Assembly (NCBI GenBank): GCA_904420125.1 | Contig: CAJFUK010000047.1 | Location: 1 to 64,000 of the forward strand | Source: Candidatus Falkowella caecavicola | GTDB taxonomy: Bacteria; Bacillota; Clostridia; Oscillospirales; Ruminococcaceae | DNA length: 64,000 nucleotides | Direction of reading: 5' to 3' | Part shown: positions 1 to 64,000 of the stretch, one piece after another | Layout: each line of letters opens with the position of its first letter | Position numbering within the stretch: position 1 is the first letter of the stretch | The notes under the pieces: model-generated | Database searches by the model: none | What the model was told of the DNA's origin: nothing | What the model saw: the letters and a program-made list of their open reading frames with translations, nothing else | Made by a program: the position numbers and the translations under genes

Positions 1-111
1 CTCCTATGTTTTAACGCTTGTGGTTGGCAGACCTTTTCCATTATACCATAGGAGCTCTTTTTTTACTCATCGGCAAATGCCTTCACCGAACCACTCGCTT
101 AGCGAGTGGTT
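1..111. other. hairpin-rich left edge, possible IS200/IS605-type element end
   Basis: Two inverted repeats are visible. CTCCTATG at 1-8 pairs with CATAGGAG at 47-54 and is followed by a T run. An 11-bp arm at 89-99 is repeated inverted at 101-111 with almost no loop. Subterminal hairpins of this sort are common at the right end of IS200/IS605-like elements, but no transposase is inside the window, so the assignment is a guess. It could equally be a pair of terminators for a gene lying to the left. Confidence 0.3.
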
Positions 112-118
112 TTCGTTA

Positions 119-158
119 TAAAAAAACAGCGGGTATCCTCTAAAAGCAGGATACCCGC
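119..158 (-). terminator. intrinsic terminator of rny
   Basis: On the minus strand an 11-bp perfect stem (129-139 with 148-158, loop of 8) is followed by a run of T (A run 119-127 on the plus strand). It lies about 90 bp past the rny stop codon. Confidence 0.85.
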
Positions 159-248
159 CATCGCTGCCCAACCCTGCCGTAATTCGGCCCGCTCCGATTT
201 GCCGTCCCGATTCCAGCAGATTGGGGATATTTTTCATGACCAAAACTG

Positions 249-1814
249 TTATTTTGCGTACTCTATTGCACGGCTTTCACGGATCAAATGCACTTTAATC
301 TGTCCGGGATAATCCAGTTCATTTTCAATCTTATTCACAATATCTCTGGCAACCAGCACCATCTTCTCGTCCTTGACCTCTTCCGGTTTAACCATAATCC
401 GGATTTCGCGCCCGGCCTGGATGGCAAATGATTTTTCTACGCCTTCAAACGAACAAGCGATTTCTTCGAGTTTTTCCAGACGTTTGATATAATTTTCAAG
501 ATTTTCCCGCCGTGCGCCTGGGCGTGCGGCAGAAATTGCATCTGCTGCCTGCACAATACAGGCAATAACCGTACGGGGCTCTACGTCTCCGTGGTGCGCT
601 TCAATCGCATGGATGACATCCGGATGCTCTTTATACTTTTTACAAACCTCCACACCGATTTCCACATGGGAACCTTCAATTTCATGATTAAGCGCCTTGC
701 CGATGTCATGCAGGAGACCTGCCCGACGGGCCATATTGGCATCCACGCCGAGTTCGGCCGCCATGATGCCGGATAAATGCGCTACCTCAATAGAATGGTT
801 GAGGACGTTTTGTCCATAGCTGGTCCGATAATACAGGCGGCCCATCAGCTTGATCAATTCATGATGAATGCCATGCACGTTGGTTTCAATCACAGAGCGT
901 TCACCCTCGGTTTTGATCTTGGTTTCAACATCCCGCCGCGCTTTTTCCACCATCTCTTCAATCCGGGCCGGGTGGATCCGCCCGTCTGTAATCAGTTTTT
1001 CCAGAGCCAGGCGCGCAATTTCCCGCCGCACCGGGTCAAAACAGGATAAGGTGATGGCTTCCGGGGTGTCATCAATGATCAGATCTACCCCGGTCAGGGT
1101 TTCCAGCGTCCGGATATTTCGGCCTTCCCGGCCGATAATCCGTCCCTTCATCTCATCGTTGGGCAATGTCACCACAGACACAGTCGCATCGGCAACATGG
1201 TCTGCGGCGCATCTGGCAATGGCCAGAGAAATCAGCCGACGGGCTTTTTCCTCGGCTTCATCTTTGAGCGTCTGCTCATAATTGGTAATCTTCACGGCTT
1301 TTTCATGGACCAGTTCATCTTCCAGGGTTTGCAGAATCTGCTCCTTTGCCTGATCCTGAGTCAGTCCGGAAATCCGCTCCAGCTGCAGAAGCTGTTCCTG
1401 CTTGACCGCTTCCGCTTCTTTCAAGCGCTCTTCCGCCTCGGCGAGGCGTCCCTGCAGGATCTCCTCTTTCTTATCAATATTATCGGTTTTCTTATCTAAT
1501 GTTTCTTCTTTTTGCTGCAATCTCCGCTCCAGACGGTTGACCTCATTCCGGCGCTCTTTAATATCCTTGTTGGCTTCATTGCGCATGGCATGAATTTCGT
1601 CTTTGGCTTCTACAATGGCTTCTTTTTTCTTGCTCTCCGCCGCTTTCTGGGCTTCGGCGATGATTTTTTTTGCCTGGTCCTCTGCGCTTCCGATTTCGGC
1701 CTCCGCAATTTTTTTACGGTAATCAATCCCTTTTTTAAAAGCAATATAACCGAAAAGCAGACCGGAGAAGACGAAAGCAATGACAATCAACACAATCGCA
1801 ATTGGCATTGGCAT
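249..1814 (-). CDS. rny: ribonuclease Y
   Basis: Membrane-anchored endoribonuclease that starts mRNA decay and is a core of the Gram-positive degradosome-like network. The 521 residues match the usual family length. Order: a hydrophobic N-terminal helix (about residues 4-24), a long charged coiled coil (about 30-190), a KH RNA-binding domain with GREGRN at 228-233, and an HD phosphohydrolase domain with the catalytic His-Asp in LLHDIGK at 367-373. The ATG at 1814 is preceded by AGGGGAG at good spacing; a second in-frame ATG lies two codons downstream. In Bacillus this gene is next to ymdB; here ymdB-spoVS lies 20 kb away. No cotranscribed neighbour: it has its own terminator and a 470-bp upstream gap. 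Confidence 0.97.
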
Positions 1815-2323
1815 ACTGCATACTCCCCTTCTTTTCCAAAAGTCGATGGCTGCTGTCCGGCTGTCAAAAGGCTGACAGTATTATGTATTTTTCAAGCTCC
1901 TTTAGGTTTTAATTGGCTGACAAAACAAGACGCATAGGGATCAAATCTGTTTCCTGATCCCGGAATGGATACCGCCTGCCCGGCGTTTGTACTGCATATC
2001 ATAAACCGTTTTAAGACAGAAAGATCATTCACCAATCATCCGATTGAAAAGCCGTTTTATTTATCCTAATTAAGCTGGCCGCCTTCTGAAAACCGGCGCC
2101 ATTCTGCGGCCACCTGTAAAAAATGCGGCCGAAGAAGGGTTCCCTCCTTTACGCCGCATCCCGACAGGCATACGCACATTTTTCATTTCATATCATTCTA
2201 TCAAAAGCATAAAAGCTTACACTTTTACTCTTTCTATTTTATAACGAAAAGAGGAATCTGTCAAGTATTCTATTGTACAGAACGCCTATAAAATCCAGCA
2301 GACGTGCAGAAAATTATGCAGTT
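1815..2323. other. intergenic region between rny and the nucleotidyltransferase relic
   Basis: About 500 bp with no credible ORF. It holds the leader of rny (minus strand) next to 1815 and the terminator of the upstream gene at 2118-2159. I could not settle on a well-formed -35/-10 pair for rny. Confidence 0.6.
2118..2159 (-). terminator. probable terminator of the nucleotidyltransferase gene
   Basis: On the minus strand a 7-bp stem (ATGCGGC type; 2123-2129 with 2153-2159) closes a 23-nt loop that can fold internally and is followed by a T run. It sits some 165 bp after the restored stop of the nucleotidyltransferase gene. Confidence 0.55.
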
Positions 2324-3113
2324 TTACAATTTTTTCTCCGGGTCGGGACAGGTCCGGATTTCCCCCAGCATATAGCCGGCAAACTCCTGGAGAAGCGCCT
2401 GCCGCCCACCCACGCAGAATGTCTGGACGCCGGCATAAGTGCTGGCGGCATCCCGCAGAAGCTGGGCGTACCTGGGGGGGCAGGTGAGAAAGGCCCCATT
2501 GTGCGCCTTCCCGTTTGGAAAGCACCGCGCCCTCCCGGCAGTAAGCCAGCACGCGGCAGAGGTTGAGCAGGAGGTAGACCGGCTGCTGCAGAATCTCGTC
2601 CGGCGCGTTTTGAACGTCCCGCCAGATACTGTCCAGACAGGCCATACCTGGAACAGGCCCGAACAGCTCCTTCACCGGCGGGCCGTATAATGCGATCCCG
2701 CAGTCCCGGATCACTGTAAAATGGGCGGCGAGATCCGGATCCGTCCCCTGCATCCGCCGGCAATATCCGCGCAGGTCGGCCAGATATGCCTGCCGGTGGG
2801 CATTGGAAAAATGCAGCTCAAAAGGGGTCGGATAGACAAATTGCCGGCAGTATGCCGCCAGCACCAGGCTCATTTCCAGGCCCTTGGGCGGGCAAGCGGG
2901 GTACAGAGCCAGAAGCGCACGGATAAAATTTTCCTTTTCCTCCGGCGTCGGCGGCTTCTCTGTGACGACGATCCAGTCAATATCACTTTGATCCCAGCAA
3001 AAACAGCCGAAAGCAACCGACCCGTGCAGGTAGACGCCCACCAGGTTTTCCGCAAACATGTCCACGCAGATCTGCCGGATCCGCCGGAGGATATTGTCCA
3101 GGGATGCGTCCAT
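2324..3113 (-). pseudogene. aminoglycoside adenylyltransferase-like gene (ANT/AadA family), frameshifted
   Basis: The family transfers AMP from ATP to streptomycin/spectinomycin-type aminoglycosides. The N-terminal half carries the nucleotidyltransferase signature: HGSVAFG followed by SDID (about residues 31-46), and the C-terminal half has LSKREGAQWGLSHLPP, typical of the AadA C-terminal domain. Immediately after this the frame breaks at a seven-base homopolymer (G run 2474-2480 on the plus strand, C run in the gene). Read as printed, the ORF drifts into nonsense and ends at 2286. Removing one C restores a family-like tail (RYAQLLRDAAS, then GGRQALL and PDPEKKL) ending at TAA 2324-2326, giving 262 residues, the typical AadA length. 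Start ATG 3113 has AAAGGAG upstream. Whether this is a real mutation, a slippery tract or a base-calling error cannot be told from one sequence. Confidence 0.85.
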
Positions 3114-3291
3114 TGACGCTTGCTCCTTTCATTGGAGAGATCACAGGGGACAGGGGAGGCCTGGGTCCGCCCGATCTTAAAGGTATGGGACGGGCGGATT
3201 TGGGCATCAGAAGCGCGCGAAAGATTGTTCTTCCCCCTGTGCGGGCGGCAGACGGTGATGCGGGAAAGCATACCGGTCCACGCCGTGCTGA

Positions 3292-3324
3292 TACAAAAAC
3301 CGGGCAGAGATGATTTCCCTGCCC
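3292..3324 (-). terminator. terminator of the aminotransferase-trpS operon
   Basis: On the minus strand a GGGCAG/CTGCCC stem (3302-3307 with 3319-3324) is followed by GGTTTTTG. It is 16 bp beyond the trpS stop. Confidence 0.7.
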
Positions 3325-3339
3325 AGCCATTCCAAGCAT

Positions 3340-4362
3340 TTACTTTTTAGGGAGTGGGACAAAGCCCACCTTTTTATATACTTTTTCCAGGGTACGGGAG
3401 GAGTAGGCCAGCGCCTTTTCTGCCCCTTCCGTATAGCATTTTTGCAGATAGGCCTTATCCTGGATCAGCTGCGCAAATTTTTCCCGAACCGGCCGCAGAT
3501 GTTCAGCAACTGCTTCACCAACCGCTGTTTTGAAATCGCCGTAGCCTTTTCCGTCAAAATCATGCGCGATCTGGTCAAAGGTCAGGCCGGTCACGCTGGA
3601 ATAGATGGTCATCAGGTTGTTGATGCCGTCTTTTCCTTCCCGGTACACCACTTCCATCTCCGAGTCCGTCACCGCGCGTTTGAACTTTTTCACAATGGTT
3701 TCCGGCGGGTCCAGCACCAGAATCGTTCCATTGGGGTTTTCATCAGATTTGGACATCTTTTTCGTCGGATCTGCCAGAGATTTGACCCGCGCGCCAACCT
3801 GCGGGATATACGGTTCCGGAATCCGGAACACGTTCCCGTAAATCCCGTTAAACCGCAGCGCAATATCCCGTGCGATTTCAACATGCTGCTTCTGATCGCC
3901 GCCGACCGGGACCAGGTCCGGCTGGTAAATCAGAATATCCGCTGCCATCAGCACCGGATAGGTAAACAGGCCAGCGTTGACATTATCCGCGTGTCTGGCC
4001 GATTTGTCCTTGAACTGGGTCATCCGGGAAAGCTCCCCAAACTGTGTATAGCAGGAAAGCACCCAGGACAGCTCTGCATGGGTATGCACCTGGCTTTGGA
4101 TAAACATCAGGCTCTTTTCCGGGTCAATCCCCAAAGCCATTAAAAGCGCAAAGCATTCCAGAATCTTCTGCCGCAGGGCAGCAGGATCCTGGCGAACCGT
4201 CAGAGAGTGGAGGTCTGCGATCATATAAATACAATTGGCTTCCTCCTGCAGTTTTTCCCAGTTCCGGATCGCTCCGATATAATTGCCCAGCGTAAAAATA
4301 CCGGTCGGCTGAATCCCGCTCAAAATAACCGGTTTGCGTTCTTTTTTTTCTGCTTCTCCCAT
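3340..4362 (-). CDS. trpS: tryptophan--tRNA ligase
   Basis: Charges tRNA-Trp with tryptophan in the cytosol. The 340-residue class I synthetase has the HIGH-like loop as TLGN at residues 24-27, within GIQPTGIFTLGNYIG, and a textbook KMSKS at 202-206. The dimeric Rossmann/anticodon architecture and length fit bacterial TrpRS. The ATG at 4362 follows a strong AAGGAGGG that overlaps the stop codon of the aminotransferase gene upstream, so the two genes are almost certainly cotranscribed and translationally linked. No T-box leader was seen upstream of the pair. Confidence 0.97.
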   Translation of the reverse strand: MGEAEKKERKPVILSGIQPTGIFTLGNYIGAIRNWEKLQEEANCIYMIADLHSLTVRQDPAALRQKILECFALLMALGIDPEKSLMFIQSQVHTHAELSWVLSCYTQFGELSRMTQFKDKSARHADNVNAGLFTYPVLMAADILIYQPDLVPVGGDQKQHVEIARDIALRFNGIYGNVFRIPEPYIPQVGARVKSLADPTKKMSKSDENPNGTILVLDPPETIVKKFKRAVTDSEMEVVYREGKDGINNLMTIYSSVTGLTFDQIAHDFDGKGYGDFKTAVGEAVAEHLRPVREKFAQLIQDKAYLQKCYTEGAEKALAYSSRTLEKVYKKVGFVPLPKK

Positions 4363-4374
4363 CAGGATCCCTCC

Positions 4375-5559
4375 TTACGCTTTGGTCAGTTTTCCAAGCA
4401 GCTCCATGCCCCGCAGAATCTGCTCATCCGTCGGGGTGGAGAAATTTATACGGAAAGACTGGGTCGGATCAGACTCCCGAACCATAAACGCACTGCCAGG
4501 CACAACTGCAACCTTATATTCCTGGACTGCCCGCTGGCAGAAAGACATCATATTGATATGATCCGGCAGGGTACACCAGATAAACAGCCCACCGTCCGGC
4601 ACCGTATGCGTAACAGCCGGGTCAAAATACGGTTCGAAGCAATCCAGCATCAGCTGCGCTTTCTTCCGATAAATTTTCCGCAACGAGGCAATATGTGCCT
4701 CAAAATCATATTCGTTCATAAACTGCTCGCAGATGATCTGGGCCATAATGCCGGTATGTACATCGTTGGTCTGCTTGAGAACCACCATCTTCCCGATAAC
4801 AGGCGCCGGCGCCAGCACGTAGCCCACCCTGAGTCCTGGAGAAAGAACCTTGGAAAAACTGCCGCAATAAATTACAAGGCCATCCGTATCCAGAGACTTG
4901 ATGCAGGGGATATCCTCCCCGCTAAACCGCAGCTCGCCGTAAGGGTTATCCTCCAGGATCATGATGCCATACTTCTTGGCCAGTTCATACACGCTTTTTC
5001 TCTTGGCCAGACTCATGGTGATCCCGCTGGGGTTCTGGAAATTCGGAATGACATAAAGAAATTTTACATTTTTATTTGTTTGCAGCGCCTTCTCCAGCGC
5101 TTCAATCGAGATGCCGTCCTCTTCCATCGGTATGCCGACAACATTCGCTTCAGATGCCTTAAACCCGTTCAGGGAACCCACAAACGTAGGCGCTTCACAG
5201 AGAATCGTATCCCCTTTCTGGCAAAAAATACGGGTGGCCAGGTCGATGGCCTGCTGTGCGCCGGAGGTCGTGATCAGATCGTCAAAATCCTGCCCCAGGC
5301 CCTTTTTTGTCTTTAAATAAGTTTTCAGGGTTTCCCGCAGTTTTGGATAACCCTCGGTAATGCTGTACTGGAGAGACAGAATCGGGTTCTCGGTCAGTAT
5401 TTTTTCGGTAATCTGACGAACGGCGTCGATCGGAAACGCTTCCGGCGCCGGGTTCCCCGCAGCCAGAGAAATAACCCCCGGTTCAGATGTGAATTTCAAA
5501 ATCTCACGGATGGCGGACGCCTGTACCTTTCCCATCCTATCTGCAAATATATATTCCAT
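4375..5559 (-). CDS. PLP-dependent aminotransferase, class I/II (LysN/2-aminoadipate-like)
   Basis: Transfers amino groups between an amino acid and a 2-oxo acid using pyridoxal phosphate. It has 394 residues. Family marks include the N-terminal ISLAAGNPAPEAFP, the GAQQAIDLATRIF PLP-phosphate region, the ENPYGELRF segment, and the Schiff-base lysine in YCGSFSKVLSPGLRVGY. Overall closest to 2-aminoadipate or aromatic/branched-chain aminotransferases of the MocR-like branch, but without the GntR DNA-binding domain. I prefer ATG 5559, eight bases after GGAG, over a TTG two codons upstream. It is first in an operon with trpS; the substrate cannot be read from sequence. Confidence 0.9.
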   Translation of the reverse strand: MEYIFADRMGKVQASAIREILKFTSEPGVISLAAGNPAPEAFPIDAVRQITEKILTENPILSLQYSITEGYPKLRETLKTYLKTKKGLGQDFDDLITTSGAQQAIDLATRIFCQKGDTILCEAPTFVGSLNGFKASEANVVGIPMEEDGISIEALEKALQTNKNVKFLYVIPNFQNPSGITMSLAKRKSVYELAKKYGIMILEDNPYGELRFSGEDIPCIKSLDTDGLVIYCGSFSKVLSPGLRVGYVLAPAPVIGKMVVLKQTNDVHTGIMAQIICEQFMNEYDFEAHIASLRKIYRKKAQLMLDCFEPYFDPAVTHTVPDGGLFIWCTLPDHINMMSFCQRAVQEYKVAVVPGSAFMVRESDPTQSFRINFSTPTDEQILRGMELLGKLTKA

Positions 5560-5598
5560 GATCAAAGCTCCTTTATTTTATAGTCGTTTATCTTTTCA

Positions 5599-5627
5599 AG
5601 TGTAGCACATTTTTAAAAAATTGAAAA
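5599..5627 (-). promoter_or_regulatory. predicted sigma-A promoter for the aminotransferase-trpS operon
   Basis: On the minus strand TTTTCA (5627-5622), 17-bp spacer, TGC-TACACT extended -10 (5604-5599). It is about 40 bp upstream of the start codon. Confidence 0.55.
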
Positions 5628-5655
5628 GAGGGTGGTACGAAAAAACTCGATAGAA

Positions 5656-5684
5656 TTGATTCTGCCTGCAAAATATGATATACT
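5656..5684 (+). promoter_or_regulatory. predicted sigma-A promoter for the 5741 membrane protein
   Basis: TTGATT (5656-5661), 17-bp spacer, TATACT (5679-5684). It is divergent from the aminotransferase promoter and 57 bp upstream of the TTG start. Confidence 0.7.
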
Positions 5685-5740
5685 GGTTGATAGATTGACA
5701 GGATTCGTCACGACCCAGATTTTAAAAGAAAGGATCGCCT

Positions 5741-6280
5741 TTGCAGCGCAGAGGCATGGTGATTATTATGTTCGACGCAATAGGAAAATTCCGACATAAA
5801 TGGATTTTGTATTTAGGACTGCCGGTTTTCAATATTCTTGTCGGGTTCGGCATCTCCAAGGCGTTAGGCCCGTCTTTTGCCTTCTCTTCCGTGCAAAGCG
5901 CGGCGCTCCGCTTTCTGCTGTATGCATTGTCCCTGACAACTCTGTTTACCCAGTTTATCGCCGGGTTCGCTGCCGGAAGAAACCGGCCTACCCGCTTCCG
6001 GTGGGGGTTCCTGCCTTTTTTGCTTACCATGGGCTGTCTGTTGGTCCAATGGGTGGCTGACCTGTTCGAGCTGGGCGAGCTTCCGGTGCTGCCGATGCTG
6101 ACCGGTATGCTGACAGGCAGCCAGCGCTACCTGCTGCTGAGTATCGCCAACAAGCTGTCCCCTGCCGCTGCGACCGACGGTGTCGTCGGTTTCCTGGCAT
6201 CGCTGTTCCTGCTGACTTGTCTGATCGCTGGATTCTTTATCGGCCTGTACGAACGGCCGGACAACCAACAGTACCGCTGA
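5741..6280 (+). CDS. small integral membrane protein of unknown function
   Basis: I do not recognise a family. The 179 residues show about four hydrophobic segments (roughly 21-38, 55-76, 89-107 and 147-169) with short polar loops and an RNRPTRFRWGF basic stretch between helices 2 and 3. The start is uncertain: TTG 5741 sits 6 bases after AGAAAGGA, whereas ATG 5756 and ATG 5768 have weaker ribosome sites. It has its own promoter and shares a bidirectional terminator with the convergent ABC ATPase gene, so it is monocistronic. No catalytic motif or signal peptide cleavage site was seen. Confidence 0.75.
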   Translation: MQRRGMVIIMFDAIGKFRHKWILYLGLPVFNILVGFGISKALGPSFAFSSVQSAALRFLLYALSLTTLFTQFIAGFAAGRNRPTRFRWGFLPFLLTMGCLLVQWVADLFELGELPVLPMLTGMLTGSQRYLLLSIANKLSPAAATDGVVGFLASLFLLTCLIAGFFIGLYERPDNQQYR

Positions 6281-6298
6281 TGAGGCAGTTTATGTGGC

Positions 6299-6334
6299 AA
6301 AAAACCGGGATGATCATGTCATCCCGGTTTTTTT
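6299..6334. terminator. bidirectional terminator
   Basis: An 11-bp perfect stem (6303-6313 with 6319-6329, 5-nt loop) flanked by A and T runs on the two sides. It serves both the membrane-protein gene (plus) and the convergent ABC ATPase gene (minus). Confidence 0.9.
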
Positions 6335-6347
6335 ATTCTGTGTGCAA

Positions 6348-7490
6348 TCAGTTAATAATAACGCGCTCGGTATCTTTATCAAAGACATGAATTCTGTTCA
6401 CATCAATACCGATTTTTATCACGTCACCGGCACGGGCTGTTGTGCGCGGAGAAACACGAGCTGTCAAAGCAACTCCTTCACAGTTGAGGTACAGGTAAGT
6501 TTCTGCACCCATCATTTCGGTTACTTCAACATTACAATCCAGCACACCAGTCGTTGCAGCGGAGAGGAACATTTCCTCGTCGTTGAGGTTTTCCGGACGA
6601 ACGCCCAGTACAACAGTCTTACCAATGTAATTCTTGATCTCGGTGCCTTTAACTTTGCTTTCCGGCAATTCAATCAGATATTTTTTACCTCTTCTGGTCT
6701 TGGTATCTTCTGTACCAAATTCCAGACCAATCTTGCCGTCTACTTCCTTGACAAGCGTTTCAATAAAGTTCATCTGCGGAGAACCAATGAAGCCGGCCAC
6801 GAAGATATTGGTCGGATATTCATACAGTTTCGTCGGCGTATCAACCTGCTGAATGAATCCATCTTTCATAACAACGATCCGAGTACCCATCGTCATAGCC
6901 TCGGTCTGGTCATGGGTTACGTATACAAACGTGGTACCCAGTTTCTGATGCAGTTTGGACAGCTCCGTTCTCATCTGTGCACGCAGCTTCGCGTCCAAGT
7001 TGGACAACGGTTCGTCCAGAAGGAATACCTGCGGCTCACGGACGATCGCACGTCCCAACGCAACACGCTGCCGCTGACCACCGGAGAGAGCCTTCGGCTT
7101 ACGGTCCAGCAGGTGAGATATGTCCAGAATTCTGGCAGCTTCTTCTACACGCTTCTTGATTTCATCCTTCGGTGTTTTTCTCAGCTTCAGACCAAATGCC
7201 ATGTTGTCAAACACGGTCATATGCGGATACAGCGCGTAGTTCTGGAAAACCATCGCGATATCGCGGTCCTTCGGCGCAACGTCGTTTACCAGCTTATCGC
7301 CGATGTACAGCTCGCCTTCGGTGATTTCTTCCAGACCTGCAATCATACGCAATGTTGTCGATTTTCCACATCCAGAAGGACCAACCAAAATAATAAATTC
7401 CTTATCTTTTATATCCAGAGTAAAATCGGAAACGGCCACCACGCCGCCCGGGTATTTTTTATAAATACCGCGTAAAGATAAACTTGCCAT
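6348..7490 (-). CDS. msmX: carbohydrate ABC transporter ATP-binding protein (MsmX/UgpC type)
   Basis: ATPase that energises CUT1-type sugar importers. The 380 residues contain Walker [10 protein letters not shown] at 37-45, Q-loop in FQNYALYP, signature LSGGQ at 135-139, Walker B VFLLDE at 155-160 and the H-loop His 193, followed by a C-terminal regulatory TOBE domain with GVRPENL. The gene stands alone with its own terminator and no permease or binding protein nearby. That is the arrangement of the multitask ATPases MsmX/MsmK, which serve several importers encoded elsewhere. The start ATG 7490 has AGGAGGT six bases upstream. The MsmX name is by family and context; UgpC or MalK would be equally valid automatic labels. 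Confidence 0.92.
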
Positions 7491-7811
7491 TCATGTACCT
7501 CCTAAATAATGTAGCGACCTATTGTCACCCAAGCACTGTATATATCATATCAAAAATTTGCGGAGAATAACAGTGTATTAATCACCAAACTTTTACTTTA
7601 TGTTTTATAAAAGATGTCTAACTGGCGACGGATTTCCGTTTTTTGTTTCAAATTACTTTTTTTCTTGATGTTTTTTAAAATTTAGATATATTCCTGAGAG
7701 ATTTTAAACATCAAAACGCCGGATTTATATAAACTGAATGAAAACGCCTGCCGTTTCGAGTTTTAAACAACAGAACCCCAAGCATTGCAGCTGAAAAATT
7801 CTGCCGCCCCC
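7491..7811. other. divergent intergenic region msmX/nadA
   Basis: About 320 bp of AT-rich sequence upstream of msmX (minus strand). No ORF was recognised. TATGAT is present on the minus strand near 7550 but no matching -35 box was found, so an msmX promoter is likely but not placed. Confidence 0.5.
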
Positions 7812-7840
7812 TTGCAGAGAGCCCCCTGGGGCGTTATAAT
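7812..7840 (+). promoter_or_regulatory. nadA promoter with a palindrome in the spacer
   Basis: TTGCAG (7812-7817), 17-bp spacer, TATAAT (7835-7840). The spacer contains the 12-bp dyad GCCCCCTGGGGC (7821-7832), placed where a repressor would block polymerase. Which regulator, if any, binds is unknown. Confidence 0.65.
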
Positions 7841-7895
7841 AAAAATAAAACAGCCCGCAAATGAGGAATGGAACCGGGAAAGGATGAGCAGAATC

Positions 7896-8810
7896 ATGCA
7901 TACAAGAGAAATTCAGGAAGCGATTTTAAAATTAAAAAAGGAAAAGGATGCAGTCATCCTTGCACATAGTTATCAGGCACCGGAGATTTTGGAAGTCGCC
8001 GATTACACCGGAGACTCCTTCCGGCTGAGCGTGGTTGCCAAAGATCTGCCGCAGAAAACCGTGCTTCTGTGCGGCGTACGGTTCATGGCGGATACGGTGA
8101 AGATTCTTTCTCCGGAGAAAACCGTCATTCTTCCGGTTCCAGAGGCAACCTGCCCCATGGCCGAACAGATCAGCCCGGAACGGGTCCTGGCTTACCGCGC
8201 GGAGAATCCGGGACATAAGGTGGTCGCCTACATCAACACAACGACCGCGCTCAAAGCCGTCTGCGACGTTTGCGTCACCTCTTCCAGCGCGCTCAAAATT
8301 GTCGGGGGGCTGCCGGAAAAGGATATTCTCTTCATACCGGATCAGAACCTGGGCAGTTATATTGCCCAACAACTCCCGGAAAAAAATATTATTCTCTGGG
8401 ACGGCATGTGCCCGATTCACGGGATGATCACGCCGGAAGAATGCGCTGCCGCCAAAGCCGCGCATCCCCATGCAAAACTTCTGATGCATCCGGAGCTGCC
8501 GGCCAGCGTCGTGCAGTATGCTGACTATGTGGGTTCCACGGCCGGGATTATCCAATATGCGCTCTCCTGTTCGGAGGACTGCATCATCGGAACGGAAAAA
8601 AGTATCGCCGATTTCCTCAGCTATCAGTGTCCGGACCGGCGCTTTTATCAGTTGTCCAAACGGCTGATCTGCCCCGATATGCGGCTGACAACCCTGATGG
8701 ATCTGTATCAGGCGCTGCGCGGCACCAGCGGAGAGGAAATCCAGATCGAAGAAAAACTGCGTCTGGCCGCAAAACATGCAATCGATGAAATGATCCGGCT
8801 GGGCGATTGA
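7896..8810 (+). CDS. nadA: quinolinate synthase A
   Basis: Condenses iminoaspartate with dihydroxyacetone phosphate to quinolinate, the [4Fe-4S] step of de novo NAD synthesis. From ATG 7896 it has 304 residues; an upstream ATG at 7884 and longer extensions are possible, but family members begin shortly before LKKEKDAVILAHSYQ. The three iron-sulfur ligands are visible as Cys 86 (TCPMA), Cys 172 (GMCPIHG) and Cys 259 (ICPDM), at the spacing of the family. The triplicated domain pattern is intact (YTGDSF, NTTTALK, HPELPASVVQYADYVGST). Neither nadB nor nadC is next to it, which is unusual because these three often form one operon. Confidence 0.95.
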   Translation: MHTREIQEAILKLKKEKDAVILAHSYQAPEILEVADYTGDSFRLSVVAKDLPQKTVLLCGVRFMADTVKILSPEKTVILPVPEATCPMAEQISPERVLAYRAENPGHKVVAYINTTTALKAVCDVCVTSSSALKIVGGLPEKDILFIPDQNLGSYIAQQLPEKNIILWDGMCPIHGMITPEECAAAKAAHPHAKLLMHPELPASVVQYADYVGSTAGIIQYALSCSEDCIIGTEKSIADFLSYQCPDRRFYQLSKRLICPDMRLTTLMDLYQALRGTSGEEIQIEEKLRLAAKHAIDEMIRLGD

Positions 8811-8896
8811 TCTCCTTCTGAACTGCTGGCTGCAAAGACGGGCAAAATACCCATAAAAATGCCATTGTGTGGACAGGTTTTCTACGGCGGGCTGTC

Positions 8897-8925
8897 TTGA
8901 CGGGTCCGGCGAAAACTGATAGGAT
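8897..8925 (+). promoter_or_regulatory. predicted sigma-A promoter of pflB
   Basis: TTGACG (8897-8902), 17-bp spacer, TAGGAT (8920-8925), some 90 bp upstream of the pflB start. No obvious Rex or Fnr-like dyad was seen around it. Confidence 0.65.
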
Positions 8926-9016
8926 AAAAGTATCGTATTTTGATGAAAAAATGCGGTAAAATAAATAAAAAGCCAATCGTGAAAACCGACCGTTGCAAGA
9001 AAGGAATGGTTATAAA

Positions 9017-11245
9017 ATGGCATTTGAATATACAGCTTTTCAGGGAGAAAAGTGGAAAAGAGATATCAACGTACGCGACTTCATTGTCTCGAATTATACC
9101 CCCTACGACGGGGATGACAGCTTTCTGGCGCCGCCCACCGAGCGGACGCTGGCCCTCTGGGAACAGGTCAAAACACTCATGGAAAAAGAGCGGCAGGCCG
9201 GCGGTGTGCTGGATATTGATACCCACAATATTTCCACGGTTACGGCCCATGCACCCGGTTATATTGATCCATCTCTGGAGCAGATTGTCGGTTTGCAGAC
9301 CGACGCGCCCCTCAAACGGGCAATCATGCCCTTCGGCGGCATCCGGATGGTGCGTACTTCGCTGCAGGCCTATGGACGGGAAATGGATCCAGAGGTGGAA
9401 AACGTATTCAAGTACCGCAAGACGCATAATGACGGTGTATTCGACGCATATACGGATGATATGAAAAAAGCCCGGCATTCGGGTATCATTACCGGACTCC
9501 CGGATGCGTACGGGCGTGGCCGGATTATCGGCGATTATCGCCGAATTGCGCTGTATGGCATCGATTATTTGATTGCGCAGAAGAAAAAGGCAAAAGAAGA
9601 AATGGTCTTTGATATTGTTGACAGCCCGCTGATCCGCCAACGGGAAGAAATTTCCGAGCAGATCCGCGCCCTGGAATCCATCCGGCAGATGGCGGCAGCC
9701 TATGGCTACGATATTTCCGGTCCGGCGCAGGACGTCCGGGAGGCGATCCAGTGGACCTACTTCGGCTATCTGGCGGCTGTCAAGGATCAAAACGGCGCAG
9801 CCATGTCGCTGGGCCGTGTCTCCACTTTCCTGGATATCTATGCAGAACGGGATCTCAAAGAAGGCCGGTATACTGAATCCCAGATTCAGGAATTTGTCGA
9901 CCATTTTGTGATGAAGCTCCGGATGGTTCGCTTCCTGCGGACACCGGCCTATGACGAGCTTTTCTCCGGAGATCCGACCTGGGTAACAGAATCGCTGGGC
10001 GGTATGTGCACCGACGGCCGCCATATGGTGACCAAGATGTCCTTCCGTTTCCTCCATACCCTGACTAACCTTGGACCGGCGCCAGAACCTAACCTGACCA
10101 TCCTCTGGTCCCCCCGGCTGCCGGAGAATTTCAAGCGATTCTGTGCCAAACAGTCTATCGCGACGTCTTCGATCCAGTATGAAAATGACGAATTGATGCG
10201 GCCGTCCTTTGGGGACGACTACGGCATCGCCTGCTGCGTCTCCGCCATGCGGATCGGCAAGCAGATGCAGTTCTTCGGCGCGCGGGCAAACCTGGCCAAG
10301 GCACTGCTTTATGCGCTCAACGGCGGACGGGATGAAAAATCCGGTGAGCAGATCGCGCCGGTGACACGCCCGGTGACAGGAGACGTGCTTGACTATGCCG
10401 ACGTGATGGAAAAATTCGATCAAACCTGTGAATGGCTTTCTAAACTCTATATCAATACCCTGAATATCATTCACTATATGCATGATAAATACTGCTATGA
10501 AAAAGTCCAAATGGCACTGCATGACGAAGAGATCCTCCGGACGTCCGCCTGCGGACTCGCCGGCCTTTCGGTTGTCGTGGACAGCCTGTCTGCGATTAAA
10601 TATGCCAAGGTCAAACCCATCCGCAATGAAACCGGATTGATCGTAGATTTTGAAATTGAAGGGGATTATCCGAAATACGGAAATAATGACGACCGTGTAG
10701 ACGAGATCGCGATCAGCCTGGTTCAGAACTTTATGGAAAAGCTCTGCAAACACCGCACCTACCGCGAAAGCATTCCAACCATGTCGATCCTGACGATCAC
10801 TTCGAACGTTGTCTACGGCAAGAAGACGGGGTCAACCCCCGACGGCCGGAAGGCAGGCGAACCTTTTGCGCCGGGCGCAAACCCGATGCACGGACGGGAT
10901 TCCAATGGCTGCATTGCTTCCATGAAATCGGTTGCAAAACTTCCTTATGAATTTTCTGAAGACGGCATTTCCTATACCTTCTCGATTGTGCCCTCCGCGC
11001 TCGGCAAAGTCGAGAATGAAAAAGAAGAAAATCTGGTCACTCTGCTCGACGGCTATTTTACCGACGGCGGACACCATATCAACGTCAACGTTTTAAACCG
11101 TGAGGTGCTGGAAGACGCAATGGAACATCCGGAAAAATATCCGCAGCTCACCATCCGGGTTTCAGGCTATGCAGTCAACTTTATTAAGCTGACCCGCGAG
11201 CAGCAGCTCGACGTCATTCACCGGACATTCCATACCCGGTTTTAA
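9017..11245 (+). CDS. pflB: formate acetyltransferase (pyruvate formate-lyase)
   Basis: Glycyl-radical enzyme cleaving pyruvate with CoA to acetyl-CoA and formate in anaerobic fermentation. The 742 residues match the family. The catalytic cysteine pair is at 406-407 ([10 protein letters not shown]) and the radical glycine is Gly 717 in RVSGYAVNF near the C terminus. Substrate-binding features such as the GGIRMV and TGSTPDGRK segments are present. I use ATG 9017, with AAGAAAGGAA upstream, rather than the TTG eight codons earlier. The activase gene follows directly, after a palindrome. The radical glycine makes the enzyme oxygen-labile, in keeping with an anaerobe. Confidence 0.97.
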
Positions 11246-11253
11246 CGCAGTGC

Positions 11254-11287
11254 ATATAGAGCGGCAGGGATCCCTGCCGCTCTATAT
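11254..11287 (+). other. 34-bp perfect palindrome between pflB and pflA
   Basis: Two 17-bp arms (11254-11270 and 11271-11287) are exact reverse complements with no spacer. No T run follows, so it is not a standard terminator. It lies 8 bp after the pflB stop and 26 bp before the pflA start, fitting a role in mRNA stabilisation, processing or partial termination. Confidence 0.7.
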
Positions 11288-11313
11288 TATCAAAAAAGAA
11301 AGGATGAACGGAA

Positions 11314-12048
11314 TTGGCGGAAAGTATTACGGGAAGAATCCATTCCCTGGAAAGTTTCGGTGCAGTGGATGGACCGGGCGTACGGTTTGTCGTGTTTATG
11401 CAGGGCTGCCCCCTTCGCTGCCGGTTCTGTCATAATCCCGACACCTGGGCGACGCGGGATGGGGAAGAAATTTCCGCTGCTGCGCTGGTACAGAAAATCC
11501 TGGGGTATAAAAACTTTATCAAAAAGGGCGGCGTGACCCTGTCGGGCGGGGAACCGCTTTTACAGCCGGCTTTTGCCGCTGAGGTGCTGCGGCTCTGTCG
11601 GGAAAACGGCCTGCATACGGCGGTGGATACCTCCGGATGCATTCCCCTCAAAACAGCCAAACCAGTGATTGATGCGGCGGATATGCTGCTGCTGGACATT
11701 AAGGATATCGATACGGAAGATGCCAAAAACCTAACCGGGAGAGGAAATGAAGACGCATTGGAAATTCTCCGTTACTGCGAGCAGATCGGCCGCCGGGTCT
11801 GGATTCGTCATGTGCTCCTTCCCGGCTACACCCTGCAGGCAGAAAAATTGGAACGGCTGGCTGCATTTCTGTCGGGATTTACCTGTATTGAAAAGGTAGA
11901 GCTTTTGCCGTTTCATAAAATGGGGGAATACAAATGGGAAGAACTGGGCGAGGCTTATACACTGGCCGACACGCCGGTCCCCACGCTGGAAGAAGTGGAA
12001 GCCGCCAGGGAAATTATCCGGCGGCATGGGCTATCGCTGCATCAATAA
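11314..12048 (+). CDS. pflA: pyruvate formate-lyase-activating enzyme
   Basis: Radical SAM enzyme that installs the glycyl radical on PflB using S-adenosylmethionine and a [4Fe-4S] cluster. The cluster cysteines are Cys 32, Cys 36 and Cys 39 in GCPLRCRFC, the CX3CX2C pattern; GVTLSGGEPLLQP is the SAM-binding GGE motif, and LLPFHKMGEYKWEELG is typical of the family C terminus. 244 residues. The start is TTG 11314, nine bases after AGAAAGGA; no ATG or GTG nearby gives the family N terminus. It shares the pflB promoter, with the palindrome between the two probably lowering its expression relative to pflB. Confidence 0.96.
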   Translation: MAESITGRIHSLESFGAVDGPGVRFVVFMQGCPLRCRFCHNPDTWATRDGEEISAAALVQKILGYKNFIKKGGVTLSGGEPLLQPAFAAEVLRLCRENGLHTAVDTSGCIPLKTAKPVIDAADMLLLDIKDIDTEDAKNLTGRGNEDALEILRYCEQIGRRVWIRHVLLPGYTLQAEKLERLAAFLSGFTCIEKVELLPFHKMGEYKWEELGEAYTLADTPVPTLEEVEAAREIIRRHGLSLHQ

Positions 12049-12139
12049 GATACCGGCTGCCGGAAGAGCAGATGAGACAGTCGGGTGTACGGTTTTGAAG
12101 GATGCGTTAAGAACAAACTGCCGGACGGTAAACCCGGTT

Positions 12140-12187
12140 ATAAAAAGACACGGGGAAAAGCGATCGCTTTTCCCCGTGTCTTTTTAT
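12140..12187. terminator. 48-bp perfect palindromic terminator
   Basis: The sequence is an uninterrupted 24-bp inverted repeat centred between 12163 and 12164, bounded by A5 and T5 runs. It functions as a terminator in both directions: for pflA on the plus strand and potentially for minus-strand transcripts from 12.4-13.8 kb. Confidence 0.9.
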
Positions 12188-12272
12188 CGCTTGCCGTTTA
12201 AGAGCAGAGGCAACCGGAAAACCTGCCTTAAAAAATTTTTTCAGGTCTTTTATGCGGATATCCCTTAAACAA

Positions 12273-12344
12273 AGCGCAAGCGGGAAGCGCAAGCGGGAAG
12301 CGCAAGTGGGCCTGTTGCAAAATGAAATTGTTTGCAACAGGCCC
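12273..12344. repeat. 13-bp tandem repeats abutting a 14-bp stem-loop
   Basis: Three near-identical 13-bp units (AGCGCAAGCGGGA type) run 12273-12311, the third with a T in place of C. They run into a stem of 14 bp (12308-12321 with 12331-12344, 9-nt loop). No T run follows on either strand. Located downstream of the minus-strand zinc-ribbon gene ending at 12440. Confidence 0.75.
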
Positions 12345-12439
12345 TGGCCGCATGTATTTTTATATTCTGTAACTGGCCGCCTCATGATACGAGGCTTTCC
12401 CGGGAAAAAGCCGGTCGGGGAAACGCAGCCGCGTTTTTA

Positions 12440-12802
12440 TCAGATATAGTGTCCGGGAAAAGAGACGAGGCTGGCAATCAAAAAGGCATAGACAATGATC
12501 AGAATAACAGTCAGCGCAGCAGAGACGATCACGCCGATCAGCGCGCCTTTGCCCGCTGATTTGGCCCGGAGCGGCAGGGTTTCCCGCCAGACCAGATAGA
12601 GGATCAGTCCCACAAGGGGAAAGAAAAAGGACAGAACCAGGAACCCGGTCGACGGCGCATCCTGGACACAGGTGCCTGTCGGCGCAACTGGCTGCTGCAC
12701 AACGCCGGAGAAGGATGAGGCGCCGCCTGAAATCTGCGCGCCACAATGGGGACAGAATTTTGCGTCTTCCGACAGAGATTTACCGCATGATGTACAGAAC
12801 AT
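12440..12802 (-). CDS. zinc-ribbon membrane protein
   Basis: A 120-residue protein with an N-terminal double-cysteine zinc ribbon (MFCTSCGKSL, then FCPHCGAQI; CX2C...CX2C at residues 3-22), a low-complexity linker rich in Ser, Val and Gln, and two hydrophobic stretches (about 52-71 and 85-112). The arrangement, cytoplasmic zinc ribbon plus membrane helices, is widespread in Firmicutes and has no assigned reaction. It begins at ATG 12802 and lies downstream of a second zinc-ribbon membrane gene in the same orientation, so the pair may be cotranscribed. Confidence 0.8.
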   Translation of the reverse strand: MFCTSCGKSLSEDAKFCPHCGAQISGGASSFSGVVQQPVAPTGTCVQDAPSTGFLVLSFFFPLVGLILYLVWRETLPLRAKSAGKGALIGVIVSAALTVILIIVYAFLIASLVSFPGHYI

Positions 12803-12942
12803 AATGTATTTCCTCCTTATTTTTCTTTTTTATACAGAACGATATAGAACACACAGAATACACAAAATACACAAGTGATGGCGCCCGAATACGCTCGACC
12901 GTCCGGGAAAGCCCAAAGGGAATGATATTGGACAGGGCCGCA

Positions 12943-13746
12943 TCAAACCTCCGGCGCGGGCGTGGGAGAAGGGGCCGGAGACGGGGTTGAAGCGGGGATT
13001 CTGTCCCTCTTCCGGTTTTGCTTCCAGAGCCCCCAGGACAGCAGGCCGCAGCAGCATCCGGTCAGCAGGTTAAACATCAAATCCAGCCCAATGGCAAGAC
13101 CGGAATCGTCCCAAAGAGTGTATATATCGACAGTATACAGAGGAACGCGTACGACCACCATCACGACAGTGAGTCCAACCCGAACGGCGCAAAGGACCCA
13201 TATCAGGATCAGGAGGATTTTCCGGTTTTTCAGCTTTTTCAGATTGCCCAGCGCCAGCAGCCAATAGAATACCGCCAGCAGGATTTCCACTGCCAGCAAC
13301 AGCAGGAGGAGACGGTTGGAGTTGGTCAACAGGCCTTCGATCGGCATATATGGATCCCGCAACAGGTCCCATACCTCCGCAGCGCGGGGCAAGACCAGCA
13401 CGCTGACCGCAACCGCAGTCAGGATCGCTTTCGGTCGGATATCCGCCGCGCCGAAAGCCAGGCCGAACGCCGTCATGACCGCAGTGGAAAGAAGAAGCAT
13501 GATCGTGGCCAGCACCCGGTCATTCTGGAAAAAGAACAGGAATAAGTAACCCGGCAACAGAAAGCTCAGCAGAATACAGGCTGTCCAGCGAAGTCCCGGC
13601 AACAGGAGGGATTCCGACTTTCGGCCACGCCTGTAAGGAGACTGGGGCGCCTGCTGCCGCACCTGTACCGGCCTGACAACGGGAGCGCCGCAGTATTTAC
13701 AAAATCTCCCGCCGGATAAAGGTTTACCGCACGATTGACAAAACAT
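12943..13746 (-). CDS. zinc-ribbon multi-pass membrane protein
   Basis: 267 residues starting at ATG 13746, chosen because GGGAGG lies just upstream and because the zinc ribbon then begins at residue 2 as in its neighbour; a longer ORF to 13794 lacks a ribosome site. N-terminal MFCQSCGKPL and FCKYCGAP form the CX2C pairs, followed by a basic linker (QSPYRRGRK) and about six hydrophobic helices. The C terminus is a proline/serine-rich tail (SPAPSPTPAP). Function unknown. The ribbon resembles that of the following gene, suggesting paralogy of this domain at least. Confidence 0.75.
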   Translation of the reverse strand: MFCQSCGKPLSGGRFCKYCGAPVVRPVQVRQQAPQSPYRRGRKSESLLLPGLRWTACILLSFLLPGYLFLFFFQNDRVLATIMLLLSTAVMTAFGLAFGAADIRPKAILTAVAVSVLVLPRAAEVWDLLRDPYMPIEGLLTNSNRLLLLLLAVEILLAVFYWLLALGNLKKLKNRKILLILIWVLCAVRVGLTVVMVVVRVPLYTVDIYTLWDDSGLAIGLDLMFNLLTGCCCGLLSWGLWKQNRKRDRIPASTPSPAPSPTPAPEV

Positions 13747-13836
13747 ATCATACCCTCCCTTACTGTCCCGCCGTCGGGCGGTTGTTTCCTGCACAAAAGT
13801 GCGGAGACAGAAAAAAAGTAGAAAATCTAAGAAAAA

Positions 13837-15114
13837 TCAGAGAAATTGGTTCATAACCAGTCCCGTGATGAGTTTGGGGTAAAAATAGGTGCTCTTCTGG
13901 GGCATTTTTTCCCCAGCCAGCGCCACGTCCCGGATTTCTGAGACTTTCGTGGGATTCAGCAGGAAGCAGCAGTCTGCTTCTTTGCTGTCAACCGCTCCAA
14001 CCGCTTCCTGCGCCGAACGGGTATAGGTCAGGTTAATCTGCGCGGCCATGTTGGCCTTGTCGATCCCCAGGATCTGCTCCAGAATCAAGGTATGCAGAAC
14101 GCTGACATCCAGTCCGCGGTAAGCAGCGCTGGCATCCGGAAGAAAGCCTTCCATCGCATTGGTATCCCGCAGAACCATCAGATGGAACTCGCTGCCGGCA
14201 TACAGGACAAAAGCGGTCTTTCCCGCGGTATACGCCGCCTCCAGCATTTGTTCCGCTTCCGCCCGGCCCGCGCAGGGCATACTGTCAAAACAGGCCCTGG
14301 ATTTCTCCAGAAGATCTTCCGAAGAAAAGTGGGGAAGTTCCCGGACCACACGATGGGTCGGCAGGACAACCAGCCCTGTGTTCTCCATATCCACCAGCAT
14401 CATCATGACATCATTGGCCGGGTGGCTGTCTTCGGTCACAATCCCCTGTTCCCGGAGATGATTCCGGTAATTGAGCGCGGTTTCATACCGGTGATGGCCG
14501 TCCGCAATATACAGCTTTTTATCCGCAAAGAGACTGCGCAGCGCGGCGATCGCTGCCGGGTCATACACCGGCCAGAGCCGCTGAACAACCCCTGCATAAT
14601 CGGTAAAAGATATCTCCGGCTCACAGGCGGAATACTGACGCAGCAGGTTTTCCACCGAGCCGTCATCATTATACAAAGAGTATATTTGGCTGAAATTACA
14701 ACCAGTTGCATCCATCAAATGAAACCGGTCTGCTTTCGCCTTGGAGAGGGTTTCCTCATGCGGCAGCACGATCCCTTTGGAAAATTCCTCCAGATGAACC
14801 AGAGAAATTACGCCCCGAAAACGTTTGATCTCCCCGGCGATCTCGAATTCTTCTTCATAAATATAGATGCCTTCCTGTGCGTCCCGCTCCAGAATCCCTT
14901 CCTGTAACCACTGGCGAAGGGTTTCACCGGCGGTCCGGTACGGGTCGGCCCCCTCTTTGGGCAGCTCCAGCCGGATAATATTATACGGATTTTTTTTCAG
15001 AAATGCCCTGCGTTCGTCCTCACTGATGATATCATAGGGCGGACAGCAGAGCGCTGCAATGTCTCCCGCACGATCTGTGAAACGCAGCGCGCGGAATCCT
15101 TTGATTTCTGCCAT
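13837..15114 (-). CDS. DUF1015 family protein
   Basis: 425 residues of the DUF1015 (SerB-cluster-associated) family, whose biochemical role is not established. Diagnostic stretches are LCCPPYDIISEDER near the N terminus, YIYEEEFEI, and the IADGHHRYETALNYR segment with a His-rich motif, followed by MMLVDMENTGLVVLPTHRVV. Start: ATG 15114 is seven bases after AAGGAGG; the ATG two codons upstream is too close to the ribosome site. It has its own promoter and stands divergent from the ABC exporter operon. In many Clostridia a relative neighbours serine or phosphoglycerate genes; here it does not. Confidence 0.9.
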   Translation of the reverse strand: MAEIKGFRALRFTDRAGDIAALCCPPYDIISEDERRAFLKKNPYNIIRLELPKEGADPYRTAGETLRQWLQEGILERDAQEGIYIYEEEFEIAGEIKRFRGVISLVHLEEFSKGIVLPHEETLSKAKADRFHLMDATGCNFSQIYSLYNDDGSVENLLRQYSACEPEISFTDYAGVVQRLWPVYDPAAIAALRSLFADKKLYIADGHHRYETALNYRNHLREQGIVTEDSHPANDVMMMLVDMENTGLVVLPTHRVVRELPHFSSEDLLEKSRACFDSMPCAGRAEAEQMLEAAYTAGKTAFVLYAGSEFHLMVLRDTNAMEGFLPDASAAYRGLDVSVLHTLILEQILGIDKANMAAQINLTYTRSAQEAVGAVDSKEADCCFLLNPTKVSEIRDVALAGEKMPQKSTYFYPKLITGLVMNQFL

Positions 15115-15154
15115 ATTCATGCCTCCTTGCAAATTGAACCGATTGTCTAATATT

Positions 15155-15183
15155 ATCCTATCATAATTTAGGGCATTTGTAAA
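15155..15183 (-). promoter_or_regulatory. predicted promoter of the DUF1015 gene
   Basis: On the minus strand TTTACA (15183-15178), 17-bp spacer, TAGGAT (15160-15155), about 40 bp upstream of the start codon. Confidence 0.7.
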
Positions 15184-15263
15184 ACAAAGTTTGATAAAAA
15201 AAGGGAAAAAACTGTCATTTTGACGGACGTTCATTTTTTGTTCACATTTCCAACACTTTTATC

Positions 15264-15272
15264 TGTTATAAT
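15264..15272 (+). promoter_or_regulatory. extended -10 promoter of the Gld-like ABC operon
   Basis: TGT-TATAAT at 15264-15272 is a textbook extended -10; no good -35 lies at 17 bp. It is about 95 bp upstream of the ATPase start codon. Confidence 0.55.
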
Positions 15273-15368
15273 AAGGAACGCAAAAACTGCTCCTTATCCC
15301 TGGTACGGACTGGCTGTCCGCCAGTACAGGGACCCGGAGGGAACGAATAAATGCAGGAGGGAAACCGA

Positions 15369-16367
15369 ATGATTGAGGTGAAAAACCTGACCAAACGATA
15401 TGGCAGCACGGCTGCAGTGGACGATATATCGTTTAACCTGTCGGAAGGAGAAATCCTGGGATTCCTCGGCCCAAACGGCGCCGGAAAATCCACGACCATG
15501 AATATTCTGACAGGCTATCTTTCATCCACAAGCGGCACCGTGACCGTCAATGGCTATGACATATTGGAAAATCCGCAGGAGGCCAAACGCTGCATCGGCT
15601 ATCTGCCCGAACAGCCGCCGTTATATCTGGATATGACGGTCAAATCCTATCTGGACTTTGTATTTGATTTAAAACAGGCAAAGCTTCCCCGACACGCGCA
15701 TATTCAGGAAGTCTGCCAGCTGGTGGGAATTTCCCATGTATACAAGCGGATGATCAAGCATCTTTCCAAAGGCTACCGGCAGCGGGTTGGGCTGGCACAG
15801 GCCCTGATCGGCAATCCGAAAGTGCTGGTGCTGGACGAGCCGACCGTTGGGCTGGACCCGGGACAGATCATTGAGATCCGGAACATGATTAAGGCTTTAA
15901 GCAGCCGGCATACCATCATCCTCTCGTCCCATATTTTGTCCGAAATCCAGGCGACCTGCGACCGGATCATCATCATCAACCAGGGCAAACTGGTCGCTGA
16001 CGACAAAGCTGAGAACCTGTCCAAAAAGTTCAGCGACGATCACAGTCTGGCGCTCCGGACAGAAGGGCCGGTTCCAGAAATAAAGACCGCGCTTCAGGCG
16101 CTTCCTGGCGTGCAATCTGTTCGTTTTGACGGCGAGGTCAGCCCCGGAGAAGTTGTATTCTCGTTAAGTGCCGAGGAAGGAACGGATATCCGAAAGGATG
16201 TTTTCCATCTCATGGTGGAGAAAAACTGGCCGATTCTGGAGATGAAAAGCCGTGAGCTGACTCTGGAGGAAATTTTCCTCAAGCTGACCAGCAGCGATCA
16301 GACGTCTCTTCCCGCTCCGGAAGAGACGGAACAGACAACGGAAAAAGGAGGGGATATGCCATGCTGA
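15369..16367 (+). CDS. ABC transporter ATP-binding protein (GldA-like)
   Basis: ATPase of an ABC-2-type exporter. 332 residues, with Walker A GPNGAGKST at 34-42, signature LSKGYRQRVGLAQAL, Walker B VLVLDEPTVGLDP and an H-loop in ILSSHILSE. The roughly 100-residue C-terminal extension is of the GldA/CcmA type. ATG 15369 follows GGAGG at eight bases; an ATG six codons upstream overlaps that ribosome site. It is first of a four-gene operon with overlapping junctions: permease, GldG-like and DUF4340 proteins. The same gene set is found in gliding bacteria and in many non-gliding Firmicutes, where the substrate is unknown. Confidence 0.93.
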   Translation: MIEVKNLTKRYGSTAAVDDISFNLSEGEILGFLGPNGAGKSTTMNILTGYLSSTSGTVTVNGYDILENPQEAKRCIGYLPEQPPLYLDMTVKSYLDFVFDLKQAKLPRHAHIQEVCQLVGISHVYKRMIKHLSKGYRQRVGLAQALIGNPKVLVLDEPTVGLDPGQIIEIRNMIKALSSRHTIILSSHILSEIQATCDRIIIINQGKLVADDKAENLSKKFSDDHSLALRTEGPVPEIKTALQALPGVQSVRFDGEVSPGEVVFSLSAEEGTDIRKDVFHLMVEKNWPILEMKSRELTLEEIFLKLTSSDQTSLPAPEETEQTTEKGGDMPC

Positions 16368-17062
16368 CGATTCTGCGGCGTGAGCTGAACTCATATTTTA
16401 CTTCGGCCATCGGATATATCTATCTGGCTGTGTTCTATTTCTTTTCGGGATACTTCTTTCAGTCCGTGATTTCTATTAATTCAACCGATCTGAGTTCGGT
16501 CTTCCTTTCTCTGTTCCTGGTTTTGATGTTTATCGTCCCGATTCTCACCATGCGTCTGATGAGCGAAGACATGAAACTCCGCACCGATCAGCTTCTGCTG
16601 ACGGCGCCGCTGAGCCTGTCGGGGCTGGTCTATGGAAAATTCCTGGCTGCGCTGACTCTGTTTGCCGCGGGTACAGGTATCACGCTGATCTATGCCGTGG
16701 TGCTCAGCGCTTTTCAGGTCATGGAATGGACGGTAATCGTCGGCAATATCCTGGGGCTACTGCTGTTAGGCGCAGCGCTGATTTCAATTGGCCTGTTCAT
16801 CTCCTCCCTGACCGAGAATCAGGTGATTGCGGCCGTCGGCGGATTTGCTGTGATGCTGATGCTGATGATTATGGACGCCATTGCAGGCTCGGTGCCGGTT
16901 GCATTTTTATCAGAACTGTTGTATAAAATCTCCTTTATGACCCGTTATGCGCCGTTTACAACCGGGATCTTGAATCTTTCCAACGTACTGTATTTCCTCA
17001 GCGTCGCGGTCATCTTTAACTTCCTGACCGTCCGAGTGCTGGAGAAAAAGCGCTGGAGCTAA
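16361..17062 (+). CDS. ABC-2 type permease (GldF-like)
   Basis: 233-residue membrane permease with six predicted helices and the N-terminal RRELNSYFTSAIGYIYLA, typical of the GldF family. It starts at ATG 16361 inside the last codons of the ATPase gene (7-base overlap), preceded by AAAAGGAGG. The MRLMSEDMKLRTDQLLLTAP stretch is the conserved first cytoplasmic loop. It should form the membrane channel for the adjacent ATPase, together with the GldG-like protein. Confidence 0.92.
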   Translation: MLTILRRELNSYFTSAIGYIYLAVFYFFSGYFFQSVISINSTDLSSVFLSLFLVLMFIVPILTMRLMSEDMKLRTDQLLLTAPLSLSGLVYGKFLAALTLFAAGTGITLIYAVVLSAFQVMEWTVIVGNILGLLLLGAALISIGLFISSLTENQVIAAVGGFAVMLMLMIMDAIAGSVPVAFLSELLYKISFMTRYAPFTTGILNLSNVLYFLSVAVIFNFLTVRVLEKKRWS

Positions 17063-17077
17063 AGGAGGAAACCGGAA

Positions 17078-18544
17078 ATGAATATTTTTAAAAGCCGTAA
17101 ATTTAAACATGGTAGCCTGGCAACGGCGCTGACGGTCTGTCTGATTGCAGCGGTCGTGCTGGTGAACGTTGTCGCAACCCTTCTGTTGGAACGGTTCCCC
17201 TGGTCCATTGACCTGACCGGTTCCGGCAACTATTCCCTGAGCGAGGAAGCCATCGAATTTGCCGAACAGGTGCAGGAAGAGGTTACAATTACCGTCTTAT
17301 ATGACAAACAGCAATTTGCCAACCTCGGCGGGTATTATGAGCAATGTCAGATTCTGATGGAGCAGTTCCCCCAGTATAACCCCAACATCAAGATCCGGTA
17401 TATGGATTTGTATGAACATCCGGAGTTTGAGAGCCAGTATCCGAATCTCAATCTGGAAATGGGGAACGTGATTGTAGAATCCGCCCGGAGAACAAAACTG
17501 CTGACTTTTTATGACCTGCTTTCCTTTGTATATAACTCCACCACGCAACAGGTTATGATCGCCGGGTCAACCACAGAACAGGCGATTGTCAGCGCGCTTT
17601 TGTATGTCACCGACGAAAATCCGGCGACCGTCTCGGTTCTCACCGGACATGAAGAAACCGATCTGACCGCACTGACCAATATTCTTGCATCCAACTCCTA
17701 TCAGGTCGTTACCCAGAATATCCTGCGGGAACAGATCAATCCGGAGGCCGATATGGTGGTGATCTGCGCGCCGATGACCGATTACACCGACGAGGAGATG
17801 AAAAAGCTCGACGCTTATCTGAATAACGACGGCCAGTTCGGAAAAAATCTGATCTATATCGCGTCGGCCGATCAGTCCCTGGAGGCACTGCCCAACCTGA
17901 TGGCATTCCTGGAAGAATGGGGAATTGCCGTTACCGACAATCTCCTGGTGGAAACCGATACAAGCATGATGTACTACAATGAATTTTTCTCGCTGCAGAG
18001 TATTGCCAGCAATTCTGACTACAGCCATGTCATCGAAGATACCTCCGGCTATTTTGTCGCGCCCTACAGCCGGGAAGTGGAGACCCTCTTCTCCAGCGAT
18101 CAGAACCGGAAAACACAGGTTCTGATCCAGTCGAGCGAGTCAACCGTCCTTCTGCCCTATGACCGCCTGACCGAGGGCGGTGAGACCTGGGATCCGTCCA
18201 CGGCGGAGAAAAAACAGGCGGCGACTGCTGCAGTCGGCCTCCGTTCCGCCACTGGCGCATCCGATGAGATCTCCCGAGTCTTTGTCTTTGGTTCTGCACA
18301 GAGTTTTGACCAGAGCATCCTTTCTGCTGCTGCGTTTAACAATGCCGAATATATTCTGGGCTTATTCAACACGATCTTTGATAAGGAAGATACCATCCAG
18401 ATTGTTGCAAAAGAGCTGGGCGGTTTGAGCCTGAACCTCTCCGCGCAGTCCATTCAAGTACTGACCGTCACCTTTATGTTTATCGTGCCGATTCTGGTTC
18501 TGGCGGCGGGGATCGGTGTATGGTTCTACAGGAGGCACTTATGA
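17078..18544 (+). CDS. GldG-like ABC-type uncharacterised transport system protein
   Basis: 488 residues: a short cytoplasmic N terminus, one membrane helix (about 14-36), a large extracytoplasmic domain, and a C-terminal helix (about 463-483) followed by a basic tail. The extracellular part has the GldG pattern: DLTGSGNYSLSEEAIEF, a thioredoxin-like region with VTITVLYDKQQF, and VSVLTGHEETDL in the middle. ATG 17078 has AAAGGAGG upstream. It lies 15 bp after the permease and overlaps the next gene by four bases (ATGA). Function: presumed partner subunit of the exporter; direct evidence exists only for relatives in gliding bacteria. Confidence 0.88.
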   Translation: MNIFKSRKFKHGSLATALTVCLIAAVVLVNVVATLLLERFPWSIDLTGSGNYSLSEEAIEFAEQVQEEVTITVLYDKQQFANLGGYYEQCQILMEQFPQYNPNIKIRYMDLYEHPEFESQYPNLNLEMGNVIVESARRTKLLTFYDLLSFVYNSTTQQVMIAGSTTEQAIVSALLYVTDENPATVSVLTGHEETDLTALTNILASNSYQVVTQNILREQINPEADMVVICAPMTDYTDEEMKKLDAYLNNDGQFGKNLIYIASADQSLEALPNLMAFLEEWGIAVTDNLLVETDTSMMYYNEFFSLQSIASNSDYSHVIEDTSGYFVAPYSREVETLFSSDQNRKTQVLIQSSESTVLLPYDRLTEGGETWDPSTAEKKQAATAAVGLRSATGASDEISRVFVFGSAQSFDQSILSAAAFNNAEYILGLFNTIFDKEDTIQIVAKELGGLSLNLSAQSIQVLTVTFMFIVPILVLAAGIGVWFYRRHL

Positions 18545-19995
18545 GTAAAAAAGCGAGAAATCTGCTGCTGGGCGCAGGGGCTGTGGTCCTGCTTACAGGG
18601 GTGTTGATCATCCTTCTGTTGACCATGCCGGAATCTGATCCTAATGCCTCCCAGACAGAGACCAGTTCTCTCTCGGTCTCCCTGATGAACAAACCCCTTG
18701 ACGCTGTGGAAACCGTTTCGGTACAGAACACCCGAGATACATTCACTGTCCGCCGGATCGGGGAAAATCTCTGGATGGCCGACGGATTGGAAAACACCCG
18801 CCCGGATAACACCATGTACAGTTATCTGGCAGAGTATTCCGCAGTCATCACCGCCTCCCGGCTGATTGAAGAATCGCCGGAGGATCTGAAAAAATATGGG
18901 TTGGATGTACCACAGGCACATGTGGATATCTCCTATACCGATGGGGACAGCATTTCCCTGTCTATCGGAGGAAAAGCGCCGGCAGACGGCGGGTATTATG
19001 TGCAGGTCAATGACGAAAGCACCGTCTATCTGATTGTCGGAAGCCGGATGAACCGGTTCCTCGGCACCCGGTATGATTATGTCAGCACGACCGTCATGCC
19101 GATGTCTTCCACCGGCACGGCGGAGGTGACCATCACAGGGATCGAAGTCCGCCGGGATGACCTGGAAAAACCGATTATCCTGGAGGCTGCAAGCGACGAA
19201 GAAGCAAGCGTCAGCCCCTACAACGCCTCCACCCTCAATATGGTCAGCCCCCTCAACGCGCTGGTCAATCCGTCGAACCTTTCTTCCTACCTTTCCTATG
19301 TTTATGTGAACGGTCTGTCCGCTACCGATATTGCCGCGATTGTGGATGGATCCGATCCCGCAACGCTGGCGCCCTACGGACTGGACACGCCGCAGGCAGA
19401 GGTGCTGTATACACTCGAAGACGGGCAGACCGACCGGATCTGTGTTGGGGATGAAATCCTGGATGCGGATGGGAACAGCACCGAAAAATACTACGTCTAC
19501 AAAGAGGGCATTGATGTCGTCTATATTTTCCAGAAAGACAGCCTGCCCTGGCTGACCATGACCCCGAAAGATATTATGTCCACGGTGATTTTGACGCCTT
19601 ACATTGATTATGTAGACACCATCACGTTGGAACTGGGAGACAAGACCTATACCATGGTTCTCTCTGAAACAGGAGAAAATCTGGCGGTGACCATCAACGG
19701 AAGTCCCGTAGATGCAGATAAGTTCCGCACCTACTTCCAGCTGCTTATCAGCGCGCCGGCAGAAGATATTTATCTGGAGCCGCATGACGGCGCGGAGGTT
19801 GCACGTCTGACCTACCATTACCGGGATCCGCAGTTTGACGATGATGTGCTGGTCTTCTCGGAATTGGAGGAACGCAAGCTGCTGGTTTCCTTCAACGGCG
19901 TCAACGGGTTTGTCATCCGTTCCCAGTATATCGATCATCTGGCCACTGAGAGCGAAAAAATTCTCAACAACCAGGAAGTCAACCTGAACTGGTGA
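18541..19995 (+). CDS. DUF4340 domain-containing protein
   Basis: 484 residues with one N-terminal membrane helix (about 7-29) and a long extracytoplasmic region made of two similar halves, each with the DUF4340 pattern of APYGLDTPQAEV and KYGLDVPQAHVDISY. The repeated use of the Y-GLD-P-A motif at about residues 119 and 278 shows the internal duplication. ATG 18541 overlaps the GldG-like stop codon (ATGA), with AGGAGG upstream. DUF4340 proteins are regular companions of GldA/F/G-like exporters; no enzymatic activity is known. Confidence 0.88.
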   Translation: MSKKARNLLLGAGAVVLLTGVLIILLLTMPESDPNASQTETSSLSVSLMNKPLDAVETVSVQNTRDTFTVRRIGENLWMADGLENTRPDNTMYSYLAEYSAVITASRLIEESPEDLKKYGLDVPQAHVDISYTDGDSISLSIGGKAPADGGYYVQVNDESTVYLIVGSRMNRFLGTRYDYVSTTVMPMSSTGTAEVTITGIEVRRDDLEKPIILEAASDEEASVSPYNASTLNMVSPLNALVNPSNLSSYLSYVYVNGLSATDIAAIVDGSDPATLAPYGLDTPQAEVLYTLEDGQTDRICVGDEILDADGNSTEKYYVYKEGIDVVYIFQKDSLPWLTMTPKDIMSTVILTPYIDYVDTITLELGDKTYTMVLSETGENLAVTINGSPVDADKFRTYFQLLISAPAEDIYLEPHDGAEVARLTYHYRDPQFDDDVLVFSELEERKLLVSFNGVNGFVIRSQYIDHLATESEKILNNQEVNLNW

Positions 19996-20005
19996 CGCAG
20001 AGATT

Positions 20006-20043
20006 TCCGGCGGCGGGCCTGTAACCTGCCGCCGGATTCTTCG
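20006..20043 (+). terminator. probable terminator of the ABC exporter operon
   Basis: A GC-rich 9-bp stem (20006-20014 with 20028-20036) is followed by TTCTTCG, a weak T tract. It is just after the DUF4340 stop and before tex. Confidence 0.55.
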
Positions 20044-20094
20044 TGGGCACGGATTGACACAGAACCTCTGAAATAAACAACAAGGAGACAGATC

Positions 20095-22293
20095 ATGGAT
20101 ATCTTGCATCAGCTGCAGAATGAATTTCATCTGCAAAGCACACAGGTGGAAAACACGGTAAAACTGATTGACGAAGGGAATACCATTCCGTTTATCGCCC
20201 GGTACCGCAAAGAACTGACCGGATCCTTAGACGATCAGGTACTGCGGGAACTCTACGAACGGCTGCTGTATCTCCGGGGCCTGGAAAAACGGCGGGAAGA
20301 GGTTGCCGCCGCCATCGATGCGCAGGGGATGCTGTCGGATGAGATCCGGGAAGCAATCGCGCAGGCCACCACGCTGGCGGAGATCGAGGATATTTACCGT
20401 CCCTACCGTCCCAAACGGAAAACACGGGCGTCGGTGGCCAGGGAGCGCGGGCTGCTTCCGTTGGCAGAGTGCCTGCTGGCTCAGGAAGATACGGTGGATC
20501 CGGCGGTGGAAGCGGCAAAATTTATAAATCCGGAAAAGGAAGTACAGACTGCCGAAGACGCGCTGCAAGGAGCCATGGACATCCTTGCCGAGATGATTTC
20601 AGACGATGCGGGCCTGCGTAAGGAGCTGCGGGCCTGTATCCGGAAAAATGGCCGGATTACCAGCAAAGCTGTGGATCCAGAAAAAGACAGCGTATATCAG
20701 ATGTACTATGATTTTTCAGAACCCGTGCTCAAGATTGCCGGGCACCGGATTTTGGCGCTGGATCGCGGAGAACGGGAAGAATTTTTGAAAATTTCCGTGG
20801 ATGTACCGCGGCAGGAAGCATGCAAGCTGGTACAACTGGCTTATGTCCGCCGGGATAACCCCTGCGGACAGCTGGTTTTGGCCGCCTGCGAAGACAGCTA
20901 CGACCGTCTTTTGTTCCCGTCTCTGGAAAGGGAAATCCGCGGGGAAATGACCGATCGGGCCTCTGAACAGGCAATCCGCGTCTTTTCTCAAAATCTGCGC
21001 CAGCTCCTGCTTCAGCCGCCGGTCAAAGGAAGCGTTACCCTCGGACTTGACCCGGCCTATCGTACCGGGTGCAAGATCGCCGTTGTGGACGACACCGGCA
21101 AGGTCCTGGATACCACAGTTGTCTATCCGACCCCACCCCAAAACCGTACCGAAGAGGCCAAACGGGTCTTAAAAAAGCTGATTACGCAACATAAAGTCAC
21201 TACCATCTCGATCGGGAACGGGACAGCCTCCCGCGAAAGCGAAGCTTTTATCGCAGAACTCATTCGGGAACTGCCGTCTCCTGTATCCTATATGGTGGTC
21301 AATGAGGCGGGCGCGTCGGTTTATTCCGCCTCTAAACTGGCCGCAGAAGAATTTCCGGAATATGACGTTTCCCTGCGCAGCGCTGTTTCGATCGCCCGCC
21401 GTCTACAGGATCCGCTGGCAGAACTGGTGAAGATCGATCCAAAGGCCATCGGGGTGGGCCAGTATCAGCACGATATGCCTAAAGCCCGCCTGGATGAAGC
21501 ACTGGGTGGTGTTGTGGAATCCTGCGTCAACTCCGTGGGGGTAGACCTGAATACAGCTTCTCAGCCGTTGCTGGCCCGTGTGGCCGGAATCAATGCGGGA
21601 ATTGCCAAAAATATTGTCGCATATCGGGAGGAAAACGGTGCGTTTTCAGACCGAAAGCAGCTTATGAAAGTGCCTAAACTCGGTAAAAAGGCGTTTGAGC
21701 AGTGTGCCGGTTTCCTGCGGCTGCCGGATGGAAAAAATCCGTTGGATAATACGGCGGTGCACCCGGAAAGCTATGCCGCAGCATGCAGTCTTTTAGAGCA
21801 TTACGGCTATACGCTGGAAGATTTACAGGCGCGCCGCCTGGGAGAACTGCCGGCACGGATGGAGGCGGAAGGGCTGCCGTCGCTGGCAGAACAACTGGGC
21901 GTGGGCGAACCGACTCTCCGGGATATAACAGCCGAACTTCTTAAGCCCGGCCGGGATCCCCGCGATGAGCTGCCAAAGCCGTTGCTGCGCTCGGACGTGC
22001 TGGAACTCAAGGATCTTAAACGCGGTATGGAACTCAAAGGCACGGTGCGTAATGTCACCGACTTCGGCGCATTTGTGGATATCGGCGTACATGAGGATGG
22101 ACTGGTCCATATTTCCCAGATCTGCAGCCGCTTTATCAAACATCCGTTGGAGGCGGTGAAGGTCGGTGATATTGTGACAGTCTGGGTACTGGATGTAGAC
22201 CATAAACGCAAGAGGATCTCGCTGACCATGAAGGGCGCGCCGGCAGGAGAAGAGCCGGAAAAGACAGCGGAGAAAGGCGGAAAACAACAGTGA
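20095..22293 (+). CDS. tex: Tex family RNA-binding transcription factor
   Basis: Cytosolic nucleic-acid-binding protein related to Spt6. 732 residues in the canonical order: N-terminal helical region (TVKLIDEGNTIPFIARYRKE), a YqgF/RNase H-like domain (LGLDPAYRTGCKIAVVDDTG), helix-hairpin-helix repeats (VDLNTASQPLLARVAGI), and a C-terminal S1 domain (GTVRNVTDFGAFVDIGVHE) ending in a short basic tail. Starts at ATG 20095 with AAGGAG. It ends in GTGA overlapping ymdB, so tex and ymdB are cotranscribed and coupled. Confidence 0.96.
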   Translation: MDILHQLQNEFHLQSTQVENTVKLIDEGNTIPFIARYRKELTGSLDDQVLRELYERLLYLRGLEKRREEVAAAIDAQGMLSDEIREAIAQATTLAEIEDIYRPYRPKRKTRASVARERGLLPLAECLLAQEDTVDPAVEAAKFINPEKEVQTAEDALQGAMDILAEMISDDAGLRKELRACIRKNGRITSKAVDPEKDSVYQMYYDFSEPVLKIAGHRILALDRGEREEFLKISVDVPRQEACKLVQLAYVRRDNPCGQLVLAACEDSYDRLLFPSLEREIRGEMTDRASEQAIRVFSQNLRQLLLQPPVKGSVTLGLDPAYRTGCKIAVVDDTGKVLDTTVVYPTPPQNRTEEAKRVLKKLITQHKVTTISIGNGTASRESEAFIAELIRELPSPVSYMVVNEAGASVYSASKLAAEEFPEYDVSLRSAVSIARRLQDPLAELVKIDPKAIGVGQYQHDMPKARLDEALGGVVESCVNSVGVDLNTASQPLLARVAGINAGIAKNIVAYREENGAFSDRKQLMKVPKLGKKAFEQCAGFLRLPDGKNPLDNTAVHPESYAAACSLLEHYGYTLEDLQARRLGELPARMEAEGLPSLAEQLGVGEPTLRDITAELLKPGRDPRDELPKPLLRSDVLELKDLKRGMELKGTVRNVTDFGAFVDIGVHEDGLVHISQICSRFIKHPLEAVKVGDIVTVWVLDVDHKRKRISLTMKGAPAGEEPEKTAEKGGKQQ

Positions 22294-23063
22294 AAATTCT
22301 GATGATAGGCGATGTCGTCGGCGCGGCGGGATGCCGCTGCATTCAGGAAAATCTTTTCCGGATCAGGAAGGAGTTTTCCGCAGATGCGGTGATTGTAAAC
22401 GGGGAAAATTCCGCGGTGGGAAACGGCATGCTGCCAGCATCCGCCGACCTGCTTTTTGGCAGCGGGGCGGATATCGTCACCGGCGGAAATCACAGCTTCC
22501 GCCGTCGGGAAATATACGCCTATCTGGAAGAAAAACCCGGGTGCCTGCGACCGGCGAATGTGCCGGAGGCCTGTCCGGGAACCGGTTTTTATATCCTGGA
22601 TATGGGAAAACGGCGGCTGGCGGTCATTAATCTGATCGGACAGGCCTATATGGATCCGAACGGGTGCCCTTTTGCGGCGGCGGAACAGCTTCTGAAAAAG
22701 GCGGACACCCCCTTTGTGCTGGTGGACTTTCACGCCGAATCCTCCGGCGAGAAAGGTGCCATGGGCTACTTTCTGGATGGACGGGTCAGTCTGGTTGCCG
22801 GAACCCACACCCATGTGCAGACGGCGGATGAACAGATTCTGCCCGGCGGCACCGGGTTTATTACGGATATCGGCATGGTGGGTCCCGTCCATTCCGTACT
22901 GGGAATCAAGCCGGAACTGATTGTCCGGAAGATGACAACGCATTGTCCGGTGCGGTTTGAAGAGGGTACCGGGCCGTGCCGCTTCAACGGCATTTTTGCA
23001 GAGCTGGACGATCAAACCGGAAAATGTCTGGAAATTCAGCGGATTCATCGTTTTTTTAAATGA
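22290..23063 (+). CDS. ymdB: YmdB family metallophosphoesterase
   Basis: Dinuclear-metal phosphodiesterase hydrolysing cyclic nucleotides; in Bacillus it affects biofilm and nanotube formation. 257 residues. Metal-binding motifs visible are IGDVVG at the N terminus, VNGENSAVGNG, GGNHSF, VDFHAE and GTHTHVQTAD. Start GTG 22290 overlaps the tex stop (GTGA), with AAAGGCGG upstream. It is followed by spoVS, the same neighbour as in Bacillus; rny, the third partner there, lies at the left end of this window. Confidence 0.94.
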   Translation: MKILMIGDVVGAAGCRCIQENLFRIRKEFSADAVIVNGENSAVGNGMLPASADLLFGSGADIVTGGNHSFRRREIYAYLEEKPGCLRPANVPEACPGTGFYILDMGKRRLAVINLIGQAYMDPNGCPFAAAEQLLKKADTPFVLVDFHAESSGEKGAMGYFLDGRVSLVAGTHTHVQTADEQILPGGTGFITDIGMVGPVHSVLGIKPELIVRKMTTHCPVRFEEGTGPCRFNGIFAELDDQTGKCLEIQRIHRFFK

Positions 23064-23095
23064 GCGCCAGCCGACAGGTTTTCATGAAAAATTTC

Positions 23096-23124
23096 TTGCA
23101 AAGCCGGTTAAAATACGTTACAAT
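23096..23124 (+). promoter_or_regulatory. predicted promoter of spoVS
   Basis: TTGCAA (23096-23101), 17-bp spacer, TACAAT (23119-23124), a near-consensus sigma-A promoter about 90 bp upstream of spoVS. In Bacillus spoVS is sigma-H dependent; no clear sigma-H box was recognised here. Confidence 0.7.
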
Positions 23125-23150
23125 AGAAATAGCAAACAGTCAGTGCAATC

Positions 23151-23181
23151 CGCAGCCCCTTCCGCCAAAAACGGGGCTGCG
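23151..23181 (+). other. stem-loop in the spoVS leader
   Basis: A 9-bp perfect stem (23151-23159 with 23173-23181, 13-nt loop) lies between the promoter and the spoVS ribosome site, with no T run after it. Probably an mRNA 5' structure. Confidence 0.6.
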
Positions 23182-23215
23182 CAGGATGAATATGGCGGGG
23201 AAAGGGGTTTTGATA

Positions 23216-23476
23216 ATGGATATTCTGAAAGTATCGGCCAGATCGGCGCCAAATTCGGTGGCCGGTGCAATTGCAGGCGTCATCCGGGAAAAGGGTGAAG
23301 TAGAAGTGCAGGCAGTGGGTGCGGGCGCTGCCAATCAGGCAATCAAAGCGATCGCAATCGCACGGGGATATCTCGCTCCCGCCGGGCTTGACATTATCTG
23401 CATCCCGGCCTTTGGCAATGTAGAGATTGATATGGTGGAGCGGACAGCAATCCGCCTGATTGTTCAGCCGCGCTAG
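23216..23476 (+). CDS. spoVS: stage V sporulation protein S
   Basis: Small sporulation regulator of the Alba-like fold. 86 residues, the exact family length, with the strongly conserved MDILKVSARSAPNSVAGAIAG opening split over a nucleic-acid-binding beta-alpha core and AIAIARGYLAPAGLDIICIP in the second half. A longer ORF runs upstream to 23060, but ATG 23216 matches the family N terminus and has AAAGGGG upstream. Its presence marks the organism as a likely endospore former. Confidence 0.97.
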   Translation: MDILKVSARSAPNSVAGAIAGVIREKGEVEVQAVGAGAANQAIKAIAIARGYLAPAGLDIICIPAFGNVEIDMVERTAIRLIVQPR

Positions 23477-23505
23477 ACGCCAGGCTGTTGAATTTGTATT
23501 TCGGG

Positions 23506-23538
23506 AGGACCACCGGGCAGCGATCCGGTGGTCCTTTT
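23506..23538 (+). terminator. terminator of spoVS
   Basis: An 11-bp perfect stem (23506-23516 with 23525-23535, 8-nt loop) followed by TTTT. Confidence 0.85.
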
Positions 23539-23562
23539 GCAGGAGGGACAGGAGGAATCTTT

Positions 23563-25200
23563 TTGCGGCGTTTTGTTCTGATCAGCCTGCTTTGCGGGGC
23601 GGTTTTATTTTTGGCAGGCTGTTCTTATTTTGATATGTTTTTAGCGCCAACGTCTTCGACCGAAGAGGAAAGCCAGGTTGCTACCGGGGGGTATGTCCAG
23701 GATGAGCTGCCCGCCATTACCTTACCGGCATATACCGCTGACTCGTTCAGCCCCTATCAGGCACAAAGCCTGGTCAACCTTAACCTGATGCCGCTTCTGT
23801 ATGAATCGCTGGTGCGAATTACACCGGCGTATACAGTCGAATACAGACTGGCCGAAACGGTAAGCGTTTCCGGTCTGACCTGCCGGGTGACACTGCGGGA
23901 AAATGCGGTTTTTTCCAACGGAGAGCCGGTGACGGCAGACGATCTGCTCTATTCGGTTGCACAGGCTTTATCGGTCCCGGACAGCTATTACGGCAAGCGG
24001 CTGGAGAATCTGGCCGGGGTCGAAAAGGACGGCAGTGACACCGTCGTCTTTTCCCTGAAAAGTCCGGATCAATTATTCGCCTATACACTGGATTTCCCAG
24101 TGGTGCAGTCCGGCTCCGCCGGTGAACAGGAGGCAACCGGCGGCGGGCGGTATATTCTCAGGATGCAGAACAACCAGTATTATCTGGAAGAAAATCCTAA
24201 CCGTTTGTTTGCGGATACGGAGCCGCTTTATTATGACAGGATCGGTTTGCTGACCGTACCGGATGAGGATGCGATGATTTCCAGCGTAGCGGCCGGTACG
24301 CTGTCGGCCATGTATACCGATCTGAGCGGCGGCAGTATCAGCGGGGTCGGCGCCGCACTCAAATACGTACCGTCCAACAACCTGTTTTACCTGGGGATCG
24401 GCAAGCCTTTAATATCTGAAGGTACAACTCTGCCCGAAAAAACGCCGGAACAGACGCTTTTGGAAAACGCGGATTTCAGGCAGGCGCTTTCCCTGCTGAT
24501 GGATCGGAATTTGCTGTTATCCCAGGCGTTCGGCGGGCATGGGGAGAGCGTAACCATTCCCTTTCCGCCGGCGTTTACCCGTGCGCAAAGCGATGGGGAC
24601 GATCCGCTGTTTTTCTCGAGTGAAGCGGATCTGGAAGCAGCCGGGCTGCTGCTGGATCAGGCCGGATTATCCGGCAGGGATCCGGAAACCGGACTGCGCG
24701 CCCTGCCGGACGGGACGCTGCCGACGTTTGAAATTCTGTATCCCGCCGGCAATTCCGCCAAAGCGCTCCTTGCCGCGCAGATAACGGCAGCGCTGAAATC
24801 CGCCGGGCTTTCCGCCAAGGCCACTGAGCTGACGTTTGCCGCTTATTCTGAAAGGATTGCCGCCGGGACATACCATCTGTATGTGGGCGAGGTCCGGCTA
24901 AACAACCGGCCGGGACTGGAAGCGTTCCTGGGACGGGCGGTTGGAGCAGAGGCTGAGAACACGGAAACCCCTGTGCCGGAGAGCCTGTTGACCGGGCTAA
25001 ATCAAACCGTGACAGATGCTTACCGGTCTTTTTTGGAGGGGCGGATCTCTTTTGATGAATTTGCCGCTGTTTTCCTCGAAGAAACACCGTTTATCCCGCT
25101 GTTTTTTCGTTCACATGCGGTCGTATATCACCGGGATTTAAAGACGGAAATGCAGACATCGGTGTCTGATGTCTATTATAATATCGGAGAATGGTCCTGA
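23563..25200 (+). CDS. extracytoplasmic oligopeptide-type solute-binding lipoprotein
   Basis: 545 residues from TTG 23563, which follows AGGAGG at seven bases. A longer ORF from 23488 crosses the spoVS terminator and is not credible. A signal peptide with lipobox FLAGC places the lipidated cysteine at residue 20. The rest is a family 5 (DppA/OppA-like) periplasmic-binding fold: LMPLLYESLVRI, VFSNGEPVTADDLLYSVAQAL, and a late LLMDRNLLLSQAF segment. No permease or ATPase gene is next to it, so it is an orphan; transport through a system encoded elsewhere, or a sensory role, is inference. Confidence 0.88.
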   Translation: MRRFVLISLLCGAVLFLAGCSYFDMFLAPTSSTEEESQVATGGYVQDELPAITLPAYTADSFSPYQAQSLVNLNLMPLLYESLVRITPAYTVEYRLAETVSVSGLTCRVTLRENAVFSNGEPVTADDLLYSVAQALSVPDSYYGKRLENLAGVEKDGSDTVVFSLKSPDQLFAYTLDFPVVQSGSAGEQEATGGGRYILRMQNNQYYLEENPNRLFADTEPLYYDRIGLLTVPDEDAMISSVAAGTLSAMYTDLSGGSISGVGAALKYVPSNNLFYLGIGKPLISEGTTLPEKTPEQTLLENADFRQALSLLMDRNLLLSQAFGGHGESVTIPFPPAFTRAQSDGDDPLFFSSEADLEAAGLLLDQAGLSGRDPETGLRALPDGTLPTFEILYPAGNSAKALLAAQITAALKSAGLSAKATELTFAAYSERIAAGTYHLYVGEVRLNNRPGLEAFLGRAVGAEAENTETPVPESLLTGLNQTVTDAYRSFLEGRISFDEFAAVFLEETPFIPLFFRSHAVVYHRDLKTEMQTSVSDVYYNIGEWS

Positions 25201-25256
25201 TTTTTAGAAAAATCCAAAGGAAAACGCGGAAAAGGCTATGCAGAACCGCGGAAATC

Positions 25257-25265
25257 TGCTATAAT
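25257..25265 (+). promoter_or_regulatory. extended -10 promoter of the Asp23-fakA operon
   Basis: TGC-TATAAT at 25257-25265, about 72 bp upstream of the Asp23 gene. No convincing -35. Confidence 0.6.
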
Positions 25266-25336
25266 AAAAAATCATACCTCCTGTATCGCAAACCGTTGCA
25301 GGAGCAGTCCGAAAAAAAAGGGGGAGGCAATCGTTT

Positions 25337-25699
25337 ATGGTTCGACTGGAAAACCATTTGGGAACTATTGATATTTCGCATGAATTTCTGGTAAATCTTG
25401 TGGGCGGAACGGCGGTCAATTGTTTCGGTGTTGCCGGTATGGCGCCTACAAGCGTCAGTCAGGGCCTGCGAGGTTATTTAACCGGCAAACGGGGACAGAA
25501 AGAGCTGGACCGCGGGATTCGGGTGCGGTATCTGCGCCAGAAACTGACGATTGACCTGCATATTATTGTGACGTATGGAATGAACATTTCTGCCGTTGTC
25601 CAAAGCATTACAAATAAGGTGCGGTATACGGTAGAAGAGACAACGGGGATTCCGGTACACCGCGTCAACGTTTTTGTTGACGGCATGCATACAGAATAA
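25337..25699 (+). CDS. Asp23/Gls24 family envelope stress protein
   Basis: 120 residues of the Asp23/Gls24 family, membrane-associated cell-envelope stress proteins. The GNHLGTIDISHEFL-like opening is present as ENHLGTIDISHEFL, and the C terminus has VRYTVEETTGIPVHRVNVFVDG, the defining segment. The acidic/basic alternating stretch KLTIDLHIIVTYG is the central beta strand pair. The gene is directly upstream of fakA, a conserved pairing in Clostridia and Bacilli, with 29 bp between. Confidence 0.93.
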   Translation: MVRLENHLGTIDISHEFLVNLVGGTAVNCFGVAGMAPTSVSQGLRGYLTGKRGQKELDRGIRVRYLRQKLTIDLHIIVTYGMNISAVVQSITNKVRYTVEETTGIPVHRVNVFVDGMHTE

Positions 25700-25728
25700 G
25701 AGCAGGATAAGGAGTGCAGATAGCTGTG

Positions 25729-27378
25729 ATGAACGGAATGCAGCTTCGGGATGCCATCATTTCCGGAGCAAATCATATTATTAACCAGAAAAAGATGGTG
25801 GATGAATTAAACGTCTTTCCGGTGCCGGACGGGGATACGGGCACCAATATGTCGATGACGATTACAGCCGGTGCAAAAGCTCTGGCCGCGCTGCGGGAGC
25901 CCACCGTCACCGAGACTGCCGACGCAGCGGCTTCCGCTTTTCTCCGGGGGGCCAGAGGAAATTCCGGCGTCATCCTCTCTCTTCTGTTTCGCGGGATTTC
26001 TCAAGGGCTGAAAGGGAAAACCGAGGCAGATGGGGCGGATCTGGCCGCCGCTCTGGGCGAAGGGGTTAAATCTGCGTATAAAGCCGTGATGAACCCAACC
26101 GAAGGGACCATCCTGACGGTTGCCCGCGTTGCGGCGGAAAAAGCAAAGGAAACCGCACTTTCCACCAATGATCCGTCCGTCGTTATGCGGACCATTCTGG
26201 ATGCGGCGCGGGAAACCCTGGCGCAGACGCCGGAAATGCTGCCGGTCCTGAAAAAAGCCGGCGTTGTAGACGCGGGCGGCATGGGACTTGTGGTGATTTT
26301 CGAGGGAATGCACGCCGTCCTCTGTGAAGGCCGGATGATCGCCTCGCAGGAAAAACCGGAAAAGGATTCTGTTGCCCCTGCCGAACGGTCGCACCGGGCT
26401 GTCGCAGATGCAGACGAGGACATCCGGTTCGGGTACTGTACCGAGTATATTGTTAACCGGAGCCCGGAAAAGAAGGATCCGCTCGCACTTCGCGCCTATC
26501 TCGAGTCCATCGGCGACTGTGTTGTCGTGGTGGACGATGACGAGATCATCAAGGTGCATGTGCATACCAACGCACCCGGCAATGCGATCCAGGAAGGGCT
26601 GAAATACGGTTATCTGACCAACATGAAGATCGATAACATGCGTTTCCAGCATGAAAATAAAGTACACGAAGCAAACCAGATGGAGAAAGAGCAGGATTAT
26701 GCGGCAGTGGATCCGGAGATCCCCTTCGGATTCGTTGCAGTCGGCGCAGGCGCCGGTATCCACTCCCTGTTTGGAGATCTGGGTGTAAACCGGGTCGTCA
26801 GCGGCGGACAGACCATGAATCCAAGCACCGACGATATTCTGCGGGCCATTCAGTCTGTGCCCGCACAAAACGTATTTGTTCTGCCTAACAATAAAAACAT
26901 TATTATGGCCGCAGAACAGGCGGTTGCCCTGGCTGACCGAAATGTCTGTGTTTTGCAGACGCGGACCATCCCGCAGGGAATCGCCGCCATGCTGGCGTTT
27001 GACCCGGAAGCGTCCTTTGCAGATAACCGCCTTTCCATGACCAAGGCCTTTGACCGGGTTTCCACCGGACAGGTGACTTTTGCCGCCAGAGATTCCGATT
27101 TTGACGGGCATAAAATTAAACAGGGAGAAATCCTGGCAATTGAAAACGGCAAGCTGACCTTTGTGGAAAGGGATGTGGCCAAGGCTACCTACAAACTGAC
27201 ACGCGGCATGCTCAAACGCGGATCAGAGTATGTAACCCTGATTTACGGTGCTGACGTAACCGACGAACAGGCGGAGGCGTTGTATCAGGTGATGACCGAA
27301 AAGTTTGGGGATGATGTGGAGATCACCCTGGTCAACGGCGGCCAGCCGGTGTATTACTATATTATTTCCGTGGAATAA
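25729..27378 (+). CDS. fakA: DAK2 domain fatty acid kinase subunit FakA
   Basis: ATP-binding subunit of the two-component fatty acid kinase; it phosphorylates fatty acids carried by a FakB/DegV protein for phospholipid synthesis. About 549 residues. N-terminal DhaL domain with NVFPVPDGDTGTNMSMT (metal-binding aspartates) and LRGARGNSGVILSLLFRGI, then a middle domain with VDAGGMGLVVIFEGM, and a C-terminal domain (VSGGQTMNPSTDDILRAI). The start may be ATG 25729 or the GTG immediately before; AAGGAG lies 12-14 bases upstream. No FakB/DegV gene is nearby. The terminator at 27393-27419 ends the operon. Confidence 0.92.
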   Translation: MNGMQLRDAIISGANHIINQKKMVDELNVFPVPDGDTGTNMSMTITAGAKALAALREPTVTETADAAASAFLRGARGNSGVILSLLFRGISQGLKGKTEADGADLAAALGEGVKSAYKAVMNPTEGTILTVARVAAEKAKETALSTNDPSVVMRTILDAARETLAQTPEMLPVLKKAGVVDAGGMGLVVIFEGMHAVLCEGRMIASQEKPEKDSVAPAERSHRAVADADEDIRFGYCTEYIVNRSPEKKDPLALRAYLESIGDCVVVVDDDEIIKVHVHTNAPGNAIQEGLKYGYLTNMKIDNMRFQHENKVHEANQMEKEQDYAAVDPEIPFGFVAVGAGAGIHSLFGDLGVNRVVSGGQTMNPSTDDILRAIQSVPAQNVFVLPNNKNIIMAAEQAVALADRNVCVLQTRTIPQGIAAMLAFDPEASFADNRLSMTKAFDRVSTGQVTFAARDSDFDGHKIKQGEILAIENGKLTFVERDVAKATYKLTRGMLKRGSEYVTLIYGADVTDEQAEALYQVMTEKFGDDVEITLVNGGQPVYYYIISVE

Positions 27379-27392
27379 AGAGCCGATGGCAG

Positions 27393-27419
27393 AGCGGGCG
27401 GTTTTCCGCCCGCTTTTTT
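27393..27419 (+). terminator. terminator of the Asp23-fakA operon
   Basis: A 9-bp GC-rich stem (27393-27401 with 27406-27414, TTTT loop) followed by six T. Confidence 0.92.
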
Positions 27420-27458
27420 ATCCGGGAATGCAGGAGACAGGGGGCAGAGAACAGGGAA

Positions 27459-29501
27459 ATGGAACGGCTTGAACAGACGACGATACAGTCCTTACAGGGT
27501 GTCGGAAAAAAAAGAGCAGAATTGTATGCCAGGTTGGGAATCCATACCGCCTACTCTCTGCTCCGGTTTTATCCCCGCAGTTATATTGATTTTACCGCCC
27601 CGCTGGGAATTATGGAGGCGCCGCTGGAACAACCAGCTGTTATCCGGGCAGAGGTCTATAAAAAACAGCCCGAACAAAGAATCCGCAAGGGTCTCACCCT
27701 CTACCGTGTTTATGCGACCGACGGCGTTGCCAATATGACCATCACTTTTTTTAATAATCCCTATGGATATGAGCAGCTTGCCATCGGACAGACCTATCTG
27801 TTCTACGGCAAGCTGACCGGGAATCTGACGCGCCGGGAGATGGGCGCACCGATTTTTATTCCGGATGCAGAGACGCCCGGGATGCAGCCGGTCTATCATT
27901 TGACAGAGGGCCTGACCTCTAAAATGGTCATGACGAATATGCGGGAAGCACTTTCCATCCTGCAGACCGCCGCGGTGGAAACCCTGCCGGCCGATCTTTT
28001 GAAGGAATACGGCCTGTGCAGTTTTGAATATGCTTTGCAAAATATTCATTTTCCGCAGGATGCCTACACCCTCTCGGTCGCCAAAAAGCGGCTGATCTTT
28101 GAAGAATTGCTGACATTACAGACCGGGCTGTTGCTTCTCAGGCAACGCAACCGCAAAGAAACACGGATGCGGTTACGGGATCCGGAGATCAGCGAGTTTT
28201 ACGCGGCGCTGCCCTTTGCTTTGACCGGCGCACAGCGGCGCGCAATTGATGACTGCCTGCAGGATATGCAGAAAAATACCTCCATGAACCGGTTGATTCA
28301 GGGGGATGTGGGGTCTGGAAAAACCATGGTCGCGGCAGCATGCTGTTATGCCTGCTCCAAAAACCGTTTGCAGGCGGCTATGATGGCGCCGACTGAAATC
28401 CTGGCCCTTCAACATTATGATTCGCTGACCCACCTTCTGGAACCGTTGGGGGTGCGTACCGCGCTGCTGACCGGGTCCATGCCCAAATCCCGCAAGGAAA
28501 AATGCAAAGCGGAGATTGCAGCAGGGGAATATGACCTTGTTGTGGGTACCCATGCCATTTTGCAGGAAACCACGGTGTTTCAAAATCTGGCTCTGGTGGT
28601 CACGGATGAACAGCACCGGTTCGGTGTCGCCCAACGCGCACGGCTGGCGCAGAAAGGTGACAACCCGCATGTGCTGGTGATGTCCGCAACCCCGATCCCC
28701 CGGACGCTGGCGCTGATCATGTACGGAGATCTGGATGTGTCGGTCATGGATGAACTGCCCCAGGGACGGCAGAAAATTGAAACCGCAGCGATGAGTACGG
28801 ACCAGCGCGCCAAGGCCTACCGTTTTATCCGCCGGCAGCTGGACGCCGGCAGGCAGGCTTATATTGTCTGTCCCATGATTGAGGACAGTGAAACAGACCT
28901 CATTTCCGTAACTGCTTACGCGGAAGAACTGCGGAAAGGAGAATTTGCATCTTATTCGGTGGGCCTGCTCCATGGGCGGATGAAGCCGGAAGAAAAAGAA
29001 GCGATTATGGGACAGTTTAAGGCAGGAAAGATCCAGTTGCTGGTCGCAACCACGGTTGTCGAGGTGGGCGTTGATGTGCCAAACGCAACGGTGATGATGC
29101 TCGAAAATGCAGAACGATTCGGTCTTTCCCAGATGCACCAGCTACGGGGGCGAGTCGGACGCGGCTCCTACAAGTCCTACTGCATCCTGCTGTCCGACCA
29201 CAACAGTCAGGAAAATCTGGCCCGCCTACAGGCCATGTGCCAGACATCTGACGGATTCAAAATCGCAGAGGAAGATCTCAAGCTCCGGGGACCCGGCGAC
29301 TTTTTCGGTGACCGGCAGCATGGTCTCCCAAAATTAAAGATCGCTGATATGATGGAGGACCTGTCTGTTTTGCGGACGACCCAGCAGGCAGCACGTGCGC
29401 TCCTTCAGAAAGACCCGCTGCTGGAAATGCCTGCACATAAAGGGCTGCGCCGGATGGTCGGGGAGCTGTTTGAGGAAGAAAAAAGCGGTACGTTTAACTG
29501 A
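27459..29501 (+). CDS. recG: ATP-dependent DNA helicase RecG
   Basis: Branch-migration helicase that regresses stalled forks and resolves recombination intermediates. 680 residues: an N-terminal OB-fold wedge domain (about 60-150; VIRAEVYKK and FYGKLTG), then two RecA-like helicase domains. Walker A is GDVGSGKT at 282-289 and the DEAH-like box is DEQH at 383-386, both characteristic of RecG; QLRGRVGRG is motif VI and the C-terminal LKLRGPGDFFGDRQHG is the family hallmark. Starts at ATG 27459. Confidence 0.97.
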   Translation: MERLEQTTIQSLQGVGKKRAELYARLGIHTAYSLLRFYPRSYIDFTAPLGIMEAPLEQPAVIRAEVYKKQPEQRIRKGLTLYRVYATDGVANMTITFFNNPYGYEQLAIGQTYLFYGKLTGNLTRREMGAPIFIPDAETPGMQPVYHLTEGLTSKMVMTNMREALSILQTAAVETLPADLLKEYGLCSFEYALQNIHFPQDAYTLSVAKKRLIFEELLTLQTGLLLLRQRNRKETRMRLRDPEISEFYAALPFALTGAQRRAIDDCLQDMQKNTSMNRLIQGDVGSGKTMVAAACCYACSKNRLQAAMMAPTEILALQHYDSLTHLLEPLGVRTALLTGSMPKSRKEKCKAEIAAGEYDLVVGTHAILQETTVFQNLALVVTDEQHRFGVAQRARLAQKGDNPHVLVMSATPIPRTLALIMYGDLDVSVMDELPQGRQKIETAAMSTDQRAKAYRFIRRQLDAGRQAYIVCPMIEDSETDLISVTAYAEELRKGEFASYSVGLLHGRMKPEEKEAIMGQFKAGKIQLLVATTVVEVGVDVPNATVMMLENAERFGLSQMHQLRGRVGRGSYKSYCILLSDHNSQENLARLQAMCQTSDGFKIAEEDLKLRGPGDFFGDRQHGLPKLKIADMMEDLSVLRTTQQAARALLQKDPLLEMPAHKGLRRMVGELFEEEKSGTFN

Positions 29502-29527
29502 TCCGTTAATAGAAGGGAGAAAATCCA

Positions 29528-30133
29528 ATGACATTAGAAGAACGAATGAAAAACGGCATGCTTTATTCCTGCGAGAATCCCGACCTGGTCCGTGCACAGG
29601 CAGCATGTATGGAGATTTTATACGATTTTAACCAAACCCGCCCCTCCCAGACGGAAAAACGGGATGCGCTGCTGAGACAACTATTGGCTGAAATCGGTAC
29701 GGACTGCTATGTAGAGCCGCCGCTGCACGCCAATTGGGGAAAAAATACCCACTTTGGAAATAAGGTATATGCCAATTTTAACCTGACCCTTGTGGACGAC
29801 ACGGATATCTATGTTGGAGACGGCGTGCTGTTCGGCCCCAATGTAACGGTATCTACAGCCGGGCACCCGATCGATCCCGACCTGCGGGCGCAGGGGCTGC
29901 AGTTCAATATCCCGATTTATATTGGAAAAAATGTATGGATCGGCGCAGGCGCGGTCCTTCTTCCCGGTGTGCATATCGGGGAAAACACGGTGATCGGCGC
30001 GGGCAGCATTGTCACCAGAGACATCCCGGCCAATGTCGTTGCCGTAGGTAATCCCTGCCGGGTGCTCCGGGAAATCAGTGAACGGGACCGGCTTTATTAC
30101 TATCAAAACCGAGCCGTGGAACTGGAATCCTGA
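29528..30133 (+). CDS. maltose/galactoside O-acetyltransferase family protein
   Basis: Left-handed beta-helix (hexapeptide repeat) acetyltransferase using acetyl-CoA. 201 residues with the Maa/LacA N-terminal helix pair (EERMKNGMLYSCENPDL), the catalytic His in VSTAGHPIDPDLR, and hexapeptide turns such as IYIGKNVWIGAGAVLLPGV. The sugar acceptor (maltose, galactoside or a surface glycan) is not decidable. Ribosome site GAAGGGAG before ATG 29528. Ends at the palindromic terminator 30196-30225. Confidence 0.93.
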   Translation: MTLEERMKNGMLYSCENPDLVRAQAACMEILYDFNQTRPSQTEKRDALLRQLLAEIGTDCYVEPPLHANWGKNTHFGNKVYANFNLTLVDDTDIYVGDGVLFGPNVTVSTAGHPIDPDLRAQGLQFNIPIYIGKNVWIGAGAVLLPGVHIGENTVIGAGSIVTRDIPANVVAVGNPCRVLREISERDRLYYYQNRAVELES

Positions 30134-30195
30134 TCCCCCGGTAATGCAAGGCTGTAACAAAACAAAAGGCGGAGGAAGGGAGACACTTCACAAGG

Positions 30196-30225
30196 AAAAA
30201 AGCAGGGCAATTGCCCTGCTTTTTA
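30196..30225 (+). terminator. terminator of the acetyltransferase gene
   Basis: A 10-bp perfect inverted repeat (30201-30210 with 30211-30220) flanked by A6 and T5 runs; a bidirectional form. Confidence 0.85.
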
Positions 30226-30455
30226 TACTGTCCAAACATCAATAAAAGAAGGATTGGGTATCAAAATCCGATGCTCATCCGCGGATACAAGGGGGCCTTT
30301 TATTTTAATGAATACAACCGTGGCACACTTCACAACTTTACAACGAAGTGTGCCACAACCGATACACCTTTTCTTGCATATACCATTACACCATGCGGCT
30401 TCGCATGATATGTAATGGCTTTACAGTTTTAAAACGCCTTGCGTTTTTTTGTCTG
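30226..30455. other. non-coding segment with three stem-loops
   Basis: Three inverted repeats lie in 230 bp. They are a 12-bp stem at 30320-30331/30345-30356, a two-tier stem at 30383-30418 (8-bp outer arms TACA/TGTA with an inner ATGCG/CGCAT), and a 7-bp AAAACGC/GCGTTTT stem at 30431-30447 followed by T's. The last could terminate either strand. The first two have no known function; the density of repeats suggests a relic of a mobile element or a non-coding RNA. Confidence 0.5.
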
Positions 30456-31031
30456 TTATTGCCTTGTGTAAACCGTCATACTGACGCCCTCGTCTTGTAT
30501 CAATGTATCCTTTGGCATTCTCAAAAATTTGCAGGTCACATATATATCGCCTGCCGCGCCGGAGACATTGATAATCTGTATGAAATATATCCCCCAAAAC
30601 CATGATAACGGCACCAGAACATTAACGATCGCAAGCGTTACCAAGAATGTCACAATTGGCGCAAGCGCTATAAAGATATATGCGGCCCTGTCGTAATAAT
30701 CCTTACTACTGGTGTAGGCGTATATACCGGTAAAACCATAACTTATCTTCTTTGTGCCGCAGATTTTCATAGCAACGCCGTGTATAAGCTCATGCAAAAT
30801 TATATATATAATCGCCAGTGTAAAAAATAAAAAAACTTTTAAAAGAAGCATCATGTAGCTTTCTTCATTAAAAAATGTGGAAAGCGGTATGTAAAAAAGC
30901 ATCGGCACCGCCATAGCAATCGCAATCAGTAGCGACAAAAAATTTACAAGCAGCATCTTCTTTGTATCTTTTTGCAAATCGAGCGTAAAACATTCGGTAT
31001 ATTCTCTAGGTAATTCGCCAAAGGTTTTCAA
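30456..31031 (-). CDS. DUF3267 putative zinc metalloprotease
   Basis: 191 residues of DUF3267, an intramembrane-type zinc metallopeptidase-like family. The HELIH motif (ILHELIHGVAMKICG) is the HExxH zinc site; four hydrophobic segments surround it, consistent with an integral membrane protein. I place the start at TTG 31031 because LKTFGELPREY matches the family N terminus and AAAAAGGGTGG lies just upstream; a longer ORF extends to 31064. AT-richer than flanking genes and bracketed by hairpins, hence possibly acquired. No target protein is implied. Confidence 0.82.
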   Translation of the reverse strand: MKTFGELPREYTECFTLDLQKDTKKMLLVNFLSLLIAIAMAVPMLFYIPLSTFFNEESYMMLLLKVFLFFTLAIIYIILHELIHGVAMKICGTKKISYGFTGIYAYTSSKDYYDRAAYIFIALAPIVTFLVTLAIVNVLVPLSWFWGIYFIQIINVSGAAGDIYVTCKFLRMPKDTLIQDEGVSMTVYTRQ

Positions 31032-31129
31032 AATTACCACCACCCTTTTTATCAGTAGTTTCAAAAGAAACGCCGCCGTTTTACCAGCCTGTAAAAATAA
31101 TCTGCCGCTTGTCTGAAACCATTCCTTTT

Positions 31130-31642
31130 TTACAGAACAAGGGACGGTGCAGCATAAACACGGGATGCCAGTTCGTTATCCAACATATAAAGGGATTTTG
31201 CATCTGAACCAAAGAGATCATACCGTTTGATCAGATCCTCGGCATTCTTTTCCTCTTCTCCCTGCTCCTTAACAAACCAGTCTAAAAACTGCATGGTACG
31301 GAAGTCCTTAACCGCAAAAGCCGCCTCATAAATCGTATGAATGGAAGCGGTAACGAACTGTTCATGTGCCAGCGTTGCTTCCAGGGGCGCTTTGAAATTC
31401 GTATAATGCTTATACGGCGCATCAATTGCACCCAGGGATACCTTTTCGGAGTTGTTCCGCAGATAGGTATTGAACAGCATGGCATGATCGCGTTCCTCCT
31501 GCGCCTGGATATAAAACCAGTTTCCAAAGCCGTCCAGGCCCTCGTCATAGAAATAATTGGAGATATCCAAATACAGATAAGCCGAATAAAATTCTTTGAC
31601 AACCTGCTCGTTTAACAGTTTTGCAACCTCTTTGTTTAACAT
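31130..31642 (-). CDS. ftnA: ferritin
   Basis: Iron-storage protein of 170 residues, a four-helix bundle forming 24-mers. Ferroxidase residues are visible: Glu in NEQVVKEFYSAY, the EERDHA pair, and EEEKNAED in helix D region. The C-terminal helix (LASRVYAAPS) is of the FtnA type. ATG 31642 is preceded by GGAGTGG at acceptable spacing. Stores iron and limits Fenton chemistry; no Fur box was recognised upstream. Confidence 0.95.
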   Translation of the reverse strand: MLNKEVAKLLNEQVVKEFYSAYLYLDISNYFYDEGLDGFGNWFYIQAQEERDHAMLFNTYLRNNSEKVSLGAIDAPYKHYTNFKAPLEATLAHEQFVTASIHTIYEAAFAVKDFRTMQFLDWFVKEQGEEEKNAEDLIKRYDLFGSDAKSLYMLDNELASRVYAAPSLVL

Positions 31643-31721
31643 TAGTGATCCACTCCATTTCCTTGATAAAGTCTGTGCAAACAGTAAAATATGTCAGTCC
31701 AAAGGATGACCAAATAGAAGA

Positions 31722-32441
31722 TTAGATTTTCAGAGACAAGACCAGCTGCTTGTCTTCCGGGCTGACCCGGAAACTTTCTCTGATTTTCTGGATGGCCTTG
31801 TTCTGGGTTGCTGCGTCCAGCTGCCGGCTTTCCAACAGCCGCAGCACCGGCTCCCGAAACTTGGCAAATGCCGTTGCAATCAGCCAGGCACGGGCCATCA
31901 TCACATAATAAAAGGGGGTGTCCGTCTCCAGGACTTTCTGCAAAACCGCGTCAATCGTATCCGGTTCCAGATAATAGCTCATCAGCATCACCAGCCCGAA
32001 TCGCTGTTCCCAAGGGTTTGGGCTCTGCAAAAATACGTCGCAGTCTGTCCAGAAAAGGGAGCTGTATTTGCGCATCCCCTTAAGGGAAGAACAAAATACA
32101 TCGTTGACTGCCCAATTATCAATTTTCGACACAAACCGTCGGATTTTTTCCATCCACTCCGGATAGGGAAGCCGCAGCCGGCCGATGACCAGCCCTTCCA
32201 GGACCGTTTCCTCATACAAGTTTCCGCGCCAGTCCGCGCAAGCCAAAAAAGACAGCGGATTTCCCTGAGAAATTTCCGCCGCCATCTTTCGCAGCACGGG
32301 GATTCGAATCCCCAGCATGGGCGGCGGATTCGGGATTAAGCCACTTTGAAAATCCCGGTATGCCGGTTGGGCAACCGATTCCAGCCATAAAAGCAGCTCC
32401 CGATAGTCATTCTCCGTCCAGTTTTCTTTTCGCAGATCCAT
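31722..32441 (-). CDS. DNA alkylation repair protein (HEAT-repeat family)
   Basis: 239-residue member of the AlkD/DNA alkylation repair family, all-helical HEAT-like repeats that excise or bind alkylated bases. The diagnostic segments IPVLRKMAAEI, WIEKIRRFVSKIDNWAVNDVF-like (MEKIRRFVSKIDNW) and NPWEQRFGLVMLMSYY are present. Its specific base substrate is not knowable from sequence. It directly precedes ferritin and follows ricT, so it is probably the tail of that operon. Confidence 0.85.
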   Translation of the reverse strand: MDLRKENWTENDYRELLLWLESVAQPAYRDFQSGLIPNPPPMLGIRIPVLRKMAAEISQGNPLSFLACADWRGNLYEETVLEGLVIGRLRLPYPEWMEKIRRFVSKIDNWAVNDVFCSSLKGMRKYSSLFWTDCDVFLQSPNPWEQRFGLVMLMSYYLEPDTIDAVLQKVLETDTPFYYVMMARAWLIATAFAKFREPVLRLLESRQLDAATQNKAIQKIRESFRVSPEDKQLVLSLKI

Positions 32442-32464
32442 GCGGCATCCCTCACTGCAAATAC

Positions 32465-33331
32465 TTATTCTTCCAGAGACTTGAGCGCCCGAAGTTCGTC
32501 TTTATCCACCTTAATTTCTGCGTCTTTGAGAATACGAATCTCTTCTTTATTAAATGTATGGGGTGCTGCATCCGGCGTTTTATCCAGCTTTACGCGATAT
32601 ATTCCGGTCAGCAGGTTCAGATCCACCACAACGCCCCGGCCCTCTGGTGTCTGCACATAAGCACCCATCTTAGGGGAATACCGCAGAAGTTCCTCATATA
32701 CGTCCTGTTCGTATTTTAAACAGCACATCAGGCGCCCACAGGTGCCGGATATTTTGGTCGGGTTCAAAGAAAGCCCCTGCTCCTTGGCCATTTTTATCGA
32801 GACAGGCTGAAAATCTCCCAGAAAAGTTGAACAACAGAACGGACGCCCACAGACACCCAGGCCGCCGAGCATTTTGCTTTCGTCCCGCACTCCAATCTGG
32901 CGCAGTTCAATCCGGGTCCGGAAAACAGACGCCAGATCCTTGACCAGTTCACGGAAATCCACCCGTCCGTCGGCGGTAAAGTAAAACAGGATCTTGTTGC
33001 CGTCAAACGTATAATTGACATCAATTAAACGCATTTCCAGATGATGCTTGGCAATCTTCTGCTGGCAGATCTCAAACGCTTCCGCTTCCTTCTTCCGGTT
33101 TTGCTCCACCAGCGCAAGATCTTCACTGTTTGCCGCGCGGATAATGCTTTTCAACGGAGCGACGATCTGAGAATCTTCTACTTCCCGGTTGGCCAGCGCA
33201 ACTTCTCCGCACTCGATTCCCCGTGCAGTTTCGACAATGACATGCTTCCCGGTTTCGAGTTTTTGCCCGTTCGGGGCAAAATAATAGATCTTTCCTACAT
33301 TCCGAAACCGGACTCCAATCACTTCCGTCAT
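32465..33331 (-). CDS. ricT: regulatory iron-sulfur-containing complex subunit RicT (YaaT)
   Basis: Subunit of the RicAFT complex that guides RNase Y processing and affects sporulation and biofilm in Bacillus. 288 residues with the PSP1 domain and the characteristic cysteine cluster (VCGRPFCCSTFL and GTCGRLMCCLKYEQ) that binds an iron-sulfur cluster. Conserved opening TEVIGVRFRNVGKIYYF. ATG 33331. Its target RNase Y is encoded at the left of this window. It lies between holB and the DNA-repair gene in the conserved holB-ricT order. Confidence 0.95.
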   Translation of the reverse strand: MTEVIGVRFRNVGKIYYFAPNGQKLETGKHVIVETARGIECGEVALANREVEDSQIVAPLKSIIRAANSEDLALVEQNRKKEAEAFEICQQKIAKHHLEMRLIDVNYTFDGNKILFYFTADGRVDFRELVKDLASVFRTRIELRQIGVRDESKMLGGLGVCGRPFCCSTFLGDFQPVSIKMAKEQGLSLNPTKISGTCGRLMCCLKYEQDVYEELLRYSPKMGAYVQTPEGRGVVVDLNLLTGIYRVKLDKTPDAAPHTFNKEEIRILKDAEIKVDKDELRALKSLEE

Positions 33332-33364
33332 TCTCTCAATCCTTTCCTTTCTCCGAGAAGGTCT

Positions 33365-34387
33365 CTATTTTTCATGTAAAATCATCCATATATTTGCGCT
33401 GAGATATCCAAGCGTCAGCCCGATATTCGCATTGCGGTCCAGGCAGCCCAGCGCGTACTGCATTGCGTCCACGGCCTTAAACAGACGGGTTAAAGCTGTA
33501 CGCTCAGCCAATGCGTCCGCCAGTGAAACAAACGGGGTCAGATAGACCGTCCCCCCGGCCTTTTTACAGGCAGCGTCCCGCAGAATCAGAATGCAGTAAC
33601 TAATACTATCATACGCTTTTTGGCGGTTTGCGTCAAGTGAAGAAAAAGTGGATAACAGGGAAAATTCATCCGGCGCCAGCAGACTTTCCGCAATCTGCGC
33701 AGCCAAAACGGTATGTTCCCCTGCGCTGCCGTCTGTCAGCACCTGCAGTCCTTTGCCGATATTGCCGCCGGAAATCCGCGCTGCACGCTGATATTCGTCC
33801 GGCGCATGTCCGGGCGCCTGCATGGACAATGCCTGTTCGCATTCCTGTTCCGAAACCGGTCGGAGCGGCAGCTGGATACAGCGGGACCGGACGGTTTCCG
33901 GCACGGCAAAGCGGTTTTCACAAAGCAGAAAGATCACGGTCGAAGCCGGCGGCTCTTCAATGACCTTTAACAGAGAATTGGCAGCCGCTACGGTCATATC
34001 GTCTACACCGCAGAGAATATAAACTTTACAGGCTCCGTCGTTGGGCAGAATATAGGCATCACTCCGCAGTTTGCGGGCCTCTTCCGCATGGAAACTGTTC
34101 TTGCCTTTTTCATGCAGCCCCATCCAGATCAGATCCGGATGGCTGGCGGAAAAAACCTTCCGGCAGCTGGAACAATTTTCGCAGGGGCAAGGTCCCGACA
34201 CCTGTTTATCCTGGCCATATTCGGGCCGGTTTTGACAGAGAATCGCCTGCGCAAACCGTTTGGCCAGGGTCTTTTTCCCCAATCCTGCCTCCCCGTACAA
34301 AAGATACGCATGACTAAAACGCCCACTCTCCGCCGAAAAAGTGAGCGTTTGAACAGCCTGTTCATTTCCGTAAAAACAGAATCCCAT
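33365..34387 (-). CDS. holB: DNA polymerase III subunit delta'
   Basis: Clamp-loader subunit of the replisome. 340 residues with the AAA+ P-loop in GEAGLGKKTL, a zinc module with the four-cysteine pattern CPCENCSSC, and sensor motif VIEEPPASTVIFLL. The C-terminal collar helical region is present. Ribosome site and ATG at 34387; 24 bp separate it from darA. The arrangement darA-holB-ricT is the standard Firmicute block. Confidence 0.93.
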   Translation of the reverse strand: MGFCFYGNEQAVQTLTFSAESGRFSHAYLLYGEAGLGKKTLAKRFAQAILCQNRPEYGQDKQVSGPCPCENCSSCRKVFSASHPDLIWMGLHEKGKNSFHAEEARKLRSDAYILPNDGACKVYILCGVDDMTVAAANSLLKVIEEPPASTVIFLLCENRFAVPETVRSRCIQLPLRPVSEQECEQALSMQAPGHAPDEYQRAARISGGNIGKGLQVLTDGSAGEHTVLAAQIAESLLAPDEFSLLSTFSSLDANRQKAYDSISYCILILRDAACKKAGGTVYLTPFVSLADALAERTALTRLFKAVDAMQYALGCLDRNANIGLTLGYLSANIWMILHEK

Positions 34388-34411
34388 GATTATCCTTTTC
34401 TATGATCCTAT

Positions 34412-34735
34412 TTAGAATTTTTCAAAACGTTCTACATTGGTCACAAAAATAGTCGCACCGCCTACCGTTACTTCTACCGGAAACGCCGTATATACGCTCA
34501 CACCGTACGTTGCGGATGACGGCACCATCTGGGTGCGCTTTTTACTATGCTTTGCAATGACCTCGATCGCCTCATCTACTTTATCATCTTCTGTACAAAT
34601 CATAAAAGTGGTATTGCCTGCACGCAAAAAACCGCCGGTTGTTGCCAATTTGGTCGCAAAAAATCCAGCCTTTGTCAGCGAAGAAGAAACCAGCGTACTG
34701 TCGTCATTGTTTACAATCGCATAAATCAGTTTCAT
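34412..34735 (-). CDS. darA: cyclic di-AMP receptor DarA (YaaQ, PII-like)
   Basis: 107-residue PII-like trimeric protein that binds cyclic di-AMP. The family pattern is intact: MKLIYAIVNNDDS, LVSSSLTKAGFFATKLATTGGFLRAGNTTF and the C-terminal VEVTVGGATIFV. ATG 34735 follows AAGGAG; a TTG directly upstream gives the alternative start. Signals envelope or osmotic state; its partners are unknown in most species. Confidence 0.95.
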   Translation of the reverse strand: MKLIYAIVNNDDSTLVSSSLTKAGFFATKLATTGGFLRAGNTTFMICTEDDKVDEAIEVIAKHSKKRTQMVPSSATYGVSVYTAFPVEVTVGGATIFVTNVERFEKF

Positions 34736-34779
34736 CAAATCACCACTCCTTATCAGTCATTTTCACAAAATCCATGATC

Positions 34780-36126
34780 TTATTTTAACACTTTTATGGA
34801 TAAAAAGCTACTGTTTTTTAAAAGTTTTTGTGTGTTTTCCGTCATCTTTTCGCCGGGCACAACAATGGGTATACCGGGCGGACAGGTGATACAGGTCTGT
34901 GCCGAAACCCTGCCTGCTGCCTGTTCCACCAATACCTCCTCTACATCAGAAAATAACGCTTCATGCGGGCTGCATACCGTTTCCGGCCAGCCAAAGCCCG
35001 GCATCAGATCATCTGCCGACAGGCTTTTTTGCCCGCCCACAGGACAGGCGGCAATCGCTTGCGACAGCCGTGAAAAATCGGTCTCCGTATTCCAGGGAGT
35101 CATCAGGAATAAGACATGGCGCGCGCTGACATATTCGGGTTCCAACCCTCTCTGCCGGAAATACAGCGCAAGGTCCTCTCCGTTCATCCACGCTGCCGAA
35201 GCGTCCAGCGCAAGCTTGGTACAGTCTCCCGGCAGCGGGGCAAAGCCCTTCTGGCGGGCAAGGGAAAAAAGTGCTGCGCGTTTTTTCTCCAGCTGCATGA
35301 ACAAATCCTTCCCACAGCGACTCAGCAGCTCTACGGCAAGTTCCAGAGAACGCAGGATCAGATAAGACGGGCTGGTAGAGCCAAACAGTGCCATGGCCTG
35401 TTTGCCTTCTGCCGCAGAAAAATCCCCCCCGATATGCAGAAAACTGCCGCCAGTCAGAACCGGCAACGTCTTATGCGCACTGTCACAGCAGAGCGAAGCA
35501 CCAAATGTCATGGGATGGCGGTCCTCGCTGCAGAATTTCAGATGGGAGCCATGAGCGTTATCCACCAGCAGCGGAATACCATATTCCCGGCAGACCGCGG
35601 CAATCCCCGCCAGATCCGCTGACTGCCCCATATAATCCGGACTGGTTATATAGACCGCATCACAAGCCTCGCGCGCCAGCAGTTCCTTTGTCTGCTCCGG
35701 CGTAACCGGCGCGGAAAATCCGTGCTGTTGAGAAAATACCGGATAAATCCAGACAGGGTCTATATTTAAAAGGGCACAGGCATTGACAAAAGCCTGATGC
35801 GCGCTCCGGCCGGCTGCAATCCGGCATTTTTTCCCCGGCGCCTGCATTTGCAGCATCCGAAGCATAGCCTGAATGCAGAGGGTTGAACCGCCCGCGCTGA
35901 ACAGTGTGGCCTCAGTTTGATAGAGCGCCGCAGCATTTTCCTCCGCGCGCCGCAGAATCCCTTCCGAATGAAACAAAACATCGGCCCCGTCGATCTCTGT
36001 GATATCCAGCGCGCCCAGATCTCCGAGAAAGGGAACATTCCCCTTATGTCCCGGCATATGAAAACGCGCCGTACCGCTTTTTGCATAGTCCTGCAAAAAG
36101 CGGTCAACCGGCGTGCTCTGTTGCAT
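34780..36126 (-). CDS. Orn/Lys/Arg decarboxylase family protein (YaaO-like)
   Basis: PLP-dependent decarboxylase, 448 residues. The family motifs MPGHKGN, GADVLFHSEGI, AGGSTLCIQA and the Schiff-base Lys in DSAHKTLPVLTGGSFLH are present. Start ATG 36126 overlaps the previous stop (TGATG), so it is translationally coupled to the upstream methyltransferase-like gene. In Bacillus the homologue yaaO precedes tmk-yaaQ-yaaR-holB-yaaT; here tmk and yaaR are absent between it and darA. Substrate (arginine, lysine or ornithine) is unassigned. Confidence 0.9.
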   Translation of the reverse strand: MQQSTPVDRFLQDYAKSGTARFHMPGHKGNVPFLGDLGALDITEIDGADVLFHSEGILRRAEENAAALYQTEATLFSAGGSTLCIQAMLRMLQMQAPGKKCRIAAGRSAHQAFVNACALLNIDPVWIYPVFSQQHGFSAPVTPEQTKELLAREACDAVYITSPDYMGQSADLAGIAAVCREYGIPLLVDNAHGSHLKFCSEDRHPMTFGASLCCDSAHKTLPVLTGGSFLHIGGDFSAAEGKQAMALFGSTSPSYLILRSLELAVELLSRCGKDLFMQLEKKRAALFSLARQKGFAPLPGDCTKLALDASAAWMNGEDLALYFRQRGLEPEYVSARHVLFLMTPWNTETDFSRLSQAIAACPVGGQKSLSADDLMPGFGWPETVCSPHEALFSDVEEVLVEQAAGRVSAQTCITCPPGIPIVVPGEKMTENTQKLLKNSSFLSIKVLK

Positions 36127-37361
36127 CAGTAAATCACCGCCCCATATTTTTTCGCAATCTCGCGCAGCGTATCCTCTTCAATGGAACTGCGGCTGTCGAT
36201 GATGGCGCGCCCGTGATAACGCAAAAGCGCGGAACGCAGTGCGGCCTCCTGATCCGACAGAAACGCAACCGGGAGATTGAGCATATGCGCGTTTTCCGCA
36301 AACAGAGCAGCGTCATCCGCTGAATCAATCTGAATCGTCACCACATCCGTTCGTCCCTCTTCTTCAGCTGCAAGCAGTTGGTCCGCCATATCCAGAGAAC
36401 AGCTTACCGGCTCGGAAAGTTCGATCCAGTCATGCTCCATTCGGAAAATCTGCCGTTCGTTGGCCAGAACGATCCCGCTGTCATCCGCCGGCAGGATCCG
36501 CTTTTCAAAGTCAAACCGACGTACGCTTTCACAAATGGCATGGATATGAGCCGCTGTCAGTCCATTGCCTGCTTCAATGCCGGACGCCCCTGCTTCCAAA
36601 AGGGCATGCGCCAACCGGCTGGCATCCTCAATCCCGCAGGCCTCCTCCGGGCCGAGGACGATGGATCCAATCAAGGGAACCCGGGCAAAAGGCGCCAGTT
36701 CCTGCACCAACCGGGGCAGGGCCTCCATATGTTCGGGACAACTGACGCCAAACCCACAGATACCCATGGCCTGCATGGACACCAGTACCGACAGCAGGTT
36801 GCTTCCTCCCACGGTATTGCCTTCCGGTACGGCCTCAACGCAGACAATCACCGGCAGATGCAGTCGCCGGCAAGCAAAAAATGCCGCGCGGCATTCTGCA
36901 AGATCCGCCATCTGGCGCAGGATAATCAGTGCGGCGCCTGCCTCCTGAAGTACGGCCGCCTGTGCCCGGTACTGAGCAATTCGCTCGCTGAAAGAGAACA
37001 CCTGTTGGGTCTCTTCCTCATCCAGATTTGCCAAAGCGGATACGGGAAGGCCGCCGCCCAGACAACCTGCCGCCGGCAGTGTCCCGCACATCTGTCCGAT
37101 ACAGGTCATCAGCTTATGATTGATTGCCTGCATCTCATTTTCCAGGCCATAAGGCGCCAGCTGCCGGATATCGGCACCGTCAGTGGGCGCAGCAAGCACG
37201 GTGCATCCGGCGTGCCGGAATGCTTCCATGGTTTCCTGTACGGCTTGCGGATGGTCACAAAGCCATTTTTCAGCACAGCCGTTTTCCGGCAAGCCTTCTT
37301 TATAGTATCCGGTATAACCGGCGCCGCCGATTACCAGCGGCCATCGTAAGGGTATATCCAT
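36126..37361 (-). CDS. homocysteine S-methyltransferase-like protein lacking the zinc site
   Basis: 411 residues. The fold signature of the MetH N-terminal homocysteine methyltransferase domain can be traced: HPQAVQETMEAFRHAGCTVLAAPTDGA, then VLQEAGAALIILRQM, and a tail (SALLRYHGRAIIDSRSSIEE) like the start of the MetH pterin-binding domain. The zinc-cysteine motif of the family (GGCCG) is replaced at about residues 261-269 by GIEAGNGLT; only Cys 208 remains near the expected NC site. I infer a catalytically altered paralogue; a different reaction or a regulatory role is possible. It is coupled to the decarboxylase gene by a one-base stop/start overlap. Confidence 0.6.
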   Translation of the reverse strand: MDIPLRWPLVIGGAGYTGYYKEGLPENGCAEKWLCDHPQAVQETMEAFRHAGCTVLAAPTDGADIRQLAPYGLENEMQAINHKLMTCIGQMCGTLPAAGCLGGGLPVSALANLDEEETQQVFSFSERIAQYRAQAAVLQEAGAALIILRQMADLAECRAAFFACRRLHLPVIVCVEAVPEGNTVGGSNLLSVLVSMQAMGICGFGVSCPEHMEALPRLVQELAPFARVPLIGSIVLGPEEACGIEDASRLAHALLEAGASGIEAGNGLTAAHIHAICESVRRFDFEKRILPADDSGIVLANERQIFRMEHDWIELSEPVSCSLDMADQLLAAEEEGRTDVVTIQIDSADDAALFAENAHMLNLPVAFLSDQEAALRSALLRYHGRAIIDSRSSIEEDTLREIAKKYGAVIY

Positions 37362-37416
37362 CTTTCTTTTTATCCTCTCTTTCTCTGGTGATCATATTTG
37401 GTCCAATCTTTGTTTC

Positions 37417-37842
37417 TTATGTTTTTTCTCGAACAGTGATATGAATTTCGTTTTCCATTGTGACCGACATATTCAGATCTACCGTATATTCAATGTCGAT
37501 CCTGCCGCCCTGATCGTTGATCTGGCACTGCACCAGCCGAGCATACGTGCCAAGCAGGAAACTTCGATAATCAATCCAGATCTGTCCGGTCTGCCGGATC
37601 CCGCTTTCCAGGGGAATCAGGTATTTTGTATCCCCCTGACGCATCAGGGTAATGCGGTCGTCCCGGTCGATTCGCAGGGTTGTCAAATAACCGGCTTCGT
37701 CTTCCCGGACAATCTCCCTATAAACAATATAGTACTTTCCATTCCGATTGTAAAGGAATCCTTCTGTAAAAAACTCCGTTTGCGTTTGTTCTGCTCCGTC
37801 TTTCTGGGTACTTTGAATTTGAATCAAAACTTCTTTTTTCAT
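37417..37842 (-). CDS. DUF1934 family protein (YwiB-like)
   Basis: 141 residues of the DUF1934 lipocalin-like family. The family's opening KKEVLIQIQSTQ, the central GKYYIVYREI and the beta-rich C-terminal half ending in NEIHITVREKT are present. Function unknown; structures of relatives are calycin-like barrels. ATG 37842. It is transcribed from the promoter at 37924-37952, likely together with the following methyltransferase-like gene. Confidence 0.85.
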   Translation of the reverse strand: MKKEVLIQIQSTQKDGAEQTQTEFFTEGFLYNRNGKYYIVYREIVREDEAGYLTTLRIDRDDRITLMRQGDTKYLIPLESGIRQTGQIWIDYRSFLLGTYARLVQCQINDQGGRIDIEYTVDLNMSVTMENEIHITVREKT

Positions 37843-37923
37843 AGCGGTGTTGAAACTCCTGTCCCTGAATCTGTGCTCCCATTGTTGTTATGATTTTTGA
37901 CTGCAAAATATTCCCACAGGTTT

Positions 37924-37952
37924 ATTATAACGGCAAACACATCAGAAAGCAA
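37924..37952 (-). promoter_or_regulatory. predicted promoter of the DUF1934-decarboxylase-darA-holB-ricT run
   Basis: On the minus strand TTGCTT (37952-37947), 17-bp spacer, TATAAT (37929-37924). Confidence 0.7.
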
Positions 37953-38891
37953 TCAGGATTTTCATGGACGGCCTTTCTATTTTCAAAATAAAATGACAGG
38001 GGAGGCAAGCCATTGCGCCGGCCGCAGGTATATGGTTAAATAAAAGTATAAAAACTGGAATTCAGCTGGGGAAAGGGGAGCCCGGCATATTCCAGTGTTC
38101 TTCTTCGTGATGAAAGTGTTTTACGCGAATGCTGTAAGCTTCCTTACGATATGGAAAGTCTCAGATTATTTTTCTCTATGATAAAAGTCAGCCACATCAC
38201 TGGCTACTGGGATTGCCTTTGAAAAAGGGTTATCCTTTCTTGACGAATATGCATATAAACTTTTTCATGACAGGCCGCCAAAGTAATCGGAACCCCATGC
38301 GTTTAAAAATCAAGGTCAGGTACCCGCTTACGATATCGGCGGGCACTGAATTACAATACTTGTCTTAAACTTGCCGAAAAAGCTAATTGGGTTAGAACTT
38401 TCTTCGAACAGTCGGGTTCCCGTGAACTCGGAATAAAATATTGATATAGTATCCATACAGCCCATATGCCTTCTGCAATCATAACAGCTGTTTTGGATCT
38501 ATCACCTGAAGTGTTTATAAACAAAAATTTATGTTACTCTATATGGGTATCATCAACGCATAATAGGAATCCTGGAATGAAAACCTGACCACTGGCGGTA
38601 TGAAGATAAGCTTAACGCGCAAAGCCACCAATGGCAACATCTCAAGGGAGAGATGTTGCTACTCTGGCGGCGTATTAGGCCGGCTTATGCTGTGTACCCC
38701 AATAAAAATGAAAACGTGGAAAGCGACCAGTTCTATTTAGAACAGAACTAGTCGCTTAACTTAATTTTGGCGTCTACGAAGTCTTAATCATTTCATTGAA
38801 AACTACGTCGTTTGTATTTTTTAAATTTATTCCTGAAAATTCAGAGAAATTATCGGATACTATCCAATATCCTTACGCAAAAATAAAATTT
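37953..38891. other. gene-free stretch with hairpins, no recognisable coding relic
   Basis: About 940 bp without a credible gene in any frame. Hairpins: a 10-bp ATCTC-type stem near 38638-38660 (loop AAGGGA) and a 14-bp stem with one mismatch near 38719-38756. Short protein-like fragments appear in several frames but none could be tied to a family. It marks the boundary between the core run to the left and the AT-rich glycan cluster to the right. Confidence 0.5.
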
Positions 38892-39920
38892 TTAGAATTT
38901 AATGTCAATATGTAAAATTTTTGTTAATGTTTTGTAGGCCCATAAAAATAATGGAAAGCAGTGTATCCGATAGCAAATTTTTGCGACCCATATACCAATT
39001 CCCTTAATTCCTCTATGCTTCAAAGAGGAAAACCTGAACCAGCGGTTATCTCGAAACCATCCAAAGCAATCGGAAAAATACTGATTGACCCATTCAAATA
39101 CCCTTTTCCTGTCAATATCAGGATTATCATAAGCCCGTGATGTCATGGAAATACCAATATGTATGAAAGCAACAAGCGCTACCGTATCTTTAAGCCACTG
39201 ATATTCCGTCTGCCTCCAGATATTTTTTAACTGGTTGCCAAAAGCATATATCGTTTCTTCCTGTGTGTTCGAGATAATGGAGCCAGCACGAACGCGGTAA
39301 TGGATTAATATCTTGTCGATACAGGCGATTTTATGGCAACTGTTAAATAGATCCAGTTGAAAAGATAAATCTTCTCCTACTTTAAAATCTGGAATACGAG
39401 TTTCGCCAATGATAGATACCAATATCAACTTATTCCATAAAGATCCATTTATAAATGCCAAAATATCATTTTCCACCGGTAAAGAAATCTCATAGGGAAA
39501 GCCGAGCATCTCTTGACATAAGACATGTCCTGTCTCATATTCAAATCGATCATAGGCGCACAATGTGATTTCCGCTCCTGTCTGAACTGCCGCCGTGTGG
39601 AGCTGTTCAAGGTAGTCTAACTGTATACTATCATCGCCATCCAGAAAGACCAGGTAGCGTCCTGATATTAGATGACTGTCTAAAACCGCATTGCGAGAGC
39701 GGGCAGGGCTCCCCAACGGGTGTTCGCCTAAAATCACATGAATCTTATCTGTATGTTGGGTTTGATACTGCTTCAAAATCTCTCTTGTGCGATCTGTTGA
39801 ACAATCATCATAGACCAATATCTCAAAGTCCTGGTAGGTTTGATGTAACAGTTCATCCAAACATTGTGTGATATATTGTTCCAGATTGTGAGATGTAATA
39901 GCCACTGTAATTTCCGGCAT
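38892..39920 (-). CDS. family 2 glycosyltransferase
   Basis: 342 residues from ATG 39920, preferred over 39944 because GGGGGT is correctly spaced before it. GT-A fold with VAITSHNLEQYITQCLDELL, the donor-binding DD in VYDDCSTD, and the DXD-type FLDGDDSI at residues 94-97, then a C-terminal alpha-helical region with two basic hydrophobic patches. It should add a sugar to a lipid-linked glycan at the inner face of the membrane. It is the last gene of the glycan operon. Confidence 0.9.
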   Translation of the reverse strand: MPEITVAITSHNLEQYITQCLDELLHQTYQDFEILVYDDCSTDRTREILKQYQTQHTDKIHVILGEHPLGSPARSRNAVLDSHLISGRYLVFLDGDDSIQLDYLEQLHTAAVQTGAEITLCAYDRFEYETGHVLCQEMLGFPYEISLPVENDILAFINGSLWNKLILVSIIGETRIPDFKVGEDLSFQLDLFNSCHKIACIDKILIHYRVRAGSIISNTQEETIYAFGNQLKNIWRQTEYQWLKDTVALVAFIHIGISMTSRAYDNPDIDRKRVFEWVNQYFSDCFGWFRDNRWFRFSSLKHRGIKGIGIWVAKICYRIHCFPLFLWAYKTLTKILHIDIKF

Positions 39921-39952
39921 ATTTACCCCCAAAATATAACTCAAATTTGCTG

Positions 39953-41179
39953 TTATTTTATATTTACTTTTCTTATATTTCTAAGAAAAAGAATACTGTA
40001 CGCAGCCAGAATGATTATATGCACGACGGAAAAAGAAATTGCTGCGCCGGTGATTCCCATTCCATTCACCAATCCATATGTGATAGGAATAGAAACAACC
40101 GTTGCAAAAATATAAATATAAGATATATCTCTCTGCTGACGCATAATCACAAAAATATAATAGAAGAGCTGACAAGCCGCAAAGATTCCCCCGCCAAATA
40201 CAATCCATATAAGCGGAACAACTTGAGCGGTCAAATCCTTTTGATAGAGCAATCCCAAAACAGGCGCTCCCAACAGCCACGCTCCTATGCAGCAAAACAC
40301 TGTAAATCCTGCAACCAGCCCCATTTGTTTGACAAGAACTTTACGAAATTGCGCAATTTGTTTGGTCTCCAATAATTTGGCATATTGGTTCAGCATAGGT
40401 TTAAAAATAAATTGACTGCATAAGTTAATGACCTGCGCTGGCATGAAAACCATATTATAGTAACCTTGCGCTGTGTCATTCAACAAAAATTCAATCCCAT
40501 ATTTTGAGGCGTTGATTACAAAATTCATTAGTAATACGCTCGCAAACAAAGGCAAACATTCCAGCAACAATGTTTTAGGCGTACACCCTTCCTCGCTGTG
40601 TGCAGGCTCTTTCTGCAAAAAAGCAGGCGCTACCTTTTTGATGTAATAACCTGTTGTGACCAGATTGCATAATATTTGCAATACAAGCGCCAAAACCAAC
40701 TGGCCCGTTAGTACTAATGTAAAACAAAATACAATCAGCGGCCACAAAGTACGAAAAAACAGGGCGGAACCAGATAAATCCAACCGATTATTCTGGAAAA
40801 ACAAATTTTGATAAAGATCCCCGACCACATTGAGCAACATAAAAATACTCAGCAAAATCGTAAGAAGGGACTTTTCTTTGGTAAACCGCAGTACCATAAT
40901 ACTGATAAGACATACCGCTAACATAAGGATACAAGACAGGTATCTTAGTTTCTTATAATCAGCAAAACAGTATTTCTTTTTATAATCTGTCATCTGATAA
41001 TGGGATACACCCAATAACCCTACAATATATAAAAGCTGCGCTGTGGTAAAGGCAATTCCAAATACGCCCGCTTCCTCAACTGTCCCAAACCGGCTAACCA
41101 TCATCAGCATGATAAAACTGTTCAGGCCGTATATGGCGCTACCTAAGGTATTCCATAAAGCTCCGTTGTGTTTCCGCAT
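39953..41179 (-). CDS. oligosaccharide flippase (Wzx-like, MATE/MVF fold)
   Basis: 408-residue integral membrane protein, about 12 helices, of the polysaccharide-biosynthesis flippase type: NTLGSAIYGLNSFIMLMMVSRF at the N terminus, FGIAFTTAQLLYIVG, and charged residues spaced within helices. The Wzx role, flipping lipid-linked glycan from cytosol to outside, is assigned by family and by its place between glycosyltransferases. Its presence agrees with a Wzx-dependent pathway even though the ABC exporter ATPase upstream is broken. Confidence 0.88.
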   Translation of the reverse strand: MRKHNGALWNTLGSAIYGLNSFIMLMMVSRFGTVEEAGVFGIAFTTAQLLYIVGLLGVSHYQMTDYKKKYCFADYKKLRYLSCILMLAVCLISIMVLRFTKEKSLLTILLSIFMLLNVVGDLYQNLFFQNNRLDLSGSALFFRTLWPLIVFCFTLVLTGQLVLALVLQILCNLVTTGYYIKKVAPAFLQKEPAHSEEGCTPKTLLLECLPLFASVLLMNFVINASKYGIEFLLNDTAQGYYNMVFMPAQVINLCSQFIFKPMLNQYAKLLETKQIAQFRKVLVKQMGLVAGFTVFCCIGAWLLGAPVLGLLYQKDLTAQVVPLIWIVFGGGIFAACQLFYYIFVIMRQQRDISYIYIFATVVSIPITYGLVNGMGITGAAISFSVVHIIILAAYSILFLRNIRKVNIK

Positions 41180-41195
41180 TATATTTCTCCGAAAA

Positions 41196-42287
41196 TTAAA
41201 TTTGTAACATCATGTTAATATGTTTAATTGATTGTTCACGATCTTTGATAATATAATTATTAATCATTTCGTAGTCAATCACATTATCTATATTAAAATA
41301 ATGATTTTCGGAAAAAAGACGATCTTCAAGGCCCAATAATTCCAATAAATTTGTAATTCGTGAATGGGTATCCTTTCCATACTCAGAAATTTCCACAGCA
41401 AATTGTTTGTTAAAAATAATTGAGAATACAAGTCCATGAAATGCGTCGGTAAAAATATACTCCGCATTTTTTATATAGCCCAACCATTCTTCTGGAGTAA
41501 GATAAGGCTTTCGAACGCAAGAAATTTGTTTTTTTATAGGGAATGGACAGTATATAACTTTCAACCCTTTTTCCTTAGCAATTTTCTGCGCAAATTGAGT
41601 AACAACTGCGTCATATTGAACTTGATAAACAAAAATATATTTTTCTTTTTCCTTGGGTTCTATAGCTAATTCCGCCCAGTCATCAGCAGTTAACAGGAAT
41701 GCGGGATCTGCCACTCTAGGGGCACTTAAACCCGTAATTTCTTCAATAATCTCTTTCCCTCTCCGTTCTCTCGTTGTAATATATCCAAAACCCATTGCTA
41801 ACTGACGGAATTCCTCTCTAAATCCTTTTCTCATTTCATCTTGAGCCAAACTAGCAGCGTAAACAACCTTGCGATTTCTTTCATGAATAAAGGGAAGAAA
41901 ATTATTTATATTAAAATAATTAATTTTACAATTCCAAAGTTGGTCTCCTCCAATGATAATTTTATCATATTTTTGTGAAATATTCGGTAACGTTGTATCA
42001 GAATATTTTTCTTTACTTGTACTCATTAAAGAACGAAAATGGGAAAAACTGCGCTCTCTTGGTAAAACAAATACAGAAAAGTATCCCAGTCGTAACAAAT
42101 AATGTATCAACCCTGTCTTTTTTATCATTGACAACTTCCAGGGTTTCTTAACTTCATCGGGCAACCAAGAAATAGTTTCAACATTGTATCCCAATTCCCG
42201 CAGTTTTCGTTCTAGTGCATAGGCCAGTAGTAAAGCTCCATAATTATTTACCATCCAATGATTAATAATACCAATTCTTTTTTCCAT
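41196..42287 (-). CDS. polysaccharide pyruvyl transferase family protein
   Basis: 363 residues. Family marks: IGIINHWMVNNYGALLLAYAL at the N terminus, the GGDQLW motif at 113-118, and DAFHGLVFSII near the C terminus, all typical of CsaB/PssM-like pyruvyl transferases that attach a ketal-linked pyruvate to a hexose. I choose ATG 42287; the ORF extends upstream to 42338 with poorer support and the ribosome site is weak. Negatively charged pyruvylated glycans are used as S-layer anchors in some Firmicutes, so an anchoring role is possible here. Confidence 0.85.
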   Translation of the reverse strand: MEKRIGIINHWMVNNYGALLLAYALERKLRELGYNVETISWLPDEVKKPWKLSMIKKTGLIHYLLRLGYFSVFVLPRERSFSHFRSLMSTSKEKYSDTTLPNISQKYDKIIIGGDQLWNCKINYFNINNFLPFIHERNRKVVYAASLAQDEMRKGFREEFRQLAMGFGYITTRERRGKEIIEEITGLSAPRVADPAFLLTADDWAELAIEPKEKEKYIFVYQVQYDAVVTQFAQKIAKEKGLKVIYCPFPIKKQISCVRKPYLTPEEWLGYIKNAEYIFTDAFHGLVFSIIFNKQFAVEISEYGKDTHSRITNLLELLGLEDRLFSENHYFNIDNVIDYEMINNYIIKDREQSIKHINMMLQI

Positions 42288-42384
42288 ATTACCACCATAT
42301 CTTTTCCTTAACCCCATCAGTAGATTTAAATAATGCAATCCTGGATAAGAGTTTGAAAAACAAATAAAATTTTATACATAATAT

Positions 42385-43830
42385 CTATTTTCCAATCTTC
42401 TTAATTCGGAACCAAATATAGGTAAATCCACCTTTCATCACCCTCTTAAATTCAACCCAGTTTAAATTGGCCAAGAAGGTTTTGAAAATATAGGTAAATG
42501 AAAAATAATAACGGCTCATTAGATTATCTCGAATTTTTTCAATTTCCTTGTGATCCGCATAGGGATAATCCACCAAACAATCCAGATAACCATCCTGATT
42601 AAGCCATTTTGAATAATCTTCGGTACGCAAATACCCGTTTTCCTTTACCCACTCATAAAATGCTGTGCCGGGGAAGGGGACTGCCTGCTGGAAAAAGACC
42701 ATATCCGGATAGAGTTTTTTAGCAAACCGGAATGTATCCTCTATCGTCTCCAAATTGTCTCCTTTCAGTCCAATCATAAAGCAGCCAAACACCTTGATTC
42801 CCAATTTTTTAGTGTTGCGCGCAAATGCCTCGGACTGCTCCAGCTTGATTCCTTTACGAGTCTCATCCAGTACTTCCTGGTTCCCAGACTCGTACCCGAC
42901 AACTAACAGGCGGCAACCAGCCTTCTTCATTTTTGCCATCGTCTCATAATCCAAAGTATCCGCCCGCGTGTTGCAAGACCACACCAGCTTCAATCCGCGC
43001 CGCATAATCTCATCACAGACCTCTGCAACCCGTTTTTTATCCACGGTAAAGGTGTCATCCTCAATGAATATCTCACGGATATATGGCATATGATTATGGA
43101 TATATTCCAGTTCATCCACAAAATTATTTACGCTTCTGCGACGAAAACGTCGCCCGCTCATGCTCTCCGGATAAGAACAGAAATTGCAGCGGAAGGGGCA
43201 TCCCCGGGCGCTAAAAATCTGAATCATCGGTTTTTGGGCAAAAGCATAACAATAGTCATTTACATCCAAGAATTTTTCATAGACCTTGGAAACCATGGGC
43301 AACGTATCCAAATCCTCCGTCCAAGTGCGGTCCGGCTGGCGAATAATTGCCCCACTGTTATCCCGATAGGTGATCCCTTGAACCTGGGACAGATCTCCCC
43401 AGTTTTTCATAATCTCATCCAGTGTAAAGTCATATTCCTGGCGCGCCACCACATCGATAACCGGACACTCCTCCAGCACACGCTCTGACAGGACAGTCGC
43501 GTGTGTTCCGCCAATCAGAATATGCACGTTTGGATTGGCATCCTTAATCGCCCTCAACACTTCATAGTCGTGAACACAGGTAGAGGTAGTCAATTCCCCC
43601 ATCAAGAAGTCAGGGGCAGAATCTTTCACCAGTTGAACTGTCTGCTCCGTCGTCATTTTTTTTGCGATGCAATCCACCAGTTCCACTTGGTAGCCTCGGT
43701 CCATACAGACACCCGCTGCATAACACAGCCAATATGGATAGTACATCGTACCGCTTTTGGTTTTTTCCGGCCAGCGGCTGGCTCGGCTGATTTCAAATTT
43801 GTAGGGTAAATTCAAAAAAAGAATTTTCAT
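42385..43830 (-). CDS. B12-binding-type radical SAM enzyme
   Basis: 481 residues. N-terminal Rossmann-like domain of the cobalamin-binding family (FLNLPYKFEI, then IGGTHATVLS) and a central radical SAM core with CX3CX2C at Cys 211, 215, 218 (ARGCPFRCNFC). The C-terminal portion (FFQQAVPFPGTAFYEWVKENGYL) resembles BchE and Hpn-type radical SAM methyltransferases. ATG 43830 has GGAGG. The His of the DXHXXG cobalamin motif is not obvious. Context, inside a glycan operon, suggests methylation or another radical modification of a sugar or lipid carrier. Confidence 0.88.
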   Translation of the reverse strand: MKILFLNLPYKFEISRASRWPEKTKSGTMYYPYWLCYAAGVCMDRGYQVELVDCIAKKMTTEQTVQLVKDSAPDFLMGELTTSTCVHDYEVLRAIKDANPNVHILIGGTHATVLSERVLEECPVIDVVARQEYDFTLDEIMKNWGDLSQVQGITYRDNSGAIIRQPDRTWTEDLDTLPMVSKVYEKFLDVNDYCYAFAQKPMIQIFSARGCPFRCNFCSYPESMSGRRFRRRSVNNFVDELEYIHNHMPYIREIFIEDDTFTVDKKRVAEVCDEIMRRGLKLVWSCNTRADTLDYETMAKMKKAGCRLLVVGYESGNQEVLDETRKGIKLEQSEAFARNTKKLGIKVFGCFMIGLKGDNLETIEDTFRFAKKLYPDMVFFQQAVPFPGTAFYEWVKENGYLRTEDYSKWLNQDGYLDCLVDYPYADHKEIEKIRDNLMSRYYFSFTYIFKTFLANLNWVEFKRVMKGGFTYIWFRIKKIGK

Positions 43831-43875
43831 TTCGGCCTCCATCATACTGCAAAATTTTTAAATAACTGTATATCC

Positions 43876-44250
43876 TTATTTATCAGAATTTTTTTCTTCG
43901 ATATTTTCAGTACACTCTTTCGGATTTATGTGTTTCAATGCGTAAATTTCCACAAAGGTTTGCAATTTACTTTCCAACTGTGAAATACGAATAGACATCC
44001 GGAACAATTTCAAAATTAAAATAAAAATGATGGATAAAAAAATAAAGTTGACAGAAGATTGTACCCCTATAAGGTGCGCTCCCCAATCTACAACACTTGG
44101 AAAAATTCCAATGAAAACCAAAAAAATAGAAAATAAAAACCAGAAAACAGAATCTTCTATTTTTACTTGCGCTTTCCGAATTCGCATAATAATCCAGAGA
44201 GAATTTAAAGCCGCCACTATAATCAATATTATCCTCAAAACCGTCGACAA
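43876..44250 (-). CDS. DUF2304 membrane protein
   Basis: 124 residues of DUF2304: three hydrophobic helices (about 4-22, 33-52, 67-86) and an amphipathic C-terminal coil (ISQLESKLQTFVEIYALK). The charged, partly KIEDSVFW segment after helix 1 is the family signature. DUF2304 genes accompany DPM1-like glycosyltransferases, as here; the gene ends immediately next to that GT (stop at 43876, start 44250 against 44251). Function unknown; a membrane scaffold for the glycosyltransferase is an inference. Confidence 0.85.
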   Translation of the reverse strand: MSTVLRIILIIVAALNSLWIIMRIRKAQVKIEDSVFWFLFSIFLVFIGIFPSVVDWGAHLIGVQSSVNFIFLSIIFILILKLFRMSIRISQLESKLQTFVEIYALKHINPKECTENIEEKNSDK

Positions 44251-44946
44251 TTAAATCATCTCCTTTGGTCTAAAAAATTGGACAAACAGAATAGAAATAA
44301 ACATATTGAGCATGTATCGAATCGATTTCCCCATACTTAAATAACTTACACCCGCCACTCTTTCGTGCATTTCTACCTGAACTTCAGAGATATTTGCGCC
44401 GCAATGAAGTAAATATGAAATGGTATCGGGCTCAGGGCCATAGTTGATATTATGGGAGAAAAGGTGGATCATCCGTTTATTAAACAGCCGCATACCAGCC
44501 GTTGGATCATTAATCCGTTTGCCAGTAGTAAGCCGGATCGCAAAAGAAATCATCGTATTTCCCAACATGCGCATGGTTCTGGGCTTTTTCTTATCACAGA
44601 ATCGAGAACCTATTACAATATCATAATTTCCTGATTGCATAGCATCGATCATCGATGAAATATATTTAGCATCATGCTGGCCATCTCCATCGTACTGAAT
44701 CGCCATATCATAGCCATATGCATATGCATAGCGCAAACCGGCTTGAAATGCACCAGCAAGCCCCAAATTTACCGGAAGATCAATAAAATGATATTTGTTT
44801 TTCCTGCATATTTCTGCCGTATGATCTTTAGAACCATCGTTCACGATAATATAATCATACTGCGAATAATTTTGTTTCAGGTTCTCAACCACGGTCTCGA
44901 TATTTTCCTGCTCATTATAAGCAGGAATAATAATTAACGTTTTCAT
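44251..44946 (-). CDS. dolichol-phosphate mannosyltransferase-like GT2
   Basis: Polyprenyl-phosphate glycosyltransferase, 231 residues. Opening LIIIPAYNEQENIETVVENL, DXD as YDGDGQHD at 86-91, and NDPTAGMRLFNKRM are the DPM1/GtrB marks. The ATG at 44946 fits the family N terminus; the longer ORF to 44988 includes the copy of a tandem repeat described separately. It probably loads a sugar on undecaprenyl phosphate at the cytosolic face. The C terminus lacks the membrane pair of full GtrB proteins. Confidence 0.87.
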   Translation of the reverse strand: MKTLIIIPAYNEQENIETVVENLKQNYSQYDYIIVNDGSKDHTAEICRKNKYHFIDLPVNLGLAGAFQAGLRYAYAYGYDMAIQYDGDGQHDAKYISSMIDAMQSGNYDIVIGSRFCDKKKPRTMRMLGNTMISFAIRLTTGKRINDPTAGMRLFNKRMIHLFSHNINYGPEPDTISYLLHCGANISEVQVEMHERVAGVSYLSMGKSIRYMLNMFISILFVQFFRPKEMI

Positions 44947-44974
44947 TTTTTCTTCAATCCAGTCTTTTTTTATA

Positions 44975-45044
44975 ATTGTGTAATTCAAAATTTGATTTAT
45001 TACCGCACCATTGTGTAATTCAAAATTTGATTTATTACCGCACC
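44975..45044. repeat. 35-bp tandem duplication at the DUF2142/GT2 junction
   Basis: Two exact copies of a 35-bp unit (44975-45009 and 45010-45044). One copy supplies the 3' end of the DUF2142 gene, the other runs into the start region of the GT2 gene. Because 35 is not a multiple of three, the frames differ by one; collapsing the repeat would place both coding regions in a single open frame. Confidence 0.95.
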
Positions 45045-46892
45045 ATGGAGCGCCAATAAAATAAAAAGCTCGATTTTTTCTATATTTTTTTTCAGTACAA
45101 TTGTCTGATTATTCAGCGACATTGCCAATAACGGTAAAATCGGAATAAAGTATCTGCCTTGAACACCTTCAATAATGCTTTTTCCTTCACTGGTATGGCC
45201 CAAAAACATAGACAACATAACAAAAGCTATTACCCCAAAAGATGTAAGCAAAAACACTGCGCGCACATTCCAACGCAACTTAAAGTCCGAATTACTGTAA
45301 TTAAAAGAAGAAAGGCACAATATCACAAGAAACATATTTGTAATCCAAGAAGGGATACCTAATGATAACCCACTTAATATGGAACCAATACAAGTATATA
45401 AATATATTTTAACTTGTGAAATAAATGTATTGATAAAAATTTGAATTGTACTGATTGGGTTTTCTATTATATAGCTTAAGGTGTAACTATTTTTTCCTTC
45501 CCAATTGGGTTTTACTGTTTCCACCCCATATTTATTGATTAACTCAATACCTCTAAAAACCATCAGTATGGCCAAAACACTTATAAAAATAACAGCAATT
45601 TTCAGCACTCTTTCTTTTGTGTTTTTAAATCTCTCTTTGGGAATTAAAATAACCAGTAATAAAAGCGCTGCATATACAACTTTTGTTGGAGCCAAAAGCA
45701 TTCCAGAAATTAAAATGCATCCAAAATCCCTTTTAGATAAAAGCCCTTTTTCATAAATTGCTTTTAATAATGATGAAATTAAAAATAGTGAAACACCATT
45801 AATAAATCCATCGTATGAAAAAGACGCAGCCTGATGTATAGCCATGGGTAATATACCTACAGTACCAATCAGCATTTTGAATTTTGGAGCTCGCTTTACC
45901 GCAAAATAAATACAAACTACATAAAACGTCAAATTGCATAGTCTTCCGAATAAAAATGTAGTAATAAAATTTTGGTTTGTTATCCGTGCAATTGCAATTC
46001 CTGTTGCCTGTGGCAAATATTCTACAAAATAGTCCAATCCACGCGGCGCTGGAATTTGTATTAACTCTCCTTCTTGCGCCGGTTTTCCAATCTCTTGAAA
46101 TATTTTTAAATATCCATTTGAAATATTATAATGACCTGCTAACTGCGTATAGTCAAAATCAGCAGAATTTCCCATATCATTGTCGTCCCACTGAAATAAT
46201 AAAAAATTAGAGAGCTGATATGCAGACTGATAATGATGCGGTTCATCGGGAGGAGACAGCGGTGTGATAACAATTAAATAAAATATTCCCACCCCCATAA
46301 TAAAAATAGCAAAAAACTTTTCTATGCCAAAATTAAATAAAACTAAAAAATATATTCCTATTACTACAAAAATCAAAAATAATACAATTATTGTAGGCTC
46401 AAATATTTTTAAAAATTTTGTATTCTCGTCATTTATTACAATAGAGTCTAAAGAAAAACGTTCCTCTACTTTTGTACCTATATCAATTCTGCAAGTAGTT
46501 ATTTCTTTGCCTAATAATAAACTAGCAGACTGCTGCCCTTGTCTTATGTGCACCGTTTCTGTATATGTGTTATTGTATCCATGATCTTCTTCGGCATAAT
46601 AAACGGTAATGTTTAATGGCTGTTCCACTGGCTCCGAAAAAACAAGGGTTATTCCACCTACAAATTGATTCAATTGGGGAAGCTGTAAATGCGCGTCCCC
46701 AACCTGATTGACAAAAAGTTGCCCCTCCTTGTTATATCCATAAACTTTACAATCCTCTAATACAATTTTTTGAGAGTCCCCCCACTGCTGATTGATATTT
46801 ATTACTTTCACAGTCAATCCTATCAATAGAGAACCAATTATACAGAAACATATAATTGTAAAAACTTTCCGCTTCTCAATAATTTTTTTCAT
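45000..46892 (-). CDS. DUF2142 multi-pass membrane protein
   Basis: 630 residues. The family signature PPDEPHH is at 214-220, ahead of ten to twelve hydrophobic helices; a hydrophobic helix at 13-31 opens the protein and a beta-rich extracytoplasmic domain lies between. DUF2142 proteins occur in ABC- and Wzx-dependent glycan clusters and resemble GT-C membrane glycosyltransferases. The start ATG 46892 overlaps the previous stop (ATGA), indicating coupling. The stop lies inside the tandem duplication, so the natural C terminus may have been altered. Confidence 0.88.
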   Translation of the reverse strand: MKKIIEKRKVFTIICFCIIGSLLIGLTVKVININQQWGDSQKIVLEDCKVYGYNKEGQLFVNQVGDAHLQLPQLNQFVGGITLVFSEPVEQPLNITVYYAEEDHGYNNTYTETVHIRQGQQSASLLLGKEITTCRIDIGTKVEERFSLDSIVINDENTKFLKIFEPTIIVLFLIFVVIGIYFLVLFNFGIEKFFAIFIMGVGIFYLIVITPLSPPDEPHHYQSAYQLSNFLLFQWDDNDMGNSADFDYTQLAGHYNISNGYLKIFQEIGKPAQEGELIQIPAPRGLDYFVEYLPQATGIAIARITNQNFITTFLFGRLCNLTFYVVCIYFAVKRAPKFKMLIGTVGILPMAIHQAASFSYDGFINGVSLFLISSLLKAIYEKGLLSKRDFGCILISGMLLAPTKVVYAALLLLVILIPKERFKNTKERVLKIAVIFISVLAILMVFRGIELINKYGVETVKPNWEGKNSYTLSYIIENPISTIQIFINTFISQVKIYLYTCIGSILSGLSLGIPSWITNMFLVILCLSSFNYSNSDFKLRWNVRAVFLLTSFGVIAFVMLSMFLGHTSEGKSIIEGVQGRYFIPILPLLAMSLNNQTIVLKKNIEKIELFILLALHGAVINQILNYTMVR

Positions 46893-49800
46893 TTTAAAGA
46901 AAAATCCTCCCTATCCAATGAAAAATTAGGGTTGTAATAAGGATCGCCTGCTGCCAATTCTTTTGCCCACCGCTGTTGAAAATGCCGAACTTCTCCTTCA
47001 AATCGTTTCTTTTTTTCCGGGGTATCTTCCGGACCTCTACTTTTTGATTCATAATGATACAGTTCCGCGTAAGGAGTCCAAACAATTAAATATCCTGCTT
47101 TCCGAATCCGCATACATAAATCCACATCATTAAATGCAACTTCAAACGACTCATCAAACCCGTCAATCTCATTCCATACTTTTTTAGAAACCATCATGCA
47201 CGCAGCTGTTACAGCACTCAAATTTTGTGCATAATATAGTCGTCCCATATATCCTACATTCTCTTTTGGCGTTCGGTAAAATATATGTCCGGCCGTTCTA
47301 TGAGCACCAAGTCCCAATACAATTCCAGCGTGTTGAATCGTATTATCAGCATAATAAAGTTTAGCTCCGACTGCACCCACATCTGCTCGTTGTGCGTACA
47401 TTAGCATTTCTTCCAGCCAATCTTTCGTAATAATTTGGGTATCATTATTTAAAAAAACAAGATATTCTCCGTTTGCATACGATACAGCAAAATTATTAAT
47501 AGCCGAAAAATTAAAAGGATGGTTCCATTCTATAATTTTAATATTTGAACATTTTTTAATTTTATTATAATATTCAACTATTTTTTCATTATCGCTTCCA
47601 TTATCAACAACAACAATTTCATAATTTGGATATGTTGTAAAATTCAAAATAGATTCTATACATCTTGACAAATCCTCATAATGATTTTTATTAGGAATAA
47701 TAATGGAAATTAATGGTCTTCCTTTTAAGGCATATTTAATCTGATAAATAGTCGGAAACGCAACAGAACTTTGAACATCTGCATTCATTCCACATCGATA
47801 CAAATGATCTTTAACAGCTTTTTTTCCTGCATTAATTGCATATGCTTTAGAATTTATATCTTCTGCAACAGAATTGGGATGTGAACGCCAATAATATAAG
47901 ATTTTAGGAATATGTACAATCCTTTCTGCATTTTCTGTAAGGCGCAAAATAAAATCATGATCCTGACTTCCATCATATTCTGAACGAAATAAACCAGATT
48001 TTTTTAAGAGTTCTTTAGATAACACAGAAAAATGACAAATATAATTATTCGCTCTTAAATTGTCAATCGCAAAATCTGGTTTAAAATGTGCAGTAATGAC
48101 ATTTTCAATTTTATTGGAAAACGTCAATTCATCCGTATAAATGAAATCTGCATTTTTATCACAAATTGCATGCATCACCTCATATAATGCAGCCGGATGC
48201 AACAGGTCATCATGATCAAAAAGACCGATATAATCCCCGGACGTCATTTCTATACAAGCATTTGTGTTTCCAGAAATCCCAAGGTTCTCTTCCAATTTTT
48301 TATAAAGAATCCGTCTATCTTTCCTTGCATATTGCTGACAAACTTTCTTGACATAGGCATGCTTTTCGTCACTGCCGTCCGCCATGCAAAGTTCCCAGTT
48401 TTGATAAGTCTGATCTAACACGGACTGTATCATTTCATGTAAAAAATTCTCCGGTGTATTGTACAATGGTACAACAATACTAAACTTTATTTCTTTTGGA
48501 AACTTTTCTGTTTTTTGCCGTTGGAGTTCCTCCTGTGAGTATAACGGTTTAGCCGCTAAAAAGTTTTGGCGATGATGCCTACGATCCTGTACCTTTTTCC
48601 ATGTGTAAGAAAACCCATTCTGCTTTAAACTTTTCAATCCCTTACAGAATAAGTATGTATACTGGTTCCGCTTTAAAAGACTCTTTGTAGCATCCAATAC
48701 CAAGCGAATTGGCTTTGTAATCTTCCAGCAGGCGGCATTAGAAATCGTAGCATACATTGCCTGCGTCTGTGCCAGCTGCTGCGCCAATTCGCTGCGCTGA
48801 TTTATCGCAGCATGATAATGCAGTTGGTACTGGGCAAGCTGCCGATCATGATCTTCCAATACAGCCTTCATTTCTTTCTTTTCAGAATTCTCTTTCTGGA
48901 GATCTTTTTCCAACTCTAAAATCCGGTTCTGGAGGGAATAAACCTCTTCTTTTGATTCTTTCTCTAATCTTTTTAGCGTCTCAACTGTCTGTTTCCAGGC
49001 TAATTCTTTCTCCCGGATTTCCTGTCCCAAAATCTCGCAGTGTTTTTTCTCATTTTCAATTTGAGTTTCAGCGGTATTTTTTTCTGTCTCTAAAGACTCT
49101 GCTCTTTTACTCAATTCAGAAATTTGGGTTTCCTGGCTGGCAAACCGTTGATTCCACTGATCTTCTTTCGATTTTTGTTCCGCCGCTAACTGAGCAAATC
49201 GATTTTTCCACTGATCTTCTTTAGACCTTTGTTCCTCTTCTAACTGAAGCAATTGCGTGTTCCATTTTTCTTCTGCAGATTTTCTTTCTGCCTCTATATT
49301 TTGAATATGCACTTCTTTATTATGAAGTTCTAATTGAATAATCCTGCTTTGAGATAACACATGGGCTTGTCTATGGGCTTCAAATAATGTAGAAAGGAGA
49401 TTGTTGGTCTTTTTTTTGCCCCACATATTTTTTATATATAGATCTAAATCTTCAATATTTGTATGGGACATTACATAAAACGCTCTATAACAACTATCGG
49501 AAATATCGGAAGGATATATTTTTTCATTATAATAGTGATCAATATTGGTCCTGTATTCTAACGTTTCCGGCATAAAGACTGTATCAAAATGGCAGTACCA
49601 AAATCTCTCCCAAGTCTCAATATCCCCATGGAAAAATGATAGAAACAAAATTTTGTTTTCATTTAAAAATGTGTTTATTTCTTCCAGATTCGGAAGTCCG
49701 TTTTCAATATGCTCCTTTAACCAAATAAAATCCTCTCCAGAAATTGTTTTATAATAAGTATTTACACGGCTCTCCGCATCTTTAATGTCCGAAGAATCAA

Positions 49801-50182
49801 AAGGAAAGCATAAAACTGTACTTCTTTTGGAGACACGATAAAGCTCCGAAAGAAAAGATTGACGTTTTTCTTTCGGAATATGTTCTAAAACATCTGTCGC
49901 AACAACAAAATCAAAATAAGCATCTTCAAACGGAAGATTTGTTCCATCTAACTGCCGAAATTCTGAATCATTTTGCATTTTCTCTGTTAAAACAATATCT
50001 GAAAATAAAATATGATCTTGAGGCAAAAATAATTTAAGATCTTTATGCTCATTTGAGCCTATTTCTAAAATTTTAAAGACATCTTCTGGCTTATCTTTTC
50101 GAAAAAAATTGATGATTCTTGATACAGTCTCATATCTCTGATATTGATCAAACGCTATATATTCTTTAGCATTCATTTCCAT
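46889..50182 (-). CDS. methyltransferase/coiled-coil/double glycosyltransferase fusion
   Basis: 1097 residues in four parts. A class I SAM methyltransferase (motif I LEIGSNEH at about 39-46; DFVVATDVLEHIPKEK at 91-106). A long coiled coil (about 280-480) with a near-tandem 17-residue EEQRSKEDQWKNRFAQL-type repeat. Then two GT2 domains: the first from about 567 (IVVPLYNTPENFL; DHDD at 656-659), the second from about 825 (IIIPNKNHYEDLS; NNDT at 912-915), the second resembling rhamnosyltransferases. Start ATG 50182; its GAGGGG ribosome site is the tail of the wzt relic. Probably assembles and caps or methylates the chain end, with the coiled coil as a length ruler by analogy to WbdD-type systems; this role is inferred. 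Confidence 0.88.
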   Translation of the reverse strand: MEMNAKEYIAFDQYQRYETVSRIINFFRKDKPEDVFKILEIGSNEHKDLKLFLPQDHILFSDIVLTEKMQNDSEFRQLDGTNLPFEDAYFDFVVATDVLEHIPKEKRQSFLSELYRVSKRSTVLCFPFDSSDIKDAESRVNTYYKTISGEDFIWLKEHIENGLPNLEEINTFLNENKILFLSFFHGDIETWERFWYCHFDTVFMPETLEYRTNIDHYYNEKIYPSDISDSCYRAFYVMSHTNIEDLDLYIKNMWGKKKTNNLLSTLFEAHRQAHVLSQSRIIQLELHNKEVHIQNIEAERKSAEEKWNTQLLQLEEEQRSKEDQWKNRFAQLAAEQKSKEDQWNQRFASQETQISELSKRAESLETEKNTAETQIENEKKHCEILGQEIREKELAWKQTVETLKRLEKESKEEVYSLQNRILELEKDLQKENSEKKEMKAVLEDHDRQLAQYQLHYHAAINQRSELAQQLAQTQAMYATISNAACWKITKPIRLVLDATKSLLKRNQYTYLFCKGLKSLKQNGFSYTWKKVQDRRHHRQNFLAAKPLYSQEELQRQKTEKFPKEIKFSIVVPLYNTPENFLHEMIQSVLDQTYQNWELCMADGSDEKHAYVKKVCQQYARKDRRILYKKLEENLGISGNTNACIEMTSGDYIGLFDHDDLLHPAALYEVMHAICDKNADFIYTDELTFSNKIENVITAHFKPDFAIDNLRANNYICHFSVLSKELLKKSGLFRSEYDGSQDHDFILRLTENAERIVHIPKILYYWRSHPNSVAEDINSKAYAINAGKKAVKDHLYRCGMNADVQSSVAFPTIYQIKYALKGRPLISIIIPNKNHYEDLSRCIESILNFTTYPNYEIVVVDNGSDNEKIVEYYNKIKKCSNIKIIEWNHPFNFSAINNFAVSYANGEYLVFLNNDTQIITKDWLEEMLMYAQRADVGAVGAKLYYADNTIQHAGIVLGLGAHRTAGHIFYRTPKENVGYMGRLYYAQNLSAVTAACMMVSKKVWNEIDGFDESFEVAFNDVDLCMRIRKAGYLIVWTPYAELYHYESKSRGPEDTPEKKKRFEGEVRHFQQRWAKELAAGDPYYNPNFSLDREDFSLK

Positions 50183-50186
50183 AATA

Positions 50187-50560
50187 TTATTTCCCCTCAT
50201 AAAGATCGTAAATATCTTCTGTGCTGTCAATCATTTTTATTTCTCTGTGCTCAAGCCAAAGTACCCTGCTGCACATTTTCCGAATTTATTCTAAACTATG
50301 GGAAATAAACAGCACAGTTGCGCCTCCGATCAGCAAGTCCAGCATCCTGGTCTTGCTTTTGCCCGGAAGCCTGCATCCCCAACCACAAGGATTTTATCAA
50401 CCATCAGAATCTACGGTTTTACCACTGCAGCTACTGAAAATACGCGCGGCATCCGTATCCCGAAAAAACTATTCCGGATAGAAATATCGATAAATTCCCA
50501 AGTTCAGAAAATTCTACGGTTTCCTCATAATTACCTGTCAAATATTGCTGGCAATATCCC
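50187..50560 (-). pseudogene. decayed ABC polysaccharide-exporter ATPase (wzt/tagH relic)
   Basis: On the minus strand, pieces of a Wzt/TagH ATPase can be read by changing frame. They include ETVEFSELG then EFIDISIRN, GIRMPRVFSVAAVVKP, an imperfect ILMVDKILVVGDAG (Walker B region), TVLFISHSLE followed by a stop, then IRKMCSRVLWLEH and the tail KMIDSTEDIYDLYEGK ending at TAA 50187-50189. At least one nonsense change and two frameshifts break it, and the N-terminal half with Walker A is missing or unreadable. Boundaries are approximate. The last codons supply the ribosome site for the next gene. Confidence 0.8.
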
Positions 50561-51417
50561 AGATTTTGCAGAAGCCAGCCAAGCTCCTGATAAATGCCGA
50601 AATCCATGGCGCACCACATACAGGCCCTTTAACTGCCCGCGCGTAACCATATTGTCCGATTTACCAACGATTAACAGGATTTTCTTTATAATGTCGATTT
50701 ACGCATCCCGTTGTAACTGCTGATGCTATACTTCTGTCCCACCTTCCTCTTTGCAACCATCAATTACTGAGCAATAAGCCTCCACATATAACAGTCGCGA
50801 AATTGAAGCCTTTATCACAAACTGGCATGGTCTGCTTGTCCACACGTTGGCGATGATCCATGGGATTCGCTTCTCCGGGGACTAATACGGGCCACAATTA
50901 TTGAAGCCCTGGCTGATGGTGATCGGCCACCCATAATACGGGGATATGCTTTACATAGCAAATCCGCCGACGCTTTTGAAACCAAATATGAATTTACAGT
51001 GTGTAGTGACACCTTTTCTACCACGAACAGATCCGGACAAGTGAACGGCAGACCGTAATAAACCCCGTCCGTAGGAAAACCAGTGATATTTCTGGCTTTC
51101 CTATTTCCGGTAGGCAGTCAAAAATGCCTGCGTTCCTATCACATTTGTCAGCCAAAAGACAGACGGTTTTTCAATCGACCGATCCATATGGCTTTCTGTC
51201 CCGAAAATCTCAGATACGACCTTTCTGTCAGTAATGTCCGCTTTCACGAATTTGAAATCTTTGTTTTCCATAATGGGGCGAGTGTTTCCAAATTCTCTGC
51301 GTAAGTCAGTGCATCCAAACAGACGATCATGTCCGTTGAATGTTGGCAGGTATATAATAAATAAAGTAACTACCCATAAATCCGGTTCCGCCAGTTACAA
51401 GAAGCTTTACTTTTACC
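50560..51417 (-). pseudogene. decayed dTDP-glucose 4,6-dehydratase (rmlB relic)
   Basis: Frames can be joined to an RmlB-like protein: KLLVTGGTGFMGSYF (NAD-binding), then FKFVKADITDRKVV, TESHMDRSIEKPSVF, TNVIGTQAFLTAYRK, VSKASADLLCKAY, and a final GKSDNMVT with GAWLASAKSGI. RmlB homologues have the same order (AESHVDRSIEDP, TNVIGTQ, SKASADLLV). Frame changes and stops are scattered across it, so no functional enzyme is made. End points are approximate because it merges into the wzt relic. Confidence 0.82.
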
Positions 51418-51706
51418 ACCCTTCAAAGCCTGTGACAGCATCTGTAAAAAAAATAGGAATCCACGGTCTTTTTGAGACAACATGAGATTTTCTATATCCC
51501 ATTTCACCACAAGTTATGGATCATTCCAACAGATCCCTTCGGCATATAGTAATTTCTACTTTGTAGAAAAAATTCTCATCGTCTGTGCGCATAATAAGCC
51601 CATTTTCGAATCACTGAGGATCAAAAGTTAACCCCTATCTTTCGCCGTCAGCTTCACCGCAACCCATTTTTTATAGTCTCGGCTGCTGGGACACAGATTC
51701 ACGACT

Positions 51707-51997
51707 TTATTCAATATGGAACCCTCTTTCCACAGCACACCAGATTCGCCTGCTCACCGCGCTGAGAATAGATCCCGCGCAGAGATCGCCTCCAACAAAT
51801 TCTTCCTTTAAAATAAATGCCTGTGCAACACCATTTGCCGGCGGCCGCACTTGATAGGAAAACGATATTCTAAACTGACTCCCATCACCCAAAAACCGCT
51901 CAAATTTCGGTAGATCCTGCGACATAAAAATCATCAAAATTCTCGCGATCATCCGCGTGGACAAGGGGTATTCAATCACTGATTTATCGTAAAAAAC
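51707..51997 (-). pseudogene. fragment of glucose-1-phosphate thymidylyltransferase (rmlA relic)
   Basis: An internal fragment of RmlA is open for about 97 codons on the minus strand: VFYDKSVIEYPLST, SQDLPKFERFLGDGSQF, ISFSYQVRPPANGVAQAFI and LKEEFVGGD. The RmlA family reads VYDKPMIYYPLSTLM and LPRFEQLLGDGSQ at the same places. The N-terminal GGSGTRL nucleotide-binding part and the C-terminal two thirds are absent. With the rmlB relic next to it, an Rml cassette seems to have been lost. Confidence 0.82.
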
Positions 51998-52589
51998 TCA
52001 AAATACTATTAGCATTCTGATTTTATCACATATTATACCAGAATACAAGTGGTAATATGCGCTTTCCCATACATAAAATCCACATTTTAGTTTCTAAAGT
52101 TTTGTATTTTTTATGTATATTTTAATATAAGTATTTTTTATACAGATACTTTGTCAAACTGTAATTTTAACTCTTCCCAGTTTAAAAACCAGGAAGACAT
52201 GATTCTTAAATACAAAAAATTTGTCCGTCTATATAAGTACCCAAAACCATAAATGCTCGATGAGCCAGGAAAGCCAGACACCCAGCGGACCCTTAGCTTT
52301 GATTATTTCTCGTTTTCGCTCATAGGAAAAAGATAAAGACGATTTGATCAAAAAGTCACTCCTCAGAGCATTGAGAATATTCCTTCTGTCCGGGAAATAA
52401 AAGTAAATGAATGCCGTCATTGGATCAATTTATTCTGGTATACCCCGATCAAAATTATCTTTTATTGTTTTTGAAAAATTCAAAAACAAATGCCTTCTTG
52501 TTGAACTTTTAAGCATTTTATTTTATCATATATTTATATGAATGACCGTCAAAAAACCAGAATAAAACAATCAAAAGGGAGGGAACAAT
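51998..52589. other. AT-rich intergenic region upstream of the glycan cluster
   Basis: No confident gene. A perfect TTGACA lies on the minus strand at 52158-52153 but the expected -10 is poor, so it is only a candidate start for glycan-cluster transcription. A small ORF (52229-52420, minus) has no recognisable family. The right part holds the leader and ribosome site (GGGAGGG) of the divergently oriented GNAT gene. Confidence 0.4.
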
Positions 52590-53114
52590 ATGATTCAATC
52601 AATAGACAGAACGAACATCGATGAATGCGTAGAAGTGATTCAAAGCAGTTTTCTCACGGTTGCCAATGAATTTGGATTGACAGAACAGAACGCCCCCCGC
52701 TTTACAGCATTTGCCGTTGATTCCGCACAATTGCATCAGCAGTTTGATGAGAAAAGGCCCATGTACGCATACTTTGATGATCATCAGGTGATCGGGTACT
52801 ATTCTTTGCAGTTGCAGGATGACGGCGACTGTGAACTTAAAAATTTATGTGTACTTCCCAAATACAGGCATAAAAAGATTGGGGAAAAACTATTTGTCCA
52901 CGCAACCAGCATCGCCCGTCAAAACAAATGTAAAGCAATGAATATAGGAATTGTGGAAGAAAACGTTCGGTTGAAAAAATGGTATGAAAAGCTTGGCGCC
53001 AATCATATGGGAACAAAAAAATTTGATTTTCTCCCATTTACATGCGGATACATGAAACTCGATTTATCAACCGGTGATTGTCATAAAGACAGCTGCCAGG
53101 AGGGTGTAAGCTGA
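52590..53114 (+). CDS. GNAT family N-acetyltransferase
   Basis: 174 residues of the Gcn5-related superfamily using acetyl-CoA. Motif A (LKNLCVLPKYRHKKIGEKLFVHA) with the R/Q-x-x-G/A loop form, and motif B (ENVRLKKWYEKLGANHMG). The acceptor amine is unknown. ATG 52590 is preceded by GGGAGGG. Ends in a stem-loop that overlaps the stop codon. Confidence 0.9.
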   Translation: MIQSIDRTNIDECVEVIQSSFLTVANEFGLTEQNAPRFTAFAVDSAQLHQQFDEKRPMYAYFDDHQVIGYYSLQLQDDGDCELKNLCVLPKYRHKKIGEKLFVHATSIARQNKCKAMNIGIVEENVRLKKWYEKLGANHMGTKKFDFLPFTCGYMKLDLSTGDCHKDSCQEGVS

Positions 53115-53132
53115 TAAACAGCTTACACCCTC
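53100..53132 (+). terminator. probable terminator of the GNAT gene
   Basis: A 14-bp perfect stem (53100-53113 with 53119-53132, 5-nt loop) that overlaps the stop codon TGA 53112-53114. Only a weak T tract follows. Confidence 0.65.
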
Positions 53133-53678
53133 TGATATTATGATGATTCTTTTATCATTCCCGAGTCATTTTTATATTGCCGTAAGAAACGATAGTACGC
53201 TGTGAAAGAGTCAGTAACCATCCGAATTCTGAAAGTCTTAAAATTTTGGCTGGTTGAAAATGAAATATGGCTTTTCATTGCGTATTTTTTATAAGAATAA
53301 ATTTCTATTCTGCGCAAATAATACTGGCAGGACAGAAAAAACAGGTGCCATAATTCCTGTTTGCAGGCTGTTTTGATCTGTAGATCTGTACAGGCGGGTT
53401 TGATTTTACATCTTCTGCATATTCTGCAAAAACACTGCGATTTCCAGCTTTCCCGCATATGAGGCAGATCCCGGCCGCATTCTGTCATATCTCATATCCC
53501 TTTGAATTTTTATCGCTGCAGGTTTCTCTAATCCACCCCCGCTTCCAGCTATCTTTTTCGCAACCCAATACCCTTTTACAGACTTTCTGTAAATCTTTTC
53601 AGAAAATATGCATAATTTGTTGAAACAGGCAGACACTAATCCAGCAAACGAATTGACAAATAAAGGAGGAAGTTATTT
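53133..53678. other. intergenic region upstream of spoVT
   Basis: About 545 bp with no supported gene. It contains the spoVT leader and ribosome site (AAAGGAGGAAG). A loose match to a forespore-type -35/-10 pair (GTAAA...CATAATT near 53600) can be seen but is too weak to call. Confidence 0.5.
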
Positions 53679-54221
53679 ATGAAAGCAACCGGAATTGTAA
53701 GAAGAATCGACGATCTCGGACGAGTCGTCATTCCAAAAGAAATCAGACGAACAATGCGGATCCGCGAAGGAGACCCGCTGGAAATATACACAGATAATGA
53801 TGGAGAGGTCATTTTCAAAAAATACTCCCCCATCGGTGAAATTTCCGCTTTCGCTGGCCAATACGCAGAGGTTTTGTATAAAACCGGAAATCTGCCCGCA
53901 ATTGTCTGCGACCGGGACCATGTAATCGCTGCTGCCGGCCTTCCGAAAAAAGAGGTGCTCGAACGCCGTGTTTCCGCTGCACTCGAAGAAGTGATGGAAC
54001 AGCGTAAGGACGTTGTGGCTACCCCGGAAAACGGCGGAAAACTCCGGCCGGTCGAAGGGATGGAGCGTTATGCGGTTGTCTGCACCCCCATTATCTCAGC
54101 AGGCGATGTCAGCGGCGCGATCATGTACCTGGCAGATGATGAAAATCCGCATGTCAACGATGCACAGGTAAAACTCGTGCAGGCGGCTGCATCCTTCCTT
54201 GGAAAACAGATGGAGGAATAA
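53679..54221 (+). CDS. spoVT: stage V sporulation protein T
   Basis: Forespore transcription regulator of 180 residues. N-terminal AbrB-type swapped-hairpin DNA-binding domain (MKATGIVRRIDDLGRVVIPKE, then RTMRIREGDPLEIYTD) and a C-terminal GAF-like domain (AEVLYKTGNLPAIVCDRDHVIAAAG, ending KLVQAAASFLGKQMEE). Both are intact and the length is that of the family. ATG 53679. It represses or activates sigma-G genes and is itself normally sigma-G dependent. Together with spoVS it shows a spore-forming lineage. Confidence 0.97.
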   Translation: MKATGIVRRIDDLGRVVIPKEIRRTMRIREGDPLEIYTDNDGEVIFKKYSPIGEISAFAGQYAEVLYKTGNLPAIVCDRDHVIAAAGLPKKEVLERRVSAALEEVMEQRKDVVATPENGGKLRPVEGMERYAVVCTPIISAGDVSGAIMYLADDENPHVNDAQVKLVQAAASFLGKQMEE

Positions 54222-54277
54222 AGGGAAGCAGTTTTGCACAAACCTTCTGAAACAACCCGCTGCTTCTTGGTAAAAAC

Positions 54278-54298
54278 GCAGAATGATCTGCTTTTTTT
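54278..54298 (+). terminator. terminator of spoVT
   Basis: GCAGA/TCTGC stem (54278-54282 with 54287-54291) followed by seven T. A larger outer inverted repeat (AACCCGCTG 54254-54262 with CAGCGGGTT 54305-54313) encloses it and could compete or reinforce. Confidence 0.7.
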
Positions 54299-54319
54299 CA
54301 GAAAACAGCGGGTTTGTGC

Positions 54320-54348
54320 TTGCATTTTCTCTGAAAGTGTAGTATGAT
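54320..54348 (+). promoter_or_regulatory. promoter of the rimP-nusA-infB operon
   Basis: TTGCAT (54320-54325), 17-bp spacer, TATGAT (54343-54348), about 95 bp upstream of rimP. Confidence 0.75.
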
Positions 54349-54376
54349 AATAAAAGTTTACTCAATATGTAGAAAG

Positions 54377-54403
54377 GAAAGACTGGGAAAATCCCAGTCT
54401 TTC
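54377..54403 (+). other. leader hairpin of the nusA operon
   Basis: A 12-bp perfect stem (54377-54388 with 54392-54403, AAA loop) in the 5' leader between the promoter and rimP. A partial T tract follows (TCTTATATT). Could act as an attenuator, with NusA as natural effector; that is inference. Confidence 0.6.
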
Positions 54404-54442
54404 TCTTATATTCCCTGTTATGATGCGAAAGGTGGAGGTTTT

Positions 54443-54925
54443 TTGTCTGAAAAAAAGAAGGGCAATACGGCGGCGATCGTATATGATCTTGCAAAGCCGA
54501 TTACCGATGCGCTCGGCCTGGTCCTCTGGGATGTGGTCTTTGAAAAAGAAGGCGCTTCCTGGTATCTGCGGATTGTGATCGACCGGGATGGGGACGATTT
54601 TGTTTCAACCGAGGACTGCTCGGCTGTCAGCCGCCAGCTGGATCCCCTTCTCGACGAAGCGGATCCGATCGAACAAAGTTATTATCTGGAGGTCATGTCT
54701 CCGGGACTTGGCCGCAAACTCAAGCGTCCCGAACATTTTGCTCCGTTTATCGGGGCGGAGGTTACGGTCCGGCTGATCAGACCGGTAGACGGAATACGTG
54801 ATTTTGTCGGAACGTTGACAGCTTTTGCCGACCGGACGGTCTTTCTTCAGACAGCATCCGGCCCCAAACAGTTTGCATTTACGGACTGTTCCTTTGTCAA
54901 GGTGAACGATGACCTGAACTTATAA
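54443..54925 (+). CDS. rimP: ribosome maturation factor RimP
   Basis: Assembly factor for the 30S subunit, binding near S12. 160 residues from TTG 54443, which follows GGTGGAGG; a longer ORF reaches 54344 but crosses the leader hairpin. Conserved segments: PITDALGLVLWDVVFEKEG, LRIVIDRDG, EDCSAVSRQLDPLLDE and YYLEVMSPGLGRKLKRPEHF. First gene of the operon rimP-nusA-ylxR-ylxQ-infB-rbfA-nrnA-truB. Confidence 0.95.
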   Translation: MSEKKKGNTAAIVYDLAKPITDALGLVLWDVVFEKEGASWYLRIVIDRDGDDFVSTEDCSAVSRQLDPLLDEADPIEQSYYLEVMSPGLGRKLKRPEHFAPFIGAEVTVRLIRPVDGIRDFVGTLTAFADRTVFLQTASGPKQFAFTDCSFVKVNDDLNL

Positions 54926-55010
54926 TCCGGCATATTGATGCAAACCATGTCCGGCCCGGAAATCAAATACAGATCCGGGCGGGACGTTTCATCCAGAAAG
55001 GAAGAAGGAA

Positions 55011-56105
55011 ATGAATAACGAGTTTTTTGACGCGCTGCTTCTGATCGAAAAAGAAAAAGGAATCAGTGCAGATTATCTGCTGGAAAAAATTCAGACCGCC
55101 ATCGCTCTGGCTGTAAAAAAAGATTTTGGCGGTATTGAACGGGTGAATGTAGACATTGATCCAGAATCCCGCCGCTTCCGGGTTACGATGATGAAAACCG
55201 TCGTGGAGGAAGTTGTGGATCCGGCCAATGAAATTCTTGTGGACGAGGCGATGCGTTACAGCAAACATCCCATCGTCGGAGAGCCGGTCGAGATCAAGCT
55301 GGAGACAAAACAGCTGGGCCGAATCGCTGCGCAGGCAGCCAAACATGTCATCCGGCAGGGGATCCGGGAGGCTGAACGCAGCCAGCTGCTGGATCAGTTC
55401 AACAGCAAATTACACGAGATCGTAACCGGTCTTGTCCAGAAGGTTGAGCCGGGTTCCGGAAACGCAACCATTGAAATTGACCGCAGCGAAGTGCTGCTGT
55501 TTAAAAACGATCAGATCCCCGGCGAGGTTCTGAAAGAAGGAGACCGGATTAAGGTCTATGTCTCCGATGTGGTGCTCAGCGAGCGCCGGTATGGACTTAA
55601 AATCAGCCGAACCCACCGCAATCTGGTCAAACGTTTATTTGAAATGGAGGTACCGGAGATTTTTGACGGTACTGTAGAAGTGAAATCTATTTCCCGCGAG
55701 GCTGGATCCCGTACCAAGATCGCCGTTTGGAGCAAGGATGAAAACGTGGATCCGATCGGAGCCTGTATCGGACCGAAAGGGAACCGGGTCAATGAAATTA
55801 TCAAGGAAATCAACGGCGAAAAAATCGATGTCATCAAATACAGCGAAGATCCGGCAGAGTTCATTTCCGCAGCTCTGGCGCCCGCTAACGTTATCCAAGT
55901 CAATATTCTGGATGAACAGGAAAAAAGCGCCCGGGTCATCGTTCCGGATCATCAGCTTTCCCTGGCAATCGGCAACAAGGGACAAAACGCAAAGCTGGCC
56001 GCAAGACTGACAGGGTATAAGATTGACATCCGACCGGAAAGCGGTTTTTACGGAGAGGACGATCCTGTTTCTACAAACGCTGACACGTCATCCGAGACGG
56101 AATAA
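55011..56105 (+). CDS. nusA: transcription termination/antitermination protein NusA
   Basis: RNA-polymerase-binding elongation factor controlling pausing, termination and antitermination. 364 residues, usual for Firmicutes (no acidic C-terminal repeats). N-terminal RNAP-binding domain (ALLLIEKEKGISADYLLEKI), S1 domain (about 130-200), KH1 with IGPKGNRVNEIIKEI and KH2 with IGNKGQNAKLAARLTGY. Strong AAAGGAAGAAGGA ribosome site before ATG 55011. Confidence 0.97.
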   Translation: MNNEFFDALLLIEKEKGISADYLLEKIQTAIALAVKKDFGGIERVNVDIDPESRRFRVTMMKTVVEEVVDPANEILVDEAMRYSKHPIVGEPVEIKLETKQLGRIAAQAAKHVIRQGIREAERSQLLDQFNSKLHEIVTGLVQKVEPGSGNATIEIDRSEVLLFKNDQIPGEVLKEGDRIKVYVSDVVLSERRYGLKISRTHRNLVKRLFEMEVPEIFDGTVEVKSISREAGSRTKIAVWSKDENVDPIGACIGPKGNRVNEIIKEINGEKIDVIKYSEDPAEFISAALAPANVIQVNILDEQEKSARVIVPDHQLSLAIGNKGQNAKLAARLTGYKIDIRPESGFYGEDDPVSTNADTSSETE

Positions 56106-56147
56106 AAACATTTCATCTTCATCTACAGGCTGACAGGAGTGATGAAA

Positions 56148-56420
56148 ATGCCTGCGAAAAAAATTCCCCTGCGCATGTGTACCGGTTGTAATCAAATGAA
56201 GCCGAAAAAAGAGATGGTCCGGGTCGTTAAATCTCCCGAAGGAGAAATTTCCATCGATCTGACCGGAAAAAAGTCCGGGCGCGGCGCATATGTTTGCAGA
56301 AACATCGAATGTTTGCAGAAAGCACGGAAATCGCGGCGTTTTGAAAAAAGTTTCAGCCAGAAGATTCCGGATGCAGTATATGATCAAATGGAAGCTGACT
56401 TACGGGAAGGGGCGCTTTAG
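56148..56420 (+). CDS. ylxR: YlxR family RNA-binding protein
   Basis: 90 residues from ATG 56148, eight bases after AGGAG (two closer start codons lie upstream in frame). Contains the family core RMCTGCNQMKPKKEMVRVV, GRGAYVCRN and a basic C-terminal helix. DUF448, found between nusA and infB in Firmicutes; likely a nucleoid- or RNA-binding protein. Two CX2C-like cysteines may bind metal. Confidence 0.92.
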   Translation: MPAKKIPLRMCTGCNQMKPKKEMVRVVKSPEGEISIDLTGKKSGRGAYVCRNIECLQKARKSRRFEKSFSQKIPDAVYDQMEADLREGAL

Positions 56421-56424
56421 AAAA

Positions 56425-56760
56425 ATGGATACAGGTTTGCCCGTCCTTTCTCTATGCAGGAAAGCGGGGCTGCTTTCTATTGGTTTTGATATGACCAAAC
56501 AGGCATTGGCAGAACGCAAGGCAGTTCTGGTCGTTCTGGCGGACGGTATTTCTCCAAAAACAGAAAAGGAAATCTGTTTTTGGGCGAAAAAATATCAGGT
56601 AAATGTTTTTCGTTCTGCCGCAGATATACAGGAAATCAGCGCGCAGATCGGTAAAAAGGCTGGAGTGCTCGGCATTCTGAATCAGGGACTTGCCAAAAGT
56701 TACCTGAATAAACAGCCCCAGGCCGCACTCTTACAAGCGAACATATCTTCCGGAAAGTAA
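56425..56760 (+). CDS. ylxQ: YlxQ, L7Ae-family ribosomal-type protein
   Basis: 111 residues from ATG 56425 (an ORF extends upstream into ylxR with no ribosome site). L7Ae/L30e/S12e fold: VLSLCRKAGLLSIGFDMTKQAL, VLVVLADGISPKTEKEI and GKKAGVLGILNQGLAKSYL, with a K-turn-binding GxxxG loop form. Standard position between ylxR and infB. Binds K-turn RNA in relatives. Confidence 0.92.
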   Translation: MDTGLPVLSLCRKAGLLSIGFDMTKQALAERKAVLVVLADGISPKTEKEICFWAKKYQVNVFRSAADIQEISAQIGKKAGVLGILNQGLAKSYLNKQPQAALLQANISSGK

Positions 56761-56775
56761 ATTGGAGGTTTGTCT

Positions 56776-59346
56776 ATGACCGTTAAATACCGTGTACATG
56801 AAGTAGCAAGGGATCTGAATGTCCCTGCAAAAGATATTATTGACCTGCTGGCAAAATATTTTGAAGGACCTAAAAAAAATATGACCGCCTTAAGCGACGA
56901 AGAGCTCAATGTCATCTTTGAGCACTTTACCCAGGAAAATCAGGTGAAAAGCTTTAACGATTATTTTGCTCTCCCGCAGACAGCGCCCAGAAAGGCCGCA
57001 GAAGTAAAGCAGGACGGCCCGTCCGACACGCCCAAAGCATCGGCAGAAAATGAAAAAGACACCGCTACAGAAAAAAAGACTGCGCCTAAGGCGGAGGAGC
57101 CGGTTGTTAAAAATCATCCCGCGCAGACAGAAGCAAAACCGAAACAGGAGGAAAAGCACATGGCCGAAGCACCGCAAAATCAGCAGTCTTCGCAGAATAA
57201 CACGCCTAAAAACAACACGGATAAAAAAGATAAAAACGAGGGCAAACCTGCCTCCCGTTCCCCCCACCAAAATAAGCAAAAGAAACCTGCTGCACCCCGT
57301 ATGCAGACTCAAAAGGACTTCTTTAAGGGCGGAAATAGTTCGACTTCCGACACATCGCCTTCTGTTGAAGCAAACAAAAACATCCGCCATGTCGATACCC
57401 GCACCGTGGCGGTCGATCTGGATAAATACAACGAAAAATACGAGCAGATCGCTTCCCAGAACCGGCGGGTCAACGATAACGTCCGCAAGCAGAAATTGAC
57501 CCAAAAATCAGCCAAGCGGGACCGCGCACAGTATTCCAAAAAAGAAACTGAAGCGCAGAAGCTGCAGCGGCTGGCACTTGAGCGCGCGCGCAAACAGCAG
57601 CTGAAAGTCCTGATTCCAGATGAAATCGTTGTTTCTGAACTGGCATCCCGGTTGAAGGTGACAGCCAGCGAAGTCATAAAAAAACTGATGGGCTTGGGCG
57701 TCATGGCGTCCCTCAATGAGACCATCGATTTCGACACGGCTTCCCTGGTCGCAGAAGAGCTCGGCGCAAAGGTAGAAAAGGAAATCATCGTTACCATTGA
57801 AGAAAGACTGTTTGATGAGGCGGAGGATCAGGAGGAGGATCTGGAAAGACGCAGTCCGGTTGTGGTGGTTATGGGACATGTAGACCACGGAAAGACTTCT
57901 CTTCTCGATAAGATTCGGCATTCCAATGTCACTTCCACCGAAGCCGGCGGCATTACCCAACATATCGGTGCGTATAAAGTCACGGTCGGAGACAAGGAAG
58001 TTACCTTCCTGGATACGCCCGGACATGAGGCGTTCACCTCCATGCGGGCGCGCGGCGCTTCACTGACTGATATTGCGATTCTGGTTGTAGCGGCTGACGA
58101 CGGCATTATGCCCCAGACGGTCGAGGCCATTAACCATGCGAAAGCGGCTGGCGTTTCCATCATTGTTGCCATCAACAAAATCGATAAACCCACGGCTAAT
58201 CCGGACCGTGTCAAACAGGAACTGACCAACTATGAACTGATTCCGGAAGAATGGGGCGGAGATACGATCTGCGTACCAGTTTCCGCTGTGACCGGCCAGG
58301 GTGTGCCGGAGCTGCTGGAAATGCTGACACTCGTTGCTGATATTAAGGAATTAAAGGCAAACCCGAACCGGCTGGCCAAAGGCGCTGTGATTGAAGCCCG
58401 TCTCGACAAAGGCCGCGGTCCGGTCGCTACTGTACTTGTCCAGAATGGAACGCTGCATGTTGGGGATACTATCATTGCCGGATCCACTGTAGGACGTGTC
58501 CGCGCCATGCTCAATGACAAAGGCGCCCTGGTAGAGAGTGCCGGTCCTTCGACACCGGTCGAAATCACCGGTCTGAACGAAGTTCCTTCTGCCGGCGACA
58601 TTGTCAACGCTGTAGAAAATGAGCGCCTGGCCAAAGAACTGGTCAGCCAGCGTAAACACGATGAAAAACAGGAACAGTTCAAGTCCTATCAGAAGGTCAC
58701 TCTCGACAACCTCTTCAGCCAGATTGAAGAAGGAGAAATGAAAGAACTCAACATCATTGTCAAAGCAGATGTGCAAGGTTCGGTTGAAGCTGTCAAGCAG
58801 TCCCTGGAACGCCTGTCCAACGATGAAGTACGGGTACGGGTGATTCATGGCGCTGTCGGCGCGATTTCCAAATCTGACATTATGCTGGCGAATGCTTCGA
58901 ATGCGATCATCATCGGCTTCAATGTTCGTCCAGATGCGGTAGCACGGGACAGTGCAGAGGAAGAAAACGTGGAAATGCGGCTTTATCGTGTCATTTACGA
59001 TGCGATTGAAGATGTTGAGCAGGCGATGAAGGGAATGCTCGCGCCTAAGACCAGAGAAGTGCAGCTTGGCCGTGCAGAGGTGCGCCAGGTTTATAAAATC
59101 AGCAACGTCGGTACCATTGCCGGATGCTATGTTCTGGAAGGTAAGGTAACCAGAAATGCACTGATCCGACTGGTGCGGGATGGCATCGTAATTGTCGAAG
59201 ACCAGATCAGTTCCTTAAAACGGTTTAAGGACGATGCAAAAGAAGTGACGCATGGCTTTGAATGCGGAATCGGCCTGCAAAAATTCAATGATATTAAAAC
59301 TGGTGATATTTTTGAATCTTTTATCATTGAGGAATACAGGGATTAG
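56776..59346 (+). CDS. infB: translation initiation factor IF-2
   Basis: GTPase that places initiator fMet-tRNA on the 30S. 856 residues. N-terminal winged-helix-like segment ([19 protein letters not shown]), then a lysine/glutamine/alanine-rich linker (about 70-260), a second IF2-N domain (about 280-330), then the GTPase core: G1 GHVDHGKTS at 367-375, G3 DTPGHEAF, G4 NKID, followed by domains II-IV. ATG 56776 follows GGAGG; a TTG two codons upstream is out. An in-frame ATG at residue 129 has a strong ribosome site of its own (see separate entry). Confidence 0.97.
57146..57162 (+). promoter_or_regulatory. internal ribosome-binding site and ATG inside infB
   Basis: AGGAGG at 57146-57151, eight bases before an in-frame ATG at 57160-57162 (Met 129). 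It would give a 728-residue IF-2 lacking the first N domain and part of the linker, like the IF2-beta forms known from Escherichia coli and Bacillus. Confidence 0.75.
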
Positions 59347-59370
59347 CCCAATTGATGGAGGTTTTTGCCA

Positions 59371-59712
59371 ATGGCAAGTTTTAAAGCAGATCGGCTCGCG
59401 GAGGATATCCGCCATGAACTGAGCGCTATTATGCGGGATCTCAAAGATCCCCGTATTCAGGGAAAAATGCTCAGTATTGTAAAAGTTGATCTTTCCAATG
59501 ATTTATCCCATGCCAAAATTTATATCAGCGATATGAAAGGAATCGACTCTGCCAAAGAGGCGGTTAAGGGCCTGGAAAGCGCTTCCGGTTTCATCCGCCG
59601 GGAGCTGCTCGGGATCCTTCGCATCCGCAAATGCCCTGAACTGAAATTTATTCCGGACGATTCCATCGAACACAGCGCATATATCAGCAAGATCATCGAA
59701 AGCATCGAATAA
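59371..59712 (+). CDS. rbfA: 30S ribosome-binding factor RbfA
   Basis: Cold-shock assembly factor for the 30S subunit, KH-like fold. 113 residues from ATG 59371 (GGAGG nine bases upstream; a TTG two codons earlier is the alternative). Conserved RLAEDIRHELSAIMRD, VDLSNDLSHAKIYIS and CPELKFIPDDSIEHSAYIS. Directly after infB in the operon. Confidence 0.95.
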   Translation: MASFKADRLAEDIRHELSAIMRDLKDPRIQGKMLSIVKVDLSNDLSHAKIYISDMKGIDSAKEAVKGLESASGFIRRELLGILRIRKCPELKFIPDDSIEHSAYISKIIESIE

Positions 59713-59737
59713 TACTTGAAAAGAGGAGGCCTTTATT

Positions 59738-60694
59738 TTGAAAATATCTGCAGAAGAAGCGGCGCGTTGCCTGCGCGCTGCAGATGACGTCCTCATCCTG
59801 ATGCACAGAAATCCGGACGGAGACGCGATCGGCAGCGGGCTGGCCTTATGCCATGTACTGCGGAGTCTCGGAAAAAGGGCACGTGTATTGTGTGCGGATC
59901 CATTTCCAAGATCTTTTAAGTTTCTGGAAGAAACCTACACACAAGACAGCTTTGTCCCCAAAACCATCGTTGCTGTGGATATTGCCGATCCACAGCTGTT
60001 AGGCAGCCTATCCCAATATGCTGCGCAGGTTGATCTTTGTATTGATCACCATATTTCCAATACTCTTTATGCAGAAAAAACCTATGTTGTTCCCGAAGCT
60101 TCTTCTACGGCAGAGGTTTTGATGGAAATTTTTGACCTGCTTGGCGTCTCTGTTGATCAAACCGTTGCCACATGCTTATATACCGGGATGGCAACTGACA
60201 CGGGCTGCTTTAAATATGGGAATACATCTCCTCATACCCATCGGTGCGCGGCTCGCCTGATGGAGGTCGGCATACCCTATGCTGAAATCAATTATCACTT
60301 TTTTGACTGTAAATCCAAAGCCCGGCTGCTGATCGAACGTGCCGCACTTGACTCTATGGAGTTCCATTTTAACGACCGCTGCGCGCTTTTGGTGATCAGC
60401 AAACAAATGCTGGCCCAGACGGGGGCGGATGCCGCTGATTATGACGGCCTATCCGGGATGGCACGACAGGTTGAAGGAGTAGAAGTAGGGATTACGATCC
60501 GCGAACAGGAAAATGGGGAATATAAGGTCTCGCTTCGCACAGCGTTTTCGCTGGATGCGTCTGCTATCTGTAAATCTTTAGGCGGCGGCGGGCATAAACA
60601 AGCTGCCGGCTGTACGTTGAAAGGCAGTCTGGAACAGGTCAAACAGACGCTGCTTTGTGCTGTGGAAACCGCACTCACGGGAGGAAAATCTTGA
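59738..60694 (+). CDS. nrnA: DHH family nanoRNase/pAp phosphatase NrnA
   Basis: Bifunctional oligoribonuclease and 3'-phosphoadenosine 5'-phosphate phosphatase. 318 residues from TTG 59738, with GGAGG upstream. DHH domain motifs: HRNPDGDAIGS, AVDIADPQ and CIDHHISN with its Asp-His-His metal ligands; DHHA1 at the C terminus with SLGGGGHKQAAGC, which binds substrate. Overlaps truB by four bases (TTGA). Confidence 0.95.
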   Translation: MKISAEEAARCLRAADDVLILMHRNPDGDAIGSGLALCHVLRSLGKRARVLCADPFPRSFKFLEETYTQDSFVPKTIVAVDIADPQLLGSLSQYAAQVDLCIDHHISNTLYAEKTYVVPEASSTAEVLMEIFDLLGVSVDQTVATCLYTGMATDTGCFKYGNTSPHTHRCAARLMEVGIPYAEINYHFFDCKSKARLLIERAALDSMEFHFNDRCALLVISKQMLAQTGADAADYDGLSGMARQVEGVEVGITIREQENGEYKVSLRTAFSLDASAICKSLGGGGHKQAAGCTLKGSLEQVKQTLLCAVETALTGGKS

Positions 60695-61584
60695 ACGGAA
60701 TTCTTTGTATCAATAAACCCCAGGGATTTACTTCCTTTGACGTGATCGCCAAACTGCGTGGCATGACCCGAATCCGCCGGATTGGACATGCCGGTACTTT
60801 AGATCCAATGGCAACCGGCGTGCTTCCGATTTTTATCGGCGGGGCTGTCCGCGCAGTGGATTTGATGCCGGAAACCGACAAACGCTATACGGCGCTATTT
60901 CGCCTGGGAATGACAACCAACACCCAGGACATAACCGGGGAAGTTATATCCCAAACGGTTTCCCACTGCACAAAAGAGGAACTTCTCTCTGTCCTTCCCC
61001 TTTTTCAAGGAGAAATTTTACAGGTTCCGCCCATGTTTTCTGCTGTTCAGGTCAATGGACAGCGCCTCTATGATCTGGCACGGCAGGGAAAAGAGGTCAA
61101 GCGGGATCCCCGTCCGGTTTTGATTCGGGAATTAAACCTGACTGCTTTTGAGGAAGCATCCCAGACAGGAACATTGGATATCCTTTGTTCAAAAGGTACA
61201 TATATCCGCACCTTATGCCACGATATTGGCGAAAAATTAGGTTGCGGCGCGGTTCTGACCGGGCTCATCCGGACCATGTCGGGGGTATTTACACTGGCAG
61301 ACAGTATGACAATGGAGCAGGCGCAGCAGTTGACTCAGGAGGGAACCCTATTATCCCATTTGACGCCGGTTGACCGTGTTTTCGCCTCTCTTCCCAAAAT
61401 AATTCTCTCTCCGGTTCAGACAAAAAAATTTCTCAATGGGGTACGGTTGGATCTGCATCGTATTCACAGGGAAAGCGATGCACCCGAACAAAGAATCTAT
61501 GGAAATAACGGCGATTTTCTCGGCATTGCAACGCTGCAGAAGGAAACCGAGGAACTCGTCATCAAAAAACTGTTTGCCCGGTAA
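60691..61584 (+). CDS. truB: tRNA pseudouridine(55) synthase TruB
   Basis: Isomerises U55 of the T-loop in all tRNAs. 297 residues from TTG 60691, overlapping the nrnA stop (TTGA) with GGAGG upstream. Catalytic Asp in GHAGTLDPMATGVLPI, the KRYTALFRLGMTTNTQD segment, and the PUA-type C-terminal domain. In Bacillus ribC/ribF follow truB; here the operon ends at the terminator 61630-61671. Confidence 0.96.
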   Translation: MNGILCINKPQGFTSFDVIAKLRGMTRIRRIGHAGTLDPMATGVLPIFIGGAVRAVDLMPETDKRYTALFRLGMTTNTQDITGEVISQTVSHCTKEELLSVLPLFQGEILQVPPMFSAVQVNGQRLYDLARQGKEVKRDPRPVLIRELNLTAFEEASQTGTLDILCSKGTYIRTLCHDIGEKLGCGAVLTGLIRTMSGVFTLADSMTMEQAQQLTQEGTLLSHLTPVDRVFASLPKIILSPVQTKKFLNGVRLDLHRIHRESDAPEQRIYGNNGDFLGIATLQKETEELVIKKLFAR

Positions 61585-61629
61585 TGTGTTTTAGGATCAA
61601 AAAATAAGGGTAAAAGGCAAATACAAACC

Positions 61630-61671
61630 AGAAAAGAGGGTAAAGGCATATATGCTTTTACCCTCTTTTCT
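61630..61671. terminator. long near-perfect palindromic terminator
   Basis: A 42-bp near-perfect inverted repeat centred at 61650/61651 (one G.T pair), with A-rich left and T-rich right arms. It can terminate truB on the plus strand and the convergent pepT on the minus strand. Confidence 0.85.
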
Positions 61672-61710
61672 ATTTCTAATACATGCCCTCTGCACGACCC
61701 GCACAATGAT

Positions 61711-62937
61711 TTATCGGGATTTGTCCTGTGCGGTTACCAGCTGGCAGAGCACATCGACCATCCGATCCATCGACTGTACCGGAATATATTCAAACCGGCC
61801 GTGAAAATTATGTCCACCGGTCGAAAGATTCGGACAGGGGAGACCCTCATACGACAGACGCGCGCCGTCTGTTCCTCCGCGAATCGGAACAATCCTGGGG
61901 ACGACGCCGCAGGCCTGCATAGCCTGTTCCGCTCGTTTGACGATCTCCAGACGAGGCATTATTTTTTCTTTCATGTTATAATAAGAATCTTTGATTTGCA
62001 CGGCAATCGTATTCTCTCCAAACAGGTCGTTCAGATAGGCGGCAATCTGTTGGATACGGTTTTTCTTTTCTGCAAATTTTCCACTGTCATGATCCCGGAT
62101 AATATAATGCAAGACGGCTTTTTCTTCGTCGCCTTCCATTCCGCACAGATGATAAAATCCTTCATAACCCTGCGTATAGGCGGGATTTTCAAAAACAGGA
62201 AGCATGGAATGAAACTGCATACCAATCAGCAGGGCGTTTTTCATCTTTCCCTTTGCGCTGCCCGGATGGATATTGACGCCATGCACCTCGATGACCGCAG
62301 CCGCTGCATTAAAATTTTCATATTCAATTTCTCCCAGAGCGCCTCCGTCCACTGTATAAGCAAAATCTGCGCCAAATCCAGGAATATTAAACCGGTCCGC
62401 CCCCCGTCCAATTTCTTCATCTGGGGTAAAACCGATACAAATCTTTCCATGCGGCAAATCGGATTTGATGATTTGTTCAGCCGCTGTCAGGATCTCCGCA
62501 ATGCCGGCCTTATCATCCGCTCCCAGCAATGTGGTGCCGTCGGTCACGATCAGATCCTGCCCAACATACGCCAATAAACTGTCAAATTCCTGCGGAGACA
62601 TAAAAATTTTCTTTTCAGGATGAAGACAGATGGTTCCACCATCATAATGATGCAGGATCTGTGGATGAATCTTTTCTCCCGCGCAGGAAGGGGAGACATC
62701 CATATGGGCAATCAAGCCGATGGATGGTTGATCTTCCATCCCTTCTGTTGCCGGGATATGTCCGTAGACATATCCGTCCGCATCCATACCGGCATCGGTC
62801 ATCCCCATATCCTGCATTTCCCGGACCAGCATCTGTCCCAGAACCCGCTGACCTTCTGTGGAAGGGCAGGTTTCACTGTTTTCATTTGAGGTTGTGTGTA
62901 CCGCGACATATTGTAAAAAACGTTGGTACGCTCTCAT
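61711..62937 (-). CDS. pepT: tripeptide aminopeptidase PepT
   Basis: Zinc aminopeptidase of family M20B removing N-terminal residues from tripeptides. 408 residues from ATG 62937, with GGAGGG; an ORF to 62985 has no ribosome site. Metal ligands visible in IAHMDVSP (His, Asp), LLGADDKAGIAEI (Asp) and TPDEEIGRGADRF (Glu pair). Convergent to truB at the shared terminator; gyrA lies upstream. Confidence 0.95.
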   Translation of the reverse strand: MRAYQRFLQYVAVHTTSNENSETCPSTEGQRVLGQMLVREMQDMGMTDAGMDADGYVYGHIPATEGMEDQPSIGLIAHMDVSPSCAGEKIHPQILHHYDGGTICLHPEKKIFMSPQEFDSLLAYVGQDLIVTDGTTLLGADDKAGIAEILTAAEQIIKSDLPHGKICIGFTPDEEIGRGADRFNIPGFGADFAYTVDGGALGEIEYENFNAAAAVIEVHGVNIHPGSAKGKMKNALLIGMQFHSMLPVFENPAYTQGYEGFYHLCGMEGDEEKAVLHYIIRDHDSGKFAEKKNRIQQIAAYLNDLFGENTIAVQIKDSYYNMKEKIMPRLEIVKRAEQAMQACGVVPRIVPIRGGTDGARLSYEGLPCPNLSTGGHNFHGRFEYIPVQSMDRMVDVLCQLVTAQDKSR

Positions 62938-62971
62938 ATGCTCCCTCCTGTATATTTGATATAGATGGATT

Positions 62972-62998
62972 ACGCCTGCTGCCATTGGCAGCAGGCGT
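62972..62998. other. hairpin between gyrA and pepT
   Basis: A 12-bp perfect stem (62972-62983 with 62987-62998, 3-nt loop). T tracts are short on both strands, so it is a weak terminator or an mRNA-protecting hairpin after gyrA on the minus strand. Confidence 0.6.
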
Positions 62999-63023
62999 TT
63001 GTCCTGATCTTGTTATCTCCTGC

Positions 63024-64000
63024 TTATTCTTCTGACTCATCTTCTGGGATTTCTTCCAATTCTGTCTGTTCTGTCTGTTCTGCAAACGTTGCATCTTCCT
63101 CTGCAGAAGACAAATCTTCTTCTTCACCGCCTTCAATTTCTTCAATCTGTGCGGTTTCTTCCTCTTCTTCATGTTCTGTTTTTGCAAAAGTAACGACCTG
63201 TGCGTCTTCATTCAGACGCATCACTTTAACACCAGTTGCATAACGGGACATGATACGGATATCGCTGACCCGAATCCGGATAATGACACCATCGCTGGAA
63301 ATCAAAATCAGATCATTGTTTTCATCGACTGTATCCAATCCACAGACGTAGCCTTTTTCTTCTCCTGTTTTATAGTTACGGATTCCATATCCGCCGCGGG
63401 ACTGGAGACGGTAATCTGTCATCAAAGAACGCCGGCCGATGCCTTTATCGGTGACGGTGATCACGGTCTGACCTTCCCGTACACAAGACATACCAACCAC
63501 CTCATCATCCCCGCGCAGACGGATAGCACGCACACCGGTTGCTGAACGGGAAAGAGGCCTGAGCTGATTCTCATGGAAACGAATCGCCATTCCATTGCGC
63601 GTACCGATCAGCAGATCGTCATTTCCATTGGTCATACGAACCCAGGAAAGGACATCTCCTTCATTCAATTTGATCGCAATCAGCCCATTTTTCCGGATAT
63701 TCTGATAAGCAGTCAATTCAGTCCGCTTAATAATCCCCTTTTTCGTCACCATGACCAGATACTGATCCGGATTGAAATCCCGTACCGTGATCATGGAGGT
63801 CACTTTCTCGTCCTCTTCCAGCGGTAAGAGATTGACCATATTCGCACCTTTGGATGTCCGTCCACCCTCTGGAATCTCATACCCCTTCAACTTAAACATG
63901 CGGCCTTTACTGGTAATAAACAGAAGATTGTCATGCGTTGAACAAATATACAGTTCTTTAACAAAATCTTCCTCCCGCTGTTTCATGCCGGAAATACCCC
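63024..64000 (-). CDS. gyrA: DNA gyrase subunit A, C-terminal part (5' end outside window)
   Basis: C-terminal DNA-wrapping domain of GyrA. The reading frame is open at the window edge (GISGMKQREEDFV) and continues to the stop at 63024. Blades of the six-bladed beta-pinwheel can be followed: STHDNLLFITSKGRMFKLKGYEI, LVMVTKKGIIKRT, LLIGTRNGMAIRFHENQL, VITVTDKGIGRR and LILISSDGVIIRIRV. A glutamate-rich tail of about 50 residues follows (EHEEEEETAQIEEIEGGEEE onward), longer and more acidic than in many relatives. The catalytic tyrosine is outside the window. Confidence 0.96.
   Translation of the reverse strand, partial: GISGMKQREEDFVKELYICSTHDNLLFITSKGRMFKLKGYEIPEGGRTSKGANMVNLLPLEEDEKVTSMITVRDFNPDQYLVMVTKKGIIKRTELTAYQNIRKNGLIAIKLNEGDVLSWVRMTNGNDDLLIGTRNGMAIRFHENQLRPLSRSATGVRAIRLRGDDEVVGMSCVREGQTVITVTDKGIGRRSLMTDYRLQSRGGYGIRNYKTGEEKGYVCGLDTVDENNDLILISSDGVIIRIRVSDIRIMSRYATGVKVMRLNEDAQVVTFAKTEHEEEEETAQIEEIEGGEEEDLSSAEEDATFAEQTEQTELEEIPEDESEE

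Follow-up and report, generated by a model that had tools for sequence, protein, structure and literature searches.

The eight genes of a minus-strand operon in a gut bacterium akin to Anaerotruncus (genome 92% complete) probably constitute one half, with synthase and side-chain functions, of a Gac/Rgp/Wps-kind locus for a rhamnan-type secondary cell-wall polysaccharide, a reading that takes in the full working scheme set out below, and a rare addition, an HpnJ-like radical SAM enzyme, is the new element of this otherwise known locus type. The operon lies in a stretch of 64,000 nucleotides, hereafter the window, and had been predicted as eight intact genes in one minus-strand run; all of its open reading frames are indeed unbroken and co-directional, from 38892 to 50182 (or 50230). 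The ATG at 50182, preceded by GAGGGGAAATAAT, is the best candidate for the start of the first gene, in agreement with the original prediction. The labels of all eight proteins were above cut-off in a Pfam search, and neither Rfam elements nor tRNA genes were found within the window. The genes, in order of transcription, are:

46889..50182, minus strand: methyltransferase-coiled coil-GT2-GT2 protein, 1113 aa (Pfam Methyltransf_11 and two GT2 domains)
45000..46892, minus strand: DUF2142 membrane protein (Pfam, 157.9 bits)
44251..44988, minus strand: DPM1/GacI-like GT2 (Pfam GT2)
43876..44250, minus strand: GacJ-like DUF2304 protein (Pfam, 87.7 bits)
42385..43845, minus strand: HpnJ-like radical SAM protein (Pfam Radical_SAM, 92 bits, and B12-binding, 65 bits)
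41196..42338, minus strand: polysaccharide pyruvyl transferase family protein (PS_pyruv_trans, PF04230, 128.4 bits)
39953..41179, minus strand: Wzx-type flippase with a GacK-like role (Polysacc_synt, PF01943, 34.8 bits against a cut-off of 28.2)
38892..39944, minus strand: terminal GT2 glycosyltransferase (PF00535), proposed to have an HpnI-like role

The original prediction, that the operon serves a surface glycan and includes an unusual radical SAM enzyme, is borne out, and the accompanying claim of an undescribed gene set stands in part: no such set was encountered in the literature searched, but without the radical SAM and pyruvyltransferase genes it matches rhamnan loci and the Gac/Wps type of multi-component transmembrane glycosylation machinery (PMC8035078, PMC8327497, PMC12599335), and a unique pathway of unknown kind was rejected on these grounds. 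The likeness to the Gac (GacA-L), lactococcal Wps and Rgp loci extends to the pairing of a GacI-like GT2 with a downstream GacJ-like protein (DUF2304, three TM helices), a Wzx-type flippase (GacK), a DUF2142 membrane protein that is likely a GT-C-like transferase (GacL/WpsJ) and the presence of rml, wzm and wzt alongside the backbone genes. The window operon differs from these loci in adding the HpnJ-like radical SAM enzyme and the pyruvyltransferase, in having as synthase one large protein that bears an N-terminal methyltransferase, and in belonging to a locus that lies in two places with its first half decayed. The glucorhamnan of Ruminococcus gnavus is likewise a clostridial rhamnan, with glucose side chains and a 23-gene cluster, although a radical SAM gene goes unmentioned in the review text (PMC12413058).

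The methyltransferase-GT2-GT2 protein is likely a rhamnan-type backbone synthase with an N-terminal methyltransferase. This large synthase, present as a single copy in the host genome, stands directly after wzt in Anaerotruncus colihominis (L022), in UBA3818 (L019) and in further loci of the host's family (L162-L167), where the backbone locus is frequent (41 of 148 genomes). The DUF2142 protein, likely a GacL/WpsJ-like GT-C transferase, combines an N-terminal extracytoplasmic beta-sandwich (residues about 41-154) with a membrane part that aligns to ALG12 (Z 11.5), STT3, ArnT, ALG9 and AglB (Z 8-11.5 for ALG12, STT3 and ArnT) in a low-confidence model (pLDDT 62), for which Foldseek returned no whole-protein match at a useful TM-score. 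The GacI-like GT2 is likely an undecaprenyl-phosphate sugar synthase: its nearest NCBIfam family is the polyprenyl-phospho-GalNAc synthase PpgS, under whose cut-off it falls, and its PDB relative is dolichol-P-mannose synthase. It is predicted to have no TM segment, and its gene (44988-44251) is directly followed by that of the GacJ-like protein (44250-43876), which is predicted to have three TM helices and whose DUF2304 domain is typical of GacJ-like proteins (PMC8327497).

The radical SAM protein carries its CxxxCxxC motif at C216/C220/C223. Its best curated family, by 219 bits, is HpnJ (TIGR03471), against which it scored 419.7 bits, under the 577.6 cut-off and below the 717-727 bits of true members. 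HpnJ-like proteins of 32 genomes scored 393-479 bits, followed by a gap down to 253, and this score band (390-480), together with the tree, places the window protein in an HpnJ-like superclade of B12-domain radical SAM proteins. Its subfamily has replaced H353 and Q384, barrel-strand residues otherwise common to HpnJ and HpnJ-like proteins, by F at both positions, and its reaction may therefore differ from that of HpnJ. A role in hopanoid biosynthesis was rejected, since no squalene-hopene cyclase scored above cut-off in the 92% complete host genome (PF13243, 18.5 bits against 26.1). The enzyme thus resembles the HpnI-HpnK-HpnJ pathway to bacteriohopanetetrol cyclitol ether in its superclade, in its associated GT2 gene and in its proposed substrate, a sugar on an isoprenoid-type lipid, and departs from it in its score (true HpnJ exceeds 700 bits), in the two replaced residues, in the lack of a hopene cyclase above cut-off and in its wall-polysaccharide context. 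Calditol synthase (Cds) of the Sulfolobales is similar by description, being a radical SAM enzyme that converts a hexose carried on a lipid to a cyclopentyl head group (PMC9385802), whereas its substrate is an archaeal tetraether lipid; the S. acidocaldarius control genome also matched the HpnJ model, below cut-off. By analogy with HpnJ and calditol synthase chemistry (PMC12583986, PMC9385802), our leading guess is that the radical step would be the ring contraction of a sugar to a cyclopentane polyol.

Within the same pathway, it is possible, if not what we favor, that the enzyme carries out another radical edit of the sugar (1,2-diol dehydration or deoxygenation, epimerisation or oxidation), in the manner of AprD4 or of other radical SAM enzymes that work on sugars. 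The AF2 model (pLDDT 93.4) has as its nearest solved fold AprD4 (Z 35.7 over 424 residues), a dehydratase acting on the amino sugar of an aminoglycoside, and the replacement of two barrel residues that are conserved elsewhere points to an altered reaction; however, the similarity to AprD4 is well below that to HpnJ (97.9 against 419.7 bits), and the cluster showed no AprD3-like reductase. It is unlikely that the enzyme is instead a cobalamin-dependent C-methylase yielding a branched-chain (C-methyl) side-chain sugar. Such a role would agree with the predicted B12-binding-type domain, which is above the Pfam cut-off, with the resemblance of the fold to the methylases TsrM, TokK, CysS and MgmA, and with the precedent of GenK and GenD1, which methylate aminoglycoside sugars (PMC5461906), but the protein is far nearer to HpnJ than to any C- or P-methylase family (at most 140 bits) and its nearest fold is that of a dehydratase. 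The 'methylated' polymer originally envisaged is hence a poorer guess at the chemistry than an HpnJ-type reaction.

The subfamily of the window enzyme is well supported and common to a few Oscillospiraceae and Lachnospiraceae and to Methanobrevibacter/Methanovirga; it was absent from all 147 sampled relatives of the host, and viral contigs held only distant B12-radical SAM proteins (identity at most 32%). The gene recurs with the same partners, and the locus is complete in the cultured A. colihominis DSM 17241, with the contiguous order rmlB-GT2-rmlD-wzm-wzt-synthase-DUF2142-radical SAM-acetyltransferase-pyruvyltransferase-flippase-GT2-GacI-GacJ; UBA3818 carries a nearly complete contiguous locus of this type. 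The order GacI-GacJ-radical SAM is kept in L020, L045 and the Parcubacteria locus L047, and DUF2304-radical SAM in L044; the GT2 adjoining the radical SAM gene in L045 is just 26% identical. Beside HpnJ-like radical SAM genes elsewhere, GT2 genes fill 35 of 91 neighbour slots, whereas among other ORFs the figure is 30 of 683 (odds ratio 13.6, p 9e-19), an adjacency that resembles the HpnI/HpnJ association. In most of the methanogens, and for the most part in Methanobrevibacter, the gene is solitary, without GacI/GacJ, and both HpnJ and calditol synthase work on membrane glycolipids, as would suit an enzyme acting on a membrane lipid or other polyprenyl carrier and placed only incidentally in the operon; we regard this as improbable, because the Clostridia keep the gene with GacI/GacJ-like genes, the flippase and the terminal GT2 despite changes in gene order.

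Copies of the terminal GT2 with 50-53% identity occur in L017, L018, L019 and L022. In the family sample it was found in the radical SAM-bearing genome only (1 of 148) and in none of the 147 relatives, so that the two genes appear to be coupled. The pyruvyltransferase, which weakly resembles CsaB and has no sequence relative in the PDB, is part of a variable cassette: its identity across loci is 29-35%, and in one relative (L018) it is swapped for a LicD/glycerol-phosphate-type cassette. A functional tie between it and the radical SAM enzyme, a combination to which the original prediction had attached significance, is weakened by this variation and replacement.

In the 1.8 kb upstream of the operon, rmlA, rmlC, rmlB and wzt survive only as pseudogenes, interrupted by at least 9 in-frame stops and several changes of frame, and this remnant has lost rmlD and wzm:

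50193..50562, minus strand: wzt pseudogene in three frames with 2 stops, akin to the A. colihominis/UBA3818 type
50645..51443, minus strand: rmlB pseudogene
51463..51723, minus strand: rmlC pseudogene fragment
51776..51991, minus strand: rmlA pseudogene fragment

Another contig of the same genome (C59) carries an intact rmlACBD-wzm-wzt set that lacks a synthase. The genes for dTDP-rhamnose and for the Wzm/Wzt exporter, contiguous with the remainder in L022, are thus present in the genome, and given the decayed first half in place and the synthase-less set on C59, the rhamnan-type locus appears to be split over two places; the earlier view of an isolated pathway had overlooked both. That the missing half lies just past a contig break was ruled out, as the remnants sit in place and C59 runs on beyond wzt into endonuclease III. 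Across the 11.3 kb operon block no in-frame stop was seen where ~66 would be expected at the upstream pseudogene rate, so the block has been maintained and is not decaying alongside its neighbour; dN/dS of the radical SAM gene is ~0.04 against one homologue, dS being saturated in most gene pairs and dN/dS reported only where computable. Although the upstream pseudogenes and the lost rmlD and wzm would fit a product-less, decaying remnant whose eight genes are merely unbroken so far, such a fate is very unlikely in view of these eight long stop-free frames and of the one intact set on C59 and one synthase, by which each half is kept once.

Observed here are the identities of the genes, the context of the locus, the coupling of genes and their evolutionary placement; we infer the substrates, order of steps and radical chemistry of a rhamnan-type pathway that would run as follows. 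The methyltransferase-GT2-GT2 protein would build a rhamnose-rich backbone from dTDP-rhamnose supplied by the rmlACBD genes of C59, for export by the Wzm/Wzt of the same contig. The GacI/GacJ-like pair would put a sugar onto undecaprenyl phosphate and the terminal GT2 would attach a second, after which the HpnJ-like enzyme would edit a sugar of the lipid-linked side chain before flipping. Its target would most simply be the outer sugar; were the step a ring contraction, this would be expected, since contracting the phosphate-linked sugar would cost it the anomeric centre on which transfer depends. The side chain would be capped by the pyruvyltransferase or another cassette, the flippase would turn the lipid-linked side chain over, and the DUF2142 GT-C protein would move it onto the backbone. 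No polysaccharide structure came to light for any of the carriers.

The radical SAM enzyme may in this way decorate the cell wall with a sugar of unusual chemistry. More tentatively, HpnJ-like radical SAM enzymes, each paired with a GT2, might form a widespread, unrecognised family that makes carbocyclic (cyclopentane) sugars on polyprenyl-linked glycans, with a cross-domain subfamily of gut Clostridia and gut methanogens displaying a sugar of this kind at the cell surface. If true, a radical-edited sugar on the side chain of a rhamnan would bring a new class of chemistry to the cell walls of human gut bacteria, and one enzyme family would tie together hopanoid, archaeal-lipid and cell-wall chemistry. 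Clostridial rhamnans such as the R. gnavus glucorhamnan are reportedly immunoactive via TLR4 (PMC12413058). The presence of the full locus in cultured A. colihominis DSM 17241 makes the proposal directly testable. The gut Clostridia and gut methanogens that have the radical SAM gene in common are groups living side by side.

The eight-gene operon is real and conserved: eight uninterrupted open reading frames run along the minus strand from 50182/50230 to 38892, and the Pfam domains of all eight bear out the labels of the original prediction (MTase-coiled-coil-GT2-GT2 protein, here the likely backbone synthase; DUF2142 protein; DPM1-like glycosyltransferase, here the GacI-like GT2; DUF2304 protein; B12-type radical SAM enzyme; pyruvyltransferase; flippase; and terminal GT2). 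Core genes, including spoVT, rimP, nusA and infB, lie on its flanks, and the operon is therefore part of the organism's own genome (2.45 Mb, completeness 92%), on a 115.6 kb contig of which the window covers bases 1-64000. On the 3' side of the operon, no clear gene is apparent in 37850-38890 (about 1 kb), which may be decayed sequence.

In Streptococcus pyogenes, undecaprenyl-P-GlcNAc is the product of the cytosolic glycosyltransferase GacI, which is aided by GacJ, a protein with three TM segments; the Wzx-type flippase GacK then flips it, and the GT-C protein GacL moves its GlcNAc onto rhamnan (PMC8035078). GacJ-like proteins, encoded directly downstream of a gacI homologue, are typically DUF2304 proteins (PMC8327497), and the WpsJ-type transferases of lactococcal loci have been inferred to be DUF2142 proteins (PMC12599335). 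The window provides a likely counterpart to each: a GacI-like glycosyltransferase without TM segments, a three-TM DUF2304 protein encoded immediately downstream of it, a Polysacc_synt flippase for GacK, and the DUF2142 protein (45000-46892) as the putative GacL/WpsJ-like transferase. In a weak model of the latter (pLDDT 62), the membrane part aligns best with the GT-C enzymes ALG12, STT3, ArnT, ALG9 and AglB, and the N-terminal beta-sandwich resembles carbohydrate-binding modules.

Upstream of the synthase gene (46889-50182), tblastn with intact proteins as queries revealed remnants of rmlA, rmlC, rmlB and wzt, in that order, with stops and frame changes, and no remnant of rmlD or wzm. The intact C59 run, on another contig of the same genome, complements this decayed copy; it reads rmlA-rmlC-rmlB-rmlD-wzm-wzt (L145:13052-19121, minus strand).

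Backbone and export features in the window and on C59
51991-51776, minus strand, rmlA remnant (tblastn)
51723-51463, minus strand, rmlC remnant (tblastn)
from 51443, minus strand, rmlB remnant (tblastn)
50562-50193, minus strand, wzt remnant (tblastn)
L145:13801-15501, minus strand, C59 wzm, with two extracytoplasmic stretches homologous to the DUF2142 beta-sandwich

The C59 run stops after wzt and lacks the synthase, the usual next gene; the genome has no second synthase like that of the window, the remaining matches being short GT2s at 29-32%. The window wzt remnant is 49-58% identical to the A. colihominis/UBA3818 type versus 35-39% to C59 wzt, which is itself 66-76% identical to the wzt of five ordinary family loci. 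We infer that two rhamnan loci underwent complementary losses, leaving a single working set at two places. The two halves are also linked by the beta-sandwich that Wzm and the DUF2142 protein share, possibly a polymer-binding domain common to exporter and transferase; one Wzm stretch is 27% identical to it over 128 aa (E 1.7e-6) and the other 22% identical (E 7e-5).

The backbone locus is common in the family, whereas the version with a radical SAM enzyme is rare. Synthase relatives (E up to 1e-100) occur in 41 of 148 family genomes, and the synthase directly follows wzt in all six family loci examined, with rml genes nearby in five. Strong matches to the radical SAM enzyme were found in three of the 148 genomes: the window's own, the sole carrier of the tight subfamily, and two with proteins 39-41% identical. 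The terminal GT2 (38892-39944) is likewise confined to the window's genome among the 148, yet copies at 50-53% identity occur in all four radical SAM loci L017, L018, L019 and L022. This joint occurrence, the strongest indication in our analysis, is a sign that the two proteins act as a pair. The locus is a variant of an established type of cell-wall polysaccharide locus, set apart by a radical SAM step that is rare and probably unstudied. We found no description of such a locus in the open-access literature searched, a coverage outside which most subscription journals fall; the proposal of an undescribed glycan operon holds for that step, but not for the Gac/Wps-type machinery, which was already known.

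In a genome contig search, members of the tight subfamily (64-88% identity) turned up on the archaeal side in 21 Methanobrevibacter/Methanovirga-type genomes and on the bacterial side in A. colihominis DSM 17241, a Lachnospiraceae MAG, Ruthenibacterium and other Oscillospiraceae; the closest homologue (88%) is from Candidatus Ruthenibacterium merdavium (Oscillospiraceae). Next come Parcubacteria, Margulisbacteria and Aenigmarchaeota at 48-55%; beyond these lies a wide range of proteins that are no more than 43% identical. The entire locus is contiguous, in one piece, in A. colihominis; the GacI-GacJ-radical SAM order of the window recurs in L020, L045 and the Parcubacteria locus L047, and L044 has DUF2304-radical SAM. 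The pyruvyltransferase position is a variable capping cassette, since by-eye reading of L018:3766-5702 places hexapeptide acetyltransferase-, cytidylyltransferase- and LicD-like genes there, beside the radical SAM gene.

The best curated family for the radical SAM enzyme is HpnJ (419.7 bits), followed by BchE (200.4). Across 32 genomes the HpnJ model yields three bands, true HpnJ (717-727 bits), HpnJ-like (393-479), where the window enzyme's kin fall, and other B12-radical SAM proteins (<254). HpnJ converts a glucosamine derivative into bacteriohopanetetrol cyclitol ether (PMC12583986), and ring contraction of lipid-linked glucose requires calditol synthase (PMC9385802). Two substitutions in the tight subfamily speak against simply carrying the HpnJ function over: F353 and F384, both in barrel strands, stand in place of the H and Q of HpnJ and of the majority of HpnJ-like proteins. 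The structural model of the enzyme, which is of high confidence (pLDDT 93.4), is nearest in fold to AprD4 (Z 35.7), a sugar-acting radical SAM dehydratase, and then to MgmA, OxsB, CysS and TsrM. By chemical reasoning, a GT-C-transferred sugar on undecaprenyl phosphate should not be ring-contracted, because its anomeric centre would be destroyed; as the sugar taken by the GT-C enzyme must keep that centre, the sensible substrate would be an outer sugar, presumably placed by the co-inherited terminal GT2. Given a rhamnan side-chain pathway, the radical step may tentatively be read as a ring contraction, though at less than even odds; some other sugar edit is nearly as likely, and methylation is the least likely of the three.

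HpnJ-like genes elsewhere have a GT2 neighbour in 35 of 91 slots, versus 30 of 683 for other ORFs (p 9e-19, genomes counted as independent), often with overlapping reading frames. In the phylogenetic tree, a 31-row clade (SH-aLRT 100) comprises clostridial (10 rows) and methanogen (21 rows) sister groups, each with support 97, an arrangement pointing to movement of the gene between domains. The Methanobrevibacter/Methanovirga members (L024-L043, L046; 64-68% identical) are mostly solitary between housekeeping genes, and a GT2 adjoins the gene in some Methanovirga. In both a methanogen (L042:7174-12760) and a Lachnospiraceae locus (L045:260-4785), the surroundings of the radical SAM gene include a thiamine-diphosphate enzyme and a gene of the NAD-dependent epimerase/dehydratase family, which suggests a branched-chain-sugar-type pathway close by. 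In the distant Bacillota loci L011 and L013, by-eye reading showed a recurrent association of an HpnJ-like protein with paired HPr-kinase-like proteins and polyprenyl-type GT2s.
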